DNA of 64,000 nucleotides from Corynebacterium suedekumii (lineage in GTDB: Bacteria > Actinomycetota > Actinomycetes > Mycobacteriales > Mycobacteriaceae). Below the pieces are notes generated by a model. That model was not told where the DNA came from, did not search any database, and was given only the letters and a program-made list of their open reading frames with translations. The position numbers were made by a program, and so were the translations under genes. Location: contig NZ_CP126970.1 of NCBI RefSeq assembly GCF_030252185.1, positions 744,001 through 808,000 of the forward strand, written 5' to 3'. Positions 1 to 64,000 of the stretch are shown here, one piece after another; positions within the stretch are counted from its first letter, which is position 1; every line of letters starts with the position of its first letter.

Positions 1-196
1 GGGAACGCTGGACGTCGAAAAGCGCCGGGTGCATGTCCCACAGCGCCCACGCCGAGGACACCAGGAGGAGGACCCAGCCGGCGGCGGTGACCTGCCGCTC
101 CCGCCCACCCCGGCGCACATAGGTGAGCAGCACGGCGGTGACCACCACTGTGGTGGTCAGCGCCGCCCAGTGTTCGGCACTGTAGTGCTGCATCAT
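1..196 (-). CDS. TIGR02206/YwaF-like membrane protein, 5' part only
   Basis: Only the first 65 codons are inside the window; the gene runs off the left edge. The reverse-strand reading from ATG at 196 begins MMQHYSAEHWAALTTT, continues into a first membrane segment (VVVTAVLLTYV), an Arg-rich loop and a second hydrophobic stretch (AGWVLLLVSSAWALW). An aromatic-S-x-E-H-W/F-x-A-L opening followed by an early membrane helix is typical of the TIGR02206 (YwaF) family of integral membrane proteins of unknown function. It is divergent from nnr with 42 bp between starts. The family call is inferred from the N-terminus alone. Confidence 0.5.
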   Translation of the reverse strand, partial: MMQHYSAEHWAALTTTVVVTAVLLTYVRRGGRERQVTAAGWVLLLVSSAWALWDMHPALFDVQRS

Positions 197-226
197 GCCT
201 CCACAGACTACCGGCCGGAACGTGGC

Positions 227-238
227 TAGCCTGGGGCC
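227..238 (+). promoter_or_regulatory. -10 hexamer of a leaderless nnr transcript
   Basis: TAGCCT (227-232) is followed by 6 nt and the ATG at 239, with no Shine-Dalgarno. A -10 at this distance puts the transcription start at or next to the start codon. Confidence 0.5.
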
Positions 239-1960
239 ATGAGCTACGTGTTCACCGTCGACCAGATCCGCGCGGCCGAGCAGGTCCTCCTGCGGGCCGA
301 GTCCTCCCCCGATGAGCTCATGCGGCAGGCCGCGCACCTCGTCGCCCTCACCGCCGAGGCGATGTGCGGGTGGGAGATGTCCCCGGTCCAGCAGGTCCAG
401 GCCACCGATGACCGGATCCTCCTGCTCGTCGGCGCGGGCGGCAACGGCGGGGACGCCCTCTACGCCGGTACGGAACTGCTGCGCTCCCGAGGAGTGGACG
501 CGGTCCTGCTCGGCCGCGACGGCCGGGTGCATGAACGTGCCCTGGCAGCCTTCACCGACGCCGGCGGCACCGTCCTGCCGGAACTGCCCCGTGACCTGAG
601 GGTCTACCGCCTGATCGTCGACGGGATCCTCGGTATCGGCGGTGTCGGCGGCCTGGGCGAGGACCTGGCCCTGTGGCTGGAGCTGGCACGGCAGATGTCC
701 ACCCCCATCCTCGCGGTCGACGTGCCCTCGGGCGTGGCCGCGGACACCGGCGCCCTGCCCGAACCCGTGGAGACGACCCGGATGGACCTACACCCGGGCC
801 TGCCCGCCCCTGATACGGACGTCGATCCCGCCGACTTTCTGGGGCGTCGACTCCCCCAGCACGTCACCGCGGACGCCACCGTCACCTTCGGCCAGCTGCG
901 CCGGGCCCACGCCGTCAGCCCGGCGTGCGGCGAGGTGGTCTACGCGGACATCGGCATCCACGACCTGTCCCTCCGGGAGGAACTGCACCGGCGTGTCGTT
1001 GACGGGGGCAGCGTGCTGGCGTGGCGGGCGGTCCACCCCGAGCAGGCCCCGTGGCCGGAGCCGCTGAGCACCCTGAGCACCACCCACGTCCCCACCCCGG
1101 AGCCCGGCGTCGACGACGACAAGTACTCCGGCGGGGTGGTCGGCATCTGCGCGGGCAGTGCCCGCTACCCCGGCGCGGCCGTCCTCACCACCACCGCGGC
1201 GGTCCGGGCGACCAGTGCGATGGTGCGCTACGTCGGATCACAACGCCAGGAGGTGGTCCGGGCGCTGCCGGAGGTGGTCGCCTCCGCCACCGTCGCCGAC
1301 ACCGGCCGCGTCCAGGCCTGGGTCGTCGGACCCGGCCGCGGCACCGACGACACCGCCCGGACCGAGCTGGCGGAGCTGCTGGCCCGCCCGGAGGCACTGA
1401 TCATCGACGCCGACGCGCTCACCCTCCTCGCCGAGGATGCTGACCTGCGGGAACAACTCCGACAGCGGGACCCCGCCGTGCTACTCACCCCGCATCTCGG
1501 GGAGTTCCGGCGGCTGTCCGCGACCCTCGACTCCCCCGTCCCCGACCCCGCCGACGACCGGATCGGCGCGGTGCTCGCCCTGTCCGGGGCCCTCGACTGC
1601 GGGGTGCTGCTCAAGGGGCGGCACACGGTGATGGTCACCCGCGGGTCGGGGACGGACATCGTCACCGTCGACGCCGGGTCCTCGTGGGCGGCCACCCCCG
1701 GCTCCGGGGACGTGCTCGCCGGCCTGATCGGAGCGTGGACCGCCTCGACGGTCGCCGACACGGATGCCTTCCGGTCCCGGTATCCCGGGCTCGACGATGA
1801 TCCGAATCTCCCCCTGTCGCTGGTCTCCACCTTCGAGGCTGTCACCGTCCACGGGATGGCTGCGTGGCTGGCGGCACAGACTCCGGACGGCCCGGGACCG
1901 ACGTCGGCCCTACCCATCGCTGAAGCGATCCCCCGCGCCATCGCCCGCCTGAGCAGGTAG
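239..1960 (+). CDS. nnr: Bifunctional NAD(P)HX epimerase / ADP-dependent dehydratase
   Basis: Repairs hydrated NADH and NADPH in the cytoplasm: the N-terminal YjeF_N domain (about residues 1-230) interconverts R- and S-NAD(P)HX, and the C-terminal carbohydrate-kinase-like domain (about 290-570) dehydrates S-NAD(P)HX using ADP. Visible motifs are the epimerase loop VGAGGNGGD (64-72), the C-terminal opening KYSGGVVGI with GSARYPGA, the TPHLGEF segment, and the nucleotide loop TPGSGDVLAGLIGA. Length 573 is normal for the fused form. The start is the ATG 7 nt after TAGCCT, so it is probably leaderless. No frame break is seen. Confidence 0.93.
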   Translation: MSYVFTVDQIRAAEQVLLRAESSPDELMRQAAHLVALTAEAMCGWEMSPVQQVQATDDRILLLVGAGGNGGDALYAGTELLRSRGVDAVLLGRDGRVHERALAAFTDAGGTVLPELPRDLRVYRLIVDGILGIGGVGGLGEDLALWLELARQMSTPILAVDVPSGVAADTGALPEPVETTRMDLHPGLPAPDTDVDPADFLGRRLPQHVTADATVTFGQLRRAHAVSPACGEVVYADIGIHDLSLREELHRRVVDGGSVLAWRAVHPEQAPWPEPLSTLSTTHVPTPEPGVDDDKYSGGVVGICAGSARYPGAAVLTTTAAVRATSAMVRYVGSQRQEVVRALPEVVASATVADTGRVQAWVVGPGRGTDDTARTELAELLARPEALIIDADALTLLAEDADLREQLRQRDPAVLLTPHLGEFRRLSATLDSPVPDPADDRIGAVLALSGALDCGVLLKGRHTVMVTRGSGTDIVTVDAGSSWAATPGSGDVLAGLIGAWTASTVADTDAFRSRYPGLDDDPNLPLSLVSTFEAVTVHGMAAWLAAQTPDGPGPTSALPIAEAIPRAIARLSR

Positions 1961-2030
1961 GACGGGAACAGACAATCATGGAATCCGCCAACCGTGGGTG
2001 GGATACGGGTTAAAAAGTGGCAATCCCGTA

Positions 2031-2061
2031 TTGCCAGCAGTGCATACATGACTGTTATAAT
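2031..2061 (+). promoter_or_regulatory. Promoter for the 24-residue membrane peptide
   Basis: TTGCCA (2031-2036) and a perfect TATAAT (2056-2061) are separated by 19 nt. The hexamer is unusually AT-rich for this DNA and lies about 40 nt upstream of a good ribosome site (GAAAGGA). Confidence 0.6.
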
Positions 2062-2102
2062 TGTGTCCTTGACAACGAAAGTTACTATGAAAGGACACTG
2101 AC

Positions 2103-2177
2103 ATGCGCGGAAGCGGACTTATCTGGACCATCGTGGGCATCCTGCTGATCATCGCCCTGCTGATCTTCATCCTCTAG
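2103..2177 (+). CDS. Very small single-pass membrane protein (24 residues)
   Basis: ATG at 2103, TAG at 2175-2177. The peptide starts MRGSGLIWTIVGILL and the remainder is a run of I, L, A and F, so it is essentially one transmembrane helix with a two-charge N-terminus. Support: a strong promoter (TTGCCA-N19-TATAAT), a GAAAGGA ribosome site 8 nt before the ATG, and a perfect 14-bp hairpin downstream. It resembles tiny hydrophobic peptides conserved in actinobacteria (Lmo0937-like in style), but I do not recognise a specific family. Function unknown; a role as a membrane-inserted regulatory peptide is possible. Confidence 0.7.
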   Translation: MRGSGLIWTIVGILLIIALLIFIL

Positions 2178-2210
2178 TAGCAGGGGAGACCCCTCGGGTC
2201 CCCACCCCGG

Positions 2211-2241
2211 AAACCACGTCAGGCACCGCCTGACGTGGTTT
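2211..2241. terminator. Bidirectional hairpin terminator
   Basis: A perfect 14-bp stem (2211-2224 with 2228-2241) closes a 3-nt loop, followed by TCTTCT on the plus strand and preceded by a pyrimidine-poor stretch. It lies between the 24-residue ORF and the convergent AlkZ-like gene and can serve both. Confidence 0.8.
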
Positions 2242-2244
2242 CTT

Positions 2245-3210
2245 CTATTCCACCCGGCCGACCACCATGCCGCCTGACATCCGGAACGGCCAGCTCAAGC
2301 CGTTCTTCGTGAGCACCCGGGGACGATGCTCGTCCGGCAGGATGAGGGATTTGTCGCCGTAGCCGAGGAGGATCTCGTCGAAGGCGGGAAGCTCATAGTC
2401 CCGGTCGAGGGCCGCCCGGAGTTCCGCCGGGGTGACGTCGGCCTGCCAGTCGGCCATGAGGTGCTCGTCGCCGAACCCGATCACGCCCTGGGCCAACCCG
2501 AACGCCTTCTTCGCCTGCGCCACCGTCAGCGCCGACCACCACACCAGGTCCTTCATGGACACCGGGCCGTGGGAGCGGATGTATCGGGTGGCCAGCTCCG
2601 CCAGCGCCTCATCGCCGGTGATCTTCAGCTGTGGCACGGGCAGCTGATCGACATGGAGAAAAGTCTCCTTCGCCCCGATCTTCGGGCCCTGGACCACCTC
2701 GCCCTCGCCGCCGAACAGTCGCAGCAGGTGTGGACCGCGGCCCTCGGTGGGGTCGACGCCAGCGGCGGCGAAGACCTCGTAGGCGACGGGGCGGGGGAGA
2801 GGATCGTGCAGGTCACGGGCCCGCAGCTCGTCGTGGAAGGCCCGGCGGGCGGTGGCGACGAGGTCGGCGTCCAGCCCCAGGCCGGCCCAGTGCCCCGCGG
2901 CGGACCGGGCGATCCGCGGGCTGCACAGACGCATCATCCACCGCACGTCCTCGGCGGACAGGAAGTGCAGGGTGCCGCGCTGTGGCCAACCGCGCACCAC
3001 CTCGTGGCGGTCGACGGCGGCGAGCACGGCGGCGTCATCACCCGAACAGCGCAGCGCGATGGCGCGGATACCGGCGGGGTAGGTCTGTCCCTGCAGCGCC
3101 AGCAGGTGGCGGGTGACGGCGGCTGGGGAGTCCAGTGTCGGGGCGGCGGCCGAGGGGGACAGGCCCTGAGCGATGAGTCGGCGGGCGCGCAGCTCGGAGA
3201 CGGGGTCCAT
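2245..3210 (-). CDS. Winged-helix DNA-binding protein, AlkZ/HTH_42 family
   Basis: 321 residues. The start is ATG at 3210 with ACGGAG upstream; a longer in-frame reading to 3303 lacks family similarity. The domain is the HTH_42 (AlkZ-like) fold, made of tandem winged helices; characterised members are DNA glycosylases that remove alkylated bases and can unhook interstrand crosslinks. The segment LLALQGQTYP places a Q-x-Q pair at residues 40 and 42, matching the catalytic Q-x-Q of AlkZ-type members rather than the QxD of the YcaQ branch. The enzymatic role is inferred. It is monocistronic, between a hairpin terminator and the SDR gene. Confidence 0.75.
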   Translation of the reverse strand: MDPVSELRARRLIAQGLSPSAAAPTLDSPAAVTRHLLALQGQTYPAGIRAIALRCSGDDAAVLAAVDRHEVVRGWPQRGTLHFLSAEDVRWMMRLCSPRIARSAAGHWAGLGLDADLVATARRAFHDELRARDLHDPLPRPVAYEVFAAAGVDPTEGRGPHLLRLFGGEGEVVQGPKIGAKETFLHVDQLPVPQLKITGDEALAELATRYIRSHGPVSMKDLVWWSALTVAQAKKAFGLAQGVIGFGDEHLMADWQADVTPAELRAALDRDYELPAFDEILLGYGDKSLILPDEHRPRVLTKNGLSWPFRMSGGMVVGRVE

Positions 3211-3301
3211 GTGCTCCGTTATACGCGCCGGGCAGAATCCTCGAACCGGACATAGGCTGGGCCCCGGAACACACACCCCACACAACCTGAGGAGAGAGAT
3301 C

Positions 3302-4076
3302 ATGACCTTACCCCGTTCTCGAGGGTAAGACCGCCATCGTCACCGGAGCCGCCATGGGCATGGGTGAGGCCACCGCCCGCCTGTTCGCCGAGGCCGGCGC
3401 CCATGTCGTCGTCGCCGACTTCAACGAGGAGAAGGGCCGGGCCACCGCCGAGGCCATCGCCGCCGACACCGGGGCGGAGGTGATCTTCCACAAGGTGGAC
3501 ATCTCGGACTCGGCGCAGGTGCAGGAGATGGTGACCGCGACCGTCGAGAAGTTCGGTGAGCTCAACGTGGCCGTGAACAACGCGGCGCTGACCCCGGACC
3601 AGGCCCCGTCCGCCGAGTTCGACGAGGAGTACTTCGACCGTCTCATCGCCGTGGATCTCAAGGGCACCGCACTGTGCATGAAGTACGAGCTGCAGCAGCT
3701 GATCCGGCAGGGCAAGGGCGGTTCCATCATCAACATCTCCTCGGTCTCCGGGTTCCGCCCGCAGCCGAACAACATCGCCTACGTCGCCGCCAAGCACGGC
3801 GTCGTGGGCATGACCAAGGTCGCCGCCATGGAGTACGGCTCCCAGAACATCCGGGTCAACTCGGTGGCGCCGGGTGCGATCAACACCCCGATGCTCGAAG
3901 GTGCGCTCAAGGAGGCCGGCATCGACCCGGTCGCATACGCCCCGCAGCTGTCCCTGCTCGACCGCTTCGGCGAGTCCCGGGAGATCGCCGAGGCCTCGCT
4001 GTGGCTGGCCTCGGACGCCTCCTCCTACATCACGGGAACCACCATCCACGCCGACGCCGGCTACGTCGGCCGCTAA
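3302..4076 (+). pseudogene. SDR-family oxidoreductase with 1-nt frameshift at its start
   Basis: Short-chain dehydrogenase of the glucose-1-dehydrogenase/FabG type: Rossmann motif TGAAMGMG, NNA motif (AVNNAAL), catalytic S plus YVAAK. A strong ribosome site (GGAGAGAGATC) precedes ATG 3302, but that frame reads nine codons to TAA at 3326. The dehydrogenase frame has a TGA at 3303 and no start codon until ATG 3354, which would remove the first beta strand and part of the NAD loop. Deleting one C from the run CCCC at 3311-3314 gives MTLPVLEGKTAIVTGAAMG, a perfect SDR N-terminus of a 257-residue protein. Either a real inactivating insertion or a sequence error. Its TAA shares bases with the stop of the convergent ABC ATPase (CTAA). 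Confidence 0.85.
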
Positions 4077-4744
4077 TTCGCCACCTCGGCGACGACCCGG
4101 CCGTCGGCGACCGTCACCACCTCATCGACGGCATCGAGCAGGGAACGGTCGTGGGTGACCATGACGGTGGCGACCCCGGTGTCGTCGGTGAGCCCGCGCA
4201 GCAGGGTGACGATGTCCCGGGACAGGCGGGCGTCGAGCGCGGCGGTGGGCTCGTCGGCGAGCAGCAGCACGGGCTGCCCCATGAGGGCGCGTGCAATGTT
4301 GACGCGCTGGCGCTGCCCGCCGGACAGCTGGCCCATGCGTCGGTCGCCGAGACCGGCCAGGCCGACCCGGTCGAGCAGCTCGTCGGCCCGCCCGGCCCGT
4401 TCCCGGAGGGCCCGCCCCCGCAGACCCCGGATGTGGTCGGTGACCAGCAGCTGATCCCGAACCGTGAGGGAGGCGAGCAGGTTGGCCTGCTGGAAGATCA
4501 TGCCGACCCTCTCCCGGCGGACATCATCGGTGACCACCACGCCGTCGACGCGGGCCTCGCCGGTGGTGGGGGAGATGAGTCCGGCGGCGACGGAGAGCAG
4601 AGACGACTTCCCGGACCCGGATTCGCCGACAACGGCCGTCATCCGCCCGGCGGTGGCTGTCATGGTCACGTGGTCGAGGGCGGTGACCCGGCTGTCACCG
4701 TCGGGGTAGGTCAGGCTGACATCGGTGAGTTCGAGGGTGGTCAT
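4073..4744 (-). CDS. ABC transporter ATP-binding protein (MacB/LolD type)
   Basis: 223 residues. Walker A GESGSGKSS (40-48), Q-loop in FQQANLL, signature QLSGGQRQRV, Walker B LLLADEPTAALD, and the switch histidine in MVTHD are all intact. This class partners FtsX-like permeases that move lipids, peptides or antibiotics across the envelope. Its ATG overlaps the TGA of the upstream permease by one base (TGATG), so translation is coupled. The pair is divergent from the histidine kinase gene, suggesting the two-component system senses or controls this exporter. Confidence 0.92.
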   Translation of the reverse strand: MTTLELTDVSLTYPDGDSRVTALDHVTMTATAGRMTAVVGESGSGKSSLLSVAAGLISPTTGEARVDGVVVTDDVRRERVGMIFQQANLLASLTVRDQLLVTDHIRGLRGRALRERAGRADELLDRVGLAGLGDRRMGQLSGGQRQRVNIARALMGQPVLLLADEPTAALDARLSRDIVTLLRGLTDDTGVATVMVTHDRSLLDAVDEVVTVADGRVVAEVAN

Positions 4745-5751
4745 CAGGCGTGTCCTCCGAGGGCGTCGAGGGGATCGGCGGCGGCGACCCGCCGGGTGGC
4801 CACCAGTGCGCCGAGGATGCCGAGCCCCCAGATGCCGAGGGCGGGCGCGAGCACGGTGGTGGGGGTGAGCAGGAAGGGCAGGACCTGTCCAGCGAGCGAA
4901 CCGAGCGCCCAGCCGGTGAGGGCGCCGGCACCGACGCCGACGGCGAGGATGAGCCCGGCCTGCCCGAGGGCGTCGGTGACCAGGTAGCGGGCGGAGGCAC
5001 CGAGGGCCCGGAGGATGGACAGGTCTCGGGTGCGCTGGATGGTCCACACGGTGAGGAAGGACACCGTGACCAGGGCAGAGATGGCGTAGAGGAAGCCCTG
5101 CATGGTGAGCAGGGAACCCTGTTCAGACCGGTAGGCGGGCAGACCGGCGAAGGCATCACGGACGGTGACGGCGGTGGTGCCGGTGCGTGTCGACGCCGCC
5201 TCCCACCCCGCCGCGTCCAGTTCCCCGTCCGCGGCGAGCACCGTGCCCACGACGTCGTCGGGGGAGTGGGTGACCCGTCGCCAGGTGTCGGTGTCCACCC
5301 ACACCACCGGAGCGTGGGAGTAGTACTCGTCGGGTGCCGTGTCGACGATGTCGACGGGGACGCCGCCGAGGGTGACGGTGGCGGGGGCGTCGAGAAGCGA
5401 AGCGGAGGCCACCGCCGACCCGCCGGGGCGGCCGATGACGGCGACCGAGGTGACGCCGTCGGCCGTCTCGAGGCGGGTCATGCCCACCCCGACGGGCACG
5501 GCGCTGACGCCGTCGATGTCGTTCCACGCGTCGACGTCCTCCCCGGTCATGGTCGATTCGGTGAAGGAGACGGTGGGGGAGAAGACGTAACGGTCGGGGT
5601 CCAGTCCGCTCAGGGCGGAGGTGTTCTGGGCACCCAGGCCGCCGGTCAGCCCGGTGAGCATGACCAGCAGCAGGGTGATGAGGCCGACGACGGTGCCGAT
5701 GAGCGTGAAGCGGCCCCACGCGTGGGTGATGTCCCGGATTCCGAGGAACAT
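4744..5751 (-). CDS. FtsX-like ABC transporter permease
   Basis: 335 residues. One N-terminal membrane helix (about 15-37), a large extracytoplasmic domain, and three C-terminal helices with the FtsX signature (TVWTIQRTRDLSILRALGA) that contacts the ATPase. This is the MacB/FtsX arrangement; two copies are needed with two ATPases. The start is ATG 5751 with AAAGGA 7 nt upstream. The 135-bp divergent spacer to the kinase gene carries both promoters. Substrate unknown; bacitracin/lantibiotic-type or lipid substrates are usual for this arrangement. Confidence 0.88.
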   Translation of the reverse strand: MFLGIRDITHAWGRFTLIGTVVGLITLLLVMLTGLTGGLGAQNTSALSGLDPDRYVFSPTVSFTESTMTGEDVDAWNDIDGVSAVPVGVGMTRLETADGVTSVAVIGRPGGSAVASASLLDAPATVTLGGVPVDIVDTAPDEYYSHAPVVWVDTDTWRRVTHSPDDVVGTVLAADGELDAAGWEAASTRTGTTAVTVRDAFAGLPAYRSEQGSLLTMQGFLYAISALVTVSFLTVWTIQRTRDLSILRALGASARYLVTDALGQAGLILAVGVGAGALTGWALGSLAGQVLPFLLTPTTVLAPALGIWGLGILGALVATRRVAAADPLDALGGHA

Positions 5752-5873
5752 GCGGGTCCTTTCTCTGCAGGTGTCCCCACCGATCCTGCTGCGACCCGGC
5801 GCGGGATCCATCGGCTGAGGCACTGAACCTCGTCTCAACCGGTTGGTTGATGCCGCCTCCACCGGCGGGCGAC

Positions 5874-5886
5874 TAAGTTCGGGCGG
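5874..5886 (+). promoter_or_regulatory. -10 hexamer of a leaderless kinase transcript
   Basis: TAAGTT (5874-5879) then 7 nt then GTG 5887; no Shine-Dalgarno is present. Confidence 0.45.
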
Positions 5887-7086
5887 GTGAGCACCGAACT
5901 GCCCCCGCCGACCCCGCTGTCCCGGGTCCTGGCGACCCTCCGGGTGGGGCTGCACGTGCTTTTCGTCTTCCTGCTCACTGTCGGCGCGGCCCGGTTCCTC
6001 ACCGCCGACCCGGACCGGGCGCGCACCACCCCGGTGCTTGTCCTCGTCGCCGCACTGGCCGGGGTGTACCTGGCCGGCACGGTCGTCGAGTCCCGCTATC
6101 CGGTGATGCTCGGTTGGCTGGCGGTGGTGACGGCACTCTGGTTCGGGCTGGTGGCCCTCTCGCTCGACTTCGTGTGGCTGCTGTTCCCGCTGGTCCTGCT
6201 GTTTCTCCACCTCCTGCCACGGGCCGCCGGCCTGGTCGCGGTGGTGGTGCTGTGGGCCATTGCCGCCTTCGTCCCCGCGGCGCTGCACCCGGCGGACTGG
6301 TCGGCCGGGTCGGTGCTGGGGCCGGCGATCGGCACGGTGCTGGCGGTGGCGATCTACTACACCTACCTCGCCCTGCACCGGGAGGCGGACCACCACCGGG
6401 CGGTGGCCCAGGCGCTGCGTGCGGCGCAGGACCAGCTCGCCGCCTCCGAGCACCAGGCGGGCCAGCTGGAGGAACGCGAACGGCTGTCCCGGGAGATCCA
6501 CGACACCGTCGCCCAGGGACTCAGCTCCATCCTGCTGGTGTCCCGTGCCGCCCGGGGCAGCCTGCGCCGGGGCGACACTGCGGCGGTGGCCGGTCAGTTG
6601 GCCACCATCGAGGAGCAGGCGACCGACAACCTCGCCGAGGCCCGCCGTTTCGTGCGCGACCTCGCCTCCCCGGTGTTGGCCGGGTCCCTGCCCGACAGCC
6701 TGCAGCGCATCATCGACCAGGCCCGGGCCCGGCAGGACGCCCTCGGCGAGCCGGTCGATCTCTCCCTCCAGGTCGCCGGCGACGCCGAGCGACCCCTGGC
6801 TGAACCGGTGCGCCGGACCGTGCTGCGGGCCGCGCAGGAGGCGGTGGCCAACGTGCTGCGCCACGCCCGGGCACAGACGGCCGTGGTCACCCTCACCGTG
6901 TGGGACGGGGAAGTCAGCCTCGACGTGGTCGATGACGGCCGCGGTACCAGCGGCGACCGCAGCTACGGCCTGCGCGGCCTGTCCGACCGGGTCGCGGCGC
7001 TGGACGGCACCCTCGACATCGACAGCGGGGACGGCAGTCCCGGCACCACCCTGACCGTACGACTTCCCCTGACAGGACACCCATGA
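5887..7086 (+). CDS. Two-component sensor histidine kinase, NarL/DesK class
   Basis: 399 residues. About five membrane helices occupy residues 18-165 without a recognisable extracellular sensor loop, so the input is probably intramembrane. A short coiled coil (165-200) leads into the HisKA_3 box REIHDTVAQGLSS with the phospho-accepting His205. The HATPase_c domain follows, with AAQEAVANVLRHARA and DDGRG. Start is GTG; the end overlaps the response regulator by 4 bp (ATGA). Divergent from an FtsX-type ABC exporter that it may regulate (inference from position). Confidence 0.9.
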   Translation: MSTELPPPTPLSRVLATLRVGLHVLFVFLLTVGAARFLTADPDRARTTPVLVLVAALAGVYLAGTVVESRYPVMLGWLAVVTALWFGLVALSLDFVWLLFPLVLLFLHLLPRAAGLVAVVVLWAIAAFVPAALHPADWSAGSVLGPAIGTVLAVAIYYTYLALHREADHHRAVAQALRAAQDQLAASEHQAGQLEERERLSREIHDTVAQGLSSILLVSRAARGSLRRGDTAAVAGQLATIEEQATDNLAEARRFVRDLASPVLAGSLPDSLQRIIDQARARQDALGEPVDLSLQVAGDAERPLAEPVRRTVLRAAQEAVANVLRHARAQTAVVTLTVWDGEVSLDVVDDGRGTSGDRSYGLRGLSDRVAALDGTLDIDSGDGSPGTTLTVRLPLTGHP

Positions 7087-7613
7087 CCATCCGTGTGATG
7101 CTGCTCGACGACCACCCCGTCGTCGGCGCCGGGCTCCGCGCCATCCTCGACGGCTTCGACGACATCACCGTGGTCGGGGAGGGGTCGGACGGTTCCGCGG
7201 CCCTGGCCGAGGGGGCGCTCGACGGGGTGGATGTGGTGGTCTGTGACATCCAGATGCCCGGTCTCGACGGCATCACCACCACCCGCCGCCTCCGCGAGCT
7301 CGGCGGCCCACCGGTGCTCATTCTCACCACCTACGACACCCAGGCCGACATCGTCGCCGGTCGCCGCACCCTGGCACCCGAGGTCGCCGCCGCCCTCGCC
7401 GAGCGCATCGGACGGCCCCAGGTGGCGCTCACGACTCGGGAGATCGAGATCCTCCGCGCCCTGGAGTCCGGGGCGGGCAACCGGGAGCTGGCCCGGCAGT
7501 TGTTCATCTCCGAGGCGACCGTGAAGACGCACCTGGTGCACATCTACCAGAAGCTCGGGGTGGACAACCGCACCGCCGCCATCACCACCGCACGGGACCG
7601 GCGGCTGATCTAG
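7083..7613 (+). CDS. NarL-family response regulator with internally deleted receiver
   Basis: 176 residues against about 200-215 for the family. The receiver has D9, D10, the phospho-acceptor D55 (VVVCDIQMPG) and the beta-4 threonines (LTTYDT, 81-86). After QADIV (87-91) the sequence jumps to AGRRTLAPEVA, which normally follows about 28 further residues containing AGAxGYLLKD. Helix 4, beta 5 with the conserved lysine and most of helix 5 are therefore absent, in frame. The LuxR-type HTH is complete (LTTREIEIL...ATVKTHLVHIYQKLGVDNR). Phosphorylation-dependent switching is probably lost or altered; DNA binding may be constitutive. Translationally coupled to the kinase. Confidence 0.9.
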   Translation: MTIRVMLLDDHPVVGAGLRAILDGFDDITVVGEGSDGSAALAEGALDGVDVVVCDIQMPGLDGITTTRRLRELGGPPVLILTTYDTQADIVAGRRTLAPEVAAALAERIGRPQVALTTREIEILRALESGAGNRELARQLFISEATVKTHLVHIYQKLGVDNRTAAITTARDRRLI

Positions 7614-7623
7614 GCTGGACCGC
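7611..7623 (+). promoter_or_regulatory. -10 hexamer embedded in the response-regulator stop codon
   Basis: TAGGCT (7611-7616) contains the TAG stop of the response regulator and is followed by 7 nt and ATG 7624, the leaderless arrangement. The monooxygenase-like gene can thus be transcribed independently of the two-component operon. Confidence 0.5.
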
Positions 7624-8574
7624 ATGCTCGACGCGATCATCATCGGGGCCGGCCAGGCGGGCCTGGCCACCGCGTATTACCTGCGCAAGGCGGGGGCGGA
7701 CTTCCTGCTCCTGGACAACCAGGTCGCCCCGGGCGGGTCCTGGCAGCAGATGTGGCCGTCGCTCACCCTCTTCTCCACCCACGAGTTCTCCCACCTGCCC
7801 GGATGGCCCATGCCCCCGTACAACGGTTTCCCGCCGGCCTCCCACGTGGTGGACTACCTCACCCGCTATGAACAGCGCTACGACCTCCCCGTCGAACGCC
7901 CGGTCACCGTGGACACCGTCGAGCCCGAGGGTGACGGTTTCGTGGTCCGGGCGGGGGAGCGGGAGTGGCGGGCCACCCACGTCGTCGCGGCGACGGGCAC
8001 GTGGGCCGCGCCCTTCGTCCCCTCCTACCCGGGGTCGAGGATCGGCGGATTCTGGCACGCGGCGAACTACCCCGGGCCGGAGACGTTCCGGGGCAAGACA
8101 GTCGCGGTGGTCGGCGGGGCGAACTCGGGCGCCCAGATCGCCGCGGAACTCACGCAAGTTGCGGACGTCACCTGGTACACCCGCGGGCAGCCGCGGTGGA
8201 TGCCCGACGACGTCGACGGCCGGGTGCTGTTCCGCCGCAACCGGCAGCGTGCCCTGGCGATCCTGCGCGGCGAGCCGGATCCCGGCGCGGATTCCAGGCT
8301 CGGGGACATCGTCATGGTGCCGGAGGTGCGTGCTGCCCGGGACTCCGGCCGGCTGCGGGCCACCCCGATGTTCACCTCGCTCGACGAGGTCGACGCCGAC
8401 CACCTCATCTGGTGCACCGGCTTCCGCCCGGCATTGGGGCCGGTGCGCGGGCTCCTCGACCACCCCGACGTCCACCTGGTCGGCTACGGCGACTGGACGG
8501 GCCCGGGGTCGGCGACGATCACCGGGGTGGGCCCGTACGCGAAGGAGGCGGCGCGGCGGATCACGGGCGCCTAG
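7624..8574 (+). CDS. FAD-dependent NAD(P)-binding oxidoreductase (CzcO/flavin monooxygenase-like)
   Basis: 316 residues. The FAD-binding GAGQAG (8-13) is at the very N-terminus and a second dinucleotide loop VVGGANSGAQIA appears near residue 160. PGGSW in the first third and CTGFRPALG in the last third are typical of the CzcO/YtmO class of class-B-like flavoproteins. Substrate cannot be predicted; members oxidise N- or S-containing small molecules or act as quinone or metal-resistance reductases. Its TAG stop shares the tetranucleotide CTAG with the stop of the convergent cupin gene. Confidence 0.85.
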   Translation: MLDAIIIGAGQAGLATAYYLRKAGADFLLLDNQVAPGGSWQQMWPSLTLFSTHEFSHLPGWPMPPYNGFPPASHVVDYLTRYEQRYDLPVERPVTVDTVEPEGDGFVVRAGEREWRATHVVAATGTWAAPFVPSYPGSRIGGFWHAANYPGPETFRGKTVAVVGGANSGAQIAAELTQVADVTWYTRGQPRWMPDDVDGRVLFRRNRQRALAILRGEPDPGADSRLGDIVMVPEVRAARDSGRLRATPMFTSLDEVDADHLIWCTGFRPALGPVRGLLDHPDVHLVGYGDWTGPGSATITGVGPYAKEAARRITGA

Positions 8575-8909
8575 GAGTGGGAGTCGGTGCCCTCGATGCC
8601 GGTGACGGTGGTGAGCAGGAAGACGGCGTCCTCCTCGGCGGTGACGGAGTGACGCTGATGGGTCAGTGCCACGAGCTCACCTTCCCCGACGTCGACGACG
8701 TCCTGCCCTGAGACCGTCACCTTGCCGCGGAAGACGAACAGCGAGGCCGCGGGTGGGGAGTTGTGCTCCTGGAGCTTCGTCCCCGACTTCAGGGCGATGA
8801 CCGTCTGGCGAAGCGGGCCGTCGTTGACCAGCAGTTTCGCGGCGCGGCCGTTGTCGGCCCCCTGGGCTTTCTCGAGTAGTTGGCGGACCTTCTCATCAAC
8901 AATGGACAT
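8571..8909 (-). CDS. Small cupin-domain protein
   Basis: 112 residues, a single beta-barrel cupin. The first cupin motif is degenerate (LQEHNSPPAASLFVFRGKV) with one clear His, and the second reads GELVALTHQRHSV, giving only part of the usual His/Glu metal set. Proteins of this size are often quercetinase-like or acetylacetone dioxygenase-like folds, or non-catalytic. ATG 8909 has GAGGAG 5 nt upstream. Function unknown. Confidence 0.75.
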   Translation of the reverse strand: MSIVDEKVRQLLEKAQGADNGRAAKLLVNDGPLRQTVIALKSGTKLQEHNSPPAASLFVFRGKVTVSGQDVVDVGEGELVALTHQRHSVTAEEDAVFLLTTVTGIEGTDSHS

Positions 8910-8966
8910 GGGTTCTCCTCGTCGGTTCGGTTACCCCGAGCCTACCCAGCGAATCAGTGGCACGTG

Positions 8967-9512
8967 TCACAATTGCTGGTTCTCCACGATCTTCGCCGGG
9001 TCCCCGAGGCGTTCGCCGAGGCCGACGAGCACCGCGAAGATCGCGCCGACCACCAGGGCCAGGCGCACCCACACGCCGTGGAACCGGGGGCCGAAGAGGC
9101 GGGCGATCCACGCGCCGAGGAAGCCGCCGAGGGTGTTCATGAGGACGTCGTCAATGTCGGTGTAGCCCAGCGCGAAGAGGAACTGGGCGCATTCGATGGC
9201 CACGCTGAAGCCGAGGCCCGCGAGGGTGGTGAAGAGCAGCGGTCGGGAGGTGCGGAACAGCAGCACGTAGACGACCAGGCCGAAGGGGACGAAGAACGCC
9301 AGGTTACCCAGGTAACCGAAGACGGGGATGAACCAGTTCGTCGTGTCCCCGATCTCCCCGAAGGGGGTCAGCCGCAGTTCGCGGCGGCGGTGGACCTCCG
9401 GGTCCCACAGGTAGCCGATGCGGTAGAAGGACTTCAACGTCGTCAGGGTGATCATGACGGCGCTGTAGATCAGCAGGGCGGCCACGGTGAGGGCTCGGGA
9501 GGGGCGGAACAT
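8967..9512 (-). CDS. VanZ-family membrane protein
   Basis: 181 residues, about four to five membrane helices, with the VanZ-like core NLAFFVPFGLVVYVLL, SVAIECAQFLFALG and DIDDVLMNTLGGFLGAW (acidic residues and the NxxGxxxG turn conserved). VanZ-type proteins are associated with glycopeptide resistance and polysaccharide export, but most have no assigned role. ATG 9512 sits 7 nt after TATCGT on the reverse strand (leaderless); GTG 9521 would be an alternative start. Confidence 0.8.
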   Translation of the reverse strand: MFRPSRALTVAALLIYSAVMITLTTLKSFYRIGYLWDPEVHRRRELRLTPFGEIGDTTNWFIPVFGYLGNLAFFVPFGLVVYVLLFRTSRPLLFTTLAGLGFSVAIECAQFLFALGYTDIDDVLMNTLGGFLGAWIARLFGPRFHGVWVRLALVVGAIFAVLVGLGERLGDPAKIVENQQL

Positions 9513-9519
9513 GCGGACC

Positions 9520-9525
9520 ACGATA
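9520..9525 (-). promoter_or_regulatory. -10 hexamer for vanZ-like gene
   Basis: Reverse-strand TATCGT followed by 7 nt and ATG 9512; no Shine-Dalgarno, so this decides the start. Confidence 0.4.
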
Positions 9526-9543
9526 CCGACGGGCGGGCGTCGC

Positions 9544-9556
9544 TAGGCTGGGGCGC
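9544..9556 (+). promoter_or_regulatory. -10 hexamer of a leaderless acuI-like transcript
   Basis: TAGGCT (9544-9549), then 7 nt, then ATG 9557. Confidence 0.5.
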
Positions 9557-10561
9557 ATGACCACGCCGCACCCCGCCCACCGTGCCCTCATCGTGGAGAA
9601 GACCGACGACGGCACGCACGCCCGCATCGTCACCGGATCCGAGGACTTGCTCGGCGACGGTGATGTCCTCATCGACGTCACCCACTCCAGCATCAACTAC
9701 AAGGACGCCATGGCGCTGGCCGGCGACCCCGGGGTGGCACGCACCTTCCCGCTGGTCCCGGGTATCGACGCCGTGGGGGTCGTCGTCGAGTCCGACTCCG
9801 AACGCTTCGCCCCGGGCGACCGGGTCATCGTCAACGGGGCCGGCCTCGGCGAGTTCCGCCACGGCGGCTGCGCCACCCGCCTGCGGGTCGACGCCGCCTC
9901 CACCATCGTCCTGCCCGACTCCATGAGCTCCCGGCACGCCGCCGCCCTGGGCACCGCCGGGTTCACCGCCTCTCTCGCGGTGGCGGCGCTGGGGAAGTAC
10001 GGCATCCATCCCGGGGAGGACATCCTGGTCACCGGGTCGACGGGCGGGGTCGGGTCCATCGCCATCCACCTGCTCTCCCAGGCCGGGTACCGCGTCACCG
10101 CCGCGACCGGGCGGGTCGAGGAGTTCGGCGACAACCTCCGTCGGCTCGGCGCCTGGGAGGTCATCGACCGGGCGGAACTGTCCAGCCCCGGTAAACCGCT
10201 GCAGAAGACGCGTTTCGATGGCGTCGTCGACGGCCTCGGCTCCCACACCCTGGTCAACGCCATCGCGATGACCCGGCGCTGCGGCGTGATCACCAGCTAC
10301 GGCCTGGCCCAGGGACCGGACCTGCCGGGCACCGTCCTGCCGTTCATCCTCCGCGCGGTCAACCTCGTGGGCATCAACTCCGTCGACGCGGACCTCTCCG
10401 AGCGCATCGACCGCTGGCGCGACCTCGACGAGCACGTTGACCGCTCCGTCCTCGACCGGCTGACCAGCACCATCACCCTCGACGAGGTGATAGACGCCGG
10501 CCGTGAACAGCTGACCGGCAACCGCAGCGGACGGACCGTCGTGGAACTGGGCGACCGATAA
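9557..10561 (+). CDS. acuI: MDR-family quinone/acrylyl-CoA reductase-like protein
   Basis: 334 residues, zinc-free medium-chain reductase. The NADPH loop is TGSTGGVGSIAIHLL; the family motifs HSSINYKDAMALAG and PLVPGIDAVGVV match the YhdH/AcuI subgroup, which reduces acrylyl-CoA to propionyl-CoA with NADPH. Substrate within the subgroup cannot be proved from sequence. Monocistronic between the divergent vanZ-like gene and tspO, each with its own leaderless -10. Confidence 0.8.
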   Translation: MTTPHPAHRALIVEKTDDGTHARIVTGSEDLLGDGDVLIDVTHSSINYKDAMALAGDPGVARTFPLVPGIDAVGVVVESDSERFAPGDRVIVNGAGLGEFRHGGCATRLRVDAASTIVLPDSMSSRHAAALGTAGFTASLAVAALGKYGIHPGEDILVTGSTGGVGSIAIHLLSQAGYRVTAATGRVEEFGDNLRRLGAWEVIDRAELSSPGKPLQKTRFDGVVDGLGSHTLVNAIAMTRRCGVITSYGLAQGPDLPGTVLPFILRAVNLVGINSVDADLSERIDRWRDLDEHVDRSVLDRLTSTITLDEVIDAGREQLTGNRSGRTVVELGDR

Positions 10562-10590
10562 CCCGGCCTGCATGATTGGCCGGACCTGCC

Positions 10591-10603
10591 TAGGCTGGGT
10601 GGC
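10591..10603 (+). promoter_or_regulatory. -10 hexamer of a leaderless tspO transcript
   Basis: TAGGCT (10591-10596), then 7 nt, then ATG 10604. Confidence 0.5.
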
Positions 10604-11092
10604 ATGACCTCACAGAATCGCTCCCGCATCATCGGTGCGACGTCCGCGGCCGTCCTCGGCAACGCGGTCGTGGGCACCCTGGCCACCGACACCTCCTCCT
10701 GGTGGTACCGCACCCTGAAGAAGCCCGCCATCCAACCACCCACGTGGGTGTTCCCGGCCGCGTGGACGCTGCTCTACGTGGACACCGCCGCAGTGGTCGG
10801 CCAGAGCCTGGCCGACCTCGACGAACGGGGTGACACGGAGGAGTACGAGGCGCTGAAGAAGGCCCTCGGCATCAACATCATGCTCAACGCCGGCTGGAGT
10901 GCGCTGTTCTTCCGGGGGAAGAAGCCCGGCCTGGCCACCCTCGAGGCCGGGGCGCTCGCCGCCTCCACCGCCGACCTGGTCCGTCGCAGCCGGGCGGTCA
11001 ACCGGAATCGGGGCACCTGGCTGGCGCCCTACGCGGCCTGGACCGCCTTCGCCACCGTTCTCACCGGCGCGATCTGGTGGCAGAATCGTTAG
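10604..11092 (+). CDS. tspO: TspO/MBR-family membrane protein
   Basis: 162 residues, five membrane helices. Family motifs: WYRTLKKPAIQPPTWVFPAAWTLLY near residues 34-58 (the conserved W-Y-x-x-L-x-K-P-x-x-x-P-P), NAGWSALFF and APYAAWTAFATVL. TspO binds tetrapyrroles and cholesterol-like ligands and is linked to porphyrin handling and stress. It lacks a ribosome site and is probably leaderless. Its last 32 bp overlap the 3' end of the convergent ThDP enzyme gene. Confidence 0.85.
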   Translation: MTSQNRSRIIGATSAAVLGNAVVGTLATDTSSWWYRTLKKPAIQPPTWVFPAAWTLLYVDTAAVVGQSLADLDERGDTEEYEALKKALGINIMLNAGWSALFFRGKKPGLATLEAGALAASTADLVRRSRAVNRNRGTWLAPYAAWTAFATVLTGAIWWQNR

Positions 11093-12659
11093 CCACCCGG
11101 CGCAGGAACGGCGCCACCACCTCCCGGGAGACGCGGCAGTCGAGCACGAGGGTGCCGTCCCGGTGATCACGCAGACTCTCCAGGTCATCGAGGGTGCGGA
11201 CCACCTGCGACCGCGCCCCCAGTGACCCGAGCAGGGCGGCGAAGTCGACCTCGGGGATGAGCATCGCCGCCGGGTCCACCCCGCGGGTGGCGTACTGGTG
11301 GATCTCGGCGCCGTAGGCGGCGTCGTTGACCACCACGATGACGCACCGCCCGCCCGTGTCCCGGACCACCCGGAGGAGGCTCTCCGCGTCCGCGAGCCCC
11401 ATGAGGCCACCGCCGTCGCCGGTGACCAGCACGGTGGTGCACCCCGCCGCCGCTGCCGCGACGCCGACGGCGGAGGGGAATCCCAGGCCGATGGAGCGGA
11501 ACGCCGTGCCCACGAGGATGAGGTGCTCGGGCCCGGGTACCGACAGGTAAGTGCAGGGCCAGGCGAGGAAGTGGCCGCCGTCGGTGACCACGATACGGTC
11601 CGGCGGCAGCAGCGCGTCCAGCCGGGTGAACAGGCTGCGCGGGTCGAGTCGCCCGTCCGGGGCGAGCGGATCTCCGGCCGGGTGGCCCACCACCGGTTCG
11701 GGGGTGGGATCCCGGTCGACCCCCGCCAGCGCCGACAGCAGCGCCCGGCACACCACCCCGGCATCACCGCGCAGGAACAGATCGACCCGCGGGTGCGTCG
11801 GCCCGTCACGGCGGTCGACCTGGATGACGCGGGCGTGTCGGCCGAAGGCCGCCCCGTGGGCCATGGTGAAGTCGTTGAGGCCCGCCCCGGCGACGAGGAC
11901 GACGTCCGCCGCCGCAATCGCCGCCGCCCCGCCGGGGGAGGCGAAGCCACCGCAGATTCCCAGGTCACGGACTCCATCGACCCCGCGGAAGAACCCGGTG
12001 GCCGGGGCGGTGGTGGCCACGTCGGCACCGAGACGTCGCGCAAGAGCAGTCAGCGAATCATCCGCACCCCGGCCGGCGAGCACGAGTGGGGACTCCGCCT
12101 GCGCGAGCAGCCGGGCGGCCTCGCGCACGTCCGGCCCCGGATGATCCTCCGGGGCGGGCGCCGGCTCCTCCGACGACACGGTGGGCAGCTCCGCCTGGTC
12201 GTCGGGGAGCAACAGCACCACGGGGCCGTCCGCCACGGCGTCCAGGGCCTGCCGGGTCACCGTCGCGGCATCGGCGGCGGTGGCCGCGAACACCTGCGCG
12301 CCGCAGGCCCGGGCCATTCCCATCTGGTCGACGTCGAAGTCACGGAGCCCGGAGGTGGGCGGGCCACCGGCGACGAGCAGCAGGGGAGTGCGCGCCAGGG
12401 CGGCCTCGGCCAGCGGGGTCAGGGCGTTGGTGAAGCCGGGGCCGTAGGTGGTGGTGGCCACGGCGAGGCGCCGGGAGGCGCGACCGTAGGCGTCCGCGGC
12501 GGCGACGGTCGCGGCCTCGTGGCGGACGGGGACCACGGCGATGCCGGCGGTGGGGAGGGCGTCGATAAGCCAGGCATTGCCGTTGCCCATGAGGGCGAAG
12601 GCGGTGTCCACCCGGGTGCCCAGCATCGTGGCGACGACCCGGGACACCGACCCCGGCAT
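11061..12659 (-). CDS. Thiamine-diphosphate-dependent enzyme (acetolactate synthase/decarboxylase-like)
   Basis: 532 residues with the three-domain ThDP decarboxylase layout. The PYR domain carries the activating Glu48 (VRHEAATVAAADAYGR); the PP domain has GDGGGLMGLADAE followed about 28 residues later by VVVNDAAYGAE, the Mg/ThDP motif with ND in place of the usual NN. There is no FAD-specific signature that would make it IlvB, and no small subunit nearby. Benzoylformate, phenylpyruvate or oxalyl-type decarboxylase activity is possible. It starts 4 nt after the leuS stop, so it is co-transcribed with leuS. Confidence 0.8.
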   Translation of the reverse strand: MPGSVSRVVATMLGTRVDTAFALMGNGNAWLIDALPTAGIAVVPVRHEAATVAAADAYGRASRRLAVATTTYGPGFTNALTPLAEAALARTPLLLVAGGPPTSGLRDFDVDQMGMARACGAQVFAATAADAATVTRQALDAVADGPVVLLLPDDQAELPTVSSEEPAPAPEDHPGPDVREAARLLAQAESPLVLAGRGADDSLTALARRLGADVATTAPATGFFRGVDGVRDLGICGGFASPGGAAAIAAADVVLVAGAGLNDFTMAHGAAFGRHARVIQVDRRDGPTHPRVDLFLRGDAGVVCRALLSALAGVDRDPTPEPVVGHPAGDPLAPDGRLDPRSLFTRLDALLPPDRIVVTDGGHFLAWPCTYLSVPGPEHLILVGTAFRSIGLGFPSAVGVAAAAAGCTTVLVTGDGGGLMGLADAESLLRVVRDTGGRCVIVVVNDAAYGAEIHQYATRGVDPAAMLIPEVDFAALLGSLGARSQVVRTLDDLESLRDHRDGTLVLDCRVSREVVAPFLRRVANDSATRSRR

Positions 12660-12663
12660 GGGG

Positions 12664-15501
12664 CTACTTCACCACCAGGTTCACCATGCGGCCCGGGACG
12701 ACGATCTGCTTGACCAGGTTCTTGCCCTCGAGGTGGGACTGGACGGCCGACTCGGCGAGGACCTTGTCCAGGACGGCGTCCTGGGCGGCGTCGGCCGGGA
12801 CCATGACGCGCGCGCGGACCTTGCCGTTGATCTGGACGGGCAGCTCGACCTCGTCGTCGACCAGCCACTGCTCCTCGGCGACCGGGAAGTCGACGAACGC
12901 GACGGTGTCGGTGTGGCCGAGCCGCTTCCACAGCTCCTCCGCGATGTGCGGGGCGACCGGGGCGACCATGACCACCAGCGGCTCGACGGCCGCGGCGGGG
13001 ATGGTGTCCGGGTAGGTCTTGGTCAGGTAGTTGACGTACTCGATGAGCTTGGCCACGACGGTGTTGACCCGCAGGTGGGTGTAGTCGTCGCGCACGCCGT
13101 CGATGGTGCGGTGCAGCTGCTTCTTGTCCTCGTCAGTAAGGGCGGCGTCGGTGGTGAGCACGTCGCCGGTGGATTCGTCGACGATGAGACGCCACATTCG
13201 CTGAAGGAAACGCTGCGCGCCGACGACGTCCTTCGTCGCCCAGGGGCGGGAGGTGTCGAGCGGGCCCATGGACATCTCGTAGACGCGGAGGGTGTCAGCG
13301 CCGTAGTTGTCGCAGATGTCGTCCGGGGCGACGGCGTTCTTCAGGGACTTGCCCATCTTGCCGTACTCCTGGGTGACCTCCTCGTCGCCGTGGAAGAACC
13401 GGCCGTCGCGCTCCTCGACCTCCTCCGCCGGGACGTACACGCCGCGGGCGTCGGTGTAGGCGTAGGCCTGGATGTAGCCCTGGTTGTACAGGCGACGGTA
13501 GGGCTCGACGGAGGTGACGTGGCCGAGGTCGAAGAGGACCTTGTGCCAGAACCGGGAGTAGAGCAGGTGCAGCACGGCGTGCTCGACGCCGCCGACGTAG
13601 AGGTCGACGCCGCCGCAGTCGCCGTCGAACTGCGGGCCCGTCCAGTAGCGCTCGTTCTCGATGTCCACGAGCGCGTCATCGTTGGTTGGGTCGATGTAGC
13701 GCAGCTGGTACCAGGAGGAACCGGCCCACTGCGGCATGACGTTGGTGTCGCGGGTGTACTTCTTCGGGCCGTCACCCAGGTCGAGTTCGACCTCCACCCA
13801 CTCGCGGGCCTTGGCCAGTGGGGGCTGCGGCTCGGAGTCGGCGTCGTCCGGGTCGAAGGAGACGGGCTTGTAGTCCTCCACCTCGGGCAGCTCGATGGGC
13901 AGCATCGACTCGGGCAGCGCGTGCGCCAGGCCGTCGGCGTCGTAGACGACGGGGAAGGGCTCGCCCCAGTAGCGCTGGCGGGCGAACAGCCAGTCGCGCA
14001 GCTTGTACTGGATCTTCTCCTCGCCCTTACCTTCGGCGGTGAGCCAGGCGATGGTCTTCTCGATGGCCTCGGCCTTGTTCAGGCCGTTGATGTCCAGGCC
14101 CTGCCCGCTGGCGGAGTTGACCAGCACCCCGTCACCGGTCCACGCCTCCTCGGCGATGTTGCCGCCGGAGACGACCTCGACAATGGGCAGGCCGAAGGCG
14201 GTGGCGAACTCGTGGTCGCGGGTGTCGTGCGCCGGGACGGCCATGATGGCGCCGGTGCCGTAGCCGGTGAGGACGTAGTCGGCGATGAAGACCGGGATCT
14301 GCGCGCCGTTGACCGGGTTGGTGGCCCAGGTACCGAGGAAGACGCCGGTCTTGTCCTTGTTCTCCTGGCGCTCCAGGTCGGACTTCGCGGCGATGGCGGC
14401 ACGGTAGGCGGCGACGGCCTCGGCCGGGGTGGCCTGCCCGTTGGTCCACCGCTCATCGGTGCCGGCGGGGTAGGCGTCGGCCACGAGGGTGTCGACAAGC
14501 TCGTGCTCCGGCGCCAGCACCATGTAGGTGGCGCCGAACAGGGTGTCGGGGCGGGTGGTGAACACGCGGATGTCATGGCCCTGCGCGTTGAAGTCGACCT
14601 CCGCGCCGCGGGAACGACCGATCCAGTTGCGCTGCATCGACTTGACCTTCTCCGGCCAGTCCAGCAGGTCCAGATCGTCGATGAGGCGGTCGGAGTAGGC
14701 GGTGATCCGCATCATCCACTGCGACAGCTGCTTACGGAACACCGGGAAGTTGCCGCGCTCGGAACGCCCGTCGGCGGTGACCTCCTCGTTCGCCAGCACC
14801 GTGCCCAGGCCGGGGCACCAGTTGACCATGGAGTTCGAGCGGTACACCAGGCGGTACTCGTCCACCGCCTGCTGCTTCTCGACGTCCCCGAGCTCCCCGT
14901 AGGCACGCCCGTCCGGCGTCGGCAGTTCACCGGACTCGAGCAGGGGAATGAGCTCCGCGATGGGGCGGGCCTTCTGCTGCTGCGTGTCGAACCAGGAGTT
15001 GTAGATCTGCAGGAAGATCCACTGCGTCCAGCGGTAGTACTCCGGATCCGTGGTGGCCACGGAACGGCGCTGGTCATGGCCCAGGCCGAGTGCGCCGAGC
15101 TGACGACGCATGTTCTCGATGTTGGCCATTGTCGTCGTCCGCGGGTGCGTGCCCGTCTGGATGGCGTACTGCTCCGCCGGCAGACCGAATGCGTCATACC
15201 CCAGGGTGTGCAGCACGTTCTTGCCCAGCATGCGGTTGTAGCGGGCGTAGACGTCGGTGGCGATGTAGCCCAGCGGGTGGCCGACGTGCAGGCCCGCGCC
15301 CGAGGGGTAGGGGAACATGTCCTGGACGAAGAGCTTGTCCTCCGGCAGCTTCTCGCCGTCCGCCGGGGCGAGATCGCCGACGGGGTTCGGCGCATTGAAG
15401 GTGCCGTTGTCGGTCCAGTACTGCTGCCAGGCCTGCTCGATCTGGTTCGCGAGCTGCGGCGTATACCGGAACGCGGGAGTGGAGTCGCTCGGGTTCGTCA
15501 T
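12664..15501 (-). CDS. leuS: Leucyl-tRNA synthetase
   Basis: 945 residues, class I aminoacyl-tRNA synthetase charging tRNA-Leu. HIGH motif as [12 protein letters not shown] (HVGH at 72-75), a full CP1 editing domain ([20 protein letters not shown] and [12 protein letters not shown]), KMSKS-type loop as [12 protein letters not shown], and the C-terminal anticodon-binding and tRNA-contact domains. No T-box is present upstream. On the reverse strand TACACT precedes ATG 15501 by 8 nt, suggesting a leaderless message. Confidence 0.97.
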
Positions 15502-15549
15502 GGTTACGCAGTGTAGTAGGCGCTGTCCCGCGCACGCGGGTCAGGCGCG

Positions 15550-16239
15550 TCACGCGCCGGACGGTTGCGGGCGTTCCTCCGCACTCTCCCGGACATAGGG
15601 GTTGTACAGATCATTGAGGCAGGCACGGATCCGGGCGACGCCGAAGAAGGCGGCGAGGATCACCCACAACACGGACGGCCAGATGACCAGCCGTTCCAGC
15701 AGGCCACCGAACTCGCGGGCGCCGAGCGACATGGTGAACCACACGCCCGCGGTCAGCCCGACGGCCCCGATGACGAAACCCAGCCGGGCCACCCACCCCC
15801 GCAGCTGGCCGGAGCCGACGAGCACGGCCACCGGCCACGTGATGAACAGCGGCAGGGTGACGAAGCTGTGCCACTCGCGGCTGACATCGATGGGGATGAG
15901 ACCCGACAGGGTGGTGCTCACACCGGTGATCACCCACATGAGTCCGGCCCAGCCGGTGAATCCGGCGATGCGGCGGCCGGCGACGGAGATCCCGAGCATG
16001 GCCAGGCCCGCGAGCACCAGGGCGGTGTTGACCCACACGTGAGCGGGGGAGCACACGTCGAAGATGCCGACGGGATAGACCAGCGAGGTGCACGTCGTGG
16101 CGCCGAGGGCGCCGATCGTGTTGTGTACCCAGTCATAGGGCGGGCTGAACTGCGCAGCGGCGATGAACTCACCACCGATGACCAGGGTGAGGATCAGCGA
16201 GAAGCAGCAGAGGGCGATCCGCCCACCTGTCCATTTCAT
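15550..16239 (-). CDS. DUF998-family integral membrane protein
   Basis: 229 residues with six predicted membrane helices. Features of DUF998: a first helix followed by SPPYDWVHNTIGALG, a central GWAGLMWVITGVSTTLSGLIPID turn, and REWHSF before helix five. No function is established for the family. It ends with a charged tail (RESAEERPQPSG). Divergent from the MOSC gene. Confidence 0.75.
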   Translation of the reverse strand: MKWTGGRIALCCFSLILTLVIGGEFIAAAQFSPPYDWVHNTIGALGATTCTSLVYPVGIFDVCSPAHVWVNTALVLAGLAMLGISVAGRRIAGFTGWAGLMWVITGVSTTLSGLIPIDVSREWHSFVTLPLFITWPVAVLVGSGQLRGWVARLGFVIGAVGLTAGVWFTMSLGAREFGGLLERLVIWPSVLWVILAAFFGVARIRACLNDLYNPYVRESAEERPQPSGA

Positions 16240-16304
16240 ATGAGTCCGGCCTTAGTTGTTTGTATAACAAATCAATTTTCGCATACCCTACGCCATTCCC
16301 GCAC

Positions 16305-16317
16305 TAATCTCGGGCGT
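16305..16317 (+). promoter_or_regulatory. -10 hexamer of a leaderless MOSC-gene transcript
   Basis: TAATCT (16305-16310), then 7 nt, then ATG 16318; the ORF is open further upstream but has no other credible start. Confidence 0.5.
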
Positions 16318-16965
16318 ATGAGTCAGATTGTGTCCTCGACCAACGTCGCCGTCCCCCGGACCGACCCCGGTGGGGCGGACCGGATCAGCGGCATCGACAA
16401 GCAACCCGCACCGTTCATCGAGGTCAGCGCCCCGGGACCGGACTACGGCGACGGATCTGGCGTCGCCGACGACACCGTCGGGGATGACGCACATCACGGC
16501 GGCGCGCAGAAGGCCGTCTACGCGTTCTCCCGCGAGGAGCTCGACTTCTGGGAGCATGACCTCCACCGCGGCCTGCCCGACGGCACCTTCGGCGAGAACC
16601 TCACCACCACCGGCATCGACCTGGAACGCCTGCTGGTCAACCAACGCATCCGCGTCGGCACGGCCGAGCTCGAGGTCTCCGTCGTCCGCCACCCCTGCCG
16701 CACGTTCGCGGCCTGGCTCGGTGAACGCGGCTGGGTGCGCCGCTTCTCCGACCGCGGCCGCTGCGGCACCTACCTCCGGGTCACCGTCCCCGGCCGCATC
16801 ACGCCCGGCGACGAGCTCACGCTTGTCGACGCCCCCGCCCACGACATCGACATCCTCACCGCCTTCCGCGCCGCACAGGGTGACAAGGCCGCGGCCCGCC
16901 GCGTCGTCGACGCCGGCTGCCTGCCGGAGATGTACCACCGGCGCCTGGTGGCGCTGCTGCGGTGA
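16318..16965 (+). CDS. MOSC-domain protein (YiiM-like)
   Basis: 215 residues, a stand-alone MOSC (molybdenum cofactor sulfurase C-terminal) domain. Landmarks: KQPAPFIEV at the start, DDAHHGGAQKAVYAF, GTFGENLTT, and the conserved cysteine in VRHPCRTFAAWLG that ligates the cofactor. YiiM-type members reduce N-hydroxylated bases such as 6-hydroxylaminopurine using Moco. The C-terminal helices (GDKAAARRVVDAGCLPEMYHRR) are the usual YiiM extension shape. Substrate is inferred from the family only. Confidence 0.85.
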   Translation: MSQIVSSTNVAVPRTDPGGADRISGIDKQPAPFIEVSAPGPDYGDGSGVADDTVGDDAHHGGAQKAVYAFSREELDFWEHDLHRGLPDGTFGENLTTTGIDLERLLVNQRIRVGTAELEVSVVRHPCRTFAAWLGERGWVRRFSDRGRCGTYLRVTVPGRITPGDELTLVDAPAHDIDILTAFRAAQGDKAAARRVVDAGCLPEMYHRRLVALLR

Positions 16966-16973
16966 GCGGGGCC

Positions 16974-16985
16974 TAGGGTGGAGCC
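16974..16985 (+). promoter_or_regulatory. -10 hexamer of a leaderless DUF454 transcript
   Basis: TAGGGT (16974-16979), then 6 nt, then ATG 16986. Confidence 0.45.
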
Positions 16986-17342
16986 ATGCTCCGCCCCCTG
17001 CTCATCGCCGTCGGGTCGATCAGCCTCGCCCTCGGCGTCGTGGGGATCGTGCTGCCCCTGGTGCCGACCACCCCGTTCCTGCTGCTCGCGGCCGCCTGCT
17101 TCGCGCGCAGCTCCGGCCGGTTGCATGACTACCTGGTGGGCCACAGGGTGCTGGGCACCTACATCTCCAACTACTACGAGAAGGCGATGACCCGGAAAGA
17201 CAAGGCGCGCACCCTCACCGTCCTGTGGGTGGGCATCGGGTTGTCGGTGTGGCTCATCGGCGAGCCCATCCCCGCGATCATCCTGCCCCTCATCGCCCTC
17301 GCGGTGACCATCCACATCCTGCGGCTCAGTCCCCGAGGCTGA
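16986..17342 (+). CDS. DUF454 (YbaN-like) inner-membrane protein
   Basis: 118 residues. The family signature GIVLPLVPTTPFLLLAAACFARSS (a membrane helix with PLLPTTPF) is present, followed by YLVGHRVLGTYI, a short basic loop (KAMTRKDKAR) and two more helices. Function is unknown across the family. Its 3' end overlaps the convergent Rieske gene by 17 bp. Confidence 0.85.
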   Translation: MLRPLLIAVGSISLALGVVGIVLPLVPTTPFLLLAAACFARSSGRLHDYLVGHRVLGTYISNYYEKAMTRKDKARTLTVLWVGIGLSVWLIGEPIPAIILPLIALAVTIHILRLSPRG

Positions 17343-17640
17343 CCCACACCTGACCATCCCGGACCTCAACAGCGTGCACCGTGGCGGGCGTCCGCGCCGG
17401 ATACCGCCGCGGCTCACCGGTACGCAGGCACCACAATCCGTGGTGCAGCGAGCACTCGATGACCGCGTCCGGGTGCACACTGCCCTTATTCAGTGGCCAC
17501 CCCACATGCGGGCACGCGTCATCGATCGCGTGGAACCCACCCTCCAGATCGCGGACCACCGTCACCTTCCGACCGTCGATCGTGATCACCAGGCTCTCAC
17601 CGGGAGAGAGATCATCGACGGCACACGCAATGTCACCCAT
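17326..17640 (-). CDS. Small Rieske [2Fe-2S] ferredoxin-like protein
   Basis: 104 residues, soluble. Cluster ligands are seen as CPH (DACPHVGWPL) and CSLHH (IECSLHHGLW), i.e. C-x-H-x17-C-x2-H, as in NirD-like and dioxygenase-ferredoxin proteins. No redox partner or oxygenase is adjacent. On the reverse strand TAACGT precedes ATG 17640 by 7 nt with no ribosome site, which favours this start over the in-frame GTG at 17649. Confidence 0.85.
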   Translation of the reverse strand: MGDIACAVDDLSPGESLVITIDGRKVTVVRDLEGGFHAIDDACPHVGWPLNKGSVHPDAVIECSLHHGLWCLRTGEPRRYPARTPATVHAVEVRDGQVWVSLGD

Positions 17641-17647
17641 GACCGAC

Positions 17648-17653
17648 ACGTTA
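17648..17653 (-). promoter_or_regulatory. -10 hexamer for the Rieske ferredoxin gene
   Basis: Reverse-strand TAACGT, 7 nt before ATG 17640; decides the start. Confidence 0.4.
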
Positions 17654-17731
17654 GCGGGAAGCCGGGTGCCGGTGGGCCGGGTTGGGTACCATCCAACGGG
17701 CCGTTATCGGACCATCCCGGGAGACCCCGAC

Positions 17732-19072
17732 ATGCCCAGAACCACCGCCACATCGGCGGAACGACGCCGCGTCGTCGCCGCCACCACCATCGGTACCGCC
17801 ATCGAGTGGTACGACTTCTTCCTCTACGCCTCCGTGGCGGGCCTGGTGTTCAACCAGGTGATGTTCGGCGACCTGGACGCCGGCCTCGCGCTCATCGTCA
17901 GTTTCCTCTCCGTCGGGCTGTCCTTCCTGTTCCGCCCCCTCGGGGCTGTCCTTGCCGGACACTTCGCCGACCGCTTCGGCCGCCGCGTCGTCCTCATGGT
18001 CACCCTCCTGGCCATGGGTGGGGCCACCACCCTCATCGGACTCGTCCCCACCTACGACACCATCGGGGTCGCGGCCCCGATCCTGCTGGTCCTCTTCCGC
18101 ATCATCCAGGGCATCTCCGCCGGTGGCGAATGGGGCTCCGCCGTCCTGCTCTCCGTCGAACACGCCCCCGTCTCCCAGCGTGGCCTCTTCGGCGCCGGCC
18201 CCCAGGCGGGCGCCCCCGCCGGCCTGCTGCTCAGCTCCGGCATGCTCGCCCTGATGAACATCATCGCCCCCGGTGACGCCTTCCTCGACTGGGGCTGGCG
18301 CGTCCCGTTCCTGCTGTCCATCGTGTTGGTGGGCATCGGCTACTGGATCCGCCGGGGCGTCGACGAATCACCCGTGTTCGAGGAGATCGCCGAACGGAAG
18401 GAGACCGGCACCCGCAACCCCCTGGGCGCACTGTTCCGCAACTTCACCCCGGTGGTCTTTGTGGGCGCCCTCGTGTTCGCCGGCAACGGCGTCGTCGGGT
18501 ACATGATCGCCGGCGGCTACGTGCAGAGCTACGCCGTCACCGAACTGGGGCTCGAGCGCGGGGCCGTCCTGTGGGCGGTGGCCGGTGCCGCGATCACGTG
18601 GCTGCTGTCGACGGTGGTGGCCGGCCGGATCTCCGACCTCATCGGACGGCGCCGGATGTACCTGGGCGGCTTCCTCATCCAGGCTGTCGCCGCCTTCGCC
18701 CTGTTCCCCCTGGTCAACACCGGACAGCTGCAGTGGCTGTGGGTGGCCATGCTCCTGCTGGGGCTGGGCCTGGGAGTGACCTACGGGCAGCAGGCCGCCA
18801 TGTACGCCGAGCTGTTCCCAGCCTCCGTGCGCGGGTCCGGCACCTCCATCACCTACGCGCTGGGGTCCATCATCGGTGGTGCCTTCGCCCCGACCATCGC
18901 CGCCGCCGTCGTCCAGGCCACCGGCTCCACCACCGGCGTGACCGTCTACCTCCTCGTGGCCACCGCCGTCGGATTCCTCGCCATGGCCGCCCTACGTGAC
19001 CGGACCGGCATCCCGCTGGGCCCGGAGCATGAGGCCGAGCAGGCACGAGGCCACTTCACCCTGGTGAAGTAG
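17732..19072 (+). CDS. MFS transporter, metabolite:H+ symporter (ShiA/ProP-like) family
   Basis: 446 residues, twelve membrane helices. The family opening is ATTIGTAIEWYDFFLYA; the loop 2-3 motif appears as GHFADRFGRRVVL, and helix 4 as FRIIQGISAGGEWGSAVLL. MHS members import organic acids, shikimate, betaine or proline with protons; the substrate here is not inferable. ATG 17732 has GGGAGA upstream. It is followed by the riboswitch-controlled gene but has no share of that leader. Confidence 0.88.
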   Translation: MPRTTATSAERRRVVAATTIGTAIEWYDFFLYASVAGLVFNQVMFGDLDAGLALIVSFLSVGLSFLFRPLGAVLAGHFADRFGRRVVLMVTLLAMGGATTLIGLVPTYDTIGVAAPILLVLFRIIQGISAGGEWGSAVLLSVEHAPVSQRGLFGAGPQAGAPAGLLLSSGMLALMNIIAPGDAFLDWGWRVPFLLSIVLVGIGYWIRRGVDESPVFEEIAERKETGTRNPLGALFRNFTPVVFVGALVFAGNGVVGYMIAGGYVQSYAVTELGLERGAVLWAVAGAAITWLLSTVVAGRISDLIGRRRMYLGGFLIQAVAAFALFPLVNTGQLQWLWVAMLLLGLGLGVTYGQQAAMYAELFPASVRGSGTSITYALGSIIGGAFAPTIAAAVVQATGSTTGVTVYLLVATAVGFLAMAALRDRTGIPLGPEHEAEQARGHFTLVK

Positions 19073-19093
19073 ACAGCTTGGTCTGTGAGGTGT

Positions 19094-19099
19094 TATTCT
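19094..19099 (+). promoter_or_regulatory. Putative -10 for the riboswitch transcript
   Basis: TATTCT (19094-19099); transcription starting about 7 nt later would begin exactly at the 5' strand of the aptamer P1. No convincing -35 is visible. Confidence 0.4.
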
Positions 19100-19105
19100 C
19101 GGCAC

Positions 19106-19241
19106 CACGATCCAGAAGCTCAGCCCACGAAGGTCCCTTGACCGGCTGACTGGCAACCGTGTCTCGCACAACGGTGCCCTCAGGGGAAGATCGGCCCGCA
19201 CCGAATCCGGCGGCGGGAAATCCGCGAGATCTTTTCAGGAG
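19106..19241 (+). promoter_or_regulatory. SAM-clan riboswitch (SAM-IV or SAM-I/IV variant type)
   Basis: The core CTGGCAACC...GGTGCC...GGGGAAGA is that of S-adenosylmethionine aptamers. P1: CGATC 19108-19112 with GATCG 19189-19193. P2: CAGCC 19121-19125 with GGCTG 19144-19148, inner GGTC 19132-19135 with GACC 19140-19143 across an asymmetric bulge. P3: GGC-ACCGT from 19152 with ACGGTGCC 19171-19178. The P3 loop TCTCGC (19162-19167) is fully complementary to GCGAGA (19224-19229), a 6-bp pseudoknot as in the SAM-IV group. AAGATC (19187-19192) can instead pair with GATCTT (19228-19233), next to the ribosome site AGGAG (19237-19241), so control is probably translational. The class assignment is by eye. 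Confidence 0.78.
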
Positions 19242-19249
19242 TGATTCTC

Positions 19250-19624
19250 ATGCACCCCACCTGCACCTCCTATGCCCCCGGGCACAACGTCCACTTCGTC
19301 CAGGCGGGACTGGCGCACCGCCAACCCGGCGAGATCAAGAAGTTCGACGCCCTCGCCCACGACGGCAACTGGCTCACCCTCGAGATGGACGGCGAGATTC
19401 ACCGCGCGTGGAACCACGACCCCGACAGGGTGCGCGACATCTACGACGCTGCGGTCGCCCTCCGGGCGACGCCGCACACCGGACAGGTCCCGCTCTACTT
19501 CACGTCCGTGCGGTTGTTCTCCGTGCGTTCCGGGAGGAGCAACCTGTTGATGTATGCCGGGTGGGACGGGCACACCGAGTGCTCACAGCACGAGACCACC
19601 ACCTTCCTGAACCGGGAGCCCTAG
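19250..19624 (+). CDS. Unrecognised 124-residue protein under SAM riboswitch control
   Basis: ATG 19250 is 8 nt after AGGAG; an upstream GTG at 19241 overlaps that ribosome site and is less likely. The protein is soluble, without signal peptide or membrane segment. It is rich in His and Trp (GNWLTLEMDGEIHRAWNHD, AGWDGHTECSQHE) with Cys5 and one late Cys. I do not recognise a family. The basic GEIKKFDALAHDG and the DRVRDIYDAA helix suggest a compact alpha/beta fold. SAM control implies a link to methionine, cysteine, SAM or methylation metabolism; no such gene is adjacent. The stop shares CTAG with the convergent HNH gene. Confidence 0.8.
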   Translation: MHPTCTSYAPGHNVHFVQAGLAHRQPGEIKKFDALAHDGNWLTLEMDGEIHRAWNHDPDRVRDIYDAAVALRATPHTGQVPLYFTSVRLFSVRSGRSNLLMYAGWDGHTECSQHETTTFLNREP

Positions 19625-20937
19625 AACGGCGGGGAAGTGTCCGCCTCTTCCCCGGTGGTGCGTGCGTTGTGGAGATCCAGGTCCTCGAGCAGGTGGTGAA
19701 CCTTCTCCTCCACGACCCGGCCCCGTTCCCGCAGGCGGGCCCGCTCCGCGCGACGGAGGCGGCGTTGCGCCAGAGTCTGCACCCACGTCCGTTGCCGGGG
19801 GGCCAGCGGCCCCTCGGCCCGGTCCACACACCAGGTCCCGTCGGCTAAAAGCCAGTAGACGTCCCCGGTGGCCTCGTCGAACTGGTAGAACACCTGCCGG
19901 TCCGTCTTCCGGTTGTGGTGGTGCTGGCACAGCGACACCAGGTTGTCGGCCGTGGTCTCCCCACCGTCCTCGTGGTTGATGCGGTGATCCTTCTGAGTGG
20001 TCACGGCCGGCCGGTTGCAGCCCGGCCACCGGCACACCAGGTCGCGTCCGTCGAGATAGACCCGGACGCCCTCCGGAGTGCGGTAGGAGTCCACGGTCAG
20101 CTTCGCGGCGGTGCCCATGTCCCGGGTGAGGGTGATTTTCCCGGACAGACTCGCCGCAGCGGCCCTGGTCAGAGCCCCGGCGATGAGGCTGAAGGTCGGG
20201 GCGTCCGGTACATCGGTGGCCCGGTAGAGGTTCATGGCCACCGACACGTGCACCTGGCCCAGGACCAGGTCCGCGAATGCGGCGGCCCGGGTCATCCCGG
20301 TGGTGGTGGCATGGGCCTTGACGGCCTCGTCGACGAGCAGCCCGGTGGCCTGGTCGAGGGTGATGTCGAAACCGATGTCACCGCCGGTGCGTGGATGGGT
20401 GGTGTAGGTGCCACGCTCAGCTGGTGGCTGGTCCGCGGCCTCGGCGACCTCCTCGTCGGTGATGTCCTCGTCGAGGTAGGGGCGGGTGGCATCGGCGATC
20501 AGCCGGGTGATCGCCCTGATGGAGGGGCGGAGCTGGTGCGGCCGGGTGGGGGAGAGCAGTTCGACGAGCTCCCGGTCGATCAGTGCCTGGAATTCCTCGT
20601 CTCCGACCAGCGCCGCGGGTGTGGCGGTCAGGGCGGTGTCGATGGCACGCAGGTGGCGCATCTCCAGGTGATGGAGGTCCTCGACCAGTGCCCTGAGGCG
20701 GGGGAGCTGGTCGAGGGTGTGCAGGGCGTCGAGGTTGGCGGCGATGAAGCCGGGGGAGTGGCCGGTGGAGCGGGTGAGAGTGGCGGCGTGGGTGGTCCAG
20801 TCCACCGGGTCGGGGCCGGGCTCATGATCTGCCGGGAGGCAGGCACGCCAGGCGGCGTACTCCGCGATGCGGGCCTGGTGGTGGGCAGCGGCGACGGGAT
20901 CGGTGGGATTGGTGACGGTGAAGGTGGCGGTGGTCAT
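19621..20937 (-). CDS. HNH endonuclease with DUF222 domain (13E12-type)
   Basis: 438 residues. A helical DUF222 region spans about 30-290 and the C-terminal HNH domain reads CRWPGCNRPAVTTQKDHRI...DNLVSLCQHHHNRK, with both Cys pairs and the HNH histidines. These proteins are abundant in actinobacteria, often as multiple diverged copies; their biological role is unsettled. ATG 20937 has a very strong AGGAGGTGA ribosome site. It is not bounded by inverted or direct repeats, so I do not call it a mobile element. Confidence 0.88.
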   Translation of the reverse strand: MTTATFTVTNPTDPVAAAHHQARIAEYAAWRACLPADHEPGPDPVDWTTHAATLTRSTGHSPGFIAANLDALHTLDQLPRLRALVEDLHHLEMRHLRAIDTALTATPAALVGDEEFQALIDRELVELLSPTRPHQLRPSIRAITRLIADATRPYLDEDITDEEVAEAADQPPAERGTYTTHPRTGGDIGFDITLDQATGLLVDEAVKAHATTTGMTRAAAFADLVLGQVHVSVAMNLYRATDVPDAPTFSLIAGALTRAAAASLSGKITLTRDMGTAAKLTVDSYRTPEGVRVYLDGRDLVCRWPGCNRPAVTTQKDHRINHEDGGETTADNLVSLCQHHHNRKTDRQVFYQFDEATGDVYWLLADGTWCVDRAEGPLAPRQRTWVQTLAQRRLRRAERARLRERGRVVEEKVHHLLEDLDLHNARTTGEEADTSPPF

Positions 20938-21049
20938 GTCGGTGGGTTCACCTCCTGACGGGTCGGTGTCGTTCAGGTGTTCGAACCCCACGTTAGGCCA
21001 TGCTCCAGACATGTACGTTGACCTGCCGAAACAGTGTCCCTGAACACGT

Positions 21050-21084
21050 GTGAGGCGCGACCCCGATCCAGGGTCGCGCCTCAC
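21050..21084. terminator. Strong hairpin terminator downstream of the symporter gene
   Basis: A perfect 14-bp stem (21050-21063 with 21071-21084) with a 7-nt loop lies 13 bp beyond the symporter stop. No T-run follows on the reverse strand beyond a short one, but the stem is GC-rich. Confidence 0.7.
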
Positions 21085-21096
21085 TGATTCCGGAGG

Positions 21097-22335
21097 TTAC
21101 TTCTCGCCTCCGATGGCGGCGTCGAGGTCCTCACGATCCTCGTCGTCCTCCGCGACGGCGGCGGGAATCCGACCCTTGGCGTACTTGTTCACGATCATGG
21201 CGATCGCGCCGTCGCCGGTGACGTTGGCGGCGGTGCCGAAGGAGTCGACGGCGATGTAGGCGGCGATCATGAGGGCGACCTGGGAGTCGTCGAATCCGAG
21301 CATGGAGGCCAGCAGGCCGACGGCGGCCATGATGGCTCCGCCCGGCACGCCCGGGGCGGCGATCATGGTGATACCGAGCAGGAGGATGAAGCCGATGGCC
21401 AGGCCGACGGAGACCTCGATGTTGGCCATGTAGACGATGGCGAAGGCGTAGAGCCCGATCTTCATCATCGAGCCGGCGAGGTGGATGGTGGCGCACAGCG
21501 GGACGACGAAACCGGCGACGTTGACCTCCACGTCGTTCTTCAGGGTGGAGGAGTAGGTGACCGGGATGGTCGCCGCGGAGGAGGAGGTACCCAGCGCGGT
21601 GGCGTAGGCCGGCAGCATGTTCTTGAAGGCAACGAACGGGTTCCGGCCGGTGACGGCACCGGCGATGCCGTACTGCAGGGCGAGGTAGACGAAGGTCATG
21701 CCCACGGACAGGAGCAGGACCTTGCCGAAGGCGACGAGGGTGTCGGCGAGGTTGCCGTTCATGCCCAGGGACAGGAACATTCCGAAGATGTAGATCGGCA
21801 ACAGGGGGATGATGAAGGCGGTGATCACCTTCATCACCACGCGCTCGAGGTCGCGGGAGCCCTTGTACAGGGTGTCCGACTTGACGGTGGTCATGGCCAG
21901 GCCGACGGCGAAGGCGAGCAGCAGGGCGGTCATCACCTCGAAGGGCGGGGACATCTCGATGCTGAAGAAGGGGGCCAGTGCCCCTTCGTCGATGTCCACG
22001 GCCTCGACGGCCTGCTGGTCGGCGAGCAGCCACGGATACACGGCCTGGGAGACGCCGTAGGCGATGAAGCCGGAGACGATCGTGGACACGTAGGCGATGC
22101 CGGTGGTGATGCCCAGCCACTTGCCGGCGCCGCGACCGAGGCCGGCGATGGCCGGGGTGATGAGCGCGAAGATGAGGACGGGGACGAAGAATCCCAGGAA
22201 ACCGCCGAACAGGCCGTTGAACGTGACGAACACGCGGGCCAGCCAGTCCGGGAAGAAGAAGCTGCAGATGATGCCCAGGATGATCGCGATGATCACTCGG
22301 AACAGCAGCGAGGACGTCAGACGCCGGAGGTCCAT
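21097..22335 (-). CDS. Dicarboxylate/amino acid:cation symporter (DAACS family)
   Basis: 412 residues, GltPh-like fold. The two re-entrant hairpin signatures are ALGTSSSAATIPVT and the helix 8 motif NVTGDGAIAMIVN, and the unwound helix-7 region is present (FGTAANVTGDG). The sequence is closest in style to SstT/GltP sodium-coupled serine/threonine or glutamate carriers; the substrate is not assigned. ATG 22335 has GAAAGAGG upstream; an in-frame extension to 22362 lacks a ribosome site. The C-terminus is acidic (EDDEDREDLDAAIGGE). Confidence 0.9.
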   Translation of the reverse strand: MDLRRLTSSLLFRVIIAIILGIICSFFFPDWLARVFVTFNGLFGGFLGFFVPVLIFALITPAIAGLGRGAGKWLGITTGIAYVSTIVSGFIAYGVSQAVYPWLLADQQAVEAVDIDEGALAPFFSIEMSPPFEVMTALLLAFAVGLAMTTVKSDTLYKGSRDLERVVMKVITAFIIPLLPIYIFGMFLSLGMNGNLADTLVAFGKVLLLSVGMTFVYLALQYGIAGAVTGRNPFVAFKNMLPAYATALGTSSSAATIPVTYSSTLKNDVEVNVAGFVVPLCATIHLAGSMMKIGLYAFAIVYMANIEVSVGLAIGFILLLGITMIAAPGVPGGAIMAAVGLLASMLGFDDSQVALMIAAYIAVDSFGTAANVTGDGAIAMIVNKYAKGRIPAAVAEDDEDREDLDAAIGGEK

Positions 22336-22427
22336 GAGGCCTCTTTCAGGTGAGCAGGACAAGGTCGAGCATGACGTTACTCCCGCACCCTGGTCAGGGC
22401 CGGATTCGCCTGCGGATTTCGGGGGGA

Positions 22428-22439
22428 TAGACTGCAGCC
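22428..22439 (+). promoter_or_regulatory. -10 hexamer of a leaderless sdpI-like transcript
   Basis: TAGACT (22428-22433), then 6 nt, then ATG 22440. Confidence 0.5.
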
Positions 22440-22895
22440 ATGACCGTGATCGGCGTTATCCTGCTCGTCCCTGCCCTCATTCTCCTCGTGGTCGGCGCCC
22501 TCGCCTGGACCCGGAAGCTCCCCGGCAACTCCACCGTGGGCCTGCGCGTCCCGGAGGTCCGGAAGTCGCAGGAGGCGTGGGATGCGGCCCATGCCGTGGC
22601 GGGGCCGTTCTGGGTGCTGGCGGGTGTGACCATGCTGTTCGGTGCGCTCATCTCCTTCGTGGCGTCCGGCTGGTTCTGGGTGCTGCCGGTGCTGGCGGTC
22701 CTGGTGGCGGTGCTCATCGTCAGTGTCGGGGCGAACACGGGCGCACGGATGGCCGTGCTCTTCGATCAGCAGGCTGCGTCGTCGGACGAGGGGTGCGGGG
22801 AGAACTGCAACTGCGGTTCCGGGGGCCATGCGGAGCCTGCACAGGTGGATCTGGATGCGCTGCGGCGGGCCGCGAACGCCGCCGATGAGCGCTAG
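22440..22895 (+). CDS. SdpI-family membrane protein with Cys-rich tail
   Basis: 151 residues. Three membrane helices, with NSTVGLRVPEVRKSQEAWDAAHAVAG between the first two, the SdpI family signature (NxxxGlRtp..s..aW...h). SdpI of Bacillus gives immunity to a cannibalism toxin; most homologues are uncharacterised. The C-terminus carries a cysteine cluster, DEGCGENCNCGSGGH, which could bind metal. It ends 47 bp before the trp leader. Confidence 0.8.
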   Translation: MTVIGVILLVPALILLVVGALAWTRKLPGNSTVGLRVPEVRKSQEAWDAAHAVAGPFWVLAGVTMLFGALISFVASGWFWVLPVLAVLVAVLIVSVGANTGARMAVLFDQQAASSDEGCGENCNCGSGGHAEPAQVDLDALRRAANAADER

Positions 22896-22905
22896 GGAAT
22901 AAAAG

Positions 22906-22934
22906 TTGCACTTCCCGTCGTGCGGGATTAACGT
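22906..22934 (+). promoter_or_regulatory. Promoter of the trp operon
   Basis: TTGCAC (22906-22911) and TAACGT (22929-22934) are separated by 17 nt. The start of transcription would fall at about 22941, at the start codon of trpL. Confidence 0.6.
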
Positions 22935-22947
22935 TTCACAGTGTGAA
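22935..22947. promoter_or_regulatory. Palindrome over the trp transcription start
   Basis: TTCACAGTGTGAA is a perfect 6+1+6 inverted repeat covering the end of the -10, the presumed start site and the trpL start codon. This is a plausible repressor operator. In corynebacteria the IclR-type LtbR controls trp and leu genes, but I cannot assign the site to it. Confidence 0.4.
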
Positions 22948-22993
22948 CAACATCTCTTCCTTCCGAAGCACCAACTGGTGGTGGCGCGCGTAG
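22943..22993 (+). CDS. trpL: trp operon leader peptide
   Basis: GTG at 22943 to TAG at 22993 encodes 16 residues, MNNISSFRSTNWWWRA, with three consecutive Trp codons (22976-22984). Ribosome stalling at these codons when charged tRNA-Trp is scarce would prevent the 1:2 hairpin and favour antitermination. There is no room for a Shine-Dalgarno between the predicted transcription start and the GTG, so the leader is probably translated leaderless. Confidence 0.9.
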   Translation: MNNISSFRSTNWWWRA

Positions 22994-23063
22994 TCGGCGT
23001 GCCACGTATGTTGCAGCAATCAGGGCCCGCCAGCTTCCCTCCGAAGCGTCGCGGGCCTTTTCT
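22981..23063 (+). terminator. trp attenuator
   Basis: Hairpin 1:2 spans 22981-23005 (GTGGC...GCCAC, extended by CGC/GCG) and includes the last Trp codon and the trpL stop. The terminator hairpin is GGCCCGC 23024-23030 with GCGGGCC 23051-23057, with an inner GCTTC/GAAGC (23033-23037, 23043-23047), followed by TTTTCT. These mutually constrained stems are a classical transcription attenuator. Confidence 0.85.
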
Positions 23064-23099
23064 CATGGTCGGCCGGCGGCGCACAACCGAAAGGTCCGT

Positions 23100-24656
23100 A
23101 TGAGCTCCCCGACCGTCATCACCCGTGAAGTGCGGTATCACGCCGACGCCTCCGGCCTGTTCGCCCACATCGGCGGCACCACCGCGGATGACTCCGTGCT
23201 GTTGGAATCCGCCGACATCACCACCCGCTCCGGCATCTCCTCCGTCGCGGTCATCGCCGCGTCGGTGCGGTTGACCTGCGTCAGGAACACGGTGACGGCG
23301 GTGCCGCTGACGGCGTCGGGGCAGGTGGTCGTCGATAAGCTGGATGCCCAGCTGGCCGCGTACGCGGACGGTGCCCACCGCTACACCTTCCCCGCCACCG
23401 ACGCGGTGGATGAGCGGGAGCGGCTGCAGGCCGTCAGCCCGGTCGAGCCGCTGCGGGCGTTGACGCGGGACGCGGGGTACCAGGATGAGACGCTGCCCAT
23501 GCTCGCCGGCGGCATCGCCTTCGACTTCCTGGCCACCTTCGAGGAGCTGCCCGCCGTCGCCGACGGCCCGAACACCTACCCGGACTACCAGTTCGTGCTC
23601 GCCGAGATCGTCCTCACCATCAACCATGAGTCGCAGACCGCATCCCTGACCGGCGTGTCCTTCGGGGACGAGGGCGTGGCGGAGCGCATCGAGGACCTCG
23701 TCGCGCTTATCGACGCCGCCGAACCCTCCGCCGAGCACGCCTACGAGGTGACCGAACATCCTTCGGATGTTCTCCGCGTCGAGGCCGACATCGCCGACGA
23801 CAAGTACTGCTCCTGGGTCGGTGACCTCAAGGACAACATCCACAACGGCGACATCTACCAGGTGGTGCCGGCCCGGACGTTCTCGGCGCCCTGTCTCGAC
23901 GCCTTCGCCGCCTACCGCCAGCTGCGGGAGACCAACCCCAGCCCGTACATGTTCTACCAGCGCGGCATCGACGAGACCGGCACCGCCTACGAACTCTTCG
24001 GCGCCTCCCCGGAGTCCAACCTCAAGTTCAACCCGGCCGACCGGGAGGTGCAGCTCTACCCCATCGCCGGTACCCGTCCCCGTGGCATGAACCCGGACGG
24101 GACGATCAACGACGAGCTGGACATCCGCATGGAACTGGAGCTGCGGACCGACGCCAAGGAGATCGCCGAACACACGATGCTCGTCGACCTGGCCCGCAAC
24201 GACCTCGCCCGCGTCGCCGTCCCCGCCACCCGGCGGGTCGCCGACCTGCTGCAGGTGGACCGCTACTCCCGGGTCATGCACCTGGTCTCCCGGGTGACGG
24301 CCACCCTCGACCCGTCGCTCGACGCCCTGGACGCCTACCGCGCGTGCATGAACATGGGCACGCTGTCCGGGGCGCCGAAGATCCGCGCGATGGAGCTGCT
24401 GCGCGGCGTCGAGAAGCAGCGCCGCGGGTCCTACGGCGGTGCCATCGGCTACCTCCGGGGGGACGGGACGATGGACAACTGCATCGTCATCCGCTCCGCC
24501 TTCGTCCGTGACCGCACCGCCCACGTGCAGGCCGGCGCCGGCGTCGTCCGTGACTCGAATCCCCAGTCCGAGGCCGACGAGACCCTGCACAAGGCCTACG
24601 CCGTGCTCAACGCCATCGCGCTCGCCGCGGGCTCCACCCTGGAGGTCATCCGATGA
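23100..24656 (+). CDS. trpE: Anthranilate synthase component I
   Basis: 518 residues; converts chorismate plus ammonia (from TrpG) to anthranilate, the first committed step of tryptophan synthesis. The feedback-inhibition motif LLES is at 34-37 (DSVLLESAD); the chorismate-binding core contains DLKDNIHNGDIYQVVPAR, GTRPRG, RMELELRTDAKEIAEHTMLVDL and SGAPKIRAMEL. ATG 23100 has AAAGG upstream. First structural gene of trpEGD(CF)BA; 4-bp overlap with trpG. Confidence 0.97.
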   Translation: MSSPTVITREVRYHADASGLFAHIGGTTADDSVLLESADITTRSGISSVAVIAASVRLTCVRNTVTAVPLTASGQVVVDKLDAQLAAYADGAHRYTFPATDAVDERERLQAVSPVEPLRALTRDAGYQDETLPMLAGGIAFDFLATFEELPAVADGPNTYPDYQFVLAEIVLTINHESQTASLTGVSFGDEGVAERIEDLVALIDAAEPSAEHAYEVTEHPSDVLRVEADIADDKYCSWVGDLKDNIHNGDIYQVVPARTFSAPCLDAFAAYRQLRETNPSPYMFYQRGIDETGTAYELFGASPESNLKFNPADREVQLYPIAGTRPRGMNPDGTINDELDIRMELELRTDAKEIAEHTMLVDLARNDLARVAVPATRRVADLLQVDRYSRVMHLVSRVTATLDPSLDALDAYRACMNMGTLSGAPKIRAMELLRGVEKQRRGSYGGAIGYLRGDGTMDNCIVIRSAFVRDRTAHVQAGAGVVRDSNPQSEADETLHKAYAVLNAIALAAGSTLEVIR

Positions 24657-25300
24657 CGCACATTGTGCTGATCGACAACCACGACAGCTTCGTCTACAAC
24701 CTCGTCGACGCCTTCGCCGAGGCCGGCTACCGCTGCACCGTGTTCCGCAACACGGTGTCGGTGGAGGATGTCCTCGCCGCCGGACCCGATCTCATCTGCC
24801 TGTCCCCCGGACCCGGTTACCCGGGGGACGCCGGCATGATGATGACGCTCATCGAGCGGGTGATCGGCGAGATCCCGCTGCTGGGCATCTGCCTGGGATT
24901 CCAGGCGCTGCTCGAGCACCTCGGCGGCACCGTCGAACCCTGCGGCCCCGTCCACGGCGTCTCCGTACCCATGCGGCTGACCGAGGAGGGGGTGACCCAT
25001 CCCGTGTTCGAGGGCCTGGCTGTCGACGCCGGCCCCGACCTGCCCGGGGTGGTCGGCCACCTCGTGCCGGTGGCCCGCTACCACTCCCTCGGCTGCATGA
25101 GCGCCCCCGAGGGGCTGCGGCCGCTGGCGGTGACGGAGACGGGGATCGGGGACGTGGTCATGGCCGCGGAGACCACCGACGGCACCGCCCTGGGACTGCA
25201 GTTCCACCCCGAGAGCGTGCTCAGTCCGTCCGGCCCGATCATGCTCACCCGTAGCGTCGACCATTTGTTGAATAGTGCAATAAAGGAAGGTTCCCACTAA
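24653..25300 (+). CDS. trpG: Anthranilate synthase glutamine amidotransferase subunit
   Basis: 215 residues, class I glutamine amidotransferase supplying ammonia to TrpE. The catalytic cysteine is Cys80 in LGICLGFQALLEHLGG, the His/Glu pair is in LQFHPESVL, and the oxyanion region is SPGPGYP. Coupled to trpE by ATGA; trpD follows directly after its stop. Confidence 0.97.
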   Translation: MTHIVLIDNHDSFVYNLVDAFAEAGYRCTVFRNTVSVEDVLAAGPDLICLSPGPGYPGDAGMMMTLIERVIGEIPLLGICLGFQALLEHLGGTVEPCGPVHGVSVPMRLTEEGVTHPVFEGLAVDAGPDLPGVVGHLVPVARYHSLGCMSAPEGLRPLAVTETGIGDVVMAAETTDGTALGLQFHPESVLSPSGPIMLTRSVDHLLNSAIKEGSH

Positions 25301-26329
25301 ATGACCAGCGACAAGACACTCCAGACCCTCATCTCCTACCTGGACAACCCCACCCCGACCGTCGAGGAGGCCGTCGAGGCCTTCACCCCGCTCACCGTCG
25401 GCGAGTACGACGACGTCCACATCGCCGCCCTGCTGGCCACCATCCGCACCCGCGGCGAGACCTTCGAGGACATCGCCGGTGCCGCCAAGGCCTTCCTCAA
25501 CGCCGGTCGGCCCTTCCCCGTCGACGGCGAGGGTGTCCTCGACACCGCCGGCACCGGTGGCGACGGCGCCAACACCATCAACATCACCACCGGCGCCTCC
25601 CTGGTCGCCGCCGCCGGCGGCCTCAAGGTGATCAAGCACGGCAACCGCTCCGTCTCCTCCAAGTCGGGTTCCGCGGACGTGCTCGAGGCACTCAACATCC
25701 CCCTCGACCTCGACCCGGACCGCGCCGTCCGCCAGTTCGAGTCCTCCAGCTTCACCTTCCTCTTCGCCCCGGCCTACAACCCGGCCGTCGCCCACGTCCA
25801 GCCGGTGCGCAAGGCCCTCAAGGTGCCCACCCTCTTCAACGTCCTCGGCCCGCTGCTCTCCCCGGTCCGCCCCGAGTTCCAGATCATGGGCGTGGCCAAC
25901 CCGGAGCAGGGACAGATGATCGCTGAAGTATTCCGCGAGCTCGGTCGTTCCCGTGCCCTCGTGGCCCACGGCTCCGGCACGGACGAGATCGCCGTCCACG
26001 GCCCCACCACCATCTGGGAGCTTCATGAGGACGGGACCATCGAGAAGTACGAGATCACCCCGGCTGACCTGGGCGTGTCCGAATGGGCGCTGTCCGATCT
26101 CGTCGGTGGCGACGGTGAGGAGAACGCCACCCACATGCGCGCCATCTTTGACGGCACCGGCCCGCAGGCCCACCGCGACGCCGTCGCCGTCAACGCGGCC
26201 GGCATGTTCTACCTCAACTCCCGCGTGGACAGCCTCCGCGATGGCACCGAACTCGCCCTCTCCCTGCTCGAAGACGGCACGGTGCGCGACTGGCTCGCCC
26301 GCCACGAGGGGACTGATTACGGTGTCTAA
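25301..26329 (+). CDS. trpD: Anthranilate phosphoribosyltransferase
   Basis: 342 residues; transfers phosphoribosyl from PRPP to anthranilate. The PRPP loop DTAGTGGDGANTINITTG, the KHGNRSVSSKSGSAD motif and the DE metal site are present. A ribosome site (AAGGAAGG) lies within the end of trpG, and the 3' end overlaps trpCF by 8 bp. Confidence 0.97.
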   Translation: MTSDKTLQTLISYLDNPTPTVEEAVEAFTPLTVGEYDDVHIAALLATIRTRGETFEDIAGAAKAFLNAGRPFPVDGEGVLDTAGTGGDGANTINITTGASLVAAAGGLKVIKHGNRSVSSKSGSADVLEALNIPLDLDPDRAVRQFESSSFTFLFAPAYNPAVAHVQPVRKALKVPTLFNVLGPLLSPVRPEFQIMGVANPEQGQMIAEVFRELGRSRALVAHGSGTDEIAVHGPTTIWELHEDGTIEKYEITPADLGVSEWALSDLVGGDGEENATHMRAIFDGTGPQAHRDAVAVNAAGMFYLNSRVDSLRDGTELALSLLEDGTVRDWLARHEGTDYGV

Positions 26330-27757
26330 GCTTCCCACCGTCCTCGAGGGCATCGTCGAGGGACGCCGCGGTCACCTCCCGGAGATCCGGGAGCGCATCA
26401 GTCACGTCGACGTCTCCGCTCTGCCGGCCTCCACCCGTTCGCTCTACGACGGCCTCCGCGGCCGGGGGAGGGGAGAGGCCGCCCCCGCGTTCATCATGGA
26501 GTGCAAGTCCTCCTCCCCGTCACTGGGGATGATCCGGGAGCACTACGAGCCCGGCGCCATCGCCCGCATCTACTCGCGCTACGCCTCCGGAATCTCCGTG
26601 CTCTGTGAGCCAGACAAGTTCGGCGGCGACTACGACCATCTGGCCACCGTCGCCTCCTCGACGCATCTGCCGGTGCTGTGCAAGGACTTCATCGTCGACG
26701 AGGTGCAGATCCACGCCGCCCGCTACTTCGGCGCCGACGCGATCCTGCTCATGCTCTCCGTGCTCACCGACGAGGAGTACGCGTCCCTGGCCGCGGTGGC
26801 GGAACGGTACAGCCTGGACATCCTCACCGAGGTCATCGACGAGGACGAGGTGGCCCGCGCCGTGGCCCTGGGTGCGAAGATCATCGGCATCAACCACCGC
26901 AACCTCCACGATCTGTCCATTGACCTGGGTCGATCCGCCCGTCTCTCCGCCCTGCTGCCAGCCGACGCGGTCGTGGTCTCCGAGTCGGGTATCCGGGACA
27001 ATGCCACCGTGCGTGAGCTCGCCGGGCACTCCAACGCCTTCCTCGTGGGCTCCCAGCTCACCTCGCAGCCGGACATCGACCGCGCCGCCCGCGAGCTGGT
27101 GTACGGCGTGAACAAGGTATGCGGCCTCACCACGCCGACCGCGGCCCAGGCTGCCCGCGCCGCCGGTGCACTGTACGGCGGACTCGTCTTCGAGGACGCC
27201 TCCCCACGCAATGTTTCACGTGAAACCGCCGCCGAGATCATCGCGCACGAACCCGACCTGACCTACGTCGCCGTCTCCCGCCGTACCGACGGCTACGCCG
27301 ATCTCATCCAGGAGGGCATCGGCGTGGTGCAGGTCCATGCCCCGTACCAGGGCTCCACCGACGCCGAGATCGCGCTTCTCGACGCCGTCACCGACAACGT
27401 CCCCGAGAACGTCCAGGTCTGGCGCGCCGTCTCCATGACCGGTGACCACGACGGCGCGGCCCTCGCCCGGGCACTCGTCGAATCCGACTCCGTCGACGCT
27501 CTCGTCCTCGACGCCGGCGACGGCGGCACCGGCACCAGCTTCGACTGGTCCGGCATCCCCGACGACGTCAAGGACATCAGCTTCCTCGCCGGTGGACTGA
27601 CCCCCGACAACCTTCCCGCCGCCCTCGCGATCGGATGCAACGGCCTCGACCTCAACTCCGGGGTGGAGTACCCCGGCCAGGCCGGCCGTAAGGACGCCGG
27701 GGCCCTGCGCCGCGCCTTCGAGACCATCCGCCGATTCGCAACCCCCAAGGACCCCTC

Positions 27758-27761
<4 letters not shown>
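26322..27761 (+). CDS. trpCF: Indole-3-glycerol phosphate synthase / phosphoribosylanthranilate isomerase fusion
   Basis: 479 residues, two TIM barrels. TrpC (about 1-255) shows [17 protein letters not shown] and [10 protein letters not shown] with catalytic Lys, Lys and Glu; TrpF (about 258-479) shows [25 protein letters not shown] and [21 protein letters not shown] 26322 overlaps the end of trpD. The fused form is typical of corynebacteria and enterics. The linker at the TrpC/TrpF junction contains NVSRET, encoded by a parS site (27212-27227). Confidence 0.95.
27212..27227. promoter_or_regulatory. parS: parS site 1 (inside trpCF)
   Basis: TGTTTCACGTGAAACC, 15 of 16 matches to the ParB-binding palindrome. 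It lies in frame in trpCF and encodes part of V-S-R-E-T. Confidence 0.85.
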
Positions 27762-28993
<1,232 letters not shown>

Positions 28994-28995
28994 CC

Positions 28996-29841
28996 ATGAC
29001 CACCCGCTATGAGAAGCTCTTCGCCGACCTCGCCGAGAAGAACGAGGGTGCCTTCGTCCCCTTCATCATGCTCGGTGACCCCACGCCGGCCGACGCCCTG
29101 GAGATCATCCGCACCGCCGTCAACGCGGGTGCCGACGCCCTCGAGCTCGGCGTCCCCTTCTCCGACCCGGTGGCCGACGGCCCCACCATCCAGAAGTCGC
29201 ACATCCGGGCACTCGATGGGGGAGTGACGGTCAATGACGCGATCGACCAGATCCGCACCATCCGGTCGGAGTTCCCCGATCTGCCCATCGGCATGCTCAT
29301 CTACGGCAACGTCCCCTTCACCCGCGGGGTGGACAAGTTCTACCGTGAGTTCGCCGAGGCTGGTGCGGACTCCGTCCTGCTTCCCGATGTCCCCGTGCGC
29401 GAGGGTCAGCCCTTCGCCGAGGCCGCGGAGGCCGCTGACATCCATCCGATCTTCATCGCGCCGGCACAGGCCACCGAGGAGACGCTCGAGGGGGTCGCCG
29501 CGAGCTCCAAGGGTTACATCTACGCCGTCTCCCGTGACGGTGTCACCGGCACCGAGCGTGAGTCCTCCATCACCGGTCTCGAGGACGTGGTGAACAACGT
29601 GAAGCGTTTCGGGGGTCCACCGATCCTCCTCGGGTTCGGCATTTCCTCGCCCGATCACGTCCGCGATGCCGTGGCGGCCGGTGCCGCCGGCGCGATCTCC
29701 GGGTCGGCGATCACGAAGATCATCGACAAGCACGTGGAGGGGGAACACCCGAACCCCGGTCGCGTCACCGACATGGACGCCCTGAAGAAGGAGCTGATTG
29801 CGTTCGTCTCCGCCATGAAGGACGCGACGAAGAAGGCCTGA
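28996..29841 (+). CDS. trpA: Tryptophan synthase alpha subunit
   Basis: 281 residues, TIM barrel cleaving indole-3-glycerol phosphate to indole, channelled to TrpB. Catalytic Glu50 and Asp61 lie in ALELGVPFSDPVADGP; the phosphate-binding loops GFGISSPDHV and AISGSAITKII are intact. Last gene of the trp operon, followed by a strong terminator. Confidence 0.98.
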   Translation: MTTRYEKLFADLAEKNEGAFVPFIMLGDPTPADALEIIRTAVNAGADALELGVPFSDPVADGPTIQKSHIRALDGGVTVNDAIDQIRTIRSEFPDLPIGMLIYGNVPFTRGVDKFYREFAEAGADSVLLPDVPVREGQPFAEAAEAADIHPIFIAPAQATEETLEGVAASSKGYIYAVSRDGVTGTERESSITGLEDVVNNVKRFGGPPILLGFGISSPDHVRDAVAAGAAGAISGSAITKIIDKHVEGEHPNPGRVTDMDALKKELIAFVSAMKDATKKA

Positions 29842-29856
29842 TTGCTTCGTCCCGCT

Positions 29857-29892
29857 CATCGAACGCCCCGACTTCGGTCGGGGCGTTCGATG
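29857..29892 (+). terminator. trp operon terminator with UUCG tetraloop
   Basis: A perfect 16-bp stem (29857-29872 with 29877-29892) closes a TTCG loop. The last two stem bases are the first two of parS site 2, whose TGTTTC provides the following T-rich tract. Confidence 0.9.
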
Positions 29893-29906
29893 TTTCACGT
29901 GAAACA
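29891..29906. promoter_or_regulatory. parS: parS site 2 (downstream of trpA)
   Basis: TGTTTCACGTGAAACA, a perfect 16-bp match to the ParB-binding consensus, intergenic and overlapping the 3' arm of the trp terminator by 2 bp. Confidence 0.93.
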
Positions 29907-29920
29907 CCGCCCCTGCCGAT

Positions 29921-29933
29921 CGTCACCGTGACG
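29921..29933. repeat. Palindrome CGTCAC-C-GTGACG
   Basis: Perfect 6+1+6 inverted repeat in the spacer upstream of the MerR-type regulator. The same half-sites recur at 29997-30011 in opposite arrangement, a possible operator pair. Confidence 0.4.
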
Positions 29934-29996
29934 AAACACTCCCGCCCCGCCAGAGGTTCCCTGCCAGTCCCATAACGCTTTGGATTCGGCTTGCCT

Positions 29997-30011
29997 GTGA
30001 CGCTACGTCAC
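29997..30011. promoter_or_regulatory. Palindrome GTGACG-CTA-CGTCAC before the MerR gene
   Basis: Perfect 6+3+6 inverted repeat centred 24 bp upstream of ATG 30028. MerR-family operators are dyads between promoter elements, so this is a candidate autoregulatory site. The spacing (TGTGA-N7-TCACG) does not fit the GlxR consensus. Confidence 0.4.
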
Positions 30012-30027
30012 GGTGTTCACTGAGGGC

Positions 30028-30873
30028 ATGAGAATCAAGGAACTCGCGGATCTGGTCGGCGTGACCCCCCGGACCATCCGCCACTACCACCACGAGGGTT
30101 TGCTGCCCGTGCCGCCGGGTGATGGGGTGCGGGACTACGGACTCGACCACGCCGTCCGACTGGTCTGCATCCGCCATCTCACCGAATCCGGCCTCTCACT
30201 GTCAGCCATCAGGGGAGTGGTTGATGACCCGTCGATGAGCCTGGCGGATGAGCTCGCCGTGGCGGAGGAGGCCATCGATAAAGAGATGGTGGCACTCGCC
30301 CGCCAGAAGAAGCGGCTCCGGCAGCTCCGGGACCAGGCCGACCCGGGCACGGGGTCGGACCCTCTCGCAGACGTCATCCCGGTCCCGTCGAGGATCGCCT
30401 GGTTCTACGAACAGGTGGGGCCACGTTTGCCGGACGCGGCCCTGCCGCTGTTCGAGCAGGAACGCCGGGCGATGGAGGTGTTCTTCCGTTACCCTCCCCT
30501 GGCCCGTCTCCTGGAGGACTGGCTCCAGGATTTCTCTCCCGAACGCATCGACGCCACCGTCGCCATCTACGAGCTCTTCGCACGTGTCCCGGACATGCCT
30601 GCCGCGGAGACGGAGGAGGCCATCCGGGGGCAGCTGGCCGCGTTCCGGAGTCTCTTCGGCCCGAACTGGGGATTCCGGAAGTCGGCGTGGTCGACCTCCA
30701 TCCAGGCCACCCTTCTCGCACCCGGCGTCCTCAGTCTGCACCGCCACACCTACCCGCACCCCAACCACCAGTTGTTCATCCGGCTTGTCCTTTCGGAAGC
30801 GGCAGAGATTATGCAATGCCACAGACACCCCGACCAGGTTTCACGTGAAACATCAGGAGTTGATCCCTTGTGA
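30028..30873 (+). CDS. MerR-family transcriptional regulator
   Basis: 281 residues. The N-terminal winged helix reads MRIKELADLVGVTPRTIRHYHHEGLLP, then DHAVRLVCIRHLTESGLSLSAI and a coiled coil (about 75-115). The C-terminal 160 residues form a helical effector domain of unknown ligand. ATG 30028 fits the MerR N-terminus; an upstream GTG at 30013 adds five residues without support. It overlaps the ABC ATPase by 4 bp and so heads an exporter operon it probably regulates. Its last residues (QVSRETSGVDPL) are encoded over parS site 3. Confidence 0.88.
   Translation: MRIKELADLVGVTPRTIRHYHHEGLLPVPPGDGVRDYGLDHAVRLVCIRHLTESGLSLSAIRGVVDDPSMSLADELAVAEEAIDKEMVALARQKKRLRQLRDQADPGTGSDPLADVIPVPSRIAWFYEQVGPRLPDAALPLFEQERRAMEVFFRYPPLARLLEDWLQDFSPERIDATVAIYELFARVPDMPAAETEEAIRGQLAAFRSLFGPNWGFRKSAWSTSIQATLLAPGVLSLHRHTYPHPNHQLFIRLVLSEAAEIMQCHRHPDQVSRETSGVDPL
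30837..30852. promoter_or_regulatory. parS: parS site 3 (3' end of the MerR gene)
   Basis: GGTTTCACGTGAAACA, 15 of 16 matches; read in frame as V-S-R-E-T in the C-terminal tail. Confidence 0.88.
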
Positions 30874-31760
30874 CCACCGTCATCAAGACCACCGATCTGG
30901 TGAAGAAGTTCGGTTCCTTCACCGCCCTCAACGGTTTCACCCTCGAGGTCGACGAGGGGAGCATCCACGGATTCCTCGGCCCCAACGGTTCCGGAAAATC
31001 GACCACGATCCGCATCCTCCTCGGGGTACTGCACGCCACGGCAGGCACGGCCCGGGTACTGGGGGAGGATCCCCGTCGCACGCCCGCCGTGCTCCGGCGC
31101 GTCGGGTACGTGCCCGGTGACGTCGCCCTGTGGCCGTCCCTCACCGGCCGGGAGGTCCTCCGCGCCCTCGAGTCACTGCGCGGCCGGCCCGTGGACCGGG
31201 GGAGGGAGGAGGAACTCATCGACGCATTCAAGCTGGATCCCGACAAGAGAACCCGCGACTACTCCACCGGCAACCGGCGCAAGGTCAGCCTCGTCGCCGC
31301 CCTGTCCTCGGGCGCCGACGTCCTCATCCTCGACGAACCCACCGCCGGGCTCGATCCCCTCATGGAGAACGTCTTCATTGAACAGGCACTCCGCGAACGC
31401 CACCGCGGCGCCACCATCCTGCTGTCCAGCCACATCATGAGCGAGGTGGAGAAGCTCTGTGACGCGGTCACCGTCATCAAGGCCGGCCGGGCGGTGGAGA
31501 CGGGCACCATCGCCGAGCTCCGGCATCTCTCCGCGCATGAGGTCTCCGCCACCGTCCCGACCCTCACCCGGGAGCTCCGCATGCTTGCCGACGCCACCGT
31601 GGACGGCCACCGCCTCCACGTCACCGCCACCCGGGAACAGGTCCCCACCGTCCTCCGGATGATCCTGGATGCCGGGGGAGAGGACATCACCACCACCCCG
31701 GCCAGCCTCGAGAAGATGTTCCTCAGCCACTACGGCGATGACGAGGCGGTGGCGTCATGA
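30870..31760 (+). CDS. ABC transporter ATP-binding protein (drug-exporter type)
   Basis: 296 residues. Walker A GPNGSGKSTT, Q-loop region, signature as YSTGNRRKVSLVAAL (degenerate LSGGQ: STGNR), Walker B VLILDEPTAGLDP and H-loop SSHIMSEVE. The C-terminal 80-residue extension is typical of ABC-2 exporters for polyketides and other antibiotics in actinobacteria. GTG start in the ATGA-like overlap with the MerR gene; 4-bp overlap with the permease. Confidence 0.92.
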   Translation: MTTVIKTTDLVKKFGSFTALNGFTLEVDEGSIHGFLGPNGSGKSTTIRILLGVLHATAGTARVLGEDPRRTPAVLRRVGYVPGDVALWPSLTGREVLRALESLRGRPVDRGREEELIDAFKLDPDKRTRDYSTGNRRKVSLVAALSSGADVLILDEPTAGLDPLMENVFIEQALRERHRGATILLSSHIMSEVEKLCDAVTVIKAGRAVETGTIAELRHLSAHEVSATVPTLTRELRMLADATVDGHRLHVTATREQVPTVLRMILDAGGEDITTTPASLEKMFLSHYGDDEAVAS

Positions 31761-33331
31761 TCCGCCTCAACCTGCGGCTGCGCAGGCGCTTCATCATCAT
31801 CTGGTGTCTCTGTCTCTGGGGCCTGCTCACCGTGTTCCCACCCGCCTACGAGTCCTACTATCCCACCCCGGAATCACGGGAGACATTCCTCGCCGGCATG
31901 CAGGCCAACGCGGGAATGTCGGCCGTCTACGGCCCCCTGGAGGCACCGGCATCCCTGGGCCAACTCGTCGCCTGGGAGGCCGGCGGACTCCTCCTCATCC
32001 TCGGTGCCGTCATGGCCGTCCTCATGGTGACGGGACTGCACCGGAAGTCCGAGCACCTCGGGTACACCGAACTCCAGCTGTCCACCGGGATCAGCCGACT
32101 CGCACCGGCCGGCGCGGCGCTGGCCGCAACCACCATCGCTGCCGTGATTATGGGGCTGGGATGCGGCATCACCCTCTGGGCCAGCCAGCTGTGGGTACCG
32201 GAGATGACGACATCAGGAGCCGTGGCCTTCGGAGTGACCACCACCCTGGCCATGGTCGGCTCGGCCCTGCTCGCTCAGATAGCCATGCTCTTCGTCAGCA
32301 ACGCTCACTCCGTCGGACGTGTCGGGCTGCTCACCGTCGCACTGTCCTTCCTCATTCGTGCGGTCGCCGACGCACAGGAACTGGGATGGCTCAACTGGTT
32401 GTCCCCGCTCGGGTGGAAGACGGTGATCGCCCCCTACCTCGACGACGATCTCGGATCGGCGGCGCTCCTGGCGCTCGTGTGCCTGGCCGCCGGTGCCGTG
32501 GTTCTCGGGGCCGAACGCACCCGGGACAACGACACGGCCATGATCCACGTGCCTCACCGGACCCGCCATCGTCCTCGGCGCATCAACGGTATGGCTCACC
32601 TGGCGACGATCCTCAGCTGGGCGAGCATCCTCACCTGGGTGATCGTCATCTTCGGGCTGGCGGCGTTCCTGGTGGCCCTCACCGGGTCGTTGAGCGGGTG
32701 GATGGAAGCGGACGAGAGCATCGGCCAGGTCTTTGATGAGATGTTCGGTTCCGGCGACATGAAGACGGAGTTCATCGTCTACGTGGCCAAGCTCCTCGGC
32801 ATTCTCGTGGCGACCACCGGCATCCAGACCGTGGTGTCGTTCCACTCCGGCGAAAAGGACGGGACCGTTGACCTGCTTCGGTCCACGGGTATCCGACGGT
32901 GGGCGCCGTACGGCTCGTACACCCTGGTGGCCTGCGTCGGTGTCCTCCTCGCCACCGTCGGCCTGTGGGCCGGCTCCTGGCTGGGTTTGGTCACCCAGGA
33001 CAGCACGGTGGCCCAGGACTTCGACACCGCGGTCCCGGCGGCCTGGTCCCAGGCCGGGCCCGCTCTGCTCCTCACCGGCATCGCGGTCGCCCTCGTGGGA
33101 CTGGCACCCCGCCTGGCTCAGATGGCGTGGGCACCGGTCGCCGCAGCCACCCTTCTCACCCTCTTCGGGCCCCTGTTCAAGGCACCCCAGTGGATGATCG
33201 ACCTGTCACCGTTCGAGTATGTCGTGCGGCCGGATGAGGGATCCTGGGGCGTGCACGGTGCGATGGTCGCTGCAGCAATCGCCCTCATCCTCATCGGTCT
33301 CTACGGGGCACAACACCGCGAAGTTCACTGA
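31757..33331 (+). CDS. ABC-2-type exporter permease
   Basis: 524 residues with about twelve membrane helices arranged as two six-helix halves, like TnrB2/tetronasin-type exporters. The two halves are separated by a polar stretch (HRTRHRPRRINGMAH). A ratio of one long permease to one ATPase with a MerR regulator suggests export of a toxic lipophilic compound. It ends just before parS site 4. Confidence 0.85.
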   Translation: MIRLNLRLRRRFIIIWCLCLWGLLTVFPPAYESYYPTPESRETFLAGMQANAGMSAVYGPLEAPASLGQLVAWEAGGLLLILGAVMAVLMVTGLHRKSEHLGYTELQLSTGISRLAPAGAALAATTIAAVIMGLGCGITLWASQLWVPEMTTSGAVAFGVTTTLAMVGSALLAQIAMLFVSNAHSVGRVGLLTVALSFLIRAVADAQELGWLNWLSPLGWKTVIAPYLDDDLGSAALLALVCLAAGAVVLGAERTRDNDTAMIHVPHRTRHRPRRINGMAHLATILSWASILTWVIVIFGLAAFLVALTGSLSGWMEADESIGQVFDEMFGSGDMKTEFIVYVAKLLGILVATTGIQTVVSFHSGEKDGTVDLLRSTGIRRWAPYGSYTLVACVGVLLATVGLWAGSWLGLVTQDSTVAQDFDTAVPAAWSQAGPALLLTGIAVALVGLAPRLAQMAWAPVAAATLLTLFGPLFKAPQWMIDLSPFEYVVRPDEGSWGVHGAMVAAAIALILIGLYGAQHREVH

Positions 33332-33332
33332 C

Positions 33333-33348
33333 GGTTTCACGTGAAACA
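33333..33348. promoter_or_regulatory. parS: parS site 4
   Basis: GGTTTCACGTGAAACA, 15 of 16 matches, intergenic, 9 bp before the next start codon. Confidence 0.88.
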
Positions 33349-33356
33349 ATGGGGTA

Positions 33357-33911
33357 ATGACTGACAAGTTCACGACGGGTACGGGCCGAGACATCGAGGA
33401 ATGGATGGAGTATCTCCGTTCCCATGACAAGGGAGCGGAGGATCTGCACAAGCTCACGCATCAGCAGATGGCTGTCCTCGCCGTCGATGGCGGCGCCTCG
33501 GAATGGTGGGCGCAGGGCATCGCCGTGGAGATCGAGAGGATCATCGGGCGCCGACAGGTCGGCCAGACGGTGACGGGTTCCGTCAACGCGGGTGCGAGCA
33601 AGACCGTGCCGGGGGAGTGGCGGGAGGTCTTCGAGAAGTTCGCCACCTTCATGGCCGAAGGCGGAGAGGAGGTGCTTCCGGTGGAGCTCGACGGTGAGCC
33701 CTCGACGTCCGCGACGGAGAAATGGCGTTACTGGCGGGCGACGTTCGCCGACGGGTCGTCCGCGACACTCGACTGCTCGGACGCCCCCACGGGTGACAGG
33801 AGGAAAACCCGGTTGAGCATGAAGCACGACAAGATCCCGGCGATGGATCAACGCGACTCCGTGAAAGCCCACTGGAAGCATGTCCTGGCGTCATTCGCGG
33901 ATTCCCTCTGA
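33357..33911 (+). CDS. Hypothetical protein, DUF4287-like plus AHSA1-like C-terminus
   Basis: 184 residues, soluble. The first 75 residues (DIEEWMEYLRSHDKGAEDL...AVDGGASEWWAQGIAVEIERI) resemble the DUF4287 helical module. The last 90 resemble the end of an SRPBCC/AHSA1 fold, with KTRLSMKHDKIP and DSVKAHWKHVLASFAD. Such two-part proteins are known in actinobacteria but unassigned. The domain calls are from memory of family patterns. Its promoter/ribosome site region contains parS site 4, so ParB loading could affect it. Confidence 0.6.
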   Translation: MTDKFTTGTGRDIEEWMEYLRSHDKGAEDLHKLTHQQMAVLAVDGGASEWWAQGIAVEIERIIGRRQVGQTVTGSVNAGASKTVPGEWREVFEKFATFMAEGGEEVLPVELDGEPSTSATEKWRYWRATFADGSSATLDCSDAPTGDRRKTRLSMKHDKIPAMDQRDSVKAHWKHVLASFADSL

Positions 33912-33925
33912 CGTCACAGTGACGT
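33911..33925. repeat. Palindrome ACGTCAC-A-GTGACGT
   Basis: Perfect 7+1+7 inverted repeat directly after the stop of the preceding gene; half-sites CGTCAC/GTCACG recur near 33955-33975. Similar to the palindromes upstream of the MerR gene. It is too short and lacks a T-run to be a good terminator. The rest of 33912-34086 holds nothing else recognisable. Confidence 0.35.
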
Positions 33926-34086
33926 AATGCCGACTCGCCCGGGCCCAGCGCAAAACGTCACCCATTAGTCACGTCGCTATTAATGACCGTACGCCCATGA
34001 CTGGCCACGCCAACGATAGGGTTACCCCGGTAACGTCCCTACCCCCGGCGGTGCGTCGACCGGTCGACAGCAGGCATACTGACACC

Positions 34087-34449
34087 ATGACCTGTAACCG
34101 TCGCATGTTCCTGCTCGGCACCGCCACCACCTTCGCCGGTGCCTTCCTCGCCGCCTGCGGCTCGGCCCCCACCGCAGAGGTCGCCGCCACCGAGGTGCCC
34201 GTCGGCAGCGCCGTCATCATCGATGACTTCATCATTGCCCAGCCGACCGAGGGCACTTTCGTCGCGTACTCGACGACCTGCCCCCACCAGAACAACCCCA
34301 TCACCGAGGTTGAGGGGGACACCGTCCGGTGCACCCATCATGACTCGGTGTTCAGCATCAAGGACGGCTCGGTCGTCTCGGGTGTCGCCCGGGATTCCCT
34401 CACCACCAAGCCGGTGGTGCAGAACGGCGACACTCTGACCGTGGGTTAA
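34087..34449 (+). CDS. Tat-exported Rieske [2Fe-2S] lipoprotein
   Basis: 120 residues. The N-terminus carries a twin-arginine motif (NRRMFLLG, residues 4-11) followed by a hydrophobic stretch and lipobox LAAC with Cys24, so a folded iron-sulfur protein is exported and lipid-anchored. Cluster ligands are CPH (TTCPHQNNP) and CTHH (VRCTHHDSVF). Likely an extracytoplasmic electron-transfer protein. ATG 34087 is chosen because it starts the signal peptide. Its TAA overlaps the restored stop of the convergent flavoenzyme (TTAA). Confidence 0.88.
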   Translation: MTCNRRMFLLGTATTFAGAFLAACGSAPTAEVAATEVPVGSAVIIDDFIIAQPTEGTFVAYSTTCPHQNNPITEVEGDTVRCTHHDSVFSIKDGSVVSGVARDSLTTKPVVQNGDTLTVG

Positions 34450-35541
34450 CGCCAGGCGCCCCGGGCGTAGGAACCGGGGTAGGGGATCTCCTCCCGGGGC
34501 ACACCGAGTTCGTGGGCGGCCCGGAAGGGCCAGGCCGAGATCCCGCAGTGCGGCACGGCCGAGCAGGACGGCGTCTGCGGCGGCGTCGTCAAGAATCTTC
34601 TCGGCCTGTGCAGGTTCGGTGATCATGCCCACCGCGGCCGTCGGGATGTCGGCCCGCCGGCGTATCTCGGCGGCGAACTCGACCTGATAGCCGGGTCCGA
34701 CCGGGATGTCTGCGTGGGAGGCGCCACCGGTGGTCACGTCGATGAGGTCGACGCCCTGTTGCCGCAGTAGTGCGGCCAGTTCGACGGTCTGGTCAAGATC
34801 CCAGGCGCCGTCCACCCAGTCGGTGGCAGAGAGGCGCACGAGCAGGGGCATGCCTTCGGGGATGACCGCCCGGACCGCGTCGACCACTCGTCGGATGAGG
34901 CGGGTGCGGTTGTCGAGGGACCCTCCCCACTCATCGGTGCGGTGGTTCGCCAGGGGAGTGAGGAACTGGTGGAGAAGGTAGCCGTGGGCGCCGTGGAGCT
35001 CGACGGTGTCGAAGCCGGCGCGGACCGCCCGCTCCGCCGACGCCGCGAACTCGCCCGGGACCGCCTCGATCTCCTCGACCGTCATCTCCCTCGGCACCGC
35101 GAGGCCGTCATTGGCCACGGCGGAGGGGCCCACGGGAATCCAGCCGCCGTGCCCCGGCGGAATGGTGTCCGTGTCGTCGACCGGCTCCTGTCCCGGACGG
35201 GCGGGCACAGTGGAGGATTTCCGGCCGGCATGGTTGAGCTGGATGCCCATCGACGCCCCCTGGGAGTGCACGAAACGGACGATGCGCGCCCACGCCTCCT
35301 CCTGCCGGTCGTTCCACAGTCCCGTGCACAACGGGGAGATGCGACCCTCGGCGCTCACGCCGGTCGACTCGGCGATGATGAGCCCGAACCCGCCGGCCGC
35401 CCGGGCACCGTAGTGGACGAGGTGCCAGTCCTCGGGTGTCCCGTCGGAGTCGAAGCAGTGGTACTGGCACATGGGCGGTAACCACATCCGGTTGCGGATG
35501 GTCAGGTCGCGGAGCGTGATCGGTTCGATGAGGGAGGTCAT
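34446..35541 (-). pseudogene. Old yellow enzyme (YqjM-like) with C-terminal frameshift
   Basis: NADPH-dependent flavin oxidoreductase of the YqjM class: PPMCQYHCF with the FMN-tuning Cys, IQLNHAGRKS, HGAHGYLLHQFLTPLANHR, GGSLDNR and AVGMITEPAQAEKIL are intact. After LLGRAALRD the frame shifts: one extra base near 34534-34543 changes the last 33 residues. Removing it restores AWPFRAAHELGVPREEIPY and a stop at 34446. Unshifted, the frame runs on antisense through the Rieske gene. The lost C-terminus normally supplies the arginine finger to the neighbouring subunit. ATG 35541 follows TACCAT by 7 nt. Confidence 0.85.
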
Positions 35542-35548
35542 GGTGCCC

Positions 35549-35554
35549 ATGGTA
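35549..35554 (-). promoter_or_regulatory. -10 hexamer for the old yellow enzyme gene
   Basis: Reverse-strand TACCAT, 7 nt before ATG 35541 (leaderless pattern), favouring that start over ATG 35550. Confidence 0.4.
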
Positions 35555-35569
35555 GGACGGAACGGGTCG

Positions 35570-35582
35570 TAGACTGCTAGGC
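35570..35582 (+). promoter_or_regulatory. -10 hexamer of a leaderless transporter transcript
   Basis: TAGACT (35570-35575), then 7 nt, then ATG 35583. The two divergent leaderless starts are only 42 bp apart. Confidence 0.45.
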
Positions 35583-36542
35583 ATGCTGTCCCGTCTCAAG
35601 CGGACTGACCCGCTCATCGTCCTCATCATCCTGGCGGTCATCGTCGCCATCATCGCCCCGGCCCGGGGGGAGTTCGCGGAATGGTTCGCGGTGGCCACGA
35701 ACCTGGCCATCGCGCTGCTGTTCTTCCTCTACGGTGCCCGTCTCTCGACGCGGGAGGCGCTCAACGGTCTACTGCACTGGAAGCTGCACCTGACCATCCT
35801 GGTGTTCACGTTCGTGGTGTTCCCCCTGCTGGGATGGGCGTTGCAGCCCTTGACGCTGGTCATCTCGGAGGGGCTCTACCTGGGCATTCTCTATCTCACC
35901 CTGGTGCCGTCGACGGTGCAGTCATCGGTGGCGTTCACGTCCATCGCCAAGGGCAACGTGGCGGGGTCGATCGTGGCGGCGAGTGCGTCGAACCTGGCGG
36001 GTGTGTTCCTCACGCCGTTGCTGGTGCTGCTGTTCATGTCCGCCGGTGACGGCGTTCACGTAGACGCCCAGGTGTTCATCGACATTGCGCTGCTCCTTCT
36101 CCTGCCGTTCGTCCTGGGGCAGCTGCTGCGCCGGTGGGTCAAGGGGATCGCGGCGAACAAGGCGACGAAGGTGGTGGACCGCGGGTCGATCACCATGGTC
36201 GTGTACTCGGCGTTCTCGGCGGGCATGGTGGACGGCGTGTGGGGTCAGGTGACGGTGGGGGAGATCATCTTCCTCGTCGTGTTCTCCACCATCTTCGTCG
36301 TGGTCATGCTCTGGCTCACCCGTTTCACCGCGCTGCGGCTGGGCTTCAACGACGCGGACATGAAGGCCATCCAGTTCTGTGGCACGAAGAAGTCGCTGGC
36401 GACGGGTCTGCCGATGGCCTCGGTCATCTTCGGCGGCGCCAGCCTCGGCCTGCTCATTCTGCCGTTGATGATCTTCCACCAGATCCAGCTGATGATCTGT
36501 TCCTGGCTTGCCGCACGCTACGCCCGCGAGCCTGCCGCCTGA
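35583..36542 (+). CDS. Bile acid:sodium symporter-family transporter (SBF-like)
   Basis: 319 residues, about ten membrane helices. The SBF-like (PF13593) pattern is visible: FFLYGARLSTREAL in helix 2, LVPSTVQSSVAFTSIAKGN with the crossover region, and FCGTKKSLATGLPMA near the end. YfeH/ASBT-like members carry organic anions; the corynebacterial substrate is not known. It ends 34 bp before parS site 5. Confidence 0.88.
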   Translation: MLSRLKRTDPLIVLIILAVIVAIIAPARGEFAEWFAVATNLAIALLFFLYGARLSTREALNGLLHWKLHLTILVFTFVVFPLLGWALQPLTLVISEGLYLGILYLTLVPSTVQSSVAFTSIAKGNVAGSIVAASASNLAGVFLTPLLVLLFMSAGDGVHVDAQVFIDIALLLLLPFVLGQLLRRWVKGIAANKATKVVDRGSITMVVYSAFSAGMVDGVWGQVTVGEIIFLVVFSTIFVVVMLWLTRFTALRLGFNDADMKAIQFCGTKKSLATGLPMASVIFGGASLGLLILPLMIFHQIQLMICSWLAARYAREPAA

Positions 36543-36576
36543 CCGTCGTTTGCCCTTCCGGCCGAAACCGCGCACG

Positions 36577-36897
36577 ATGTTTCACGTGAAACCACACATC
36601 TACGTCCGCATCGACATGACCATCCCCGGCGCCGGCTCCGTCATCCATCTGGCCGAACTCGCCGAGATCGACGAGGCCACCTGCCGGATGGTCCGCATCA
36701 TCGAGCTCGACCCGGCGGAGACGATCCGGGGTGCCGCCACGCAAAGCACCGTTGCCGGCATGGCGAACAAGCCGAATGACGTCGTCCCGCATCCGGACTC
36801 CTACACGGATTTCCCGGACATCGAGTCCCGCCCCATCGATGCCGAGGAGTTCGAGGGGCTGTGGGCGGAGGCCACCACGGCGTTCCCGGAGCTCTAG
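36577..36897 (+). CDS. Hypothetical protein whose start codon lies in a parS site
   Basis: 106 residues. ATG 36577 and the next codons (MFHVKP) are formed by parS site 5. An in-frame ATG at 36616 (MTIPGAG) is the alternative; neither has a clear ribosome site. The body (ELAEIDEATCRMVRIIELD...PIDAEEFEGLW) is a small alpha/beta protein resembling DUF6881-type proteins in layout, without firm assignment. No signal or membrane segment. Its stop shares CTAG with azlD. Confidence 0.65.
   Translation: MFHVKPHIYVRIDMTIPGAGSVIHLAELAEIDEATCRMVRIIELDPAETIRGAATQSTVAGMANKPNDVVPHPDSYTDFPDIESRPIDAEEFEGLWAEATTAFPEL
36578..36593. promoter_or_regulatory. parS: parS site 5 (over a start codon)
   Basis: TGTTTCACGTGAAACC, 15 of 16 matches, overlapping the start of the 106-residue gene. 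Confidence 0.88.
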
Positions 36898-37238
36898 AAG
36901 ACCAGGTTCACCAGGGCCATGTAGGCGACAGTGCCGCCGAGGATGGACAGGCCCGAATCCCGCTTCCAGGCGTGCAGCCCGAGGGTGACCGCCACCCCGC
37001 TGAGCGCAGCCGGCACGCCCCCGGGAGCTGATGCCTGCCCGAACAGTGTGTAGACCACGAGCACGGCCATGACCCCCACCGGCATCATGAGGCCCAGCAG
37101 GGCGAAGAACTGATTGCCCTTGAGCGCACGGACGAAGGCGAAGGGCAGCCATCGCAGAGCCACGGTGATCACGGCGATGGGGATGAGCACGGCAAGGGTC
37201 TGCGAGAGGGTGACGCCGTCGGGCAGTCCGTAGTCCAT
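36894..37238 (-). CDS. azlD: Branched-chain amino acid exporter small subunit (AzlD/BrnE)
   Basis: 114 residues, four membrane helices, with the AzlD hallmark ALRWLPFAFVRALKGNQFFALLGLMMPVG. It pairs with AzlC to export Leu, Ile, Val and possibly Met. ATG 37238 overlaps the azlC stop by one base (TGATG). No lrp regulator gene lies next to it, unlike brnFE in C. glutamicum. Confidence 0.88.
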   Translation of the reverse strand: MDYGLPDGVTLSQTLAVLIPIAVITVALRWLPFAFVRALKGNQFFALLGLMMPVGVMAVLVVYTLFGQASAPGGVPAALSGVAVTLGLHAWKRDSGLSILGGTVAYMALVNLVF

Positions 37239-37942
37239 CACACCCGCCATTCCAGGACGCGGTCCAGTCGCGGTGAGAGGTAGCGGGCGATGAGGATGAG
37301 GAAGTAGGCGCTCAGTGCGACCATGAGCAGCTGGCCGGGTACCAGCAGACCCGCGACGATGGCCAGCGCCCCCGCGATGAGGACCAGCGAAAGATCCCGG
37401 TTGTTCTGGAACGTCTCCCACGCGAGGACGACGAACAGGGCGACGAGGGCGAACTCCATGCCCTGGATACCGGCCGGGATGATCTCACCGACCAGGGCAC
37501 CGACGATGCCCGGCACCACCCACATGGTCTGACAGAACAGCTGGATGGTCAGCAAGCGGGGCCCGGAGATTCTTCCCGGCGGTCGGGCCGAGGCGATGGC
37601 GTAGGACTCGTCCGTCAGGGAATACGTCGAGTACGCCCTGCCCGCGGGGGAGGAGATGGCGTCCCGGGGGAAGGTGAGCCCGTAGAAGATGTGCCGGAAG
37701 TTGACCATCAGGCCGGTGATCGCCGCGGAGACGGGGCCGACGCCGGCGGTGACGAGGTTGATGGCCAGGAACTCCATGGAGCCGGCGTAGATGACGATGG
37801 AGAAGATCGGCGTCCACCACCAGGCGAATCCCACCTGGGTCATGAGCAGGCCGAAGGCCAGGCCCAGCGGGATGAGTCCGAGGGCCACGGCCCAGGCCTC
37901 GCGGATCCCTCCGCGGATCTCCGGGAGGGCGGATCCGCTCAT
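37238..37942 (-). CDS. azlC: Branched-chain amino acid exporter large subunit (AzlC/BrnF)
   Basis: 234 residues, seven membrane helices. Family features: VALGLIPLGLAFGLLM, IYAGSMEFLAINLV, VNFRHIFYGLTFP and TDESYAI. Coupled by one-base TGATG overlaps to yqgE upstream and azlD downstream, so the unit cca-yqgE-azlC-azlD is one transcript. Confidence 0.9.
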   Translation of the reverse strand: MSGSALPEIRGGIREAWAVALGLIPLGLAFGLLMTQVGFAWWWTPIFSIVIYAGSMEFLAINLVTAGVGPVSAAITGLMVNFRHIFYGLTFPRDAISSPAGRAYSTYSLTDESYAIASARPPGRISGPRLLTIQLFCQTMWVVPGIVGALVGEIIPAGIQGMEFALVALFVVLAWETFQNNRDLSLVLIAGALAIVAGLLVPGQLLMVALSAYFLILIARYLSPRLDRVLEWRV

Positions 37943-38553
37943 CAGTTGTCCACCAGCTCCGCGGGGAAGGTGGAGAACAGTGGCAGGGGCATCTGCTGGC
38001 GGCGCATGACATCTCCCCAGAGGTCGGCTCGGCCGGGGGCGATGACGTCGGTGGGCAGGGCGGGGGCGACGAACCAGTCGCCGCGCTCGATCTCCTCGGC
38101 CAGCTGACCGGGCTCCCATTCGGCGTAGCCGGCGAACAGGCGGATGCCCTCCACGAGGTCGACGATCTCCTCGGGCTCGGCCCGCAGGTCGACGTGAGCG
38201 AGGCGGTTGGCCAGTCGGTTGAGCTGGGGGGACTGCTTCGGGTCCACGCCCGCCTTGGTCATGGCAAGGCCGACGACGGACTGCTGGTTGAGCGGGCCGC
38301 CGATGTAGAGGGCCTGGGGTTTGGCCACGGCGGGGAGCCATTCGGGCATGACGTTGAACACTGCGACGTCGCTCCGCGAGGCGAGGTTGACGCCGAAGGT
38401 GAGGTGTTCGTTGTGCTCGATGATGAGCACGACGCTGCGGTTGAACTCGTCCGACATCATGCCCGGGGCGGCGACGAGCAGCATGCCGGGTTCCGGGTCG
38501 TTGCGCTCGAGGGCGTTGAACAGACGGTCGGCGTAGAAGTCTGGCGTGGACAC
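37942..38553 (-). CDS. yqgE: YqgE/AlgH-family protein
   Basis: 203 residues. PGMLLVAAPGMMSDEFNRSVVLIIEH is the DUF179 opening, with GVNLASRS, LYIGGPLNQQSVV and FAGYAEWEPGQLAEEI. The function is unclear (AlgH was once linked to alginate regulation). GTG 38553 is preceded by AAAGGAGG, which decides the start over a longer in-frame reading. 13 bp after cca. Confidence 0.9.
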   Translation of the reverse strand: MSTPDFYADRLFNALERNDPEPGMLLVAAPGMMSDEFNRSVVLIIEHNEHLTFGVNLASRSDVAVFNVMPEWLPAVAKPQALYIGGPLNQQSVVGLAMTKAGVDPKQSPQLNRLANRLAHVDLRAEPEEIVDLVEGIRLFAGYAEWEPGQLAEEIERGDWFVAPALPTDVIAPGRADLWGDVMRRQQMPLPLFSTFPAELVDN

Positions 38554-38566
38554 GCGGCGCCCTCCT

Positions 38567-40060
38567 TTAGTTGGTCTCCTGTGACTGTTCAGCTTCCCAC
38601 CATGCCCGGAGTTCCGCAATTGCGTCGTCCCGGTCGAGCGGTCCCCGTTCGAGGCGCAGCTCCTTGAGGAAGGCCCAGGCCCGGCCGACGTCGGGGCCGG
38701 GGCGCAGGCCGAGGATGGTCATGATCTCGTTGCCGTCGAGGTCGGGGCGCACGCGGGCGAGGTCCTCCCGGGCGGCGAGGTCGTCGATACGCTCCTCCAG
38801 GTGGTCGTAGGTGCGCTGGAGGCGGGCGGCCTTCTTCTTGTTGCGGGTGGTGCAGTCGGCGCGCACGAGCTTGTGCAGGCGGGGCAGGAGTTCCCCGGCG
38901 TCGTTGACGTAGCGGCGCACCGCGGAGTCGGTCCACTGGCCCTCGCCGAAGCCGTGGAAGCGCATGTGGAGGTAGACGAGTTGACTGACGTCGTTGGTGA
39001 CGTGCTTGGGGTACTTGAGCGCCCGGAGGCGTTTGCGCACGAGTTTGGAGCCGACGACCTCGTGGTGGTGGAAGGAGACGCGGCCGTCCTCGGAGAAGTC
39101 GCGGGTGGCGGGCTTGCCGGAGTCGTGGAGCAGGGCGGCCCAGCGGAGGACGAGGTCGGGGCCGTCCTCCTCCTGGTCCATGGCCTGGCGCAGGACCTGC
39201 ATGGAGTGGGCGTAGACGTCCTTGTGCTGGCGGTGTTCGTCCTGGGTGAGCCGCATGGCGGGGATCTCGGGGAACACGTGCTCGGCGATACCGGTGATGA
39301 CCAGGAGGTTCATGCCGGCCCAGGGGGCGTCGCCGAGCATGAGCTTGTCCAGTTCGACCTGGATACGTTCGACGGTGATCCGGTTGATCTCGGTGGCCAT
39401 GTCCGTCATCGCCGCCTTCACCCGGTCGGCGACACCGAAGCCGAGCTGGGAGACGAAGCGGGCAGCCCGGAGCATGCGCAGCGGGTCGTCGTGGAAGGAG
39501 ATCTCCGGGGCGGCCGGGGTGTCCAGGCGCCGGCGGGCGAGGTCGTCGAGGCCGCCGACGGGGTCGTGGAAGCGAGCGGCCAGCTCCCCGTCCGACAGGA
39601 GCAGTTCGACGGCCATGGCGTTGACGCGGAAGTCGCGGCGGACGAGGTCGCCCTCGAGGGTGTCGCCGAAGACGACCTCGGGGTTGCGGGAGTCGCCGTC
39701 GTAGGTGTCGGAGCGGAAGGTGGTGATCTCGATCTGCTGGCCGGACTTCACGGCGGAGACGGTGCCGAACTCGATGCCGGTGTCCCAGACGGTCTCGGCC
39801 CAGGCGTCGAGGATCTCGTGGACGGTGTCGGGGCGGGCCGGGGTGGTGAAGTCGAGGTCGTTGCCCAGGCGGCCGAGGATGGCGTCGCGGACGGAGCCAC
39901 CGACGAGGTAGAGGGGGAGCTCGCGGCGGGTGAACTCGGCGACGAGGTCGGTGAGGACGGGGGCGAGGCCGACGATGGTCTGCTCCGCCCGCGCCAGGAG
40001 GGCGAGCGGGGGCAGGGGAGTGGATGCGTCAGCAGTCTCGGTGGGGTCCTCGTCAATCAC
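38567..40060 (-). CDS. cca: CCA tRNA nucleotidyltransferase
   Basis: 497 residues; adds or repairs the CCA end of tRNAs. The class II head has [20 protein letters not shown] and [10 protein letters not shown], the flexible loop and [17 protein letters not shown]; an HD domain follows ([11 protein letters not shown]...HHHEVVG). GTG 40060 follows TAGACT by 8 nt. Corynebacterial members are class II bacterial enzymes like this. Divergent from the Nudix gene. Confidence 0.95.
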
Positions 40061-40122
40061 ATCGTCCGAGTCTACCGGGGAGACACGGAGGTCCGGGAAT
40101 TCGAAACAGCCGCACCACGGGT

Positions 40123-40135
40123 TACGATCAGGGGA
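40123..40135 (+). promoter_or_regulatory. -10 hexamer of a leaderless Nudix-gene transcript
   Basis: TACGAT (40123-40128), then 7 nt, then ATG 40136. Confidence 0.4.
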
Positions 40136-40945
40136 ATGACTGACAATGAACGACCCCAGGCGGGATCCGGATCCTCCGGCTCATCCTCCGGGTCGGATTC
40201 CCAGGGCCCGAAGCGCCGGCGTCGCCGTCGGCCACGTCGTCGTGCCCAGGGGGAGCAGGGTCAGCAGCAGAAGTCCGGCCAGAAGGCACAGCAGAAGTCC
40301 CAGCCCGCCGAGGGTGAGGAGTCCCGCAAGGGCGGGAACCGGGGGCGTCGCAAAGCGGGGGGCCGTAACCGCCGCCGCTCGCCGCAGCAGACGCAGCGAG
40401 GGCGGCAGCCGCAGAAGCGACGGAATCAGAGCAACAGCCGGATGGTCACCCGGGATGAGACGTCCGCGGGTGGGCTCGTCGTCTCCGGCCTGGCCGAGGC
40501 GGTCAACGATGCCGGCGATGTCGATCTGACCAGGGTGTATGTCGCACTCATCGGCCGGCTGGACCGGCGTGGGCGACTGCTGTGGTCCATGCCGAAGGGG
40601 CATGTGGAGCCGGGCGAGGACCGTCGCGCCACCGCCGAGCGCGAGGTGTGGGAGGAGACCGGCGTCTACGGCGAGGCGTTCGCCGACCTGGGTGTCATCG
40701 ACTACTGGTTCGTCTCCGAGGGGGTGCGCATCCACAAGACGGTGCACCACCACCTGCTGCGTTTCGTCGACGGGGACCTCAATGACGAGGATCCGGAGGT
40801 CACCGAGGTCGCCTGGATCCCGGTCGCCGAACTCATCGAGCATCTCGCGTACGCGGATGAGCGCAAACTGGCGCGCACCGCGCATGACCTCCTGCCGGAC
40901 CTCGCGCGGGAGGAGAAGGCGGCCGGAAGGACCACCCCGCGGTGA
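40136..40945 (+). CDS. Nudix hydrolase with long basic disordered N-terminus
   Basis: 269 residues. The first 100 are low-complexity: Ser/Gly, then Arg/Lys/Gln-rich ([26 protein letters not shown]), probably nucleic-acid or membrane-surface binding. The Nudix fold follows, with box [22 protein letters not shown], preceded by SAGGLVV. MutT-like substrate range is open; mycobacterial homologues sit in the same place beside cca and murJ. It overlaps the next gene by 4 bp. Confidence 0.88.
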
Positions 40946-43487
40946 GGTGGCGCGTCCTCTCCGCCGCGACCGTGGCGGGCGTGTGCTTGTCGACGGCCGC
41001 CCCCCTCGCCGTGGCACTTCCCGCCCCGGTGTCCCCGTCGGACCCCTCCGTGGCGGAGCAGTGGGTCAACCCCGCCGCCCGAGCCGATGAATCCGCCCAG
41101 ATCGGCCTGCGCGTCATCGACGCCCCCGCTCTCGGTGCGGCGCAGCTGTCGCCCGATCAACCGCTCCGGGTGACCCTCTCGGTGTTCAACAACTCGGATG
41201 AGGAGGTCACCGACCTCTCCATCGTCGCCCGCCGCGCCGACGCGTCCCCGTCGGTGGGGGAGGCCCGCCGGATCCTCAGCCTGTCCCGGGAGGCCTACCC
41301 CTACTTCGGGCCCGACCTGGACCTGTCGGATCCGCTGGCGGCGGGCGAGCGGCGCGAGATCTCCTTCACCGTCCCCGCCCGTGAGCTCTCACTGACCCCG
41401 GGGGCGACCTACCCGGTGATGTTCTCCCTGTCCGGGTCCACCGGCGAGGGACTGCAGCAGCTGGGCACCGAACGGCTCCTGGTCACCGTGGGGGAACAGG
41501 CCCCGGCCGAGGACGTGGACACCCCGCCGGAGCAGATTCCCGGCCTGAGCCTGATCTATCCGCTCACCGCCGAGGTGGACATCGTCCCCGGTGAGACGGG
41601 CACGGCACCCGAGGACCCCCCGTTGATCCTCGCCTCCGACCAACTGGCTGGCCAGCTCTCGCCCGGCGGACGACTGAGCGAACTGCTCGCGGACTGGCGC
41701 ACGACCACCGACGAGGTGCGGTCCAGTTCCTGCCTCGCCCTCGACCCGGCGCTGGTGGACACCGTCGCCCGGATGGCCGAGGGTTACACCGTCTCCGACA
41801 CCCGGCCCGCGCTGGTGACCGAGCCGCAGCGCCTGCGCGACAGCTGGTTCACGGAGCAGGGCACCGAGGTCGGACAGCCCGGCCGGGGGGCCGCCGACGC
41901 CGACCGGTGGTTGAGCGATCTCGCCGAGACCGCCGCCACCGGCTGCACCGTCGCCCTGCCGTGGGGCAACGCGGACCTCAACGCCGTGGCCGCCACCGGT
42001 GACGAATGGCTGTTCCGGGAGGCCGTCCAACGCGGGCCGGCGACCCTGCAGTCGGTGCTCGGGGTGGTGCCCGAGGGCAACATCGTGGTCCCCGGCCCCG
42101 GATACGTCACCGAGCAGGCGGCCCCGCGGCTGGCGTGGGCGGACCAGAGCTCCTCCGACATCCTCACCACGGGCATGCAGCAGGCGTGGGAGGAGTCCGT
42201 CGCCCGCCTCACCCCCCGCGACCCGGGCGGTGACGACGACTCCGCCCTCGAGTCCACCGACGTGCCCACCCCGTCCCCGGCCGGCCCGCCCGCCCCGGAG
42301 GAGCCGGTGCGGGTGCTCGTCGCCGACAACACCGTGTGGTCGGCCCCGCAGGCCGGCCCGTTCGCCAGCCTGGCGCCGGGCATCACGGCGGTCACCTACC
42401 CGGGTGCCCTCGGCGCCGTCCTGGCCGCCACCGGTCCCGCCCCGGTGACCACCGGTTACTCCAACCCGGACAGCCGCATCGACTACCGTGCGGACTCCAC
42501 CACGGCGCGGGCCGTCACCGCCGGGGCCGCGCTGCGCCTGGCCGTGGACCGGCAGACCCTGCCCGGTGACTGGGCCGAGAGCCCCGAGCCCGTCCTCGCC
42601 GTGCCACCCACCCACCTGGACCCGGAGACCGGGGCGGTACTGCTCGACACCGCCGCCGAGCTGCTTGCCGACGACCGCGCCCGCCCCGTCCCCCTCACCG
42701 AGGCCGTCACCCCGTCCCCGACGCAGCAGGCCGACCTCGACGCCCAGCAACCGGTCCCGCCGACGCCGGGCAGTGCCCGCTTCGGCTCGCCCTACCCCGA
42801 TCCGGCCGTGGTCACCGACGCGGAGACCCTGCGCGCCGGCCAGCAGGCCCGCTACATCGATGACCTCACCCGCATGGCGGTCAACGATCCCGCCATCTCC
42901 CTGTCCCGCTACGGTTTCACGCTGCCCCTGCGCCGGGACGTGCTGACATCGTTGACGGCGACGTCGAGAAGCTCCTCGGCACCCACGAGGACGCGGTGGA
43001 GCGCACCGACGCCCGGCTCGACGGCAACCGGCGCACGCTGCAGGAGCTGCGCGGGTCGGTGGCGCTCATCCCGCCGGGCAACGTCTACACCCGGGTGTCG
43101 GAGAGTTCACCGCTGCTCATCGTCGCCGAGAACGGCCTGCCACTGCCCGTCGAGGCCGAGCTGGCGTACTCCGGGCCGGACGGCGCGCGGATCTCCGTGC
43201 CCGAGCGGGTCCACATCCCCGCCCACGGCTCGATCACCGTGCAGATGACCGCCGACCTGCCCACCGCCCGGGACCAGACACAGCTGACCCTGTGGCTGGC
43301 CACACTCGACGGCTCACCGATCTCCACACCGGTGGATATCACCGTGCAGACGCGGGCCGGTATCGTCGGCACGTACGGAATCGGCCTGCTGCTGGTCGTG
43401 GGGCTGTCCCTGGCACTGTTGTTCCGGGTCGGCCGCCGCCGTAAACAGCAGAGACAACACCGGCAGCACCGCCGCAGACGTGGCTGA
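40942..43487 (+). pseudogene. DUF6049 secreted membrane-anchored protein, frameshifted
   Basis: N-terminal signal peptide (about 1-26, AATVAGVCLSTAAPLAVALP), a large extracytoplasmic region and a C-terminal membrane helix with basic tail, the layout of the DUF6049 protein encoded upstream of murJ in mycolic-acid bacteria. The first frame reads to RRDVLTSLTA near 42960 and then degenerates; the second frame supplies DVEKLLGTHEDAVERTDARL and the rest to 43487. Inserting one G at 42960 joins them into about 848 residues. So a 1-nt deletion (real or technical) splits the gene. Its start is coupled to the Nudix gene. Confidence 0.85.
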
Positions 43488-43495
43488 CCCACGGA

Positions 43496-46400
43496 TTGGA
43501 CACCCCTGAGAATGGTGACGCAGTGACCCCCACCGACAACGCCCCCGCCGCCGGCCACCGGTCGCGCTTCGTCGAGCCCTCCCCGCCGGCCCCGGTCCCC
43601 GAGGCCCGCACCACCGGAGCGGTGACACCGGCGGCGGACCAGGACCGCTCGACGCTGACCACCGCCCCCGGGATGGACGTCCCGGCGGTGGCGGACAACG
43701 CCGTCGTGGAGACGCAGGTCGCCTCCGACGCCGACGTCGTCCGCGCCGGTGGCTCCATGGCGGTGGCGACCCTCATCTCCCGCATCACCGGGTTCCTGCG
43801 CAACCTGCTCATCGGTGCCGCGCTCGGCTCGGCGATCGCGTCGGCGTTCAACACCGCCAACACGCTGCCCAACCTCATCACCGAGATCGTCCTCGGCGCC
43901 GTCCTCACCTCCCTGGTGGTGCCGGTGCTCGTCCGCGCGGAGAAGGAGGACCCCGACCGGGGTGCCGCCTTCTTCCGCCGACTGTTCACCCTCTCGGCGA
44001 CGCTGCTCATCGTGGTCACGCTGCTGGCCACCTTCGCCGCGCCCTTCCTCACCCGGCTGGCCCTCGACGAGGACGGCCAGGTCAACGTCATCCAGTCGAC
44101 GTCCTTCGCCTTCCTGCTGCTGCCGCAGATCTTCTTCTACGGCATCTTCTCTCTGTTCATGGCGGTGCTCAACACCAAGGGCATCTTCAAACCGGGTGCC
44201 TGGGCGCCGGTGGCGAACAACGTCGTCTCCATCACCGTCCTCGTCCTCTACTGGACGATCCCCGGCTCCCTCAACCCCGCCGCCCCCTCCGGCCTGAGTG
44301 ACCCGCACGTTCTGCTCCTCGGCCTGGGCACCACCCTCGGCGTGGTGGTCCAGGCCCTGATCATGCTGCCGTACCTGAAGAAGGCCGGCGTGGATCTGCG
44401 GCCGCTGTGGGGGCTGGATGACCGGCTCAAGCAGTTCGGCGGCATGGCCCTGGCCATCGTCGTCTACGTCGCCGTCTCCCAGGCCGGCTACCTGGTGACC
44501 ACCCGCATCGCCTCCATCTCGGACGCGGCCGCCCCGAACATCTACCAGCAGGCGTGGCTGCTGCTCCAGGTGCCCTACGGCATCATCGGCGTCACCCTGC
44601 TCACCGCGATCATGCCGCGGCTGTCGCGCAACGCCGCCGACGGTGACGACGCCGCCGTGGTCGGCGACCTCAACCTGGCCAGCAAGCTCACCTTCATCGC
44701 CCTCATCCCGGTCGTGGTGTTCTTCACCGCCTTCGGCCCGCAGATCGGCAACGCGCTGTTCGCCTACGGCAAGTTCGACACCGAATCCGCCACCCTGCTC
44801 GGCCTCACCCTCAGCTTCTCCGCCTTCACCCTCATCCCCTACGCGCTGGTCCTGCTGCACCTGCGTGTGTTCTACGCCCGCGAGGAGGCGTGGACCCCGA
44901 CCTTCATCATCGCCGGCATCACCGCCACGAAGATCCTGCTGTCCATGCTCGCCCCGCTCGTGGCCACCTCCCCGTCCCGGGTGGTCATCCTCCTCGGTGC
45001 CGCCAACGGCTTCGGCTTCGTCGCCGGCGCGGTCATCGGCGCCCTGCTGCTGCGCCGCAAGCTCGGGCACCTGGGCACCCGCTCCCTGCTGCGCACCACC
45101 CTGTGGGCCGCCGCCGCGTCCCTCATCGGCATCGCCGTCGCCCTGGTCACCGACTTCCTCCTCCTGCTGCTCGCCGGCGGCATCCTCGAGCCGCTGGGCT
45201 CCGTCGGCTTCCTCCTCCGGATCGGTGTCGACGGCGTCATCTTCCTCATCGCCACCGGCATCGCCCTGTCCTTCTCCGGGCTGCCGGAGGTGCAGAACCT
45301 CGGTCGCGCCCTGGCCCGGATCCCCGGCCTGTCCCGCTTCGTCCGCCCCGACACCAGCCTGGCCATCGAGGTCGAGGCCCCCAGTGCCACGGAGCGCTCC
45401 GCCCAGCTGCTGGCCATGGACGCCTTCAACTCCTCGCCCGTCCCGCCGCCGATGTCCGCCGGCGTCGTCCGGGGCCCTCGCCTGGTGCCCGGTGCACCGG
45501 TCTCCGACGGCCGTTTCCGGCTCCTCGCCGACCACGGCTCCGTGCCCGGCGCCCGCTTCTGGCAGGCCAAGGAGCTGGCCACCGGCCGGACCGTCGCGCT
45601 GACCTTCGTGGACACCACCGGCAACGCCCCACTCGCCCCCGCCAGCCCCGCCGCGGCCGCCGGCGTCGCCGCCGAGGTCTCCCGCCGCACCCGCAAACTC
45701 ACCGAGATCGACGGCGTGGCCGCCGACATCGAGGTCCTGGCCTACCGTTCCGGCTGCCTCGTCGTCGCCGACTGGGTGCCCGGCTCCGCCCTCAAGGCCG
45801 TCGCCGAGGCCGATGACCGCCTCGACCCGCAGGCCGTCGCCCTGGCCCTGGCCCCGCTGGCCGACGCCGCCGCCGAGGCCCACGCCCGCAACACTCCGCT
45901 CGGCCTGGACAACCGCGCCCGTATCCGCATCTCCACCGCCGGTTCGGCCGTCCTGGCCTTCCCGGCCGTGCTCGCCGACTCCTCGCGCGACCGCGACCGT
46001 GCGGCCATCGCCTCGGCCCTGACCCTGCTCGCCTCATCGAGCACCGGCCTCGATGAGCTGGTCGAGACCGCCCGCGACGAGGACACCGACATGTCCACCC
46101 TCGCCACCCGTCTCCGCGCCTTCGGTGGGGTCGAGGAAGAGTCCGTCCCGCCGACGGAGGCGGACGCGGAGAGCACCGGGGAGATCCTCGTGGTCACCGA
46201 GGATTCCGCCCCGAAGCCCTCCGAGCGCCCCGGCTTCGGCTCCAAGTCCTACTCCGGGAAGATGACCGCGGTCATCGCGGTGCTCGCCATCACCGCCGTC
46301 GTGCTCGTCGCCGTCCTGACCACCTACGTGGCCAGCCTGTTCAGCACCTCCGACGACGGCCCCGTCAACCCCGAGTCGATCCAGGGCTCCCGGACGGAGA

Positions 46401-46798
46401 CCGCCCCACGCGCCCTGCCGGTCATCCTCCCGCTGGCCGGTTCGAGCAGCCCCGAACTCGTCGACGACGACCCCACCACCGGCTGGCGCAGCGACACCGT
46501 CCCCGCCGGCGTGAGCCTCACCCTGGAATCCCCGGCAGACCTGCAGCACCTCGTCGTGGAGACCGACTCCCCGGGCGCCACATTCCACGTCTACGAGCTT
46601 CCCGCCGGCACCGACCCGGCCACCGTCGACACCGCGTCCCTGCCGGAGCTGGCCGCCGGCACCTTCATCCCGGGCACCAACAGCATCGAGCTTGTCGACG
46701 CCGCCGACGTCCCCGGCGTCCTCCTCTGGGTCACCGGTGGACCCGCGACCGGTGACCCCGTCACCGTCGACGACGCACAGGTCATCGGCTTCGACTGA
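43496..46798 (+). CDS. murJ: Lipid II flippase MurJ with C-terminal pseudokinase and extracellular domain
   Basis: 1100 residues. Residues about 80-610 are the MviN/MurJ transporter with fourteen helices (VRAGGSMAVATLISRITGFLRN; LPNLITEIVLGAVLTSLVVPV). A cytoplasmic kinase-like domain (about 665-900) lacks the HRD and DFG residues (VLAYRSGCLVVADWVPG), i.e. a pseudokinase as in mycobacterial MviN, where it recruits an FHA protein. One more membrane helix (AVIAVLAITAVVLVAVLTTYV) leads to a galactose-binding-like outer domain. The start is uncertain: TTG 43496 or GTG 43523; neither has a strong ribosome site. Confidence 0.92.
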   Translation: MDTPENGDAVTPTDNAPAAGHRSRFVEPSPPAPVPEARTTGAVTPAADQDRSTLTTAPGMDVPAVADNAVVETQVASDADVVRAGGSMAVATLISRITGFLRNLLIGAALGSAIASAFNTANTLPNLITEIVLGAVLTSLVVPVLVRAEKEDPDRGAAFFRRLFTLSATLLIVVTLLATFAAPFLTRLALDEDGQVNVIQSTSFAFLLLPQIFFYGIFSLFMAVLNTKGIFKPGAWAPVANNVVSITVLVLYWTIPGSLNPAAPSGLSDPHVLLLGLGTTLGVVVQALIMLPYLKKAGVDLRPLWGLDDRLKQFGGMALAIVVYVAVSQAGYLVTTRIASISDAAAPNIYQQAWLLLQVPYGIIGVTLLTAIMPRLSRNAADGDDAAVVGDLNLASKLTFIALIPVVVFFTAFGPQIGNALFAYGKFDTESATLLGLTLSFSAFTLIPYALVLLHLRVFYAREEAWTPTFIIAGITATKILLSMLAPLVATSPSRVVILLGAANGFGFVAGAVIGALLLRRKLGHLGTRSLLRTTLWAAAASLIGIAVALVTDFLLLLLAGGILEPLGSVGFLLRIGVDGVIFLIATGIALSFSGLPEVQNLGRALARIPGLSRFVRPDTSLAIEVEAPSATERSAQLLAMDAFNSSPVPPPMSAGVVRGPRLVPGAPVSDGRFRLLADHGSVPGARFWQAKELATGRTVALTFVDTTGNAPLAPASPAAAAGVAAEVSRRTRKLTEIDGVAADIEVLAYRSGCLVVADWVPGSALKAVAEADDRLDPQAVALALAPLADAAAEAHARNTPLGLDNRARIRISTAGSAVLAFPAVLADSSRDRDRAAIASALTLLASSSTGLDELVETARDEDTDMSTLATRLRAFGGVEEESVPPTEADAESTGEILVVTEDSAPKPSERPGFGSKSYSGKMTAVIAVLAITAVVLVAVLTTYVASLFSTSDDGPVNPESIQGSRTETAPRALPVILPLAGSSSPELVDDDPTTGWRSDTVPAGVSLTLESPADLQHLVVETDSPGATFHVYELPAGTDPATVDTASLPELAAGTFIPGTNSIELVDAADVPGVLLWVTGGPATGDPVTVDDAQVIGFD

Positions 46799-46803
46799 CC
46801 CTC

Positions 46804-46828
46804 ATGCGCCCACTGTGGTGGGCGTCAT
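46804..46828. terminator. Short hairpin after murJ
   Basis: CGCCCAC (46807-46813) pairs with GTGGGCG (46818-46824) across a 4-nt loop, flanked by ATG/CAT. There is no T-run, so termination is uncertain. Confidence 0.4.
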
Positions 46829-46907
46829 ATCCCCTCGGGTGGCGGGGACCCCGGGCGTGGGTTGAAATTGGGTCGAGGTGCGGACGCACCATTTCCGGGG
46901 GGAAATA

Positions 46908-47465
46908 ATGACACAACCAGACGGCGAACTGGTCGACGCCTATGTCGCAGGTGACATGCGGGCATTCAGCGAGATCGTGGAGCGTCACCGGACACGACTG
47001 CTGTGGGTCGCCCGGAAATATGGTCACAATGAGGATGATGCCCAGGACATCGTCCAGGAGGCCCTGCTCCGCGCCAGCCGCAAGCTCCACACCTACCGGC
47101 ACGAGTCGAGCCTGAGCACCTGGCTGCACCGCCTGGTGATGAACACCGGCTGGGACTTCCGCAACCACCGCCGCCAGGTGGAGACGACCACCCTCGACGA
47201 GGAGGCGGTGCCGCATGAGATCAACCTCCGGCTGTCCATCGACCCGATCCGTCAGCGCGAGGTGATCCTCCAGCTGCGGGAGGCCCTCGACCGGCTGCGC
47301 CCGGACCAGCGCACCGCGCTGTGGCTCATCGACGTCGTGGGATATTCCGTCGCCCACGTCGCCGAGCAGGAGGGCGTGCCACCGGGCACGATCAAGTCCC
47401 GTCGGGCCCGGGCCCGGACCGCGCTGCGGGAGGACATGTGGGGCGCCGCCGCCCAGGCGGTGTGA
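46908..47465 (+). CDS. sigM: ECF RNA polymerase sigma factor SigM
   Basis: 185 residues with sigma-70 region 2 (DAQDIVQEALLRASRKL, STWLHRLVMNTGWDF) and region 4 (LRPDQRTALWLIDVVGYSVAHVAEQEGVPPGTIKSR). Position between murJ and trxB identifies it as SigM, which controls disulfide-stress genes including thioredoxins and chaperones in corynebacteria. ATG 46908 has GGGGGGA upstream. No anti-sigma gene follows: only 117 bp separate it from trxB, whereas mycobacteria have rsmA there. Confidence 0.9.
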   Translation: MTQPDGELVDAYVAGDMRAFSEIVERHRTRLLWVARKYGHNEDDAQDIVQEALLRASRKLHTYRHESSLSTWLHRLVMNTGWDFRNHRRQVETTTLDEEAVPHEINLRLSIDPIRQREVILQLREALDRLRPDQRTALWLIDVVGYSVAHVAEQEGVPPGTIKSRRARARTALREDMWGAAAQAV

Positions 47466-47478
47466 ACGCACGGGTGAC

Positions 47479-47505
47479 GGAATGTTCCCGGGGCGGGCAG
47501 GGTTG
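47479..47505 (+). promoter_or_regulatory. Candidate SigM-type promoter for trxB
   Basis: GGAAT (47479-47483), 17 nt, GGTTG (47501-47505), similar to the ECF pattern GGAAT-N16-19-CGTT. One mismatch in the -10; unproven. Confidence 0.35.
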
Positions 47506-47582
47506 CAGTGGGAGGAGCCGGGCGGTGAGCCGTTAGACTTGCCCCCGGACGAAGAATGACATCAACCCAGGAGAACCCCACC

Positions 47583-48518
47583 ATGACGGCACCTGCCACC
47601 ATCCACGACGTGGCCATCATCGGATCCGGCCCCGCCGGTTACACCGCCGCCCTCTACGCGGCGCGTGCGGAGCTCAAGCCCATCGTCTTCGAGGGGTACG
47701 AGTACGGCGGCTCCCTGATGACCACCACCGAGGTGGAGAACTTCCCGGGTTTCCAGAAGGGCATCATGGGCCCGGAGCTCATGGAGGAGATGCGTGCCCA
47801 GGCCGAGCGTTTCGGCGCTGACCTGCGCATGGAACTGGTGGACAGCGTGGAGCTGGCCGGCGACGTCAAGCGCATCCATGTCGGCGACGAGGTCCACGAG
47901 GCCCGCACCGTCATCCTGGCCACCGGTGCCGCCCCCCGCCTGCTCGGTGTCGAGGGCGAGGACACCCTCATGGGCCGCGGCGTGTCCACCTGCGCGACCT
48001 GCGACGGTTTCTTCTTCAAGGGCAGGGAGATCGCCGTCATCGGCGGCGGTGACTCCGCCATGGAGGAGGCCACCTTCCTCACCAAGTTCGCCGACAAGGT
48101 GACCATCGTCCACCGCCGTGAGGAGTTCCGCGCCTCCGCCATCATGCTCGAGCGCGCGAAGGACAACGACAAGATCGAGTTCGCCCTCAACAAGGTCGTC
48201 GACCACGTCATCGACGACGGCGGCAAGGTCGGTGGCATCATGCTGCGCGACACCGTCACCGGCGAGGTCTCCGAGCTGCCGGTCGCCGCCATGTTCGTCG
48301 CCATTGGCCACGATCCGCGCTCCGCGTTCCTCGAGGGCCAGGTGGCGCTCAAGGAGGGCGGCTACGTGGAGGTCGCCGAGCCGTCCACCGCCACCAGCGT
48401 CCGCGGCGTGTTCGCCTGCGGTGACCTGGTCGACGACCATTACCAGCAGGCCATCACCGCGGCCGGTTCCGGTTGCCGCGCCGCCATCGACGCCGAACAC
48501 TTCCTCGCCGCCCTCTAG
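47583..48518 (+). CDS. trxB: Thioredoxin reductase
   Basis: 311 residues; FAD/NADPH enzyme reducing thioredoxin. FAD loop [10 protein letters not shown], redox-active CATC ([10 protein letters not shown]), NADPH loop [10 protein letters not shown] and the C-terminal FAD motif [26 protein letters not shown] 47583 with CCAGGAGA upstream; ATG 47556 is an unsupported in-frame extension. Followed by trxA after 16 bp. Confidence 0.97.
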
Positions 48519-48534
48519 AGAAAGGCACACCGCC

Positions 48535-48864
48535 ATGAGCACGAACAACGTCGTCGACGTCACCCAGGACACCTTCAAGTCCGTCGTCATCGAGTCCGAC
48601 AAGCCCGTCATCGTCGACTTCTGGGCCGAATGGTGCGGTCCCTGCAAGAAGCTCAGCCCCATCATCGAGGACATCGCCGCGGAGATGGGTGACCAGGTCA
48701 CCGTGGCCAAGGTCGACGTCGACTCCGAGCGCACCCTGGGTGCGATGTTCCAGATCATGTCCATTCCTTCTGTGCTCATCTTCAAGGACGGGGAGAAGGT
48801 CGACGAGTTCGTCGGGCTGCGTCCGAAGAAGGAGATCGTGGCAAAGCTGGAGTCACATCTGTAA
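48535..48864 (+). CDS. trxA: Thioredoxin
   Basis: 109 residues; active site WAEWCGPCKKL, cis-Pro loop IMSIPSVLIFKDGE. GAGAAAGG precedes ATG 48535. Reduced by the adjacent TrxB; together they supply protein disulfide reduction and lie downstream of sigM. Confidence 0.97.
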   Translation: MSTNNVVDVTQDTFKSVVIESDKPVIVDFWAEWCGPCKKLSPIIEDIAAEMGDQVTVAKVDVDSERTLGAMFQIMSIPSVLIFKDGEKVDEFVGLRPKKEIVAKLESHL

Positions 48865-48960
48865 CTGGTAGCCTGAACAGACGACAAACGAGCAGCACCG
48901 GCCGACTCCTGACGGCTGGGATAAGATCTGTGGCATCTGACCCAGGGAAGGAGTGTCGTA

Positions 48961-50142
48961 GTGAAGACATTTCATGTCGGCGACCGCAGCCCCCGAGTGG
49001 CAGAGGCTCGCTCCACCCTGGCCAGGCTCGGCCTTCTGCCCGATTTCCAGGACGATCTCACGGACTGGAACTCCCAGAAGTACTCGGAGGATGACAAGCT
49101 CTTCGACGAGCACCTGGCTGAGGTTCTCAAGGCCTTCCAGCAGTCCCGGGGCATCGTCCCCAGCGGCGACATCGACGAGCTGACCCTGCGGGAGCTGCGC
49201 CTGGCCTCCTACAAACTCGGCGCCCGCGTGCTGGCCTTCCAGCCGGGCAATGAGTTCGTCGGTGATGACGTCTCCCAGCTGCAGCAGCAGCTGCAGGAGC
49301 TCGGCTTCTACGCCCACCGCATCGACGGCCACTTCGGTGAGGCCACGCACGCCGCCCTGGTGGAGTTCCAGCTCAACTCGGGCCTGCAAGATGACGGAAT
49401 GTGCGGTCCGGACACGATCCGCGCCCTCAACCTCCTGGGCCGCCGTATCACCGGCGGCAACCCCCAGGCGATCCGGGAGCGGGAGCACGTCCGCAGTGCC
49501 GGTCCCCGTTTGGCGGGCAAGCGCGTGGTCATCGACCCGGCGCTCGGTGGCGCCGACAAGGGCCGCACCGTCACCGGCATGCACGGTGCCATCTCCGAGG
49601 AGGAGATCCTGTGGGATCTGGCCTCCCGGATCGAGGGTCGCATGATCGCCGCCGGCATGGAGACCATCATCTCCCGGCCCCGGATGGATTCGCCGTCCCC
49701 GAAGGCGCGGGCGGAGATCGCCAACGCCTTCGGCGCGGATCTCATGATCTGCCTGCAGTGCGACAGCTACCAGAACGAGCTGGCGGAGGGTGTGGCCACC
49801 TTCTACTTCGGCTCCGAGTTCGGGGCGAGCTCCCTGACCGGGGAGACGCTGTCCGGGTACGTGCAGCGCGAGATCGTCGCCCGCACGGAGTTCCTCAACT
49901 GCGGTAACCATGCCCGCACGTGGGAGCTGCTGCGTCTGACGCAGATGCCCACCATCGAGGTCGTCGCCGGCTATCTCACCAACCCCGGGGACGTGGAGAA
50001 GCTCACCGACCCGTCGGTGCGTGACGCCATCGCCGAGGCCATGGTCGTGGCGGTCAAGCGCCTGTACCTGCTCGACGAGGACGATCAGCCGACCGGCACC
50101 TTCAAGTTCGCGGAGCTGCTCAAGGCCGAGAACGGCCTGTAG
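48961..50142 (+). CDS. cwlM: CwlM-like peptidoglycan-binding pseudo-amidase
   Basis: 393 residues. Two peptidoglycan-binding modules (about 8-80 and 95-160; LQQQLQELGFYAHRIDGHFGEATHAAL) precede an Amidase_3 fold (185-375). Zinc ligands are lost: the usual IDPGHGG is IDPALGG (Leu195), the SIHAN histidine is Gln266 (LQCDS), and the catalytic Glu before GFLSN is Val (EVVAGYLTN). Only the middle Glu (213-215) remains. It is thus non-catalytic, consistent with mycobacterial CwlM, a cytoplasmic activator of MurA. No signal peptide. GTG start with AAGGAG. Confidence 0.92.
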   Translation: MKTFHVGDRSPRVAEARSTLARLGLLPDFQDDLTDWNSQKYSEDDKLFDEHLAEVLKAFQQSRGIVPSGDIDELTLRELRLASYKLGARVLAFQPGNEFVGDDVSQLQQQLQELGFYAHRIDGHFGEATHAALVEFQLNSGLQDDGMCGPDTIRALNLLGRRITGGNPQAIREREHVRSAGPRLAGKRVVIDPALGGADKGRTVTGMHGAISEEEILWDLASRIEGRMIAAGMETIISRPRMDSPSPKARAEIANAFGADLMICLQCDSYQNELAEGVATFYFGSEFGASSLTGETLSGYVQREIVARTEFLNCGNHARTWELLRLTQMPTIEVVAGYLTNPGDVEKLTDPSVRDAIAEAMVVAVKRLYLLDEDDQPTGTFKFAELLKAENGL

Positions 50143-50805
50143 TCAGCACACGCTCGCCCGGGTGAGCAGTTCCTCCACGTCGGCCGCGCTGAGCAGGTCG
50201 TGCTGCGGGGGCAGGTCGAGTCGCAGGCGGGGCAGGACCGGATGGTCGGCGACGACGCGGAATCCGGCGGCCTCCAGCACGGGGACGGACATGAGGCCGA
50301 TCTCCGGGGCGGAACGCAGCAGGTCGCCGACGGGGCCGCACAGGAGGCTGTCCACGTCGGTGCGGGCGAAGAAGTCACTGCGCCAGCCGAACGCCTCCAC
50401 GGCGGAGGCGTCCTTGTCGGTCAGTTCCATGATCGCGGCGTCGAGAAGCACGCTCTCCAGGCCGATGCCGGCGAAGCCGGGATCGATGTAGAGGGAGGTG
50501 AGGAGCTCGGCGTCGTCGGAGACGGGGGCGGTGGGCAGCTGATTGGCACCGGGGGCGTCGGTACGCGAGCAGTAGAGGATCGTCGCGATGGTGTGGCGGG
50601 TTTCGGTGCGGACCAGGGAGAAACCGCAGCAGCCGTAGTCCATGAGGATCCGGGCGAGCCAGGCCTCCTTCTCGAAGGCAGGATCGCCGGTGCTGAGCAC
50701 GGTGGTGGCGGTGTCCGCGTCGAGTTCCCAGAAGATGCTGCGCGCGGCCTGGGCGTGGATCTGCCCGAGGGTGTCCTGGCTCAGGGGGACGAGTGACGTG
50801 TACAC
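50143..50805 (-). CDS. GNAT-family N-acetyltransferase-like protein
   Basis: 220 residues. The acetyl-CoA loop is seen as AGIGLESVLLDAAI within LYIDPGFAGIGLES, and a second half (MSVPVLEAAGFRVVADHPVLPRLRLDL) resembles the GNAT C-terminal arm. It is a conserved neighbour of parB and cwlM in corynebacteria, function unknown. GTG 50805 is 14 bp after the parB stop, so it ends the rsmG-parA-parB transcript. Confidence 0.7.
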   Translation of the reverse strand: MYTSLVPLSQDTLGQIHAQAARSIFWELDADTATTVLSTGDPAFEKEAWLARILMDYGCCGFSLVRTETRHTIATILYCSRTDAPGANQLPTAPVSDDAELLTSLYIDPGFAGIGLESVLLDAAIMELTDKDASAVEAFGWRSDFFARTDVDSLLCGPVGDLLRSAPEIGLMSVPVLEAAGFRVVADHPVLPRLRLDLPPQHDLLSAADVEELLTRASVC

Positions 50806-50819
50806 CGCCGGCCCCGTCC

Positions 50820-51974
50820 CTAGTCCCGACCCTCGATGAGGCCGAGGATGCGCTGGAAGTCCTCCTCGTCCCCGAATTCGACGACCATGCGGCCCTTGCG
50901 ACGGCCCATGGTGACGGTGACGCGGGTGTCCCACTCATCGGCCAGGCGGTCGGCCGCGCGGGTGAACACCTCGGCCTGCGGGGCCGGGGCGGTGGGTTTC
51001 TTCGCCTCGGGCAGGCCGGAGCGGTTGAGCAGGGTGACAGCCTCCTCGGTGGCACGCACGCTCATCCCCTCGGCGACGACGCGGTCGGCGAGCTGCTCCT
51101 GCGCGGCCGCGGTGTCCTCACCGAGTTTCACGCCGGCGAGTGCCCGGGCGTGTCCGGCGGTGAGCACGTTCGCCGCCACCCGACGCTGCACCGGGACGGG
51201 CAGTGCGAGCAGGCGCAGCGCGTTGGTGATCACCGGGCGCGAACGGCCGATCCGGTCGGCAAGCTCGCCCTGGGTGACACCGAACTCCTCGAGCAGCTGC
51301 TGGTAGGCGCTGGCCTCTTCCAGCGGGTTGAGCTGGACGCGGTGGATGTTCTCCAGGAGGGCGTCGCGCAGCATGGCGCCGTCCTCCGTCTCCCGGACGA
51401 TCGCCGGGATGGACTCCAGTCCCGCCTTCGCGGACGCCCGCCAGCGGCGCTCACCCATGATGAGCTCGAAGCCGGTGCCGGTGGGGGACCGGCGCACCAC
51501 GATCGGCTGCATGAGCCCGAACTCACGGATGGAGTGGACCAGCTCCTCGAGCGGTTCCTCGTCGAAGGTGGTGCGTGGCTGCTGCGGGTTGGGGACGATG
51601 TCACCGAGGGGAATCTCGCGGTAGGTGGCCCCGAACTCGACCGCCGCAGGCGTATCGACGCCGCCGTGGTCCGCCCCTTTCTCCGGCCCCTTCTCCGCCG
51701 CCTGCCTCTGCTTCTTCTTCGGCTTGCTCTTGCCCGGCTCCTTCGCGGATTCCTTCACCGTCTCCGGTGTCGGACCGGTGCCCGGCAGGCCCGGCTTCGG
51801 GGCACCGGGGACGCGCTCGGCGGCGGTGTCCCGGGCACCCTTGGCACCCTTGGTGCCGCCGAGGATGACGTCGGCCGCGCCGTCACCGAGACGGGGTGAG
51901 CCGTTGGAGGGACCGGAGGGGATGAGGGCGGCGAGACCCCGGCCGAGGCCACCCTTGCGAGTTTCCTGGTTCAT
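50820..51974 (-). CDS. parB: Chromosome-partitioning protein ParB
   Basis: 384 residues. The CTP-binding domain has [11 protein letters not shown] and [12 protein letters not shown]; the HTH for parS follows ([26 protein letters not shown]), and a C-terminal dimerisation domain ([14 protein letters not shown]). A long Lys/Pro/Gly-rich N-terminal linker (about 20-105) is longer than in many homologues. It should load on the five parS sites at 27-37 kb and spread as a CTP clamp. Start overlaps the parA stop (ATGA). Confidence 0.97.
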
Positions 51975-52936
51975 TGCTCCTCCGTCTCTTCCTGTGGTTC
52001 TTCTGCCTCCGCCGTCGCTTCCGCGATGAGTCGGGCGGCGGTGGTGGGGCTGACGCCGATGGGGCCGGTGGACTCGACCGGCTGGTAGTCACCGCGGCTG
52101 GCGAACTCGCGCGCGGCGTCGAGGTAGGCCAGCGCGCCGCGGGAGGAGGGGTCGTACTCGATGACCGTCTGGCCGTAGCCGGGCGCCTCGGAGACCTTGA
52201 CCGACCGGGGGATGACGTTGGTGAGCACCACGTCGCCGAAGTGGTCCTTGACCTCGGTGGCCACCTGCTCGGAGAGCTTCGTGCGGGCGTCGTACATGGT
52301 CAGCAGGATCGCCGAGATGTGCAGATTGGTGTTGAGGTGCTGCCGGATCATCGAGATGTTGTTGAGCAGCTGGCCCACGCCCTCGAGTGCGTAGTACTCG
52401 CACTGGATGGGGATGAGCACCTCGTCGACGGCGGTCATGGCGTTGATGGTGAGCAGGCCGAGGGAGGGCGGGCAGTCAATGATGACGTAGTCGAATCCGT
52501 GGGTCTCGATGAACTTCCCCCGGAGTGCATCATGGAGCCGGTACTCGCGGCGGACCAGGCTGACCAGTTCGATCTCCGCACCGGCGAGATCGATGGTGGC
52601 GGGGACGCAGTAGAGGTTCTCGTTGAACGGCGACTGCTGCAGCGCCTCATCGGCGGTCGCCTCACCGATGAGCATCTCGTAGCTCGAGGTCGTTCCGGCC
52701 CGGTGTTCCGCGCCGAGTGCGGTGGAGGCGTTACCCTGCGGGTCGAGGTCGATGACCAGGACCTTCTGGCCGTGCATGGCCAGTCCGGCGGCGAGGTTGA
52801 CGGAGCTGGTGGTCTTGCCCACCCCGCCCTTCTGGTTGGCCACGGTGATCAGCCGGGGCTGGTCCGGCCGGGGCAGCTTCCGCACGTTCAACGTCATCCC
52901 GGGTGTCCTCACCTGTGCGTCCTGCTGGTCATCCAT
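51971..52936 (-). CDS. parA: Chromosome-partitioning ATPase ParA
   Basis: 321 residues. Deviant Walker [13 protein letters not shown], Walker A' [16 protein letters not shown], Walker [12 protein letters not shown]. It binds DNA non-specifically as ATP dimer and moves ParB-parS complexes, in actinobacteria with polar DivIVA. ATG 52936 (MDDQQDAQ) is preferred; GTG 52966 and the internal MTLNVRKLP start are alternatives. Acidic, Glu-rich C-terminus. Confidence 0.95.
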
Positions 52937-53000
52937 CGACGTGACCTGACCTCTTCCTGGCTTCACTCCACATAGCTCTTCCTACCTTAGTGCGTCCCAC

Positions 53001-53639
53001 TCACCGCACCCGCGAGATACGGATGAGTGTGGTGGGTTCGCTGAGCAGATCGGCTCCGACGGTGAGGATCTCAGCCTTCCCGCCGCCGGCGCGGGTGATG
53101 TCGCGGGCGTCACGCTGCAGTTCCTCGGTGACCGAGGAACCCTTCATGGCGATCATGTGTCCGCCGACCTTCACCAGGGGCAGCGACCAGCCGGCGAGCT
53201 TGCCCAGCGGGGCGACGGCGCGGGAGGTGACCACGTCCACGGTGCCCACCTGTCGGCGCACCGCCTTCTCCTCGGCCCGGCCCCGGATGACGGTGACGTT
53301 GGCCAGGCCGAGCTGCTCGACGACCTCGCTGAGGTAGACCGAGCGCTTGAGCAGCGGCTCGATGAGGGTGATGTCGAGGTCGGGGCGGGCCAGGGCGAGC
53401 GGGATGCCGGGCAGCCCCGCGCCGGAGCCGATGTCGACGACCACGGCGCCGTGGTCCATGGCCTCACCGATGACGGCGCAGTTGAGGATGTGGCGTTCCC
53501 ACAGTCGTGGTACTTCTCGGGGGCCGATGAATCCGCGGGTGGATCCGTCGGTGGCCAGGGAGCGATGGTAGGCCTCGGCCAGGGGGAGTCGGTCGCCGAA
53601 GACGTCGGCGGCTTCCGGTGGCGCGGGGATCTCACTCAT
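53001..53639 (-). CDS. rsmG: 16S rRNA (guanine-527-N7)-methyltransferase
   Basis: 212 residues. SAM-binding loop [17 protein letters not shown], then [19 protein letters not shown] and [12 protein letters not shown]. Loss gives low-level streptomycin resistance. Start ATG 53639 or ATG 53645 two codons upstream. The jag/R3H gene found between rsmG and yidC in mycobacteria is absent (88 bp only). Confidence 0.95.
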
Positions 53640-53727
53640 GCCCATGAGAGTACCCGGCCCCGGAATCGGGACAGCCACCGCTTCTCCCGCGGCGGGCGGG
53701 ATAACGGTGGCTGCGGTGCCTCGTGGT

Positions 53728-54696
53728 CTACTTCTTCTTTTTCTTGTTCTTCTTCTGCACCCGGCGGGCGCCCGGGGCGGGGGCGGTGGAGCGCTTGAGG
53801 GCGCGGCGGGCCTCCTCCTCGGCCTCTTCCTCGGCGTCCATCTTGGCGAAGACGATGCGCTGCTGGAAGAAGGTCCAGATGTTGTTGGAGACCATGTAGA
53901 ACAGCAGGCCGATGTGCCAGAGGACACCGGTGAACAGGATGGTCAGCGGCATGAACCACAGCATCATCTTGTTCATCATGGCCATCTGGGTCTGCATCAT
54001 CTCGGCGTTGTCGCCGGAGGGGGCGGCCTGCTTGCCGGAGGCCAGGCGGGCCTTCTGCCGGTCGATGGACATCCGGGCGTTGAAGTGGGTGGCCACGGCG
54101 ATGATGAGGACCAGCGGGATGGCCACGAACATGATGTCGGTGCGGGTGAAGTCCACCTTGGGGAACGCGGCGTACATGTCGGCCGGCATGGAGATGTAGG
54201 CCGACAGCGGGACGCCGAAGAGGGTGGCGTCGAGGAAGGACTGCACGTCGTCGACGGAGAAGATGTAGTTCGGGGTGTTGTAGTTCTGCTCGATGGACAG
54301 CCCCAGCTGGCCGACGCCTTCACCGGTGCGGTTGAAGGAGCGCAGGACGTGGAACAGGCCGATGAAGACGGGCAGCTGGATGAGGACGGGCAGGCAGCCG
54401 AGGACCGGGTTGACGCCGACCTCCTTCTGGAGCTTGCGCGTCTCCTCCATCATCTTCTGCTGGTCGTTCTTGTACTTCGACCGGATCTCCGCCATCTTCG
54501 GCTGCATTTCCTGCATCTTGCGGCCGGAACGCAGCTGGTTGATGGTGGGTTTGACCATGATCGCCTTGACCGTGAAGGTCAGGAAGATGATCGACAGCAC
54601 CCAGGTGACGCCGGAATCCGGGTCGAGCACAAAGCTGAAGACCTTGTGCCAGAACCACAGGACGGCCGAGATCGGCCAGTAAATGAAGTTGAGCAC
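53728..54696 (-). CDS. yidC: Membrane protein insertase YidC
   Basis: 322 residues, five membrane helices of the YidC/Oxa1 core: [42 protein letters not shown], and [22 protein letters not shown]. The hydrophilic-groove arginine lies in [17 protein letters not shown] coiled C1 loop and a very basic C-terminal tail ([12 protein letters not shown]) assist ribosome contact. GTG start 6 bp after yidD. Confidence 0.96.
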
Positions 54697-54702
54697 TGTG
54701 TG

Positions 54703-54993
54703 TCAGAACTCCTCGAGGTTGGTGGATGTCAGGTCGCGTCGGCGCTCGGGCCGCACGGGGTCGTACCCGCCCGGGTGCCACGGACCACACTTGCTCAGCC
54801 GCGCCATCGCCATGACTGTGCCGCGCAACGCCCCGTGTCGGGCGACCGACTCCAGGGCGTAGGCGCTGCACGTGGGTTCGAAACGGCAGGTCGACCCCAT
54901 CTTAAGGGGGGAGATGTAGTTTTGGTAGAAGCGCACCGCCGCCACGAGGGCTTTCGCCATCGGGCCCCGCGGGGCCGGCATCTCATCGCACAT
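54703..54993 (-). CDS. yidD: Membrane protein insertion efficiency factor YidD
   Basis: 96 residues. Family core [27 protein letters not shown] with the conserved cysteines, and [12 protein letters not shown]. Acts with YidC at the inner face of the membrane. ATG 54993 overlaps the end of rnpA by 11 bp. Confidence 0.95.
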
Positions 54994-55366
54994 CCGGAAT
55001 CCCGACCTTGCGCAGGGCCTTGCGGATGTCCCGCGTCAGCTCGCTTGTCGACGCCGTCCCTGCCGCAGGCAGGGCCCGGATCACCACGTCGCAGGTGCGG
55101 GGGATGGTGGGGGAGGGGGCGTCGATAAGCGCGGCGCAGACATGCCGAAGCCGCCGGGACGTGCGGTGACGGATCACCGCGTTCCCGACGGCCTTGGAGA
55201 CGATGAGCCCGACGCGCGGACCGCCGGTGACGGCGATATCGGCGTCGGGCGTGCCGGAGCGGTCCAGGAGATGGACCACGACGGTGCGGGATCCGGCGCG
55301 GCGTCCACGCTTGATCGTCCGAGAGAACTCGGCCGGTGAGGTGAACTTGTGCTGCTTCGGAAGCAC
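54983..55366 (-). CDS. rnpA: Ribonuclease P protein component
   Basis: 127 residues; binds the RNase P RNA and pre-tRNA 5' leader. The RNR motif region reads [19 protein letters not shown], and [18 protein letters not shown] is the N-terminal basic part. GTG 55366 with AAAGGAG upstream; 15 bp after rpmH. Confidence 0.95.
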
Positions 55367-55381
55367 CGTCGGTGTGCTCCT

Positions 55382-55525
55382 TTACGCGGTCAGCTTTGCG
55401 CGACCCTTACGACGACGTGCCGAGACGATTGCGCGACCGGCGCGGGTGCGCATGCGAGTACGGAAGCCGTGCACGCGCGCGCGACGACGGTTGTTCGGCT
55501 GGAACGTCCGCTTGCCCTTTGCCAC
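55382..55525 (-). CDS. rpmH: 50S ribosomal protein L34
   Basis: 47 residues, starting [20 protein letters not shown] and ending in [11 protein letters not shown], the L34 pattern. GTG 55525 with GAGGAG upstream. First gene of rpmH-rnpA-yidD-yidC-rsmG-parAB. Confidence 0.97.
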
Positions 55526-56030
55526 GGTAAAACTCCTCTGTGTAACACGGTGACCGAGCGGGATCGGCCGACCGAAGCTATGAACATGACGGTTCGAGAT
55601 GCCCCCGACGGAAAATGCTCTTCCGTCCGTGGCGTGCAGGGCCCGCACAGACGCGCAGCTGGATGGGGCCGGAAAGGCCCAGGGTGCCGCGGCCCGGATT
55701 CGGTGCCGACTCTGCTCTCACACACAACCGCCGGCGGCCGAGTGATCGGCCTGCCCGACGGTGTGACAGACCATGCCAGACTACGCGACGGCAACCATGG
55801 CGGACAAATCGACACGCGGAGCCGAACCGGGGGTTCCCGTGGGTGCCCCTGAAATGACAACAATGAGATTATCGGCTGGTCACCGGGGACTTTGGCCATC
55901 GGCCCAGCGCGCCTTCGCGGTCGCCCGCGCCGAGCCGGGGACGTGACGACGGGGTCGCTAGACAACGCTTCCGGCGGGCGGGTAACAATAGAGCAATCAG
56001 CACAACTCACAGCCGGTGAATCAACAGGCC
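55526..56030. other. Divergent spacer between rpmH and the dnaA box cluster
   Basis: No gene is supported. A small hairpin, GACGGAA 55607-55613 with TTCCGTC 55621-55627, may lie in the rpmH leader. The remainder is GC-rich and unstructured by eye; I could not fix the rpmH promoter. Confidence 0.5.
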
Positions 56031-56195
56031 TGTGGATAACCTTCAATCTCAAGTTGAGACTTTCTCATCTTGACGGGAAATCTGCAGGTCACAGCCTTAA
56101 CGGCGGTCGACGTCACTATCCACAGCCCATCGACTAGGCTGTGGATAAGTTTCATCGTCGGCGTTGTCCACAGCTGTGGACAAGATTGTGGATGG
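56031..56195. promoter_or_regulatory. DnaA-box cluster upstream of dnaA
   Basis: Boxes: TTATCCACA on the minus strand at 56031-56039 and 56140-56148; CTATCCACA (8/9) at 56116-56124; TTGTCCACA on the plus strand at 56164-56172 and minus at 56175-56183; a weak one at 56187-56195. TAGGCT at 56135-56140 is a likely -10 of dnaA and abuts a box, which fits autorepression by DnaA. Confidence 0.8.
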
Positions 56196-56360
56196 CGAGG
56201 TCGAGGCCATGATTCCCACCGGGAAGGCCTGTGAATGACACGGTGCACAACCCTCCGACGGACGGCGTCACCCGGGTCATGTCTGTCATTCACCCACCCG
56301 CACGACCGGCAGGGCACCCCGCGCCCACACGAGAAGTAACAACCGAGGAACGAGGACGAC

Positions 56361-57923
56361 GTGGCGGATCAGCAGCCATCGCTGGCGCACACCTGGCAGG
56401 ACATCAAGGGCGAACTCCTCGCCCGCTCGGAGGACCCCGCCTCCGACATCCCCGCCTTCACCCACCAGCAACGTGGCTTCCTCGGCCTGGCCCAACCCAT
56501 CGTCCTGGTCGACGGCTACGCCCTGCTGGCCACCCCGCACGCGATGGCCAAGGAGGTCATCGAGGACGTCTTCGGCGACCACATCGTCAAGGTCCTCTCC
56601 GAACGCACCGGCCGCCCGTGCAGTCTCGCGGTCAGCGTCGAGCCCGAGGCGATCCCGGCTGTCCCCGCCACGCCCGCCACTCCCGAACCCCCGGCTCCGG
56701 CACCGGTCGAGCAGCCCGCCCCGCAGGACACCGGCTGGACCACCACCCACGCATGGGTCGACCAGCCCGTGGAGACCCCGGTACCTGCACCTGCACAGAC
56801 GCCGGTCACCGCCCCGGAACCCGCCGCACCCGTCTACCACCAGAGCCAGCGCCTCCACCGCGAGAAGCCGGCCCACGACCCCAACCGGGACAAGTCACTC
56901 AACCCGAAATACACCTTCGAGAACTTCGTCATCGGCTCCTCCAACCGCTTCGCCAACGGTGCCGCCGTCGCCGTCGCCGAGAACCCCGCCCGCGCCTACA
57001 ACCCCCTGTTCATCTGGGGCGGCTCCGGCCTCGGCAAGACACACCTCCTCCACGCCGCCGGCAACTACGCCCAGGTGCTGCAGCCCGGACTGCGGGTCAA
57101 GTACGTCTCCAGTGAGGAATTCACCAACGACTACATCAACTCGGTGCGCGATGACCGCCAGGAGACGTTCAAGCGGCGCTACCGCAACCTCGACATCCTC
57201 ATGGTCGACGACATCCAGTTCCTCGAGGGCAAGGAAGGCACCCAGGAGGAGTTCTTCCACACCTTCAACGCCCTCCACCAGGCGGACAAGCAGATCATCC
57301 TGTCCTCCGACCGCCCGCCGAAGCAGCTGACCACCCTGGAGGACCGGCTGCGCACCCGCTTCGAGGGCGGCCTCATCACCGACATCCAGCCCCCGGACCT
57401 GGAGACCCGCATCGCCATCCTGGAGAAGAAGGCCCAGGCCGACGGCACCCACGTCGACCGCACCGTCCTGGAGCTCATCGCCTCCCGGTTCGAGTCCTCC
57501 ATCCGCGAGCTCGAGGGCGCGCTCATCCGCGTCTCCGCCTACTCCTCGCTCATCAACGAGCCGATCAACCAGGAGATGGCCGAGGTCGCCCTCCGCGACA
57601 TCCTCCCCGACGCTGCGGACATCAAGATCACGGCCAACACGATCATGGAGGTGACCACCGAGTACTTCGGCATCACCATGGACACCCTCACCGGGGCCGG
57701 CAAGACCCGCGCCGTGGCGCACGCCCGCCAGCTGGCCATGTACCTGTGCCGCGAGCTCACCGATCTCTCCCTGCCCAAGATCGGCGCCCAGTTCGGCGGC
57801 AAGGACCACACGACCGTCATGTACGCCGACCGGAAGATCCGCAAGGAGATGACCGAGAAGCGGGACACCTACGACGAGATCCAGCAGCTGACCCAGCTGA
57901 TCAAGAACCGCGGTCGCGGCTGA
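56361..57923 (+). CDS. dnaA: Chromosomal replication initiator DnaA
   Basis: 520 residues. Domain I (about 1-90), a Pro-rich domain II (105-165), AAA+ domain III with Walker [14 protein letters not shown] and Walker [15 protein letters not shown], and domain IV with the signature [36 protein letters not shown] 56361 with GAGG upstream. Flanked by DnaA boxes on both sides. Confidence 0.98.
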
Positions 57924-57940
57924 CCTGCCCGCCCAGTCTC

Positions 57941-57978
57941 CAACCCCGGTACTGCCCTCGCGGTGCCGGGGTTGTTCT
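57941..57978 (+). terminator. dnaA terminator
   Basis: CAACCCCGG (57941-57949) pairs with CCGGGGTTG (57966-57974), followed by TTCTCT. Confidence 0.8.
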
Positions 57979-58598
57979 CTGTCTGGATGCGTGAGCCCGA
58001 GTGCATCAGCTCCAGCGTCTGACACGGGGCCGAAAAACACCGGAAAACCGGCCCGGTGTCAGACGTCGCTGCCACTGTGCACGGGTGCCCGGTCGCGGCA
58101 CCGGGGGAGGGGCACCGGGGGCGCAAGATTGTCCCCAGGGTTATCCACACCTGTGTAATTACGCTGATGTAATTCAGCGATTCGCGTCACATAACGGCGG
58201 ATCACAGTGGTCAGCGGGCATGTGCACAACTCACCCTCCGCTGTGGAGCGGTGGTGGAACAACGAATGACAGAATGTGGAGAAATCAGCGCCGCCCGGAA
58301 TTGTCCACAGCCAGCCGATGTTGTCCACAGGAATCCGACACCCCTAATCACAGGACGGATCGCCGATGCCACCAGTCGATTCAGGTGGTTTCCCACAGAG
58401 TGCACAGGACTTACTGTTACTCCCATCTTTTAACTTGTAATTCAACTAGAAGAAAGAGGATGTGGGGAGAAGTCACCGTCACCCCTCCGGGCCGTCACCT
58501 CCCGGAGGGGCAAATGACAAACTCCGACATCGGGTTGCCCCCGCCATGAGGTACGTTGGTGTTTGTTATTCGCCCGATGTTCGAGGAGACCGCAAAGC
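57979..58598. other. oriC: Origin of replication oriC
   Basis: The dnaA-dnaN spacer. DnaA boxes: TTATCCACA 58141-58149; TTGTCCACA 58301-58309 and 58321-58329; near matches TTGTCCCCA 58129-58137, TTGTGCACA (minus) 58221-58229 and TTCTCCACA (minus) 58275-58283. An AT-rich block at about 58409-58457 (TTTTAACTTGTAATTC) is the candidate unwinding element. This is the usual oriC position in corynebacteria. Confidence 0.85.
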
Positions 58599-59786
58599 AT
58601 GGAGTCACAGGCAGTGTCATTCCGGGTAGCCAGGGATGACCTGGCCAACGCCGTCGCCTGGGTGGCAAGAAGCCTGCCCACCAAGGTGACCCAGCCCGTC
58701 CTGCGTGCCATGCTCATCACGGCCGATGACGCCGGACTGGAGTTCGCGGGATTCGACTATGAGGTCTCCACCCGGGTCCGCATCGCCGCCGAGGTCGCTG
58801 AGCCCGGTCGCATCGCGGTGGCCGGCAAGCTCATCGCGGAGATCGTCAACACGCTGCCGAACAAGCCGGTCGACTTCAAGGTCGACGGCTCGAAGGCCCT
58901 GCTGGCCTGCGGTTCCTCCCGGTTCGAGCTGCCGCTCATCCCGCTGGATGACTACCCGCAGATCCCGGCTCTGCCCGAGGTCACCGGCACCATCGACCCG
59001 CGGCTGTTCTCCGAGGCGGTCACCCAGGTGGCCTCCGCCGCGGGCAAGGATGACACCCTGCCCATGCTCACCGGCGTGCACATCGAGGTCGACGGCGCGA
59101 ACCTGCGCCTGGCCGCCACCGACCGTTTCCGCCTGGCACTGCGCACCTGCGAGTGGAACCCGACCTCCCCGGACGTGTCCGCGAAGCTGCTCATCCCGGC
59201 GAAGACCCTCTCGGACAACGCCCGCACCCTCGACTCCCATGTGTCGGATCCGGTGGAGATCGCCGTGGGCACGGGCGACCAGGTCGGCGCCGCCGGACTG
59301 TTCGGCATCCACACCGAGAACCGGGAGACCACGACACGCATGCTCGACGCGGACTTCCCGAACATCCAGCCGCTGCTGCCGAAGTCGCACACCTCCATGG
59401 CCTCGGTCGAGATCGCCCCGCTCCAGGAGGCCATCCGCCGCGTCAGCCTGGTCACCGAGCGCAACGCGCAGATCCGGATGGAGTTCTCCGAGGGGGAGGT
59501 CATCCTCTCCGCCGGCGGCACCGACTCCGGTCACGCCGAGGAGCGCCTGCCCTGCGCCTTCGTCGGCCGCGACGAACTGACCATCGCCTTCAACCCCGGC
59601 TACCTGCGGGACGGCCTGGGTGTCGTCCACACCAACCGGGTCGTCTTCGGATTCACTGAGCCCTCCCGCCCGGCGATCCTCATCCCGGAGCCGGAGGAGC
59701 TGCCGGAGGCCGACGCTGACGGCACCTTCCCCACCCCCGAGACGGAGTTCACGTACCTGCTCATGCCGGTCCGTCTGCCGGGCTGA
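58599..59786 (+). CDS. dnaN: DNA polymerase III beta sliding clamp
   Basis: 395 residues, three clamp domains; e.g. LITADDAGLEFAGFDYEVST, LAATDRFRLALR and the C-terminal YLLMPVRLPG. ATG 58599 has GAGGAG 10 nt upstream; an in-frame extension to 58563 is not supported. Confidence 0.97.
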   Translation: MESQAVSFRVARDDLANAVAWVARSLPTKVTQPVLRAMLITADDAGLEFAGFDYEVSTRVRIAAEVAEPGRIAVAGKLIAEIVNTLPNKPVDFKVDGSKALLACGSSRFELPLIPLDDYPQIPALPEVTGTIDPRLFSEAVTQVASAAGKDDTLPMLTGVHIEVDGANLRLAATDRFRLALRTCEWNPTSPDVSAKLLIPAKTLSDNARTLDSHVSDPVEIAVGTGDQVGAAGLFGIHTENRETTTRMLDADFPNIQPLLPKSHTSMASVEIAPLQEAIRRVSLVTERNAQIRMEFSEGEVILSAGGTDSGHAEERLPCAFVGRDELTIAFNPGYLRDGLGVVHTNRVVFGFTEPSRPAILIPEPEELPEADADGTFPTPETEFTYLLMPVRLPG

Positions 59787-59814
59787 TCGCACGGCGTCCG
59801 GGAGGTGACCGACC

Positions 59815-60987
59815 ATCTACATCAGGACTCTCGACCTGCGTGATTTCCGGTCCTGGCCGCAGCTCTCGCTGACCCTGGAACCGGGGATCACCCTGTTCGT
59901 GGGACGCAACGGCTTCGGCAAGACCAACATCGTCGAGGCCGTCGGATATGTCGCCCACCTGTCCTCGCACCGGGTCTCCCATGATGCGCCGCTGGTGCGC
60001 GCCGGTGCCACGAGCGCCCGGATCTCCTCGACAGCCGTCAATCAGGGCCGGGAGTTGACGGCGCACCTGCTCATCAAGCCGCACGCCGCGAATCAGGCGC
60101 AGATCAACCGCACGAAGCTGGGCTCCCCGCGCGAGCTGCTCGGGGTGGTGCGCACCGTGTTGTTCGCCCCGGAGGACCTGGCCCTGGTGCGGGGCGAGCC
60201 GGCGGAGCGACGCCGGTACCTCGACGACATCATCGCCACCCGCACACCCCGGCTGGCCGGGGTGAAGGCGGACTACGACAAGGTCCTGCGTCAGCGTAAC
60301 GCCCTGCTCAAGTCGGCCGGCGGCTCCCTGCGCCGGGGTTACCAGGACGCCGACGGCGCCAGCGCCCTGGCCACCCTCGACGTGTGGGATGCGCAGCTGG
60401 CGGCCCTCGGTGCGCAGGTCATCGCCGCGCGTCGCCGGTTGCTCGCCGAGCTGGGTCCGCACATCGACGACGCCTACTCCGGGTTGGCCCCGGAGTCGCG
60501 GAAGGTGAAGGTCAGCTACCGCTGCACCGTCGAATCCGACACGGATGAGGCGGAGGTCCTCGAGGCGGAGATGCTCGCCGAGCTCGCCCGGAAACGACAG
60601 CGGGAAATCGAGCGCGGCATGTCCCTGGTGGGCCCGCACCGTGATGACCTCATCCTCGAACTCGGTGATCAGCCGGCCAAGGGGTTCGCCTCCCACGGGG
60701 AGACGTGGTCTTTCGCCATCGCGCTGCGGTTCGCGGAGTTCTCGCTGCTGCGCTCCGACGGGACCGATCCGGTGCTCATCCTCGACGATGTCTTCGCCGA
60801 GCTCGACGCCCGCCGCCGGGAGAAGCTCGTCGAGTTGGCGGCGGATGCGGAGCAGGTGCTCATCACGGCCGCGGTCGACGGGGATCTGCCCGGCAACCTC
60901 GGTGAGGCCGTGACCCGTCACACCATCACCGTCGCCGACACCGATCAGGGACGCATCAGCGTCCTGGAGGGCGGCGACGATGACTGA
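59815..60987 (+). CDS. recF: RecF recombination/repair ATPase with apparent ATC start
   Basis: 390 residues if read from 59815. The family N-terminus MYIRxLxLxDFRSW is seen as [14 protein letters not shown], i.e. the start codon is ATC at 59815-59817, placed 6 nt after a good GGAGGTGA. An in-frame TGA lies at 59806 and the first ATG/GTG/TTG is GTG 59899, which would cut just before Walker A (GRNGFGKT). Signature SLVGPHRDD and Walker [12 protein letters not shown] are intact. RecF loads RecA at gapped DNA. Either a rare AUC start or a base error. Confidence 0.93.
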
Positions 60988-61525
60988 CAACCACGATCCG
61001 GTCAACGAGGCCTTCGAGAAACTCCGCTCCGCGGCCCGACAGCGCAACGGCGGACAACTCCCGCCGGTGGGGCGCACGCCCTCGCCGAGGAGGACGAAGG
61101 CGGTGGGGACGGGGGGCGTCGCCAAGCGGGGAATCCCCAGTGGGCCGGACGGGCGCAGACGACGTCGACCCCTGGACGTGGACACCTTCGGTGCCCTGCT
61201 CGGCGGCGAGATTCAGCGCCGTGGCTGGGAGAAGGGCATGGCCGGCGGCTGGGTCAACGGGCACTGGGATGAGCTGGTCGGCGAGAAGATCGCGCAGCAC
61301 ACGACGGTGGAGATGATCAAGGACACGACCCTGTTCATCACGTGCGACTCCACGGCGTGGGCGACGAACCTGCGGATGATGCAGCGGCAGATTCTGCAGG
61401 CCATCGCCGGAAAGGTCGGCCCCGGCATCATCACCGAGCTGAAGATCTTCGGGCCGAAGGCACCGAGCTGGCGCAAGGGGCCGCTCCACGTCAAAGGCCG
61501 CGGTCCGCGCGACACCTACGGATAG
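60980..61525 (+). CDS. DUF721 (DciA-like) protein
   Basis: 181 residues, 8-bp overlap with recF. A basic, disordered N-terminal half precedes the DUF721 core ([20 protein letters not shown] and [19 protein letters not shown]). Related DciA proteins help load the replicative helicase DnaB in bacteria lacking DnaC, which suits its place between recF and gyrB. Confidence 0.88.
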
Positions 61526-61584
61526 TGTCCGGGGCAACCCTGTCAAAAACGCGCGAGAAAGGCCTTCCGACGCGTGCGAGCCCG

Positions 61585-61614
61585 TTACTGGTAGGCACCC
61601 ACAGGGTGTAGACT
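61585..61614 (+). promoter_or_regulatory. gyrB promoter
   Basis: TTACTG (61585-61590), 18 nt, TAGACT (61609-61614); a 5' leader of about 40 nt leads to GAGGAG before the start. Confidence 0.55.
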
Positions 61615-61639
61615 GGGGAGGTCTGAAATTACCTGCTAG

Positions 61640-63712
<2,073 letters not shown>

Positions 63713-63738
63713 TTCGCTTTTCGACGCCCCGGACACAC

Positions 63739-63773
63739 CGCGACCCGTCCCCTCACCGAGGGAACGGGTCGCG
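63739..63773. terminator. Hairpin terminator between gyrB and the surface-protein gene
   Basis: CGCGACCCGT (63739-63748) pairs with ACGGGTCGCG (63764-63773), with an inner CCCT/AGGG. Serves the convergent pair. Confidence 0.8.
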
Positions 63774-63793
63774 GACTCCGCTTGTGGGCCGTT

Positions 63794-64000
63794 CTAGCTT
63801 GAGCGGCGGCGCACGAGTAGGAGCACCGCGCCGACGGTCGCGGCGATGAGTCCGGCGAGCAGGACGTACATGACGCCGCTGACACCGGTGTTGGCCAGCT
63901 AGTCCTGATCCTGTGCCTGACCATGGGTCTGTGCCTGGTTCTGTGCGGTACCCGGTCCACCCTGTCCGTCATGGATCGGGGTGGTCGCCTGTCCCGGAGC
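63794..64000 (-). pseudogene. Cell-wall-anchored surface protein, 3' end, nonsense codon before the LANTG motif
   Basis: Only the C-terminal part is in the window. From 64000 the frame reads a Gln/Gly-rich linker (ending AQNQAQTHGQAQDQD), then TAG at 63901-63899, then continues in the same frame as LANTGVSGV, a hydrophobic helix (MYVLLAGLIAATVGAVLLL) and VRRRSS to a second TAG at 63796-63794. This is an LPXTG-type sortase signal (LANTG) cut off by one stop codon; CAG or AAG is the likely original. As written, the protein would be secreted and not anchored. No frameshift is involved. Confidence 0.8.

Follow-up and report, generated by a model that had tools for sequence, protein, structure and literature searches.

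What does a SAM riboswitch control when the only gene behind it is a small one of no known family? This question arises at a locus of Corynebacterium suedekumii, within a stretch of 64,000 nucleotides (the window) in which a sequence-only reading had proposed a SAM-clan aptamer with P1-P3 pairings and a 6-bp pseudoknot. Scanning the whole window with cmscan and Rfam 15 places the SAM-IV riboswitch (RF00634) at 19109-19228 on the forward strand, so that the proposed aptamer can be named more precisely: the match scores 54.1 bits against a gathering score of 38 (E 9e-07, or 3.5e-09 when the search space is 251 bases) and spans model positions 1-116 of 116. It is the sole Rfam match above cut-off within the 64-kb window and the one SAM-IV in the 2.86-Mb genome. 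The locus comprises the following features.

17326-17649, reverse strand: Rieske ferredoxin-like gene, upstream
17555-19072, forward strand: MFS metabolite/H+ symporter-like gene, upstream (Pfam/NCBIfam)
19070-19085, forward strand: McbR-type operator-like palindrome TAGAC-N6-GTCTG (TAGACAGCTTGGTCTG) over the promoter -35/spacer (motif match)
19094-19099, forward strand: putative -10-like hexamer TATTCT, read off the sequence
19109-19112, forward strand: P1 5' strand GATC, partner at 19189-19192 (covariance-model alignment)
19109-19228, forward strand: SAM-IV aptamer, RF00634 (54.1 bits against the cut-off of 38)
19134-19141, forward strand: PK-1 5' strand TCCCTTGA in the P2 loop, partner at 19180-19187 (partner permutation test)
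19162-19167, forward strand: PK-2 5' strand TCTCGC in the P3 loop (partner permutation test)
19180-19187, forward strand: PK-1 3' strand TCAGGGGA (partner permutation test)
19224-19229, forward strand: PK-2 3' strand GCGAGA, with the Shine-Dalgarno sequence 7 nt downstream (sequence and partner test)
19237-19241, forward strand: Shine-Dalgarno sequence AGGAG (sequence)
19250-19624, forward strand: 124-aa gene of the C-H-H-H-C family, ATG at 19250 (ORF and family alignments)
19621-20937, reverse strand: HNH-endonuclease gene, convergent and directly downstream (PF01844)

The symporter-like gene ends on the palindrome's first TAG. Inspection by eye of the listed ORFs of 80 aa or more between 14 and 26 kb, with Pfam run on five neighbours, turned up no methionine gene, and within that range the earlier remark that none lies nearby is upheld. 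Several relatives from the window's clade have, further downstream, a member of one additional gene cluster and, by eye, a trpE-like gene.

P1, P2, P3 and P5 are all present in the covariance-model structure. The 6-bp pseudoknot proposed between 19162-19167 and 19224-19229 (TCTCGC/GCGAGA) proves to be PK-2 and covaries among relatives, with true partners scoring 13.39 against 12.01 for mismatched ones (57 distinct pairs from 70 SAM-IV places in the genus, kinship ignored) and 0 of 5000 permutations reaching the observed value. A second pseudoknot had been missed: PK-1, which in the window has 8 bp including one G-T pair. Its true partners score 17.35 against 13.56 (60 distinct pairs from the same 70 places, kinship ignored; 0/5000 permutations), and among its distinct helices, for example CTCCCGG/CCGGGAG, CCTTCGG/CCGAAGG and CCCTCAG/CTGAGGG, compensatory changes are directly visible. 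The minimum-free-energy (MFE) fold computed without pseudoknots is no better than that of shuffles: z is -0.18, and 77 out of 200 shuffled sequences match or beat it. Judged by its sequence, this is a typical SAM-IV riboswitch, predicted to bind SAM.

The protein encoded behind the aptamer matches no Pfam or NCBIfam family, in agreement with the suggestion that it lies outside known families. Its relatives, which we name the SAM-riboswitch-associated C-H-H-H-C family, share a pattern of conserved residues: C5 (100/100), G11 (99/100), H12 (100/100), H15 (83/100), H56 (96/99) and C111 (90/90), counted over 100 rows covering the motif in which some proteins, the window's included, are entered twice under two names. 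The window protein itself carries the invariant Cys and His, the near-invariant further His and the C-terminal Cys by which the family is recognised. The family diverges fast, members found with profile A1 outside the window protein's clade being only 17-31% identical to it. None of the 15 relative pairs computed reaches a dN/dS of 0.6, indicating purifying selection; the values of 0.51 and 0.52 in the two distant pairs that include the window gene, and of 0.54 in two very close pairs of the C. glutamicum group (dS 0.010 and 0.020), speak against the reading. Tandem family copies exist in some genomes. Six loci (L070, L087, L088, L091, L092 and L068) are listed for two family ORFs after one SAM-IV leader or for longer members of about 190 aa; such longer members have an extra N-terminal segment with a weak profile match and without the Cys/His motif. 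An AlphaFold model of the window protein (pLDDT 86.6, pTM 0.80) suggests one small beta-barrel-like domain. PDB structures give no convincing match to this fold, and OB-like small beta-barrels of the CusF/SilF type are at most candidate relatives. We infer that the conserved Cys/His/His/His/Cys set binds metal, and a metal-binding SAM-starvation factor would be our guess at what the protein is.

Across 242 genomes of the genus, SAM-IV occurs in 67 and the family (profile A1) in 70, and 55 genomes carry both (Fisher p 1e-28, kinship ignored). In 54 of these 55 a family ORF lies directly behind SAM-IV, and in the 55th, G011, a weak family match lies inside the next ORF. Counted by place rather than by genome, the family comes right after the aptamer at 56 of the 70 SAM-IV places. 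Among the 15 family genomes without an Rfam SAM-IV hit, a genus-trained model built without the loci concerned detects such a leader immediately ahead of the gene in 11; six of these eleven leaders are also seen by cmscan at 28.7-39.1 bits, one of them above cut-off. The leader thus precedes the gene in 66 of the 70 genus genomes with the family, and the same model finds none before the gene in the other four (G013, G026, G142 and G038). Two genomes are scored differently between the surveys, since G044 shows the family only at its SAM-IV places and G011 only by profile (weak, E 4.6e-4); the family match in G026 is also weak (E 3.7e-5). By script, the first ORF starts 0-176 nt after the aptamer, with the longest distances in G174 (176), G095 (102), G147 (66) and G211 (53) and at most 22 nt in the rest. 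G038 (L120) carries a beheaded riboswitch that retains only P5, the 3' strand of PK-2 and the ribosome site, other sequence having taken the place of the 5' part, its start region being otherwise C. glutamicum-like.

The family is absent from twelve of the 67 SAM-IV genomes of the genus. A metY-like gene lies downstream at just one of the other 14 SAM-IV places, in G226 (L083; by eye). At seven Corynebacterium places (L104, L105, L106, L108, L109, L110 and L111) an unrelated small protein follows SAM-IV and an operator-like box; it has 117-156 aa and the motif DxHSRNL...LPxDxxFxATLR, and an AMP-nucleosidase-like gene comes next (by eye).

Outside the genus, a family-level sample of 351 genomes contains 30 with a match, 20 of them from other genera with 22 copies, and SAM-IV lies just upstream of 18 of these 22 copies (60.6-79.2 bits). 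The gene starts 25-37 nt after the aptamer in 15 copies and, measured by hand, 26 nt after it in the second L233 copy, a count that excludes L235 (automatic start inside the aptamer), L242 (5 nt) and the first L233 copy (wrong aptamer paired). The conservation of the riboswitch-gene pair, 66 of 70 genomes within the genus and 18 of 22 copies beyond it, is therefore far wider than was visible to the sequence-only reading, and its prediction that a SAM-IV-type riboswitch controls one gene outside known families is supported. In named genomes, Corynebacterium counted, a family member lies directly downstream at 44 of 68 loci found with a sequence pattern rather than a covariance model, among which those of Paracoccus, Mesorhizobium and Mariniblastus may be chance. 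The hits comprise Corynebacterium (21/24), Kocuria (4/4), Demequina (7/17, with L132, L149 and L181 scored as misses though the motif is visible by eye), Cellulomonas (3/5) and single cases in Trueperella, Actinomyces, Gleimia and Arachnia. At six Demequina loci (L130, L135, L144, L166, L175 and L179) the SAM-IV-pattern leader is followed by another small protein, with a C-x-D-x-x-C stretch and a GDxVxxLW-like motif (by eye).

At the scale of the phylum (296 genomes; SAM-IV in 26, the family in 10), SAM-IV is mostly not tied to the family, 22 of the 26 SAM-IV genomes having no family member. Of nine family genomes besides the window's, two have SAM-IV, two SAM-I and five neither (one at a contig edge). 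In L289 and L282 SAM-IV lies ahead of an ORF carrying the family domain; the L282 ORF has 445 aa, with the domain at its C-terminal end. In L281 the family stands behind SAM-I (RF00162, 56.3 bits) and in L285 two copies do so, at 52.5 and 38.5 bits, the latter under the cut-off of 44.4. No SAM riboswitch is in view at L283, L286, L287, L288, L231, L232 and one of the two L233 copies, nor at L280 and L234, which lie at contig edges. That homologues always follow the riboswitch holds for most genus members and for the 18 of 22 copies outside, but fails in five of the nine other phylum-sample genomes. SAM-I and SAM-IV both belong to Rfam clan CL00012, so their linkage to the family is not wholly independent; a gene kept across a change between SAM-IV and SAM-I is a strong argument for a protein role tied to SAM.

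The promoter contains a further element that had been missed, an McbR-type site. Positions 19070-19085 are an exact TAGACN6GTCTR match, one position off the strict palindrome TAGAC-N6-GTCTA, which we take to be the McbR operator consensus; Rey and co-workers reportedly described the McbR site in 2005. Searching 120 nt upstream of the aptamer at all 70 genus SAM-IV places recovers TAGAC-N6-GTCTA with at most one mismatch at 60 of them (26 exact), 48 of the 56 family places and 12 of the 14 others; of 1495 background windows taken downstream, 5 have such a site and none an exact one. In all but one match (73 nt), the site lies 27-39 nt ahead of the aptamer. In the window genome TAGACN6GTCTR matches exactly at 7 places, a count no higher than that of a backward control (11 versus 12 by strand). 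These include sites 56 nt before metK, 21 nt before a cobalamin-independent methionine synthase-like gene, between sulphite reductase (cysI-like) and ferredoxin-reductase-like genes, and before a peptide-binding-protein gene and an OsmC gene; the seventh (L294) lies past an MFS gene, on its 3' side, and not ahead of a recognised gene. McbR sites in this genus are described as overlapping promoters, also at fpr2/cysI, in excerpts of PMC2580772 and PMC1266029 that do not spell out the motif.

In order to rationalise these observations, we propose, with a probability of roughly 0.6, that a single promoter, a single riboswitch and one small protein together form a SAM-starvation response unit at this locus. 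The computed basis of this proposal comprises the aptamer, the pseudoknots, the spacing, the family, its SAM-IV/SAM-I linkage, the operator-like site and purifying selection. The promoter, covered by the McbR-type operator, would be repressed by McbR unless the methionine/sulphur regulon is derepressed, and the leader would fold as a SAM-IV aptamer able to bind SAM. With SAM bound, PK-2 would stay formed, 7 nt ahead of the Shine-Dalgarno sequence, and sterically keep the 30S subunit off, presumably the OFF state; as SAM falls, PK-2 would open and the protein would be made. The protein may then bind metal and help the cell to withstand a shortage of SAM or methionine or to recover afterwards. 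As relatives of the gene stand behind the same or a related SAM sensor in many actinobacteria, the family probably has a job at low SAM, and one still to be discovered, when the cell is short of S-adenosylmethionine. None of the libraries searched contains the family, which is widespread and is connected with SAM through its RNA linkage and, in corynebacteria, through the operator-like site. More tentatively, at somewhat less than even odds, we would generalise it to an actinobacterial SAM-starvation protein with an unclassified metal-binding domain, its gene governed by riboswitches of both classes, SAM-IV and SAM-I, with the methionine repressor's operator as an additional control in corynebacteria. 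Such a protein would act on SAM/methionine homeostasis by an undescribed mechanism and be a main SAM-IV target in Corynebacterium, Kocuria and parts of Micrococcales and Actinomycetaceae.

The same evidence can be read differently, with the protein as an enzyme or accessory factor of methionine/sulphur metabolism (for instance in a thiol- or zinc-dependent step, or as a methionine synthase helper) rather than a regulator or stress factor. The operator-like motif is common to metK, methionine synthase-like and cysI-like genes, the conserved Cys/His set would suit such a role, and SAM-IV precedes the metY-like gene in G226 (by eye) and metY in M. avium (excerpt of PMC3774663); furthermore, at outgroup locus L227 an ORF resembling PLP enzymes of Cys/Met metabolism lies on the opposite strand, about 1.5 kb downstream (by eye). 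However, the neighbourhoods listed, annotated by eye and by clustering, reveal no obvious operon with a methionine gene, divergence down to 17-31% identity is unusual for a core enzyme, and presence in 70 of 242 genus genomes is patchy. We therefore regard an enzymatic or accessory role as unlikely and favour the starvation-response unit.

How the proposed unit might be gated is suggested by the spacing of PK-2. By script, the PK-2 motif lies 5-9 nt from the Shine-Dalgarno sequence in 40 of the 56 genus leaders with the family and 15-22 nt from the start codon in 40 of 56; the longer gaps to the Shine-Dalgarno sequence are partly motifs mis-picked in P5. So short a gap leaves little room for an intrinsic terminator and puts PK-2 inside the expected 30S footprint. 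The sequence-only reading had instead let the P1 3' strand pair beside the ribosome site, and switching through that helix, with the ligand-free fold masking the ribosome site, draws on a genuine 9-bp complementarity in the window (19184-19192 with 19228-19236) that forms in the MFE fold. The pairing itself thus stands, but as a general mechanism it does not: across 45 distinct leaders the helix scores 9.82 versus 9.70 for mismatched pairs, 978 of 5000 permutations reaching the observed value, and we consider this route improbable. With PK-2 beside the ribosome site and the alternative helix not conserved, occlusion of the ribosome site by a SAM-stabilised PK-2 is favoured; the pseudoknot fits better than the alternative P1-3'-strand helix, and we infer from the leader sequences that PK-2 hides the ribosome site when SAM is bound.

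A defence-like alarm, in which the riboswitch opens on loss of SAM (for example when a phage enzyme degrades it) and a protective or toxic protein is turned on, would suit a one-gene unit with changing neighbourhoods, fast divergence, tandem copies in some genomes and patchy presence. Against it, PADLOC returns 0 families for the window protein and one weak match (E 0.035) among 48 members, PHROGs returns two weak matches to one member each, and the operator-like site points to sulphur metabolism; tblastn with the window protein alone, a search that would miss distant members, has no hit among 50,697 phage and 72,556 plasmid records. We judge an alarm of this kind very unlikely. That a SAM-IV aptamer merely happens to sit beside an unrelated ORF is hardly credible, for although 12 of 67 genus SAM-IV genomes lack the family and SAM-IV precedes other small genes in the genus, the linkage counts already disfavour it (56 of 70 genus places, 18 of 22 copies outside and two SAM-I cases) and the ORF is under purifying selection.

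The SAM-starvation reading can be set against published data on C. glutamicum, in which cg1478 is a family member at the matching position behind a SAM-IV leader. The offset between the TPP and SAM-IV starts is 904 nt both in G065 and in published C. glutamicum, which identifies the G065 family member as cg1478. Excerpts of PMC3890552 and PMC4046766 list a SAM-IV leader upstream of this hypothetical gene, its transcript seen by RNAseq, and Table 2 of PMC3890552 gives a mapped 5' end 2 nt ahead of the aptamer; our search places an operator-like site 32 nt upstream of it. In PMC2807442 Table 2, cg1478 mRNA rises by log2 +4.89 at pH 6 versus 7.5, a value above those of the other rows consulted, and its peptides are listed in the pH 6 cytoplasm column only. 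That condition is described there as one with the McbR regulon induced and methionine slightly reduced, SAM not being measured. Purely translational control would not by itself predict a change in mRNA, a point that weighs against the proposed unit. In the open-licence literature, as far as its searchable text extends, we found no paper naming or describing the family. The expectation that a SAM-regulated orphan would be new was right for the family, of which the excerpts give no description, and too strong for the arrangement, one SAM-IV-controlled orphan, cg1478, being already listed in the excerpts of PMC3890552 and PMC4046766.

A riboswitch shows which genes are in demand once a particular metabolite runs short. 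A protein lacking domain annotation that is linked to two SAM aptamer classes and, in corynebacteria, to a methionine-type operator-like site is a strong pointer to missing SAM/methionine physiology, and cg1478 offers a direct test case in a species already used industrially for amino acid production. The picture of SAM-IV changes as well, 56 of 70 Corynebacterium SAM-IV places preceding the family and one of the other 14 a metY-like gene (by eye).

Compared with known systems, the riboswitch shares its Rfam clan with SAM-I (RF00162) but has a different scaffold, and its class is SAM-IV, not SAM-I; its architecture of P1-P3, P5, PK-1 and PK-2 is that of SAM-IV (RF00634; excerpt of PMC6890682). 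What differs is the gene, here a small protein outside known families, whereas the excerpts consulted report metY behind SAM-IV in M. avium (PMC3774663) and a cysteine desulfurase or aminotransferase-class-V gene in Streptomyces (PMC8079986, PMC8269248). As in the McbR regulon, an operator-like palindrome lies in the promoter, with a motif common to metK, methionine synthase-like and cysI-like genes; CoryneRegNet, as quoted in the excerpt of PMC2807442, lists LexA and not McbR as the regulator of cg1478, whereas McbR binding at the present locus is predicted from the motif. Finally, cg1478, which the cited excerpts annotate as hypothetical and whose family and its spread they do not describe, is the closest counterpart: it has the SAM-IV leader in its 5' UTR, belongs to the same protein family and carries a similar operator-like site.
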